22,573 bases of DNA from a virus, in IMG/VR virus record IMGVR_UViG_3300025305_000152, positions 1 through 22,573 of that record; one strand, 5' to 3'. Positions 1 to 22,573 of the stretch are shown here, piece after piece. How positions within the stretch are numbered: position 1 is the stretch's first letter; each line of letters starts with the position of its first letter. The translations under genes and the position numbers were made by a program. The notes beneath the pieces were generated by a model. That model ran no database searches, was not told where the DNA came from, and saw only the letters and a program-made list of their open reading frames with translations.

Positions 1-12
1 GTGGTTAAGCGG

Positions 13-189
13 ATGAGTCACCTCAAGGATATTAACATGAGTTGGAGTATGCACTTATGGTGTGCACTGACGCTGGCATACAGATTATGTCGTTTATCGT
101 TGATTGCTGTGGTACATGGTCTGTTACCATTTATATTTACATCCAAAGTATCGGATGAAGTGAACAAACTAAATGAAGAACTATCGTGA
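13..189 (+). CDS. DUF6356-like small membrane protein, copy 1
   Basis: The 58-residue product has an N-terminal HLKDINMSWSMHL-type segment, then one hydrophobic helix containing AVVHGLLPFIF, and a charged C-terminus. This pattern (aromatic/His-rich head, a VHGLLPF helix, then an S-D-x-V-x-x-L tail) matches my memory of the DUF6356 family, whose function is unknown. ATG at 13 is chosen because it aligns with the paralogue at 1914-2117; an in-frame GTG lies at base 1, so an upstream start outside the window is possible. The stop overlaps the GTG of the next gene by four bases, so translation is probably coupled to the Fe-S carrier gene. Family assignment is moderately sure; a role at the inner membrane is inferred. 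Confidence 0.72.
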   Translation: MSHLKDINMSWSMHLWCALTLAYRLCRLSLIAVVHGLLPFIFTSKVSDEVNKLNEELS

Positions 190-509
190 CCATAACGGTA
201 ACAGAGTCAGCAAGAAATAAAATTGAATCTATGTGTATAGAAAGCAGTATGGTAGCGGTTAGACCTTTCGTTCAGGGAACTGGCTGTGCTGGTATGGCGC
301 ATAACCTTACTTTTGCAGATGAAAAGCTAGAGCGCGACACAGAGATAGTACCCTACCTTATTATCGACCCTATCGCATACCAGTTTATGGACGGGGCAAC
401 AATAGACTACGATACCTCCGGCATGAGTCCAACCTTTGTATTCACAGATGTATTTAAGGGACAGGGTGGTACAGGAATGTGCGGAGGTTGCGGAGGTGCA
501 GGGCATTGA
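186..509 (+). CDS. A-type Fe-S carrier (HesB/IscA-like), divergent copy
   Basis: The 107-residue product starts with MTITVTESARNKIES, the usual opening of HesB/IscA proteins, which hold and deliver iron-sulfur clusters. The first ligand cysteine lies in GTGCAGM, where the family has GGCSG. The canonical C-terminal CGCGxSF is replaced by GMCGGCGGAGH, so the two distal cysteines are spaced C-x-x-C rather than C-x-C. Start is GTG at 186, in a four-base overlap (GTGA) with the preceding stop. The end overlaps the TTG start of a second HesB gene. The fold assignment is strong; the altered ligand spacing means cluster binding is uncertain. Confidence 0.85.
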   Translation: MTITVTESARNKIESMCIESSMVAVRPFVQGTGCAGMAHNLTFADEKLERDTEIVPYLIIDPIAYQFMDGATIDYDTSGMSPTFVFTDVFKGQGGTGMCGGCGGAGH

Positions 510-856
510 TTACAGTTACACAAGATGCTATAAATCAAATGAACTCCATCCTTGAGAAAAAGGAAGATGAGATAGTACGATACGAACTACGGGGAGGAGG
601 ATGTGGTGGATTGATAGCTGAATGGAAGACAGAACCACGCCACGAACCAGAACAAGGCGAAATGACTTGGGACTTGGCCCACGGTAAATTTGTGGTAGAT
701 GAGGCCACGACCTTGTTCATAGATGGTGGGGTAGTCAACTATGATCTATCAAATTTTATGCCCAACTTCATTGTTAGTGTCCCAGATAAGGGCCAATGTG
801 GGTGCGGTTCGTCTTTTGTTGTTCCCAAAGACTACACCTTTGGAAAAACTGCATGA
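506..856 (+). CDS. A-type Fe-S carrier (HesB/IscA-like), second copy
   Basis: From a TTG start at 506, sharing bases with the TGA of the previous gene, the 116-residue product opens with MITVTQDAINQMNSI. It carries RGGGCGGLIAEW and then GQCGCGSSFVV near the C-terminus. These are the three conserved cysteines of A-type Fe-S cluster carriers (C ... C-x-C), so this copy looks competent to bind a cluster. An ATG at 479 is in frame, but it would add nine arginine-rich residues absent from the paralogues and overlap the upstream gene by 31 bases, so TTG is preferred. The product is somewhat longer than the roughly 105-110-residue norm because of an insert after the first cysteine (about residues 42-60). 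Confidence 0.87.
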   Translation: MITVTQDAINQMNSILEKKEDEIVRYELRGGGCGGLIAEWKTEPRHEPEQGEMTWDLAHGKFVVDEATTLFIDGGVVNYDLSNFMPNFIVSVPDKGQCGCGSSFVVPKDYTFGKTA

Positions 857-957
857 GTTGGAAGGAATTTATATTCCCGGCTTGTATGATTGTTCTGATA
901 ATGGGTATCCCCATAGGGATAGTTCTATGGGTTAATCACGCGATGGAAACATCGTAG
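853..957 (+). CDS. 34-residue single-pass membrane peptide, module 1
   Basis: The ATG at 853 overlaps the TGA of the HesB gene (ATGA). The product starts MSWKEFIFPACM and has one hydrophobic stretch of about 22 residues (IVLIMGIPIGIVLW), followed by a short polar tail ending METS and a TAG at 955-957. An equivalent peptide of 35 residues sits in the same position after the HesB gene of the second module (2585-2692). The conserved place and ATGA junction support real translation, although the two sequences share little beyond MS and hydrophobicity. Function is unknown; it could anchor or assist the Fe-S carrier at the membrane (inference). Confidence 0.6.
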   Translation: MSWKEFIFPACMIVLIMGIPIGIVLWVNHAMETS

Positions 958-1011
958 TAGCAAGGTTGCTGGATTAAAACGATTGGTGGATAAATACATG
1001 AGGATACGATA

Positions 1012-1911
1012 ATGCCGTGGATAAATGGACGATGGGTAGAAGAAGAACAAGATTGGTTGAACAACATGGGTATATGGGATAGGCTCCTAGATCAGAAAAC
1101 TATTTACGATAAAGGGCCGGGAACAACGCTTATCCCTTCTAATTTCCCATCTCCAAGGAATACGTTACCAGGAATTTTAGAAGGTGGTGATGGTGTAACT
1201 CCGAGGTACAATCCAACGATAGACGAATCCATTATAAACGAGAGCATCAGCGCGCAAGCACCGGCTCCCGGCAGCACGACGACAAGCCTTTTCTCAATGC
1301 CCGCGCCATATCAGAGATATGTGGCACCCCAGCAACAGGTTCGATACATGGCACCTCGAACTCCGATGCGACTATCGACTTATGATGCGCCGGGGTTAAG
1401 GCAGACACCCGGGTGGCGTCCGATGGTAGCACCGCAACAGCAGTTTCCCCCAGCACCGCCGCAGCGGATGATGCCTCCATTGAATATACCGGGGCGATTG
1501 CCAGCACCGGTTCAGCAACCTATATATGGCCCACAAATGCAGCCAACGATGCCTCCACCATTCGATCCGACGCCACCATTCGATCCGCGGCCACCTGAGT
1601 TTGTGCCTCCGACTCAGATAGCACAACCCCCGGTTAGGCCACCTTTCATAGACCCTCCGCCTCCGACAATAGTACGGCCACCTAGACCACCGGTCAGACC
1701 GCCGATAGTTCAACCTCCTCCTCCACCACCGATAATAGTACGGCCCCCTAGACCACGCCCAACACCTCCGCCAAAGCGTGTAAAGCGCACAGTGGCAAGC
1801 AAGCCACCGGCAACTCGCCCGGGACGCACGCAGGAGGGTAGAGGACCGAGGGGTGCGCGCACCATTACGGGCGTTGCAAGATCGCAGAACACCCAGCGTG
1901 GTGATCGATAA
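1012..1911 (+). CDS. Proline-rich disordered protein
   Basis: The product is 299 residues. About 70 residues at the N-terminus (MPWINGRWVEEEQDWLNNMG...) look folded; the rest is dominated by Pro, Arg, Gln and hydrophobic residues, and ends in a basic tail (PPKRVKRTVASKPP... RGARTITG). Residues about 215-260 contain an internal repeat of IVRPPRP blocks spaced 22 residues apart. There is no signal peptide or membrane segment. A GAGGA ribosome site precedes the ATG by about seven bases. It lies between the two Fe-S carrier modules in the same orientation. MPWxNG-type openings occur on phage structural proteins, so a virion or tail-associated role is possible, but I do not recognise the family. 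Confidence 0.8.
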   Translation: MPWINGRWVEEEQDWLNNMGIWDRLLDQKTIYDKGPGTTLIPSNFPSPRNTLPGILEGGDGVTPRYNPTIDESIINESISAQAPAPGSTTTSLFSMPAPYQRYVAPQQQVRYMAPRTPMRLSTYDAPGLRQTPGWRPMVAPQQQFPPAPPQRMMPPLNIPGRLPAPVQQPIYGPQMQPTMPPPFDPTPPFDPRPPEFVPPTQIAQPPVRPPFIDPPPPTIVRPPRPPVRPPIVQPPPPPPIIVRPPRPRPTPPPKRVKRTVASKPPATRPGRTQEGRGPRGARTITGVARSQNTQRGDR

Positions 1912-1913
1912 CA

Positions 1914-2117
1914 ATGAGTAGCGTAATGGATCATTTATATTTCGTCCGTATGAGCTGGTGGCACCACGCTAAAGGAGCTTGGGGGTTGTCATGGAGATTA
2001 TTTCTTTTGTCATTGACTGCTGTGGTACATGGGCTGTTACCCTTTATGTTTTTATCAACCACATCTGATGGAGTAAAGAAGATAGCGAATGACCTGGATA
2101 AGAGAGACTATACATAA
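1914..2117 (+). CDS. DUF6356-like small membrane protein, copy 2
   Basis: The 67-residue product parallels the protein at 13-189: MDHLYFVRMSWWHH, then a helix with LTAVVHGLLPFMF, then TTSDGVKKIANDL. DNA identity is high over the helix core: 15 bases at 2018-2032 are identical to 105-119, and the match continues after one mismatch, which shows recent duplication or strong constraint. Start is the ATG at 1914, two bases after the proline-rich gene's stop; an internal ATG at 1926 is also possible. The end overlaps the zinc-ribbon gene by 29 bases. Function is unknown; an inner-membrane protein is expected. Confidence 0.75.
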   Translation: MSSVMDHLYFVRMSWWHHAKGAWGLSWRLFLLSLTAVVHGLLPFMFLSTTSDGVKKIANDLDKRDYT

Positions 2118-2292
2118 CTTTAGTTGTATATTTTGTAATCGACATTGGTCGATAGCTCTAGATCATGGGGCCGAGCACGTTTTAATGAACAAGGAGTTGC
2201 ATTGCCCGTGGTGTGGTGGCAAACACATGTACCTAGCAGATGAAGACTTCAGGGGGCAGGCACATCAACACAAGAAAGCAAAAGTGGAATGA
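2089..2292 (+). CDS. Small zinc-ribbon protein
   Basis: The product is 67 residues with two CxxC knuckles, CIFC (about residues 13-16) and CPWC (about residues 39-42), the second followed by GGKHMY. Two CxxC pairs about 22 residues apart form a zinc ribbon or rubredoxin-like site. The C-terminus is His/Lys-rich (RGQAHQHKKAKVE). Start is ATG 2089 inside the end of the DUF6356-like gene, and the stop overlaps the next HesB gene as ATGA. In the first module this position is held by a HesB copy instead. The metal could be zinc or iron, and the sequence cannot decide. Confidence 0.7.
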   Translation: MTWIRETIHNFSCIFCNRHWSIALDHGAEHVLMNKELHCPWCGGKHMYLADEDFRGQAHQHKKAKVE

Positions 2293-2588
2293 CTATAACA
2301 GAAGCGGCACAAACAAAGGTGAACCAAGTTCTGAATGGCGACGGCTTCTTGGGCGTACATTTGGAGGGCGGCGGGTGTTCGGGTTATCAGATAAAACTGA
2401 ACGCATCCACCGACCTGCCATCAGACGCACAGATGCTGTCCGAGACAATCTTCTCAGACCCCACCTCTTTAGAGCTTTTGGGTGATGCCAAGATGGACTG
2501 GGTAGATGATCCCTTTAGGCCCACCTTTCATTTCACACCCCCTACTGGGGCGCAATCATGCGGATGTGGTAACAGCTTTACTGTATGA
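2289..2588 (+). CDS. A-type Fe-S carrier (HesB/IscA-like), canonical copy
   Basis: The 99-residue product has the complete A-type signature: MTITEAAQTKVNQVL opening, EGGGCSGYQI with the first cysteine, and QSCGCGNSF with the C-x-C pair at the end. This is the most canonical of the three copies and would be expected to bind a 2Fe-2S or 4Fe-4S cluster as a dimer. Start is the ATG at 2289 overlapping the zinc-ribbon stop (ATGA); the end overlaps the small membrane ORF at 2585 in the same way. HesB-like genes are known from marine phages; their role, whether in host Fe-S supply or as virion parts, is unsettled. Confidence 0.92.
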   Translation: MTITEAAQTKVNQVLNGDGFLGVHLEGGGCSGYQIKLNASTDLPSDAQMLSETIFSDPTSLELLGDAKMDWVDDPFRPTFHFTPPTGAQSCGCGNSFTV

Positions 2589-2692
2589 GTGACGGGTGGT
2601 TTGCCCTATTGATGATAATCCTAATCTTTGGAATATCTATGGGCTCTGCATTATTAGCAAATTGTATGTTATTAAACGAGATATGTTCATAG
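2585..2692 (+). CDS. 35-residue single-pass membrane peptide, module 2
   Basis: ATG 2585 overlaps the HesB stop (ATGA). The product opens MSDGWFALLMMILIFG and is almost wholly hydrophobic up to LLANCM, with a short tail ending NEICS. It occupies the same slot as the peptide at 853-957. The stop (TAG 2690-2692) falls within the AGGAG ribosome site of the next gene, so the two are closely packed. Function is unknown, and the call rests on the repeated gene order rather than on similarity. Confidence 0.55.
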   Translation: MSDGWFALLMIILIFGISMGSALLANCMLLNEICS

Positions 2693-2700
2693 GAGACAAT

Positions 2701-2829
2701 ATGGAAAAATGGAAAGAGTTAAGCGCTGGAAAGAAAAGATTTTGGGTAGCCGTGGGGATCATAGTGGTAGTGGCCGTAGTAGGTTGGGTCACTGGCTGGT
2801 GGTCCTCGCCGGATGTGCCTGTACAGTAG
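2701..2829 (+). CDS. Small single-pass membrane protein
   Basis: The product is 42 residues: a basic N-terminus (MEKWKELSAGKKRFW), one hydrophobic helix (VAVGIIVVVAVVGWV) and a short tail. ATG 2701 is chosen because AGGAG at 2691-2695 is ideally spaced from it; an in-frame ATG at 2596 would overlap the previous ORF and has no such site. The next gene starts in another frame within its last third. Lys-rich N-in topology is likely. The position beside a lipoprotein-like gene hints at a host-envelope or lysis role, but nothing diagnostic is present. Confidence 0.65.
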   Translation: MEKWKELSAGKKRFWVAVGIIVVVAVVGWVTGWWSSPDVPVQ

Positions 2830-3161
2830 GATGCACGACACTAAAGAAAGCGGGGGTAGTCGGCCTAGCAGCCGGGGCGGGTGCAACTGTGGGGACTGTC
2901 TTGTCGGGGGGTGCTGCTGCACCGATACTGGGAGCCACGACAACTGCCTTTGTAGCCGATGTGGTGACGGAGGCGACCTCGATTGGCGGTTCGCGGACGG
3001 GGCAGGACATGACTAACTGCGCACCTGATAATTTTTGGAGCCTGCTGGGCTCTCTAGTGGAGATGGGTGGATGGTTACTGATATTGGTAGTGGTCGCACC
3101 GATGGTGCTGGGGTGGATATTGCCCGGACCATTGGAGAGAAAGCAAAAGCAAAAGCGTTAG
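2784..3161 (+). CDS. Putative lipoprotein or holin-like membrane protein
   Basis: In the frame open from 2709 to 3161, a hydrophobic segment LVVLAGCACTVGC is followed by TTLKKAG. It holds lipobox-like cysteines (LAGC or TVGC). A long Gly/Ala-rich hydrophobic stretch follows (GVVGLAAGAGATVGTVLSGG...). Near the C-terminus a clear transmembrane helix (GGWLLILVVVAPMVLGWIL) is followed by a basic tail ending KRKQKQKR-like. TTG 2784 is my best start, since ATG 2709 would be nested over almost the whole upstream gene; GTG 2799 is possible. Lipoprotein export is plausible, but the n-region lacks basic residues. A holin is the main alternative. Confidence 0.55.
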   Translation: MGHWLVVLAGCACTVGCTTLKKAGVVGLAAGAGATVGTVLSGGAAAPILGATTTAFVADVVTEATSIGGSRTGQDMTNCAPDNFWSLLGSLVEMGGWLLILVVVAPMVLGWILPGPLERKQKQKR

Positions 3162-3502
3162 TCATTGTAGAGTGGCAGGATATTATATCCGACGATGGCT
3201 GGGTGGTTGCGGAAGACTGTGAGCTGCCTACCTTTTACACGGTGGGATGGCTAGAGTATCAGGACCACGCGGTAATAAAGATTGCCACAACCCTAGATTT
3301 TGAAGACGCCCTTGAAGAACACAAGAAAAAAGAAAAGCCGATAGGGTATGCAATCACTTGCTTCCCTACCGGCTGTGTTACTTCTCTTTCTTTTTTAACC
3401 GCGCATATTCATCGAGAGTCAGACCCTCGTTCCGAGCAAACACCTCGGCCCATGTTCGACCAGACGGCGCTAACTGATGTCGCAGCCGCCAGCAGTGTCT
3501 AG
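3113..3502 (+). CDS. Small phage protein of unknown function
   Basis: The recognisable part is VEWQDIISDDGWV... TVGWLEYQDHAVIKIATTLD..., a W-x-D ... GW ... VGWL ... pattern familiar from small phage proteins of unknown role. The start is unclear: GTG 3113 overlaps the previous gene by 49 bases, while an ATT at 3165 would lie just past its stop and directly before VEWQD. The last roughly 40 residues overlap the convergent minus-strand gene and a terminator hairpin and look less conserved in composition. Expected to be a soluble cytoplasmic protein. Confidence 0.6.
   Translation: MDIARTIGEKAKAKALVIVEWQDIISDDGWVVAEDCELPTFYTVGWLEYQDHAVIKIATTLDFEDALEEHKKKEKPIGYAITCFPTGCVTSLSFLTAHIHRESDPRSEQTPRPMFDQTALTDVAAASSV
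3323..3374 (-). terminator. Rho-independent terminator of the leftward block
   Basis: On the minus strand, the arm AGCCGGTAGGG (3374-3364) can pair with CCCTATCGGCT (3346-3336), 11 pairs with one G-U, around a 17-base loop. It is followed by TTTTCTTTTTTCTTG. It begins four bases after the stop of the minus-strand gene at 3378, where leftward transcription should end. The plus-strand reading is less T-rich right after the stem. The element lies inside the 3' part of the plus-strand gene at 3113-3502. Confidence 0.78.
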
Positions 3503-3587
3503 CAAAACACAGGCGTCGGTGCTGCTGTTGCTGTTCCTCAAGCAGCTCTGGTGACAGGCGCACGATCGGTTCGGCAGAATCTTGCAT
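3378..3587 (-). CDS. Small soluble protein, last gene of the leftward block
   Basis: The product is 69 residues, starting MQDSAEPIVRLSPELLEE, with a charged helical middle containing HRRLCFARHCWRLRHQL and a C-terminus WAEVFARNEGLTLDEYARL. Start is ATG 3587 behind a strong GGAGGGAGGAAA site. It overlaps the end of the upstream gene by 50 bases and the convergent plus-strand gene by 125 bases. I do not recognise the family; the basic, Arg-rich helical character could suit nucleic-acid binding, but there is no motif that proves it. Confidence 0.68.
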   Translation of the reverse strand: MQDSAEPIVRLSPELLEEQQQQHRRLCFARHCWRLRHQLAPSGRTWAEVFARNEGLTLDEYARLKKKEK

Positions 3588-4212
3588 TTTCCTCCCTCCA
3601 ACCAAGCACCTTTTTACCGTCGAGTTTAGTTAACTCATCCCAACAATTCCTGTCCAGAACCTTGATGGTTCCTCCCGGTAGAATAAGAAACTTAAAGAAA
3701 TCATAGAGCTTGTGCATTGCCATACTCATTGGCAAGCTACTGTCCCTGTGATACTTATCCTCATCAGCGCAGACAGCAAACGGCCTGATGTGAGCTACCT
3801 GCACCACCATGGTGGGGTACCACTTCTCGTCTATGCAACACTGCACCATACCGTCCACTTCTTTGGACATCACAACCCACCTACGCAGGTGGTCGCTCCC
3901 TACCCTGCTACGACCTGAGCTGTAAACCGGGTCGCTAGACTTTATCCGGGGCGGAGTGTACACGCTCCAATCATTAGCCACAGCTCGTGGCGCTAGATCC
4001 TTCTTGTCTACAAACTCCCAGTGGTAGCCGCCACAGGTAGGCTCCTTGCCAGCTGCTGCCTGACCTATGTGAGATCCAACTAAGCTACCACCACTCTGTC
4101 CCGGTGGACGCGAGGCTTTGTCCGCTTTCATCCCTGCCCATATACCAGCTAGAGATAGCGAGGGGAACACCCTGTTAGTCTCTACACATCGAACTCTTTT
4201 ACTGCCTGCCAT
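3538..4212 (-). CDS. Protein with NUMOD-like N-terminal domain
   Basis: The product is 224 residues. Residues about 7-68 (VRCVETNRVFPSLSLAGIW ... GSHIGQAAAG ... GGYHWEFVD) match the pattern of NUMOD-type DNA-binding modules that accompany homing endonucleases: a C-x-E-T opening, F-x-S-x-x-x-A, a small helix-turn-helix and a terminal GGYHW. The rest holds several aromatic and cysteine residues (VQCCIDEKWYPTMV, HKLYDFFKFLILPGG), but I see no HNH or GIY-YIG motif, so nuclease activity is not supported. An AGAGGTGA ribosome site precedes the ATG. It follows the exonuclease gene directly and is probably co-transcribed with it. DNA binding is the most that can be inferred. Confidence 0.7.
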   Translation of the reverse strand: MAGSKRVRCVETNRVFPSLSLAGIWAGMKADKASRPPGQSGGSLVGSHIGQAAAGKEPTCGGYHWEFVDKKDLAPRAVANDWSVYTPPRIKSSDPVYSSGRSRVGSDHLRRWVVMSKEVDGMVQCCIDEKWYPTMVVQVAHIRPFAVCADEDKYHRDSSLPMSMAMHKLYDFFKFLILPGGTIKVLDRNCWDELTKLDGKKVLGWREENARFCRTDRAPVTRAA

Positions 4213-4215
4213 AAC

Positions 4216-5001
4216 TCACCTCTTGTTTTTTAGTTGACGCAATCTCCCATGGAGTTGTTGCGCACCCAGAAACGCCCGAAAGTCTGCATTAATATCTTCA
4301 GACTTACCGGCCTCGAACTCACCCGTTTTCTTATCGAACCTCAGAATCCAGGCAGACTCTATGGCATCACCATGCACCTGAGCCACAGCCTCTGCGTAGG
4401 CAGCCACCTGTAGGAAATACTCGTCCCATATACCGGTCGAGGTTTTGAAATCTATCACGCAGAACTCATCATTAACGTACGCCACGGCATCCACTGTGCC
4501 GGCGTAGTTATACTGTCTGTTGTAGATTCTTTCCTCTGACGATACCCACTCAATATTATTCTGAGCAATCCAATCACGAAAACCATCGATCGCTGAGACA
4601 GCTCGTTCATCTGTCGGCATGGTCGGCTCCTCGCCGTTGCCCAGCTTCCAGTTGATAGCTTCCTCGCACCACTGATGCACCCTAGTACCAACGTCCCTAG
4701 CCTCTTTCGATGTGGCTCGGAACGCACCGCGTATACCATTGTACATATCATCTAGCGTAACCCCATCAGCAAACACAGGATGTGCATCCCTGTCCTCCTG
4801 TTCGGGCACCATGGATGTGTTGTCCATGAACCAACGAGCCCCCTCCTTTGCCGCCCACGGCATCAGAGCAGGCTTGTTGATCACGCCTAAGATAGTGGTG
4901 ACGCTGGGGACATACTCACCACCAACTCGGTAAGTATGCCGCCCCTCGCTGAACTCAAGATCTACAGAGTCCCCATCAAAGTATTCAATCGAATACTTCA
5001 A
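4216..5001 (-). CDS. PD-(D/E)XK exonuclease (Cas4/RecB-like)
   Basis: The 261-residue protein has the ordered signature of the RecB/Cas4 nuclease family: VPSVTTIL (31-38), GTRVHQ with His109, EERIY with Glu157, YAGTVDAVA with Asp171, VIDFKTS with Asp184 and Lys186, and QVAAYAEA with Gln198 and Tyr202. Asp171, Asp184 and Lys186 are the expected metal and catalytic residues. Such phage enzymes process DNA ends and usually act with an annealing protein, which is present at 7638-8099. Start is TTG 5001, overlapping the stop of the SSB-like gene as TTGA. The stop lies three bases before the next gene's ATG. Confidence 0.9.
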   Translation of the reverse strand: MKYSIEYFDGDSVDLEFSEGRHTYRVGGEYVPSVTTILGVINKPALMPWAAKEGARWFMDNTSMVPEQEDRDAHPVFADGVTLDDMYNGIRGAFRATSKEARDVGTRVHQWCEEAINWKLGNGEEPTMPTDERAVSAIDGFRDWIAQNNIEWVSSEERIYNRQYNYAGTVDAVAYVNDEFCVIDFKTSTGIWDEYFLQVAAYAEAVAQVHGDAIESAWILRFDKKTGEFEAGKSEDINADFRAFLGAQQLHGRLRQLKNKR

Positions 5002-5252
5002 AACGGTACGTCATCAGACACGGTGTCCCTCGCGGGATAGTCCGATGCTCCTGCACTACCGCCATCATATGGAGCCTGCAACTGACCTTTCATATACGGC
5101 TTGCCAGCTTTTGACACGTTTTTCCATACGCCTACCTCGAACGCTACTCCTTTGTACATACCCTCGCCCTTGTAGTTGGGCTGGTTATCTCCCTCGGTCT
5201 TCTTACCGTTGGGAAACATTACGATTGTGTTGTCATCTAATTCCATAGCCAT
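4998..5252 (-). CDS. Putative single-stranded DNA-binding protein, SSB-like tail
   Basis: The product is 84 residues: a compact beta-rich core (TIVMFPNGKK ... YKGVAFEVGVWKNVSKAGKPYMKGQLQAPYD) followed by a flexible acidic tail ending SDDVPF. The terminal D-D-x-P-F is the hallmark of bacterial SSB C-terminal tips, which recruit partner proteins. The core resembles small DUF736-like OB-fold-size proteins more than classical SSB, so binding is inferred. GAGGAAAGTAAG precedes the ATG at 5252; a second ATG two codons later is also usable. It is coupled to the exonuclease gene, which fits a recombination or replication role. Confidence 0.65.
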   Translation of the reverse strand: MAMELDDNTIVMFPNGKKTEGDNQPNYKGEGMYKGVAFEVGVWKNVSKAGKPYMKGQLQAPYDGGSAGASDYPARDTVSDDVPF

Positions 5253-5291
5253 CTTACTTTCCTCATGTTGTTTAACTGCATTACCATTGTA

Positions 5292-5951
5292 TCATATATT
5301 GCATACATCACTCAAACATTGTTCCTCACTGAACCCACTTCTAATGTTTTCCCATACAAGTTCTGAAGAACTAGGGTAGGCGTATACACCATCATTCATA
5401 TAAACGCCACCACTATCATACCCCGGAAGATCACTGTACCAGTCAAGTTCCTCGCCACTATAGAATCTCTGATAATCATCATGCCACATCTTAGGCTCGA
5501 TACCTCTACCTTTTGTAAGGTAATAGTTCCATAATACCTCATCTGACTTCCTTATCTTCATCCACGATCTCATTTTTCTCATGGATGGTTTGTACCCTAT
5601 CTCTTCCTCAACGGGCTTACATTCATAGTCCCAAGGCCAGTGCATCTCTACCGGCCTTTCTTCATCAGACCATTCAGGCACGACTCTAGGCTTTTCCATT
5701 TCACCTATTTGCTTTATGGCTTCCATTCTATAAGCTATAAATTCGGCGCAGTTTATACTTTGCCACTCAGGTTGGGCTTCGTATGGAGCAACTAAACCTA
5801 TCGTACGACCACAATCGAACCACTTAAAACCATCCTCATCAATTGACTCTACACGCATAGTAGCATGATCGTATATACTTACTACTAAGCAATGAGATCG
5901 AACATAACCAGAATCAAGTGAATGAACTTTAATAAGATTAAAATTTTTCAT
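5292..5951 (-). CDS. Unknown protein with an RNR-like C-terminal Cys tail
   Basis: The product is 219 residues from ATG 5951, which overlaps the RNR stop as ATGA; an in-frame ATG at 5975 would add eight residues. The body is Trp/Tyr-rich and acidic (EWSDEERPVEMHWPWDYEC, WHDDYQRFYSGEELDWYSDL) and matches no family I know. The last residues are EEQCLSDVCNI, nearly the same as the RNR tail SESQCLSGVCGI. The DNA of the two tails agrees at 31 of 39 positions, including a 14-base exact match (5309-5322 and 5965-5978). The gene is visibly richer in A+T than its neighbours, suggesting recent acquisition. Confidence 0.72.
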   Translation of the reverse strand: MKNFNLIKVHSLDSGYVRSHCLVVSIYDHATMRVESIDEDGFKWFDCGRTIGLVAPYEAQPEWQSINCAEFIAYRMEAIKQIGEMEKPRVVPEWSDEERPVEMHWPWDYECKPVEEEIGYKPSMRKMRSWMKIRKSDEVLWNYYLTKGRGIEPKMWHDDYQRFYSGEELDWYSDLPGYDSGGVYMNDGVYAYPSSSELVWENIRSGFSEEQCLSDVCNI

Positions 5952-7627
5952 ATCCCACATACCCCACTCAAACATTGTGACTCACTGTTGTCCTCATATA
6001 CCACCCCACGCTTAGCGTGCGCCTCCTCGTAGGGCACAGGCGTCAACGGCTGGCCACCCCTAGCGCCTGACGGATAAAATGTCAGGCCACGCAACCCATG
6101 CGCGTACTTGTGTACCATCTTTGCAAACTCCTCTACTTTAGACTCATTGTTTAGCTCACTGCCCCACTCGGGTAAGTTAATCGTGCTGCTGATAGCGTGA
6201 TCAACGTACTTTTGCATGTCGAACTGCATCTTTATCCTGCGCTCAGGGTCCGCCGCTAGATCTACGGCTGACTCAATATCGTCTGGACTGATCCCGCCCT
6301 CGATGAGGGCTTGGGCTGTACCGTCAACGACAAACTGATGCTTCCATCTGGCGCCGTCCCCAAGATACCTTCTGCGGTATGCGACAGAGTAGACAGGCTC
6401 AATCCCACTTGTTGTCCCGGCAAGGATCGAAATCGTGCCTGTAGGGGCGATTGCTCTATATCCTTTTGGACGACTGAGAAAAAGTCTATCGCAGTGTACA
6501 TTAGCTGATCTTTCTGATTCATCCTTGTATACCTTGAGCCATTGCCTCAGCTCATCATTCATTTCATATTTGTGTCCACGCTGCAACAGCCATTCGTGGA
6601 CACCCATAAGCCCTAGACCGAGTCTACGGTTTTGCGCTCGTACTTCACGAACTTTGCCGTATGGTACCGTCGCCCGAATCGTAGTACAGACCAGCATCTT
6701 TGACGCAAGGCGGACGGCAGCCTTGAACTCATCAATCGTCTGTATGTTCGCCATGTTAACACTACCAAGACAGCATATGTCACTATCATCCTCGCTCGTA
6801 ATCTCAGTACAAGCGTTACGCAATGTTTCATTACTCTTTTCTCCAAAGTTAAAACTGAATCCTGGCTCCCCTGTACGCATGGCTTGCCGGCAGTTCTCCA
6901 CGAACAGATCCGGCATACCCTTGTGTTGCAGGAAAGCATCGTCATAGTTAATGGATATGTTCATCATATCCAGAGGGGCACGATAGTTAAAGTCAGCACG
7001 CTTAGCGTCAGCCACCGTAAACGGTGTGCCATCTTCGTTAAACGCACCAGCGATAGGCATATCGTGCCAGTTCTTGGCCCTTAGAAAGGACCACACATCC
7101 TCGTGCTGCCAGTTGAGGCTGCCATACTCTGCGGTGCGGCGCGTGCCACCCTGCATAACATGACGACCACAATCGTTCAGCATTTCTAACAGAGGCAGCG
7201 GACCAGACGAGATACCGCCAGTGCGGGACAACGTCCGGCCGGACGGGCGTATCGCAGATACGTCCATACCAATGCCACCCCCTGTCATAGTGCAGCTAAC
7301 AGCTCGCCACACTAGGTCTGCCCATTCCTCTCGCGTGTCATGCTCGGCACGCAGCAGGTAGCAGTTGTTCAGAAAAGCTGTGCTAGGATCTCGACCGGCA
7401 TAGTAGATCTGCCGGCCACCCGGCATGATCACGCAGCCAGAGATAGCTTGACGCAACCCGTCAAGATCCTCACGCGACAGCAAAGGAGTCTCGGTGCCGC
7501 CGCGGGTGCCACAGATGTAGTCAACAATGATCGAGGCGCGATCATCCCACGTTTCTAATGTGTTCTGAGCATACTTCCGCCTAAATATTGTCTCGCTAAA
7601 TGCTGTTTTTAAACCGCCGTGTTCCAT
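5948..7627 (-). CDS. nrdJ: Class II (adenosylcobalamin-type) ribonucleotide reductase
   Basis: The 559-residue enzyme reduces ribonucleotides to deoxyribonucleotides for phage DNA synthesis. Visible motifs: FLNNCY with Cys89 and CLGSVN with Cys286 (the expected substrate-reducing pair), NACTE 271-275 (Asn271, Cys273 thiyl-radical site, Glu275), APTGTISILAGTTSGIEPVY (394-413) and the redox tail CLSGVC with Cys552 and Cys557. There is no N-terminal ATP cone, no nrdB-like gene nearby and no glycyl-radical motif. The TGTIS-TSGIEP signature fits the B12-dependent class. Class is an inference from these motifs. AAGGAG is well spaced before the ATG. Confidence 0.9.
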   Translation of the reverse strand: MEHGGLKTAFSETIFRRKYAQNTLETWDDRASIIVDYICGTRGGTETPLLSREDLDGLRQAISGCVIMPGGRQIYYAGRDPSTAFLNNCYLLRAEHDTREEWADLVWRAVSCTMTGGGIGMDVSAIRPSGRTLSRTGGISSGPLPLLEMLNDCGRHVMQGGTRRTAEYGSLNWQHEDVWSFLRAKNWHDMPIAGAFNEDGTPFTVADAKRADFNYRAPLDMMNISINYDDAFLQHKGMPDLFVENCRQAMRTGEPGFSFNFGEKSNETLRNACTEITSEDDSDICCLGSVNMANIQTIDEFKAAVRLASKMLVCTTIRATVPYGKVREVRAQNRRLGLGLMGVHEWLLQRGHKYEMNDELRQWLKVYKDESERSANVHCDRLFLSRPKGYRAIAPTGTISILAGTTSGIEPVYSVAYRRRYLGDGARWKHQFVVDGTAQALIEGGISPDDIESAVDLAADPERRIKMQFDMQKYVDHAISSTINLPEWGSELNNESKVEEFAKMVHKYAHGLRGLTFYPSGARGGQPLTPVPYEEAHAKRGVVYEDNSESQCLSGVCGI

Positions 7628-7637
7628 GTTGTTCTCC

Positions 7638-8099
7638 TTATGTTACCGGACCTAGATCAGCCCGCCATTGTTCTATCTCTTTGCCCTCACGGGCAGCCAT
7701 TATCTCATCGTACCCCTCTGGTGTGGCCCACTTGGCCGGCACCTTTGCAGAGTTGAACGCAGCTGGGTGGTACAGGTATCGACCTATCCCCCAGTTGACG
7801 GCAGCTCTTTTCAGGGAGTCTGAGATCCCGCCTTTAGCGGCTTCTATATTGGTGTCATCAGCTCCGTCTGCTTTGGTCACCCACTCGCCGTCCACACGGC
7901 ACGACAGGTAGCAGACCATACGCTCACCAATCCACTCGAACTTGCTTTGCCACCCGCCCGGACCAAACACCTCATCCAGACGGTCCATAACATCACGCGC
8001 TGTGATGTACACCAGCTCCCCGCTACCGCCCTGCCCCCGCCGCCATTTCAGCTTGGCGACGGGGAACGGACGTTTCAGAGCAATCTCTATCCGTTTCAC
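7638..8099 (-). CDS. Rad52/Rad22-like single-strand annealing protein
   Basis: The 153-residue product carries the Rad52-family core: YITARDVMDRLDEVFGPGGW (31-50), a beta section MVCYLSCRVDGEWV, then KGGISDSLKRAAVNWGIGRYLY (89-110). Proteins of this type anneal complementary single strands during phage recombination and repair, normally with an exonuclease such as the one at 4216-5001. Start is GTG 8099 behind a strong GGAGGT site at five-base spacing, overlapping the upstream stop as GTGA. The length is typical of phage versions, which lack the eukaryotic C-terminal half. Confidence 0.9.
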   Translation of the reverse strand: MKRIEIALKRPFPVAKLKWRRGQGGSGELVYITARDVMDRLDEVFGPGGWQSKFEWIGERMVCYLSCRVDGEWVTKADGADDTNIEAAKGGISDSLKRAAVNWGIGRYLYHPAAFNSAKVPAKWATPEGYDEIMAAREGKEIEQWRADLGPVT

Positions 8100-8344
8100 T
8101 CGGTACCTCCATAGTTATCAGGCAACTCCGCAACATCATCACCCTCTACCAGTTCCTCGTGGTAGCTGCCATCAGGGTCGCGCCATGCTTTGTACTTGCG
8201 CTCGACCATGTGGCTGCGGACTATGATGGACGGGCTGTCTTTAGTACCCACATCATTCTCATACATCCGAGATCCGTACTTCATGGGCTGTAACAGCTCC
8301 TCAAATATAGACCACGGATCACGACGTAACATCATGCTTCTCAT
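8096..8344 (-). CDS. Small acidic protein between nuclease and Rad52-like genes
   Basis: The product is 82 residues from ATG 8344, opening MRSMMLRRDPWSIFEELLQP and ending EGDDVAELPDNYGG. An AGGAG site lies six bases before this ATG; a longer reading from 8383 lacks such support. The middle (SPSIIVRSHMVERKYKAWRD) looks beta-like and the C-terminus is acidic. It overlaps both neighbours, so it belongs to the recombination operon. I do not recognise a family. Confidence 0.65.
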   Translation of the reverse strand: MRSMMLRRDPWSIFEELLQPMKYGSRMYENDVGTKDSPSIIVRSHMVERKYKAWRDPDGSYHEELVEGDDVAELPDNYGGTE

Positions 8345-8681
8345 CTTTTTCTCCTGTTGAAAGTTTAACAAAGTGTTTTGCATCTACTACCGCTAGTGGC
8401 TGAGCCCTGTTGCGCTTGATGATCAGCAACGGTTCATGTTCACCAGCGTTAGCACACGCCTGTTTCCAAGCTGCCCACACGTTGAGCGACTCGGTGTTTT
8501 TACATTCTATACTGTACGGGAACAGTCGTCTAGCCGCTGGCGACAGCATCAGATCCTCTCCCGCCGCCCCCATTGACCTTGACTCTACGTCCGCTGGCTT
8601 TACTGGCAGTTCCCCCAACAATAGTGATCTCACCCACTGTTGCAACCGACGTCCCTTCGCTTTCGCTGACTGTGTTTTCAT
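8319..8681 (-). CDS. PD-(D/E)XK nuclease, resolvase-like
   Basis: The product is 120 residues with SMGAAGEDLMLSPAARRLFP (37-55; Glu42, Asp43), PYSIECKN (Glu59, Lys61) and WAAWKQACANA (Gln74). The order E-D ... E-x-K ... Q fits small restriction-like nucleases that phages use as Holliday-junction resolvases or structure-specific endonucleases. KAKGRRLQQWVR at the N-terminus is typical of the same group. GGGGAAAAGG precedes the ATG. The first 50 codons overlap the end of the helicase gene in another frame, and the end overlaps the next gene by 26 bases. Confidence 0.78.
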   Translation of the reverse strand: MKTQSAKAKGRRLQQWVRSLLLGELPVKPADVESRSMGAAGEDLMLSPAARRLFPYSIECKNTESLNVWAAWKQACANAGEHEPLLIIKRNRAQPLAVVDAKHFVKLSTGEKDEKHDVTS

Positions 8682-9570
8682 CCTTTTCCCCTACAATCCT
8701 GGGGCTGTCCCATTTAGTTTGATAGTTCATGCTGGCCGAGTCAAACCACAGGTCCAGCGTCGTTTCTGCTGTGTCAAAGTGTCGAGCTTTGGCTATCTCG
8801 AACGTGGCATCTGGTGCCGTAGCGTCCCGCTCTCGACGAGATGCCGGTGTTTTCTGTAGCAGCAGAACCGAGCAAGCCAAATTGGTCAGATCTGCACTAC
8901 CAGCCACGCTGAATTTGTCCAGCCTGTCGTCCACACTGAGCCCCTTACGGGCATGGGTGATCAAAAGGATATGCACCCCTAGATCCCTAGCCGCGATCGA
9001 CAGCGCCAACATCAGCCGCTTCTGGCCCTGATAATCATCCGATGGGATGTCGCCCATAGTCATGAGGCTGTCCACCACTATAAACTTCACCTTCAAGTTG
9101 GCCACGGTGTAGCGCACAACAGCCAGCAGTGTCTTGAAATTGATGCTGCCCTGCTGCCGGTAGAACCATAGCTTGCCGTTAGCCCAGCGCGTAAAGTCCA
9201 GCACCTCAGTCATGTCAGGAGAGGCTACTAAACTAGATTGCGTCACCATGCGGGCGAGGCTGTGCGGCACCGTCATTTCGAGCGAGACAATCAGAGATTT
9301 GAACCCCTGCTCCATAGCGTGTAGCGCGAACTGACCTGCCAGCATAGACTTACCGCTGCCTGACTGACCGCACATGAGGCTGGTGCTGCCCTCTTGCAAC
9401 CTGAACTTGGTGTCGAGGCACGGCCACGGCAGCTTGATACCGCTCAGGTTTTCTCCGCTCATGCAGTATTGCAGCACCTCGTCGGTCCACTCGGCGGCTG
9501 CTCCAACCTGACGCTGGACCCCGCCAATACCCTCGTATTCACGCAGTTCTTCTGTGGTTATTTCTGGCAT
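8530..9570 (-). CDS. DnaB-like replicative helicase / RecA-fold ATPase
   Basis: The product is 346 residues. The RecA-fold core shows Walker A GQSGSGKS (68-75), SLEM (96-99) as in DnaB-family helicases, Walker B KFIVVDS (162-168, Asp167), LLITHARK (202-209) and GSADLTNLACSVLLLQK (224-240). There is no primase or DnaB N-terminal domain, as in short phage helicases. It would unwind the phage replication fork. AAAAGGAA precedes the ATG, which lies within the end of the upstream gene. The last 50 residues, Ser/Gly-rich and low in complexity, overlap the nuclease gene at 8319-8681. Confidence 0.88.
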   Translation of the reverse strand: MPEITTEELREYEGIGGVQRQVGAAAEWTDEVLQYCMSGENLSGIKLPWPCLDTKFRLQEGSTSLMCGQSGSGKSMLAGQFALHAMEQGFKSLIVSLEMTVPHSLARMVTQSSLVASPDMTEVLDFTRWANGKLWFYRQQGSINFKTLLAVVRYTVANLKVKFIVVDSLMTMGDIPSDDYQGQKRLMLALSIAARDLGVHILLITHARKGLSVDDRLDKFSVAGSADLTNLACSVLLLQKTPASRRERDATAPDATFEIAKARHFDTAETTLDLWFDSASMNYQTKWDSPRIVGEKDENTVSESEGTSVATVGEITIVGGTASKASGRRVKVNGGGGRGSDAVASG

Positions 9571-10046
9571 TTCCTTTTCCTGTTTGGGTCTAATTTGTCC
9601 AGCTCTTCCTTAGTATAATTATAACACGGCGCGACCTCCTTGGGGGGGCGCCAGTAGGGATTCCACTCGGCATGGTCCTTTGGCACAGCCATCATAGCGG
9701 CTGCGTCCCAGCGCACAGCTGAGTACCGGGCACGATCTTCTCTGTGGCCGTGGCTTGACGACACCACGCGATTGGGGGAGTTGTGATTAGTACCAACAAA
9801 AAAGTCTGGCTCGGCGGCCAGACGTTGTAGTTTCTGGTACATATAAAAAGCTTTTATGATAGCCTCATCAGCCTCACGCTTATGGTTTTTCCCTGACTTT
9901 TTTATGGTTTCAATATAGCTTAGGGCTGCCGTGAGCAACCGCTCCACCTCCACCTGTCCGCCACGTACTTTTTGCGCAGATGCTTGCTTTAGCAGCCCCT
10001 CCATCTTACGCAATGCACGCTGAATTCTTGTTATTTGTCGTCCCAT
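9558..10046 (-). CDS. Helical protein of unknown function
   Basis: The product is 162 residues from ATG 10046 (MGRQITRIQRALRKMEG), preceded by AGGA at about ten bases. The first 95 residues are predicted by eye to be helical, with many Lys, Arg, Gln and Leu; the rest is Trp/Pro-rich (EWNPYWRPPKEV) with a basic end (DPNRKRKCQK). It is the first gene after a strong terminator at 10080-10116 and overlaps the helicase start by 13 bases. This spot next to the helicase could suit a helicase loader or accessory factor, but no motif shows that. Confidence 0.65.
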   Translation of the reverse strand: MGRQITRIQRALRKMEGLLKQASAQKVRGGQVEVERLLTAALSYIETIKKSGKNHKREADEAIIKAFYMYQKLQRLAAEPDFFVGTNHNSPNRVVSSSHGHREDRARYSAVRWDAAAMMAVPKDHAEWNPYWRPPKEVAPCYNYTKEELDKLDPNRKRKCQK

Positions 10047-10079
10047 ATTAATAATCTTCCTGACGTATCTCCTTGATAA

Positions 10080-10116
10080 TAAATAAAAAAACCAGGGCCC
10101 AGTTTGTGGACCCCGG
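10080..10116 (-). terminator. Rho-independent terminator inside the leftward block
   Basis: On the minus strand CCGGGGTCC (10116-10108) pairs with GGGCCCTGG (10100-10092), nine pairs with two G-U, over a seven-base loop. It is followed by TTTTTTTATTTATT. It starts 15 bases past the stop of the gene at 10132 and lies 34 bases before the next ATG. It divides the leftward genes into two units or lowers expression of the helicase side. Confidence 0.85.
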
Positions 10117-10131
10117 CTGCAATACCCAACC

Positions 10132-10350
10132 TCACTCAAAATCACTGTACCAATTTTCCTGTTTAAGCCCCAGCTGGCCCCCCAGTTTTCTCAGGAGATT
10201 ACCCACCTCGTGACAATCGTTGGCCATTGCTGACCCACACTCTAGCACGTCACTCGCTAGGCTCCGGCTTTTATTCAGAGCTTTGATAATATCCGCCCTA
10301 TCTTGGGGCGTCAAAGTTGATTTGGACTTTTTTGTAGCTTTCTTGCTCAT
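10132..10350 (-). CDS. Small Lys-rich helical protein
   Basis: The product is 72 residues. It has a lysine/serine-rich opening (MSKKATKKSKSTLTPQDRAD), a long helical middle (IIKALNKSRSLASDVLECGS) and an end NWYSDFE. GAGGA precedes the ATG at 10350. It lies four bases after the gene at 10354 and is followed by the terminator at 10080-10116, so it is the last gene of the upstream leftward unit. No family is recognised. Confidence 0.68.
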   Translation of the reverse strand: MSKKATKKSKSTLTPQDRADIIKALNKSRSLASDVLECGSAMANDCHEVGNLLRKLGGQLGLKQENWYSDFE

Positions 10351-10353
10351 GGT

Positions 10354-10653
10354 TTATTCCTCACTATAAGTTCCGTTATATGGATTTGGTTCATGGTCCT
10401 CGTATCTGGGGCCATCATCAGCAGAGTGTTGGCCCTCATCGCCAGCATACAGCGAGCCAGCACCACCAAACTCATGGTCCCACTCGGCAGCTGTGACCCC
10501 TGTCATCAGGAACTCACGCTCCGAACTGCTGAGAAACGGGAACACCGTCTGAATCAGCTCGCCACCTTGCCACCGGTCCAGCTGCACCTGCGTAACAGGC
10601 AGCTCCATCGTGTGGGCGGTGCCCGAAAACATAGACTTCTTAGTGATCATCAT
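10354..10653 (-). CDS. Conserved small phage protein, REFL-tG motif
   Basis: The product is 99 residues. Residues about 1-60 (KKSMFSGTAHTMELPV, LDRWQGGELIQTVFPFLSSS, EREFLMTGVTAAEWDHEF) form a pattern I have seen in many unrelated phage early regions; its function is unknown. The remaining 40 residues are acidic and disordered (YAGDEGQHSADDGPRYEDHE). ATG 10653 overlaps the upstream stop as ATGA and is preferred over an ATG 15 bases earlier. The surroundings, all short early genes, suggest a host-takeover or regulatory role, which is inference. Confidence 0.76.
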   Translation of the reverse strand: MMITKKSMFSGTAHTMELPVTQVQLDRWQGGELIQTVFPFLSSSEREFLMTGVTAAEWDHEFGGAGSLYAGDEGQHSADDGPRYEDHEPNPYNGTYSEE

Positions 10654-10847
10654 TTCAATTCTCTCCATTCAGATGGGTGATACCAGCTCCACTCCTGTTT
10701 CTCTAGGGAGTGAAGCACCATTGGGGATACATCTTTTATCGAGCCACCAAGGTAGCCCTGCTTGCTGTCGGCCAGCACCACTACGATCTCGGCAACGTCG
10801 CCGGTGTCGGTGTGCTTCAGCTTGACTCGCTGACCGCGTCGTTTCAT
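10650..10847 (-). CDS. Small beta-rich protein of unknown function
   Basis: The product is 65 residues from ATG 10847 (MKRRGQRVKLKHTDTGDVAE), with alternating hydrophobic residues (IVVVLADSKQGYLGGSIKDV) and an end WSWYHPSEWREL. The start overlaps the previous stop (ATGA), with AAGGAG close in front. The pattern suggests a small beta barrel such as an SH3-like fold, but this is a guess from alternation. It is part of the chain of overlapping early genes. Confidence 0.65.
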   Translation of the reverse strand: MKRRGQRVKLKHTDTGDVAEIVVVLADSKQGYLGGSIKDVSPMVLHSLEKQEWSWYHPSEWRELK

Positions 10848-11092
10848 AACTCCTTTTCCCACACCTTTACCCCATAGGTTTTAACGTCCGACACATAGGT
10901 GTCTCCATATTCCCAGCTACCGTAGGTGTACGGCGATTTCGCTGCGACAAACCAGCGAGCGTGGGGGTTGGCAGCTTCCTTGTCAGGGCGCTGATACTTC
11001 TTGAGTACGTGCCATGTCCAGCCAGTTTCTTCGTTTTCCCACACTTCATATGGGTCATCTACACGGCGGGTTTTTCCACACTCGTTTTTCAT
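10844..11092 (-). CDS. Small Trp/Tyr-rich protein of unknown function
   Basis: The product is 82 residues. It has a core DPYEVWENEETGWTWHVLKK and PHARWFVAAKSPYTYGSWEY, ending VKVWEKEL. The repeated aromatic residues and TYGSWEYGDTY section suggest a compact beta fold. GGAG is six bases before the ATG at 11092. It lies nine bases downstream of the gene at 11102 and overlaps the next start by four bases. No family is recognised. Confidence 0.68.
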   Translation of the reverse strand: MKNECGKTRRVDDPYEVWENEETGWTWHVLKKYQRPDKEAANPHARWFVAAKSPYTYGSWEYGDTYVSDVKTYGVKVWEKEL

Positions 11093-11101
11093 AGCTATCT
11101 C

Positions 11102-11398
11102 CTAGACCGGTACTACCATCAGATTGTCGGCTAAAAACCACTTGCCGCCTTGGGAATTGGGGCGGATCATTTCCGTCACCCCGCGCAGCTCCACTTCACG
11201 CCAGACCCTGCCTTTCTCAGATAGGTGCGGCGCTACCGGGGCGCTGGTCGCGTGCCACTGCGGCCGCAACTTGAAACCCCTCGTGGGGTGGGATTCTGCC
11301 GGCAACCAATGGCCGGCGGGAATTCGCTGTCTGCGGTTGATGAAGAGGGGCCCGATCGACCCGTCTTTCCTGAGGTTAAATAATTTCCAAGCTCTCAT
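11102..11398 (-). CDS. Conserved small phage protein of unknown function
   Basis: The product is 98 residues from ATG 11398, six bases after AGGAG; an ATG six bases earlier sits on the ribosome site itself. It contains LFNLRKDGSIGPLFINRRQR, HWLPAESHPTRGFKLRPQWH and APHLSEKGRVWREVEL, then QGGKWFLADNL. The order LFIN-RRQRIP-W-x-x-AE-RP-x-WH-APHLS-GRVW is a pattern common in phage early regions, with no known function. It is the second gene behind the promoter at 11622-11651. Confidence 0.76.
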   Translation of the reverse strand: MRAWKLFNLRKDGSIGPLFINRRQRIPAGHWLPAESHPTRGFKLRPQWHATSAPVAPHLSEKGRVWREVELRGVTEMIRPNSQGGKWFLADNLMVVPV

Positions 11399-11407
11399 GT
11401 GCATCTC

Positions 11408-11602
11408 CTAGCTTTCCAGCCACTCGTCAAAAGATTTATGGGGCGCCGGGGCGCACGCTTTGTAGATTGCGTACTCATCGGCCAGCTTGCCGAACATCTT
11501 AGAGAGCCCGTCGGCTCGACCGCTGCCGAAATTTGCTTCTCGGCTGTGGGCTCGCTCCCTTCTCCACTGCGTCTGTTGCTGGTGTCCGTTTCTCATTTTC
11601 AT
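11408..11602 (-). CDS. First small gene behind the leftward early promoter
   Basis: The product is 64 residues. It has a basic, Gln/Arg-rich N-terminus (MKMRNGHQQQTQWRRERAHS) and a helical C-terminal half (LSKMFGKLADEYAIYKACAP) ending FDEWLES. CGGAGAA is directly before the ATG at 11602, and a sigma70-like promoter lies 20 bases further upstream. As the first gene of the unit it would be made early. The function is unknown; the basic head could bind nucleic acid. Confidence 0.62.
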   Translation of the reverse strand: MKMRNGHQQQTQWRRERAHSREANFGSGRADGLSKMFGKLADEYAIYKACAPAPHKSFDEWLES

Positions 11603-11621
11603 TTCTCCGTTGACTGAGCCC

Positions 11622-11651
11622 AGTATAAACGATGGCGCCAGGCGCTGTCTA
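11622..11651 (-). promoter_or_regulatory. Sigma70-like promoter for the leftward early block
   Basis: On the minus strand TAGACA (11651-11646) and TATACT (11627-11622) are separated by 18 bases; each differs from consensus at one position. The spacer holds the near-palindrome AGCGCCTGGCGCCA, a possible operator. The -10 region and flank (TATAAACGATGG on the plus strand at 11624-11635) recur exactly in the second leftward promoter at 14104-14115. It lies 20 bases before the start of the gene at 11408-11602. Confidence 0.75.
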
Positions 11652-11766
11652 CCTTTTTCTGACTTTATTTTTACGCCTTTAGAATCAATGGCTTGCGCCT
11701 AATAGATTACTATTATAGAAGAGAATACTTTGTTGTTAGTTGTATCCGACAACTCAATCATGATCG

Positions 11767-12036
11767 TTAGCGCTCGATCCATCGGATGCCAAGGTGCTGC
11801 ATTGCTGACGCCCTCAAGACGGGGTGGTAAACATCGATAACGTGCCCATCAAACATGGGGCCGGCCTGGCAGAGCCGTAAATCTGGGATGATAAGATCAG
11901 CATTGGACCAAGCCAGCTCCCGTAGAGGGGCACATACGTCTAAATGACAGTTCCAAGAATAGTGTACCAATTCTGTACCAATATAGGGGGGAAGATTGGC
12001 CAGGATCTCCGACCATCGCCGTAAGTCTCCGACCAT
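11767..12036 (-). CDS. Doubtful ORF in the repeat-bearing control region
   Basis: From ATG 12036 the reading gives 89 residues (MVGDLRRWSEILANLPPYIG ... MQHLGIRWIER). There is no ribosome site before the ATG, and no usable GTG or TTG near it. The frame is open further upstream, but that part lies opposite the more convincing plus-strand gene at 12077. Two pairs of short direct repeats fall inside it (11963-11982, 12006-12036). The C-terminal half has ordinary composition, so it may be genuine, but a non-coding control region explains it equally well. Confidence 0.33.
   Translation of the reverse strand: MVGDLRRWSEILANLPPYIGTELVHYSWNCHLDVCAPLRELAWSNADLIIPDLRLCQAGPMFDGHVIDVYHPVLRASAMQHLGIRWIER
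11963..12036. repeat. Two pairs of short direct repeats, iteron-like
   Basis: TGTACCAAT occurs at 11963-11971 and 11974-11982, an 11-base period, about one helical turn. TCTCCGACCAT occurs at 12006-12016 and 12026-12036, a 20-base period, close to two turns. Spacing by helical turns suits protein-binding sites on one face of the DNA. They lie between leftward genes and just upstream of the small plus-strand gene at 12077. Confidence 0.5.
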
Positions 12037-12076
12037 GCCAGATCGGTCGGGTGAGAAGCACCAGCGGGCGAGAAAA

Positions 12077-12217
12077 ATGCAACGAAATTTAGTCGCGAAA
12101 CATGCCCGATCGTTCAACCAGTCCGCGGCATATCGTGACAGGAAAAAAACACCACGAGACAAACACCCAGCGAACACGCTGCAGGAGGCGCTAGAATCGC
12201 CCCAGCGTGACGTTTAG
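12077..12217 (+). CDS. Small basic phage protein on the opposite strand
   Basis: The product is 46 residues from ATG 12077: MQRNLVAKHARSFNQSAAYR followed by DRKKTPRDKH. The pattern R-N-x-V-A-K-x-x-R-x-F-N-x-x-A-x-x-x-D-R-K-K is one I recall from many small basic proteins of T7-like and other phages, function unknown. An in-frame ATG at 11996 would add 27 residues that lack this character. The ribosome site is weak (GCGAGAAAA). It is the only plus-strand gene between 3502 and 14522. Confidence 0.6.
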   Translation: MQRNLVAKHARSFNQSAAYRDRKKTPRDKHPANTLQEALESPQRDV

Positions 12218-12242
12218 GCGTTTGTCCGTACAGGTACACCAG

Positions 12243-12268
12243 CAAAAGAAAACCCCGCCGTAGCGGGG
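12243..12268 (-). terminator. Rho-independent terminator of the methyltransferase unit
   Basis: On the minus strand CCCCGC (12268-12263) pairs with GCGGGG (12258-12253) over a four-base loop, followed by TTTTCTTTTGCT. It lies 25 bases past the stop of the gene at 12293. It ends the leftward unit that starts near 14100 and separates it from the region of direct repeats. Confidence 0.85.
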
Positions 12269-12292
12269 CTCTCGTGCGTTACTAGCGCCTAC

Positions 12293-12493
12293 TTATGCTG
12301 GGGCGCCTATTTGTACAGTGTAGCACGACTGGCGGCAGCCGTGCCGCGTTACTGGACCGTGTATGAATTTGAACACTGGCCGCACGGGCGGCTCTGGGTC
12401 GTATTGTGGCAGCAGCACTTTAACTTGTACTCGCTGGCCACGGTATGTGGTGTGGTAATTGTCGATAACTAGACTGCCGGCAATATTGTTCAT
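12293..12493 (-). CDS. Small protein, last gene of the methyltransferase unit
   Basis: The product is 66 residues: MNNIAGSLVIDNYHTTYRGQ, RVQVKVLLPQYDPEPPVRPV, then RHGCRQSCYTVQIG. The alternating hydrophobic pattern suggests beta strands, and the two close cysteines (CRQSC) might bind metal. GGAGAGTCTGAC precedes the ATG, which overlaps the methyltransferase stop as ATGA. A terminator follows. No family is recognised. Confidence 0.6.
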   Translation of the reverse strand: MNNIAGSLVIDNYHTTYRGQRVQVKVLLPQYDPEPPVRPVFKFIHGPVTRHGCRQSCYTVQIGAPA

Positions 12494-13254
12494 GTCAGAC
12501 TCTCCGTTTTGATTGATTTGAATCGGTAGCGCAGCCGGTCACTGATGGGCGTGTTTGCTAGAAATACAGCGCGAGCGAATCCGGCCGGCGTGGCACTGCG
12601 AAAATTCTTACGGTCTGGACCGGGCGCCGCTTTATGTATACGGTCGTCGGGTTGGCAATCTGGATCACAGTCTGCCGCCGGCATAACCATGCCGCCGCCG
12701 GTCCACAAACATGTTTTTTTCGTATAACAGTCTGCCGGCTCTAGCCCGCTGTACTGCCACGGGTGATAGCTGTAGTCTGGTTTTCGCCAGTACGTGCTAA
12801 TAGTGCTAACCGGGTTTTCTATATAGTACGGCACGGGCGGGTATTCTCCGTCGGTCTGGAAAAATTCGCAGAAATCTGCCGCTGTAGCGAACATGTGAAC
12901 GCTATCAGCTAGTGAGCGTAAACCCTTACCCTTAAACCAGCGAGCGCCACTGACAGCTAGCGAATCGCATGGCGGGTAGCAGGAAATAAACGCGACACGC
13001 TCAGCTATACCGCGTAGTGAATCCAGATCATCAGAGCGCCCATTTATAACGCGCTCAATTTCCAGCAGTATGTTAGCCGGCTCTATATCTAATAGGTCTA
13101 AATTGATTTTCCAGATACCGTCGGACAGATGGTACTGTCCGTCAAACACTGGATGCTGGTTGTCGAATGTGACGCAGTAATAGCCCGCGTCACGCCACGG
13201 CTTCAGTGATTCGCCGGTTTTGTCGAATAGTGAAATTACGATATCTCTTTTCAT
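12490..13254 (-). CDS. Cytosine methyltransferase-like DNA modification protein
   Basis: The product is 254 residues. SLFDKTGESLKPWRDAGYYC (8-27) with FDNQHP (30-35) resembles the SAM-binding motif I and II region of C5-cytosine methyltransferases (F-D-x-x-G ... G). SCYPPCDSLAVSGARWF (91-107) carries the PPC of motif IV, where Cys96 would be the catalytic nucleophile. YIENPVST (145-152) takes the place of the ENV motif. CYTKKTCLWTGGG (176-188) follows. A group of phage proteins shares this layout and is usually annotated as DNA methyltransferase. Its target and product are not known from sequence. It overlaps both neighbours by four bases. Confidence 0.8.
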   Translation of the reverse strand: MKRDIVISLFDKTGESLKPWRDAGYYCVTFDNQHPVFDGQYHLSDGIWKINLDLLDIEPANILLEIERVINGRSDDLDSLRGIAERVAFISCYPPCDSLAVSGARWFKGKGLRSLADSVHMFATAADFCEFFQTDGEYPPVPYYIENPVSTISTYWRKPDYSYHPWQYSGLEPADCYTKKTCLWTGGGMVMPAADCDPDCQPDDRIHKAAPGPDRKNFRSATPAGFARAVFLANTPISDRLRYRFKSIKTESLT

Positions 13255-13943
13255 GTCAGACTCTCCGATAATGATTTTTTCATAGTGCCGTGAGCCCTAA
13301 ACCCGATAATATAGGGTCGCTCACTAGCACATAATTTACAGTCTACACACTGAATATTGGCAGACTCTGCCGGGCAGGCTACTATTTTGCGGCCGTGCGG
13401 CGTGTAGGACACTTTAGGTGCGTCGATGGGTAGCACTACGGTTACAGGAAAGCCGGTATCGTATTTAGTATCGGCGTCGGTGATGTTATCGGCGCTCAGA
13501 TTCTGAACAAAACCACGGGCTCTACCTTTTTCCCATATCGCGATGTTATGCGGCGTGGGCTCGTGATGGGTGTAGTCGATATGCGGGTTTCGGCCGGTAC
13601 ATTCTACTTTATATAGATAGTCCGACTCGATCACGGCGCCGTCGTCGTGCGGGTCATCTCCAGCGAATTTATGCCGTATTACGCGACTACGTGGTAGCTT
13701 GCGTAGATTATCCAGCGTGTCACGGTAGCTATCGCCACGAGCGCCACTATCTACCTTTTTCCAGTGCCAGCTGATGGGACCATGTTTAGCATAGCATGGG
13801 CCCGGTTTACGATTGCCGGCAGCGTCAACTATATATTTTAGTGCACAGCTATCCGGGCAGCTATCGCTGGATATAGTAGTGCCAGCTACCGGCCCGGTCT
13901 TGTTATTGCTAGACCGTGCGGTGTAATGTGCGTTAGTCGTCAT
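13251..13943 (-). CDS. DUF7227-like cysteine-rich phage protein
   Basis: The product is 230 residues. It shows NNKTGPVAGTTISSDSCPDS, PGPCYAKHGP, a middle RHKFAGDDP, QNLSADNITDAD, TPHGRKIVACPA, CVDCKLC and IIGFRAHGT. These blocks match, from memory, a phage family (DUF7227) of unknown function. Cysteines 29, 33, 50, 190, 199, 202 and 205 suggest a bound zinc or iron-sulfur centre. The ATG lies within the end of the small membrane gene (11-base overlap), behind GGGAGAG. It is paired with the methyltransferase gene through a four-base overlap, so a joint role in nucleotide or DNA modification is possible but unproven. Confidence 0.76.
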   Translation of the reverse strand: MTTNAHYTARSSNNKTGPVAGTTISSDSCPDSCALKYIVDAAGNRKPGPCYAKHGPISWHWKKVDSGARGDSYRDTLDNLRKLPRSRVIRHKFAGDDPHDDGAVIESDYLYKVECTGRNPHIDYTHHEPTPHNIAIWEKGRARGFVQNLSADNITDADTKYDTGFPVTVVLPIDAPKVSYTPHGRKIVACPAESANIQCVDCKLCASERPYIIGFRAHGTMKKSLSESLT

Positions 13944-14070
13944 CTGACTCTCCCATGTTACCTAGTGATACTATAGATATAGCTACCGCTGCCAGTAAAT
14001 AGAGTACCGGCACTAATGCGGCAGCTACTAGTAGTCCGAATACGGACCATCCGATTATCGCTTCTATCAT
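13933..14070 (-). CDS. Small membrane protein, first gene behind the promoter
   Basis: The product is 45 residues from ATG 14070: MIEAIIGWSVFGLLVAAALV continuing in hydrophobic residues, then SLGNMGESDDD. It has one long or two short membrane helices and an acidic tail. An earlier in-frame ATG at 14130 would lie on the promoter -35 element, so the shorter reading is preferred. It is followed by the DUF7227-like gene with an 11-base overlap. Function is unknown. Confidence 0.62.
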   Translation of the reverse strand: MIEAIIGWSVFGLLVAAALVPVLYLLAAVAISIVSLGNMGESDDD

Positions 14071-14101
14071 AGTAGTGTCTCGATTGATTAGTGACAGACC
14101 G

Positions 14102-14130
14102 AATATAAACGATGGGCAGCTAGACTGCAA
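14102..14130 (-). promoter_or_regulatory. Sigma70-like promoter for the methyltransferase unit
   Basis: On the minus strand TTGCAG (14130-14125) and TATATT (14107-14102) are 17 bases apart. The 12 bases TATAAACGATGG at 14104-14115 (plus strand) are identical to those at the other leftward promoter (11624-11635). It lies about 32 bases before the ATG at 14070. The shared flank suggests joint control. Confidence 0.7.
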
Positions 14131-14153
14131 CCGGTTTTGCCCGACTACTCTCT

Positions 14154-14271
14154 AGCAGCTGAGCAGCTGAGCAGCTGAGCAGCAGAGAAGAGAAGAGAGC
14201 AGAACAGAACAGCAGAACAGCAGAGCAGCAGAGAGAAGAGAGAGAAGAGCAGAGAAGAGAGCGCGAAACAA
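14154..14271. repeat. AGCAGCTG tandem repeat and 95-base T-free tract
   Basis: AGCAGCTG is repeated 3.6 times at 14154-14182. The tract then becomes a mix of CAGAG, AGAAG and CAGAACAG units. From 14177 to 14271 there is no T on the plus strand, and most bases are purines. It sits in the divergent intergenic region between the leftward promoter at 14102 and the rightward packaging genes. Reading frames through it on the minus strand are only Leu/Ser/Cys low-complexity and are not accepted as genes. Confidence 0.85.
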
Positions 14272-14521
14272 TGTGCGGGCCGCGCACACACACGGCCAGC
14301 AAACCAGTTCAGCCGGCCGCAAAATCCTGGAATTCCCACAATCTTGGCATGGTTCGCATAACTAGTAATATGTAAAGTAGGAAACCCCACCGATCGGCAG
14401 AAAAAAGTAGTCAAGATCAGATCTGAAGAGGCCCCTGGCCCCCCTTTTTGTTTTCTCTATTTTTTATATATCCTACCCATACAGCGGTGGGCAATTTCAA
14501 CCAACATAAGAATACACTAAT
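14272..14521. other. Non-coding leader before the packaging genes
   Basis: No convincing gene is seen in these 250 bases. They hold a small hairpin (GTGCG/CGCAC around 14273-14287), a TCAGATCTGA palindrome near 14417, a pyrimidine-rich run (CCCCCCTTTTTGTTTTC near 14440-14456) and an A+T-rich stretch just before the first rightward gene. A possible promoter is listed separately. The region could hold an origin of replication as well as control signals, since both transcription blocks diverge from it. Confidence 0.5.
14344..14371 (+). promoter_or_regulatory. Possible rightward sigma70-like promoter
   Basis: TTGGCA (14344-14349) and TAATAT (14366-14371) are 16 bases apart; the -35 matches consensus at five of six positions and the -10 at four of six. 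It is the best candidate found for transcription of the packaging and head genes, about 150 bases before the first ATG. The match is modest and a phage-specific promoter cannot be excluded. Confidence 0.35.
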
Positions 14522-16582
14522 ATGGCTACTTGGGAAGACTGGAAAAAGGGACTACTAGATGTAGCTGGGGGCACGCACGAGGCCCTTGGATTCCTCCCGT
14601 CAGCCCTTGGTAGCGTGCTTATGGCCGCCCCAGAAGCTGGTGCAGCTGCTCTGGATTGGTCTGACAGGCCCGAATGGCTTGCCCCGTCAATGACCCCCTG
14701 GACAAAGAAGGGAGAGGGTGTTGAGGGTATGCCCTTCTGGAACCGTGAGCAGGGTGCTGAGCAGTTCGACAAAGCTATGAATCGCTGGCAGTATCGGCCG
14801 AAAACTAAAACCCAGTCTGGAGCAGCATCGTCCGCCGCTCTTGGAGACTTAGTGGGCCTTATTGACTGGCCATTCGCAGAATTTGGGCGAGGTGTTGAGG
14901 GTATGACAGGTAGCCCTGGGGTTGGCGAGGCAGCATACTGGATCTCATCCCTTGGAACGGGACTTACGAAGCCTATAGCCACCGCCATCAAAAAGGGGGT
15001 AATAGCCCCACTCTCGACAGAAGCAAAATTGCTGCGACAGGGCTGGTACAGTGGTAACCCCATGGGGCGTGCCCAGCATTATGTCCGTATGCCAGCAGAG
15101 ATGGTGGCCCGGAAAACGCTTAGCACCGTGGGCCCACAAGCCGCTTATGATGCTGCCCGTGGGTTTAGCTCAGCCACCACCAGCGCAATGCGTAGCATAC
15201 AGAGTAAGATAGACAATCCTGTTCCCGGCGCTGATATACCCAAGCTAAAACGCAGTTACGTTAACGAGGTCGCAAAGGAGCTTAGTATGCGCCGTCAGTA
15301 CGGGCTGGAGATTCCACCGGATCTGGCACAGGCCGGCAAGGGAATATTCCCACGGGAGATCCAGGTCACCGGTCAGCAGCTTCTTGACAACCCCCAGACG
15401 CTATCAGAGCTTACTGGGATGCAGATTACGGATGAGGTTGCCGGTCACATAACCCCGCATATTGTGCGTGAGTTTAATGCGTTAGAGCGCGGGCTACCGC
15501 TCAACTTAGCGCACAAGGTAGAGAGTCTGGAAAGTACAGGCAAAATGATGACCACGTCCTTAAAAGCCTCCAGGCAGAAGCCCTTGCTGAAGAACGATCA
15601 TTTGATTAACCCTGATTGGCCGCCGATCAAAACAACAACAGCTACGAGGAGTGACAAGGCCGGAACGCCATATAGGGCAAAGATAGCGGATCAGCCTCTA
15701 TACTCAATGCAAGCAGCGTGGGACTCCCTGATGACAAAACGCAGCAAGGGGCAGATTCCAGACAGAAGGTTTACTGCTCAGGATTTCCTTAACGAAATTG
15801 ATGAGTTGAATCTGGCCAAGAAAGCAAAATTCCAGAAAGAGCTTGATTTACGCGCTATGGGGTGGCGAGAAGCTACTGAGGGTAAGACCGTAGCTAGTAA
15901 AAAACGCTATCGTGAAAGTGAGACAGTGAACCTGAATGGGGAAACAATCAAAGTTTTCAAGTTGCAATATAACAAAAACGGATCTATAAAAACATCTCTC
16001 AAACACAGACCCGTCTTTCTAAACAGACCGCCTGGGATTGGAAATGATTTTAGACAGCTTAATGATCGTGGATTTCGCAGCGCGGGCAAAGATGGGCTTA
16101 TTAGTTGGGGTTTTGAGGGTCTTACGGGTGATCAGCTGCTAGGCCATGTGCGAGTACGCACGGTTCTAAACCCTGAAACCGGTCGTATGTTCCAGATAGG
16201 AATGGATCAGTTGGCTCTAGGTGCAGGAAAAGGATGGTTAAATAAAGTTACTGAAGGCGGTATGAAAAACCAGTTCATCTCGATTACCCCTCAACGCATG
16301 TCTTTTAGTGACGATATTTTAGCGAAGCACAACCTTAAAGGCCTTAGCCATAAAGACGCTTGGGATCTTGGGGAGGGGTTGTCCAGAGGAGAGCCGCAGG
16401 CAGGGATGGCTTATCAAGACATACAGAGGGCAGCCGCCCTGCATAAGGGACCAACCACACAACAGATAGCGGGGCACGTAGGCCGAACCTCTGCCCCACA
16501 GGTGGCGATACAGACAGCTAAAGGTCTAGAGGCGGCAGACAGAAAACGTGAACCCCAACAGGGACTATTAGGGCCATATTAA
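14522..16582 (+). CDS. Large protein at the head of the packaging operon
   Basis: The product is 686 residues. The N-terminus (MATWEDWKKGLLDVAGGTHE) is amphipathic, followed by small-residue and Ala/Gly-rich hydrophobic sections (LPSALGSVLMAAPEAGAAAL; SLGTGLTKPIATAIKKGV). The middle is basic, and the C-terminus is polar, ending in EPQQGLLGPY. I recognise no catalytic domain. Its size, mixed amphipathic character and place at the start of the late operon fit an internal virion or ejection protein, but that is inference. The ribosome site is weak. Its TAA shares a base with the ATG of the small terminase gene. Confidence 0.78.
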   Translation: MATWEDWKKGLLDVAGGTHEALGFLPSALGSVLMAAPEAGAAALDWSDRPEWLAPSMTPWTKKGEGVEGMPFWNREQGAEQFDKAMNRWQYRPKTKTQSGAASSAALGDLVGLIDWPFAEFGRGVEGMTGSPGVGEAAYWISSLGTGLTKPIATAIKKGVIAPLSTEAKLLRQGWYSGNPMGRAQHYVRMPAEMVARKTLSTVGPQAAYDAARGFSSATTSAMRSIQSKIDNPVPGADIPKLKRSYVNEVAKELSMRRQYGLEIPPDLAQAGKGIFPREIQVTGQQLLDNPQTLSELTGMQITDEVAGHITPHIVREFNALERGLPLNLAHKVESLESTGKMMTTSLKASRQKPLLKNDHLINPDWPPIKTTTATRSDKAGTPYRAKIADQPLYSMQAAWDSLMTKRSKGQIPDRRFTAQDFLNEIDELNLAKKAKFQKELDLRAMGWREATEGKTVASKKRYRESETVNLNGETIKVFKLQYNKNGSIKTSLKHRPVFLNRPPGIGNDFRQLNDRGFRSAGKDGLISWGFEGLTGDQLLGHVRVRTVLNPETGRMFQIGMDQLALGAGKGWLNKVTEGGMKNQFISITPQRMSFSDDILAKHNLKGLSHKDAWDLGEGLSRGEPQAGMAYQDIQRAAALHKGPTTQQIAGHVGRTSAPQVAIQTAKGLEAADRKREPQQGLLGPY

Positions 16583-16983
16583 TGCGAACAGAAATGCAAG
16601 AAACCTTCATCGAACAGTATTGCCTAACCGGTAGTGCAGCCAAAGCTGCGGCCACCGCTGGTTACTCCTCGCCTAAACAGCGGGGCTACGAGCTTAAAAA
16701 CAAGTTCGCAGGAGAGATCGAGCAGCGTCAGAAGCGCATGTTGCAGGATTGCGTACCCGGAGCTATAGCACAGTTGCAGAGCCTAGCGCAGAGCGCTGAG
16801 AGCGAATCAGTGCGTCTGGGAGCTGTTAAAGATGTGCTGGACAGGGCTGGGCTGAAACCAACAGAAAAAATACAGCAGGAGATATCCCACGTAGAGCAAG
16901 CCTCCACCGATGAGCTACAGAGGGAGCTAGAAGCTCTAATGGGTACATCCACCCCTACCGTGGTACCTGACATGGTGAACTGA
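16582..16983 (+). CDS. terS: Terminase small subunit
   Basis: The product is 133 residues. FIEQYCLTGSAAKAAATAGY (9-28) followed by SSPKQRGYELKNK is the helix-turn-helix of the small terminase family, which recognises phage DNA for packaging. A helical middle (AIAQLQSLAQSAESESVRLG, VKDVLDRAGLKP) suits ring oligomerisation, and the acidic end (STDELQRELEALMG) likely contacts the large subunit. It starts one base within the upstream stop and lies upstream of the large terminase gene, as is usual. Confidence 0.88.
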   Translation: MRTEMQETFIEQYCLTGSAAKAAATAGYSSPKQRGYELKNKFAGEIEQRQKRMLQDCVPGAIAQLQSLAQSAESESVRLGAVKDVLDRAGLKPTEKIQQEISHVEQASTDELQRELEALMGTSTPTVVPDMVN

Positions 16984-17135
16984 TGCCTATAAAAAGATGC
17001 ACACTACCCACGGGAAAGAAAGGATACAAATGGGGGACAAAAGGAAAATGCTATGCAAGTAGAGCCGGTGCCGAGCGTCAAGCGGCGGCCATTGGCCACG
17101 CGAAGCGAACTAGAGCAAGCGGTAGAGGTCGCTAG
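16983..17135 (+). CDS. 50-residue basic cysteine-containing protein
   Basis: The ATG at 16983 shares a base with the small terminase stop. The product opens MPIKRCTLPTGKKGYKWGTK, continues GKCYASRAGAERQAAAIGHA and ends in an Arg/Gly-rich tail; the stop is TAG 17133-17135. The pattern GKKGYKWGxxGKCY-x-x-R-x-x-A-x-x-Q-x-x-A-I is one I recall from small phage proteins near the terminase genes. Two cysteines (6 and 23) and many basic residues suggest metal or nucleic-acid binding. It overlaps the start of the large terminase by 83 bases in another frame. Confidence 0.62.
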   Translation: MPIKRCTLPTGKKGYKWGTKGKCYASRAGAERQAAAIGHAKRTRASGRGR

Positions 17136-18549
17136 AGAACTACGTCAACGCGAGCGATATAACAAGCTCGATTTCTACGATCCTTACCCGTACCAGAAAA
17201 GGTTTCACGAAACAGGTGTAGACGCCAACCAGCGGTTGCTGATGGCGGCAAACAGAATTGGAAAATCCTACTGCGGCGCAGCGGAGATGTCCTACCATGT
17301 TACTGGGTTGTACCCAGATTGGTGGAATGGGCGTAGATACAGGCAGCCTATAGTTGCGTGGGCAGGAGGGGTTTCTAACGAAACCACCCGTGATATTGTA
17401 CAACATGAGTTATTGGGTTCCCCCGACGACCCGGACGCCTTTGGTTCTGGTGCTATACCAAAAAATCTAATAATAAAAACCGAACGCAAGCCCGGTGTTC
17501 CTAACGCCAAATCGGTCGCCCTAATCAGGCACGTTAGCGGCGGGAACTCTTCTTTATTCTTTAAAGCCTACGAGATGGGTGTGGAAAAGTGGCAGGGCCG
17601 CAGTGTTGATTGCGTGTGGCTGGACGAGGAGCCAAGCAGGGACATATACTCTCAGGCTGTTACTCGAACCCTCGATCGCCGTGGCATGGTTTACATGACG
17701 TTTACCCCAGAGCGGGGGATGACTGAAACCGTAGCCTCGTTTATTAACAGCATAAAGCCCGGTCAGGCTCTGGTGAACGCCACCTGGGACGATGCTTCAC
17801 AATCCGTAATGTCTATGCGTGGCCAGCGCGGTCATCTGCATGAATCCATTATGGAGCAGATACTGAGCAGCTACAGCCCGCACGAGCGCGAGATGCGTCG
17901 CTACGGGCGCCCATCGATCGGCAGTGGTCTGGTTTTTCCGGTGATGGAGGAAAAGCTGATAACAGATCCCGTTGCGCTTGAGGACCATTGGCCCCGTATC
18001 TGCGGGATTGACTTTGGATTTGACCACCCCACAGCCTGCGTATGGATGGCTTGGGACAAAGATGAGGACGTGGTGTACGTGTATGACTGCTACAGGCAGT
18101 CCAAAGCGTCACCAGCTGTACATGCTGCGGCAATTAAAACACGCCCCCAATACATCCCTATTTCGTGGCCACATGATGGCAACCGCAGGGACAGCATGGG
18201 CAACCCCGGGCTGGCTGAGCAGTATCGTAGCCTAGGGTGTAATTTTCTACCGTTTCATTTTGAGAACCCTCCCGCGCTTGGTCAGAAGAAAGGTGGCAAC
18301 TCTGTTGAGGAGGGTATTATGGCGTTGCTGCAAAGAATGGAGTCCGACCGGTTCAAGGTGTTTGCAACACTGGGGGATTGGTGGGAGGAATTTAGGATGT
18401 ACCACCGCAAAGAGGGGAAGATCGTTCCCATTCGCGACGACCTAATGGCGGCTACACGATACGCCGCACTAACGCTCAGGTTTGCTGTGCCTGGACACGA
18501 TCCAGAATGGACACAAGACCTTGAATACAAAAATTATGGAATTGTTTAA
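17053..18549 (+). CDS. terL: Terminase large subunit
   Basis: The product is 498 residues and is the packaging motor and nuclease. The ATPase part has Walker A MAANRIGKS (64-72), Walker B VDCVWLDEE (185-193) and a coupling segment MVYMTFTPERG (212-222). The RNase H-like nuclease part has GIDFGFDHP (318-326, Asp320) and a downstream RDDLMAATRYA (461-471) with acidic residues. The P-Y-x-Y-Q opening (45-48) and AANRIGKS are typical of podovirus-like large terminases. ATG 17053 follows AAGGA; TTG 17092 would shorten the overlap with the small gene at 16983. Confidence 0.94.
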   Translation: MQVEPVPSVKRRPLATRSELEQAVEVARELRQRERYNKLDFYDPYPYQKRFHETGVDANQRLLMAANRIGKSYCGAAEMSYHVTGLYPDWWNGRRYRQPIVAWAGGVSNETTRDIVQHELLGSPDDPDAFGSGAIPKNLIIKTERKPGVPNAKSVALIRHVSGGNSSLFFKAYEMGVEKWQGRSVDCVWLDEEPSRDIYSQAVTRTLDRRGMVYMTFTPERGMTETVASFINSIKPGQALVNATWDDASQSVMSMRGQRGHLHESIMEQILSSYSPHEREMRRYGRPSIGSGLVFPVMEEKLITDPVALEDHWPRICGIDFGFDHPTACVWMAWDKDEDVVYVYDCYRQSKASPAVHAAAIKTRPQYIPISWPHDGNRRDSMGNPGLAEQYRSLGCNFLPFHFENPPALGQKKGGNSVEEGIMALLQRMESDRFKVFATLGDWWEEFRMYHRKEGKIVPIRDDLMAATRYAALTLRFAVPGHDPEWTQDLEYKNYGIV

Positions 18550-20591
18550 TGGCTGAAAAAATTACAGAAGAAGAACTGGTAGGAAGGATACGGGATGAAA
18601 TTACCGACTCTCTGGGCTATATGGGTGATACCATATCTTCTCAGCGCGAAAAGGCCATGGAATATTACTATGGGCTACCGTTTGGCAACGAGGTAGAGGG
18701 CCGCAGTCAGTATGTTGATACTACCGTGCAGGACACGATTGAGTGGATAAAACCCGCCCTTATGCGCGTGTTTGCCTCTGGTGATCAGATGGTTAAATTT
18801 TCCCCACATGGCCCGGAAGACGTGGCTATGTCTGAACAGGCCACGGATTATGTTAACTACGTTTTTACAAAAGACAATCCGGGCTGGGAGATCCTCTATT
18901 CCTGGTTTACCGACGCGCTTCTGTCAAAAAATGGTATCGTAAAAGTATGGTGGGATGAGTACAGCAACGAGGAGCGAGAGGAGTACCACGGTCTTACGGC
19001 TATGGAATTCGAGGCTCTGCTGTCTGACCCGTCTGTGGAGGTTATAGAGCATACTGAGTACACCGATACAGAGTATGAGGCTGAGGAGGCTGAGGAGATC
19101 CCGCCGCTGCCTGCTGCTGCTGCTGCGCCCGCCGCGCCCATGGCTGCTGTTGGTGAGGTTCTTAACGATGTTGTCATAAAACGAAAAGAGCACACCGGAA
19201 AAATAAAAATAGAAAACGTGCCGCCGTCTGAATTTCTTATTTCGAGAGAAGCCAAGAGTATACAGGAGGCTAGGTTTGTCTGCCACAGAGTCCGAAAAAC
19301 CCTGTCCGAGCTCAGAGAAATGTACCCGGACGAGAAATTTGATGTACAAGATTTAGGTGGTGGAGAAGACGACGCCTTTAGCAACGAGCGTGAAGCAAGG
19401 TTTGATTTTGATATCAGCTCTGGATTTTCTTTCGGAGAAACAGAAAGAGAAGAAGCCCTTAGAACTTATTGGCTGAACGAATCTTTCCTTCTGACAGACT
19501 ACGATGGAGACGGAATTACTGAGCTTAGAAAAGTTTGTACTGTAGGTGATTATGTTCTTGCTAACGATGAGATAGATTCTATACCGTTTGTTTCCATAAC
19601 ACCCATAAAGATTCCACACAAGTTCTTTGGCTTGTCCATAGCCGATCTAGTGATGGATCTTCAGTTGATGCGTAGCACGCTGATGCGTAACCTCATGGAC
19701 AACATGTACAACCAGAACTTTGGTCGGTACGCGGTGCTGGAGGGACAGGCTAACTTAGACGATTTGCTCACACAACGCCCGGGTGGCGTAGTGCGCGTAA
19801 AAACACCCAACGCAATTACCCCCCTGGCCACCCCCGCGCTGGAGCCTTACACGTTTCAGATGCTTGAGTATCTGGATGGGGTGCGCGAATCTAGAGCTGG
19901 TGTGTCGCGTATGTCTCAGGGAATGAACGAGAACGCCCTGACCAGCCATACCACAGCAACAGCGGTTAACGCTGTTATGGGGGCTGCACAGAGCCGGGTA
20001 GAACTGATAGCCAGAAACTTTGCAGAGACTGGCGTCAAAGATTTAATGACTACTATATATGAGTTATTGCACAAAAACCAAGACAAGAAAAGAGTTGTTA
20101 TGTTGCGTAATGAGTGGGTTCCGGTACGTCCTGATGTATGGCGGGATAAGTATGATTGCACTGTGTCTGTGGCTTTAGGTAGCGGCAGCAAAGATCAGCA
20201 GATGATGCACCTTAGCCAAATGCTCCAGTTCGCTGGGGAGGCTCTGAAAGGCGGTCTGCCTATTGTTAATGAGCAGAACATGTACAACCTCGGCGCCGCT
20301 CTTGTAAAGGCTATGGGGTTTCAGAATGTTGATGATTTTCTTACAGACCCATCAAAAACGCCACCTAAACCAGAAGAGCAAGACCAAGCTGCTATGGCTA
20401 AGCAACAGATGGAGCAGATGGAGTTGGAGATAAAGCGCAAAGAGCTTGAGATAAAAGCGGCAGACGTAGAGGTTAAAAGGCAGAAGATACAGCAGGATTA
20501 TCAGAAAAACGCGGTTGACGCTCAGTTGAAAGTAGCAGAGCTAAAACTTGAGCGCGATCAGAAACGTGCGGTAGCTATAGGAGCGACATAA
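18549..20591 (+). CDS. Portal protein
   Basis: The product is 680 residues. It has an N-terminal helical part (ISSQREKAMEYYYG, SQYVDTTVQDTIEWIKPALM), a portal core (KIPHKFFGLSIADLVMDLQL; NLMDNMYNQNFGRYAV; LTSHTTATAVNAVMGAAQSR) and a long C-terminal coiled coil (MEQMELEIKRKELEIKAADV). This is the dodecameric ring through which DNA passes, in the style of podovirus-like portals. Residues about 163-201 form an acidic and then Ala/Pro-rich linker not expected in the fold. ATG 18549 shares its first base with the stop of the large terminase. Confidence 0.88.
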   Translation: MAEKITEEELVGRIRDEITDSLGYMGDTISSQREKAMEYYYGLPFGNEVEGRSQYVDTTVQDTIEWIKPALMRVFASGDQMVKFSPHGPEDVAMSEQATDYVNYVFTKDNPGWEILYSWFTDALLSKNGIVKVWWDEYSNEEREEYHGLTAMEFEALLSDPSVEVIEHTEYTDTEYEAEEAEEIPPLPAAAAAPAAPMAAVGEVLNDVVIKRKEHTGKIKIENVPPSEFLISREAKSIQEARFVCHRVRKTLSELREMYPDEKFDVQDLGGGEDDAFSNEREARFDFDISSGFSFGETEREEALRTYWLNESFLLTDYDGDGITELRKVCTVGDYVLANDEIDSIPFVSITPIKIPHKFFGLSIADLVMDLQLMRSTLMRNLMDNMYNQNFGRYAVLEGQANLDDLLTQRPGGVVRVKTPNAITPLATPALEPYTFQMLEYLDGVRESRAGVSRMSQGMNENALTSHTTATAVNAVMGAAQSRVELIARNFAETGVKDLMTTIYELLHKNQDKKRVVMLRNEWVPVRPDVWRDKYDCTVSVALGSGSKDQQMMHLSQMLQFAGEALKGGLPIVNEQNMYNLGAALVKAMGFQNVDDFLTDPSKTPPKPEEQDQAAMAKQQMEQMELEIKRKELEIKAADVEVKRQKIQQDYQKNAVDAQLKVAELKLERDQKRAVAIGAT

Positions 20592-20797
20592 TGCCAAAAT
20601 ATTCACAATACCCCGGAGAGTCTAGGGAGAGGTTTAAGGCCAGGATGGCGCGTCAGGCGGCCGGAAAGGGTAAGTATAAAGACACTAATGGGGATGCCGC
20701 CACATTAAAAGAGGTTGCGTCTGTCCTTTCTGGAAGTAAGACAAAATCTAGACGCACAAAAACAAAAAAGCCGGGTAGAAGGAGATTGTATACATAA
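20591..20797 (+). CDS. Small basic protein after the portal
   Basis: The product is 68 residues: MPKYSQYPGESRERFKARMA, then a middle of mixed character (TNGDAATLKEVASVLSGSK) and a very basic end (TKSRRTKTKKPGRRR). The ATG shares one base with the portal stop. The charge suggests DNA contact, for example a head-completion or packaged-DNA-binding protein, but I do not recognise the family. Confidence 0.7.
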   Translation: MPKYSQYPGESRERFKARMARQAAGKGKYKDTNGDAATLKEVASVLSGSKTKSRRTKTKKPGRRRLYT

Positions 20798-20800
20798 AAT

Positions 20801-21049
20801 ATGGATAACGAATTAAGGGAACACAGGGCAAAAGCCCTGCTTGATAACCCGTTGTTTCAAGAAGCATTTGATGTACTAAGAGAAGATTTAATGGGCCGCT
20901 GGGAACACAGTGGTTCAACAGATTTGGAAGCTAGGGAATCAATCTGGCTTGCAATGCGACTGCTTGACAAGATTCATGGCCATGTAACGTCCATTATAGA
21001 AACAGGACACATGAACAAGATTCTCGACAAGCAACACCCATTCATCTGA
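20801..21049 (+). CDS. Conserved small helical protein between portal and scaffold
   Basis: The product is 82 residues, mostly helical and charged: MDNELREHRAKALLDNPLFQ, EAFDVLREDLMGRWEHS, ARESIWLAMRLLDKIHGHV, then SIIETGHMNKIL. Small proteins with A-L-x-x-N-P-x-F-x-E-A-F ... A-R-E-x-x-W are common between the portal and scaffold genes of phages; the function is unknown. It starts three bases after the previous gene's stop and ends shortly before the scaffold gene. Confidence 0.75.
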   Translation: MDNELREHRAKALLDNPLFQEAFDVLREDLMGRWEHSGSTDLEARESIWLAMRLLDKIHGHVTSIIETGHMNKILDKQHPFI

Positions 21050-21063
21050 AAGAGGATTTAATT

Positions 21064-22122
21064 ATGGCGGACAAGCGACAAGAAGCCCCGCAAGCAGTAG
21101 AAAGTACGCAACCCGGTAGTTTATGGGAGGCACAAGAAGCATTACTCAAGATGACGGAACCGGAAACGGAAACCCCGGAAACTGATGAAGCACAACCTAC
21201 AGAAGAAGAGTCTACAGAGAAAGCTCAAGACAAATCATTTGAAGAGGAGCCGGACGAGTCTGAAGAAGGCGAAGAAGGCGGTGATGATGATGAGTTTGAG
21301 GAAACCGACGATTACGAGACGACTGAAGAGCCCGAAGAAACGATCCTATATACTGTAAAGGTAAACGGAGAGGACACAGAGGTTACTGAAGAGGAGCTAA
21401 TCAGAGGTTACTCCAGACATTCAGACTACACCAGGAAGACGCAAGAGTTAGCAGAGGAGAGACGGAATATTGAAGCCGCTGAGGTTCAATATCAATCCGA
21501 ATTCGCCGCAATGCAACAGGAGCGTCAACAGTATGTTGAGGCAGTAAGCCAAACAATTCAAAACTCGATGGCTGGTTTGCAACAGTACAGTGATATAGAT
21601 TGGCCTGCTCTAAAAGAGCAAGACCCAATCGAGTACATTACCAAGCGTGATGAGTATCGCGAGATACAAGAGAACGTGCGGGCTAATCAGCACAAGATGC
21701 AGGTGGAACAACATAAACTCGTATCCGAACAAAAGCAAGAACGAGATCACATGCTGCAAGAAGAGCATGGGAGGTTACTCGAAAAGATGCCAGAGTGGGG
21801 AGATCCCGCCGAGCAGAAACGATTAGCCAAAGATCTTAGAGATTACGCAATTAATCAGGGCTTTTTAGCGGATGAAATTAACAGCTTAGTTGACCATAGA
21901 TCTTTAGTCGTTCTTTCAAAAGCATTGAAATATGATGCTTTGCAGAACGCAGACGTAAAATCTAAAAAGGTTAAAAAAGCTCCACGTGTTGTTCGATCAG
22001 GCAAGGGTACGGGCAAGAAAGAGGCTACCAAGTCAAAACAAGCTGCGAAAATGAAACGTCTACGAAGTAGTGGCCATGTCGATGATGCGGCTTCTATTTT
22101 GGAAGATATGTTTAATTCTTAA
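21064..22122 (+). CDS. Scaffold-like head assembly protein
   Basis: The product is 352 residues. Residues 1-95 are acidic and disordered, with long Glu/Thr/Pro runs. A short conserved section follows (YTVKVNGEDTEVTEEELIRG, YSRHSDYTRKTQELAEER). The rest is a long helical coiled-coil region rich in Gln and Glu, with a basic C-terminus (KSKKVKKAPRVVRSGKGTGK). This layout and the position directly before the capsid gene fit phage scaffold proteins; no protease motif is seen. GAGGA precedes the ATG. The scaffold would be lost from the mature head. Confidence 0.85.
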   Translation: MADKRQEAPQAVESTQPGSLWEAQEALLKMTEPETETPETDEAQPTEEESTEKAQDKSFEEEPDESEEGEEGGDDDEFEETDDYETTEEPEETILYTVKVNGEDTEVTEEELIRGYSRHSDYTRKTQELAEERRNIEAAEVQYQSEFAAMQQERQQYVEAVSQTIQNSMAGLQQYSDIDWPALKEQDPIEYITKRDEYREIQENVRANQHKMQVEQHKLVSEQKQERDHMLQEEHGRLLEKMPEWGDPAEQKRLAKDLRDYAINQGFLADEINSLVDHRSLVVLSKALKYDALQNADVKSKKVKKAPRVVRSGKGTGKKEATKSKQAAKMKRLRSSGHVDDAASILEDMFNS

Positions 22123-22137
22123 TAAGGAGATAAATAA

Positions 22138-22573
22138 ATGGCAATTGCTACAAATACGTCACTGACGTATAGTTCCGTAGCGATTCGCGAGGATTTATCT
22201 GACGTGATATATAATATCGCGCCCTTGGATACCCCCTTCATGTCAGGATGTGCGAAGACAAGTGTTGATAATACTTTCTTTGAATGGCAGACTGATACTA
22301 TTACTGCTGGTGCAGCTAATAGAAAGATAGAAGGCGACGACAGCATTGCTGCCACCGCACGGGTACTTCCAACGCGACTTGGAAATTACGCGCAGATAAG
22401 TCAGTACGTGAATCAAACTTCAGGAACAGACGACGCTGTAAACTACGCCGGACACGGCAAACATCAGGCTTACCAGTTGGCTAAAAATGGCAAGCGCATG
22501 AAAAGAGACATGGAATCCATGTTACTTCAGAACATCGTAAGAAGTGCTGGTAGCTCAACTGCTGCCCGTGCAA
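22138..22573 (+). CDS. Major capsid protein, SU10/DUF5309 type (3' end outside window)
   Basis: 145 residues are visible, without a stop. YSSVAIREDLSDVIYNIAPL, DTPFMSGCAKTSVDNTFFEW, QTDTITAGAANRKIEGDDS, then NYAQISQYVNQTSGTDDAV and KRMKRDMESMLLQNIV match the N-terminal half of the DUF5309/SU10-like HK97-fold capsid family. ATAAGGAGATAAATAA gives a strong ribosome site, as expected for the most abundant head protein. The gene runs off the window end, so its full length is unknown. Confidence 0.9.
   Translation, partial: MAIATNTSLTYSSVAIREDLSDVIYNIAPLDTPFMSGCAKTSVDNTFFEWQTDTITAGAANRKIEGDDSIAATARVLPTRLGNYAQISQYVNQTSGTDDAVNYAGHGKHQAYQLAKNGKRMKRDMESMLLQNIVRSAGSSTAARA

Follow-up and report, generated by a model that had tools for sequence, protein, structure and literature searches.

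The window, i.e., the whole stretch of 22,573 nucleotides analyzed here (positions 1 to 22,573 of the viral IMG/VR record IMGVR_UViG_3300025305_000152), carries on its minus strand, in this order, an Erf/Rad52-like gene, a ribonucleotide reductase gene (RNR; 5948-7627), a gene that we term X (5292-5951), a single-strand DNA binding protein (SSB)-like gene (4998-5252) and an exonuclease gene (4216-5001). The features relevant to the argument are listed below; relatives are referred to by locus handles such as L083.

5948-7627, minus strand: class II (B12-dependent, NrdJ-like) ribonucleotide reductase, 559 aa (PF02867, RNR-II insertion domain and NrdJ_Z matches; CxxxxC tail from sequence)
5948-5986, minus strand: tail copy 1, the Cys-tail codons of the RNR itself (SESQCLSGVCGI stop; from sequence)
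5965-5978, minus strand: first copy of a 14-base core, ACAATGTTTGAGTG (sequence match)
5948-5951, minus strand: ATGA overlap of RNR stop and X start, the insertion point of the cassette slot (sequence, relatives)
5292-5951, minus strand: gene X, 219 aa, of an unnamed family, with a body (~residues 1-205) that is conserved and under purifying selection (homologues, dN/dS)
5292-5330, minus strand: tail copy 2, a second RNR tail that closes the X frame (SEEQCLSDVCNI stop; 31/39 bases)
5309-5322, minus strand: second copy of the 14-base core ACAATGTTTGAGTG (sequence match)
5253-5291, minus strand: spacer to the SSB gene, in which TATGATACAAT resembles the 3' end of the L083 DUF3310 gene (TATGGTACAAT; sequence likeness)
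4998-5252, minus strand: SSB-like gene, the first backbone gene past the slot (phrog_18154, E 3e-5)

A Pfam profile search of the window RNR recovered PF02867 (E 8e-50) and the class II insertion domain PF21995 (E 3e-6, 27.8 bits against a cut-off of 27), while the best NCBIfam match is NrdJ_Z, at an E-value of 3e-57 but below its curated cut-off. The combination of an RNR barrel with the class II insertion domain places the protein, by domain content, among the class II (NrdJ) enzymes. The C-terminal Cys pair of class II RNRs is likewise present: the protein ends ...YEDNSESQCLSGVCGI*, with NSESQCLSGVCGI as its tail and CLSGVC as the Cys-bearing motif, and CxxxxC occurs in the tails of all relatives compared. 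The nearest isolates by RNR are the Roseobacter phages CRP-3 and CRP-212 (51-52%), which have genes other than X behind their RNR. Elsewhere in the window, three small proteins encoded at 186-856 and 2289-2588 on the plus strand have a C-terminal CGGCGG or CGCG and look like iron-sulfur assembly proteins (HesB/IscA-like), and a stretch of ~57 bases is repeated near 82-138 and ~1990-2050.

The start codon of X overlaps the RNR stop (ATGA, 5948-5951); its frame is readable from 5975, and the ATGA overlap is the start of the entire X family. By eye, no slippery sequence accompanies this overlap, and a frameshift fusion of RNR to X was set aside. The first-pass annotation, made from the letters alone, had described an A+T-richer insert of no recognized family, which our analysis bears out on both counts: the GC content of X is 40.3% as against 52.3% for the RNR, and Pfam, PHROGs, NCBIfam and PADLOC yielded no convincing family match. 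Since neither PDB sequences nor folds (the latter searched with a partly confident model) added a match, we rejected the identification of X with any known nuclease, any defence gene or a member of another named family. More specifically, profile, PDB-sequence and fold searches revealed no recognizable nuclease domain (HNH, GIY-YIG, LAGLIDADG, PD-(D/E)XK) in X or its homologues; the HNH, GIY-YIG and LAGLIDADG motifs were not seen in X by eye either, and X, the sole gene between the two repeats, gave no match to a recombinase. AlphaFold, run twice, returned a pLDDT of 41 from a 10-sequence input and a mean of 57 from a 15-sequence input. The model is a mixed alpha/beta structure with a better-predicted region at residues ~21-145 (pLDDT ~50-87) and a tail predicted to be disordered (~25-32). 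No fold was matched from either run, and the absence of a thioredoxin/glutaredoxin match pertains to a model with a mean pLDDT of only 57. The dN/dS of ~0.18 in X marks it as a maintained gene, and as judged from its sequence it is a functional protein. Its role may be that of a small early-phase effector or of an unrecognized nuclease; the position of X does not decide between functions because, as detailed below, the slot that it occupies accepts many genes.

The protein ends ...WENIRSGFSEEQCLSDVCNI*, wherein FSEEQCLSDVCNI is a copy of the RNR tail. The previously counted match between the two ends, 31 of 39 bases with a longest run of 14, is exact. In comparison, matches in this register averaged 11.5 over 3000 dinucleotide shuffles of X and peaked at 20, and 400 shuffles scored in any register reached at best 25. 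The similarity between X and the RNR is limited to the last 39-40 bases and stops upstream of these. A simple assembly error is unlikely, as the RNR-X-SSB stretch is identical in two further IMG/VR contigs of the same phage. The copy preserves both the CxxxxC spacing and the distance to the C-terminus, and every residue of its CLSDVCNI is found in some real RNR tail (D in CTGDAC of the RNR-B lineage discussed below; N in CLSGVCNL of L010 and L018). With residues thus within the natural range of RNR tails, the copy could in principle be redox active. The D-variant tail is found elsewhere only in contigs of the same phage. Further, the copy reads SEEQ, as in nearly all relatives, whereas the window RNR reads SESQ, so that the copy retains an older or foreign state. 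It matches the L024 RNR tail at 32/39 bases and that of its own RNR at 31/39, values so similar that either tail may be its source, which counts against the explanation favored below. A crossover between the two 14-base cores would delete X and yield an open RNR frame that ends QCLSDVCNI, in line with the displaced tail proposed below.

Homologues of X were found only in marine viral contigs, at 16 loci behind the RNR with the ATGA overlap and additionally in L093; none were found in isolated phages, and a search of cellular genome contigs recovered no prophage or cellular homologues. At the 16 loci, X starts on the stop codon of RNRs from two different lineages. In L093, X lies ~3 kb upstream of the RNR start. 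The first-pass annotation had proposed that an X standing far from the RNR and still bearing the tail would speak against insertion; L093 supplies the distance but lacks the tail, and thereby argues away from a fixed link between X and the RNR. Indeed, the Cys pair is missing from every other member found (the 16 loci behind the RNR, plus L093), their C-termini being ..WENLRY, ..WENIRHDETYEI, ..IIQGEERA, ..GEIDEPWY, ..NDGVYGH, ..QPWDY, ..DDSEDY and ..EVDGW.

Several features of these homologues point to X being a horizontally moving cassette. Between the window and L007, DNA identity is ~65% at the RNR 3' end, 88-93% in X and ~40% or less past X, with a dS of 0.43 in X and saturation in the RNR; likewise, L061 and L050 differ by a dS of 0.05 in X as against 0.19 in the RNR. 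The GC content of X stays at 37-42% regardless of its neighbor, with the RNRs of the same genomes at 42-52%. Co-transfer of X with a long RNR stretch was discarded, as sliding identity found no RNR segment specially close to that of the X-bearing phages. The 3' end of X is generally variable: L080 has lost 54 bases in frame, and differences are also seen in L003 and L007. An otherwise unrelated protein of 170 aa (L109:3084-3602; L111:2643-3155) carries the C-terminal module of the L061 X, EPWYSDLPGY..GVYLxDGVYGH, which by its sequence is an exchange of gene ends between genes of the slot.

The slot itself emerges from 98 marine-phage loci, in which the first gene behind the class II RNR belongs to 14 unrelated families and overlaps the RNR stop by ATGA in 58. 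These families include DUF3310, X, an HNH-type gene, a phosphoesterase-like gene (by eye) and several without an assigned family. Genes of the T5orf172/MUG113 (GIY-YIG) type occupy it in L010 (4765-5373) and L018 (5638-6345), with homologues in L019 and L024. The site is empty, with the RNR TGA directly in DUF3310 (insert length 0), in L063, L066, L079, L071, L042 and L011; it is filled by X in L061 and L050 (614 bases) and L080 (560 bases), and by unrelated genes in L064 (428 bases) and L012/L013 (314 bases). In the closest pairs, the 150-base flanks are 91-99% identical on both sides, with the L080/L079 comparison reaching up to 96.7% on the left and 98.7% on the right. Empty phages read RNR..GGGATATGAAACCCTCACAC, and filled ones RNR..ATATGA-[X]-TTGAAACCCTCACAC or -[other gene]-ATGAAACCC. 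Near-isogenic phages that have or lack X thus place the clean insertion point, which the first-pass annotation had recommended seeking in relatives, at the ATGA shared by the RNR stop and the X start. Its proposal of a mobile gene at the RNR 3' end accordingly stands as regards a cassette at sites that may be empty, filled by X or filled by unrelated genes; it needs correcting as regards the point of entry, which is the stop overlap and not the interior of the RNR gene.

In the window, the SSB gene follows X directly, unlike in most relatives, and no DUF3310, HNH or 108-aa gene intervenes. The nearest backbone, L083, has the order RNR-gene-DUF3310-SSB. DUF3310 had no match in the window, and the likeness in the spacer noted above hints weakly that a DUF3310 gene was deleted ahead of the SSB gene. 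Two genes behind X, the gene at 3538-4212 (minus strand) is homing-endonuclease-like, with a weak HNH_2 match (E 0.03), and the first ~70 residues of its product match phage HNH endonuclease or NUMOD4 annotations (E 1e-3 to 9e-3). It is a candidate for driving gene exchange at this locus.

These exchanges also take in the terminal codons of the RNR. The L064 RNR differs from its relatives by 4-6% overall and by 27-30% in its last 30 bases, with eight to nine differing positions in the last ~24 bases, and its protein tail is still CLSGVCGI; this is most simply explained by a tail imported together with the cassette. A second case comes from RNR-B, a distantly related RNR (~23% identical) that ends CT[GA]DAC where X is absent and CTAGVC in the X-bearing L129-L134. 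The last 21 bases of the latter match an RNR-A tail at 18/21 positions as against 11-14/21 for the X-less RNR-B tails. Both cases, that of RNR-B being based on a few codons, indicate that cassettes are exchanged with the Cys-tail codons as their left joint. The loci L129-L134 (e.g., L130:78-1925 and 1922-2617) have the class II-like RNR-B at the same locus, followed by a distant X and DUF3310, which suggests that even the RNR gene was replaced in situ.

Hence, we propose as the probable explanation that X is a mobile cassette in the RNR slot and that its tail copy is a recombination scar, in which a displaced RNR tail became fused in frame to X. The slot begins at the ATGA, holds many unrelated genes and has at its border exchangeable last codons of the RNR. 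In this process, the conserved tail codons would serve as a short left-hand homology for recombination, and the conserved following gene, usually DUF3310, as the right-hand homology. In an ancestor of the window phage that was devoid of the right-hand homology, X would have been joined in an imprecise manner, immediately upstream of another RNR 3' end. This end, which most likely represents the original, displaced tail of the recipient, would have remained behind X and, being by chance in frame with it, would have come to supply its last 12 residues. We infer the right-hand joining step, as no relative presents the exact pre-insertion state with the RNR directly before this SSB gene. The intact frame and both intact cysteines of the copy weigh against a scar, which requires neither; however, being in frame by chance has a likelihood of 1 in 3, and the survival of both cysteines through ~7 changes is not improbable. 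As to the earlier suggestion that insertion had duplicated the tail, a copy is indeed present in this phage, but insertion does not regularly yield one: of the ~80 relatives with this RNR that were checked, not one carries a second tail.

A less likely origin of the copy is local duplication, whereby X was in place downstream of the RNR beforehand and acquired the RNR tail at its 3' end through a template switch, with no new insertion. Few tails match the copy as closely as that of the RNR of this phage, and the instability of X 3' ends seen in L080, L003, L007 and the L061 module of L109/L111 would suit such an event. However, the L024 tail is slightly closer, and the SEEQ of the copy against the SESQ of its own RNR means that the duplication would need to predate the SESQ change.

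We regard as rather improbable that X is a free-standing homing endonuclease of an unrecognized type, which cuts the RNR 3' end and generated the direct repeats through its own homing. Such genes do lie next to phage RNRs: mobile elements frequently target RNR genes (PMC3653736), and 33% of surveyed T5orf172 neighborhoods contain an RNR gene (PMC10448857). In T4, the start of mobE, a free-standing HNH homing endonuclease gene, overlaps the nrdA stop (UAAUGA), suggesting translational coupling (PMC2988022). X resembles mobE in lying at the 3' end of a phage RNR with its start on the RNR stop (ATGA in this case), at the border of an essential nucleotide-metabolism gene, as do the T5orf172 genes that take its very slot in L010 and L018; it is also A+T-rich and horizontally mobile. 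Presence/absence polymorphism at a conserved gene border, a trait of homing endonucleases, is seen in L079 versus L080 and L063 versus L061. However, X differs from mobE in having no HNH or other nuclease domain, in following a class II RNR and in ending here in a copy of the RNR tail. It also falls outside the T5orf172/GIY-YIG family. The negative family, PDB-sequence, fold and by-eye motif searches, together with the L093 X that is not at the RNR, speak against this reading. No nuclease domain having been found in X, the earlier label of "homing-type" is shown to apply only to other genes of the slot. Nor does X behave as a site-specific integrative element with attachment repeats, given that direct repeats flanking it are restricted to this phage instead of recurring in independent insertions and that it matches no recombinase.

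The least credible reading, also raised in the first-pass annotation, is that the X tail works in trans, re-reducing the RNR active-site disulfide or docking thioredoxin beside the RNR's own tail. In class II RNRs such as the Thermus virus NrdJm, the C-terminal tail takes reductant (PMC6459318), and it is this reductant-delivering Cys-pair segment that is copied in X, albeit on another protein and in a single phage lineage. The retained spacing and natural residues of the copy, the start of X on the RNR stop at 16 loci in two RNR lineages, the purifying selection on X and its disordered end, as expected of a mobile tail, are all compatible with such a role. Yet the Cys pair is absent in all X homologues outside this phage, an outcome that the first-pass annotation had itself named as speaking against a redox role, so that electron transfer in trans is not supported as the function of the X family and was rejected as such; moreover, L093 has X away from the RNR, the RNR retains a complete tail of its own, and adjacency to the RNR says little on X given that the slot admits many unrelated genes. 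A narrower version, wherein an accidental fusion was retained in this phage because it provides the RNR with an additional Cys tail from a separate gene, is just as doubtful; if true, the enzyme would receive a redox tail in trans from the gene that is translated directly after its own.

Returning to the scar as the favored explanation, insertion next to phage RNR genes, mostly of homing endonucleases, was known already. For instance, in the split nrdA of Aeromonas phage Aeh1, a mobile gene lies in the RNR coding region and function is undestroyed (PMC3653736). By contrast, the window RNR is whole, and only a fragment of its tail has been duplicated and is translated with the inserted gene. 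To such parallels the present case adds a tail that undergoes exchange and that, in one instance, remained fused to the incoming gene. The 98 loci, a large natural set, reveal that the RNR stop codon borders a hot slot in which unrelated genes replace one another, and that the Cys-tail codons, although catalytically needed, can be swapped together with these genes. This suggests that a short sequence under functional constraint may also act as a joint for recombination and indicates how a gene can acquire a piece of its neighbor's reading frame. It also counsels caution, in that a motif common to neighboring genes need not imply a common function.
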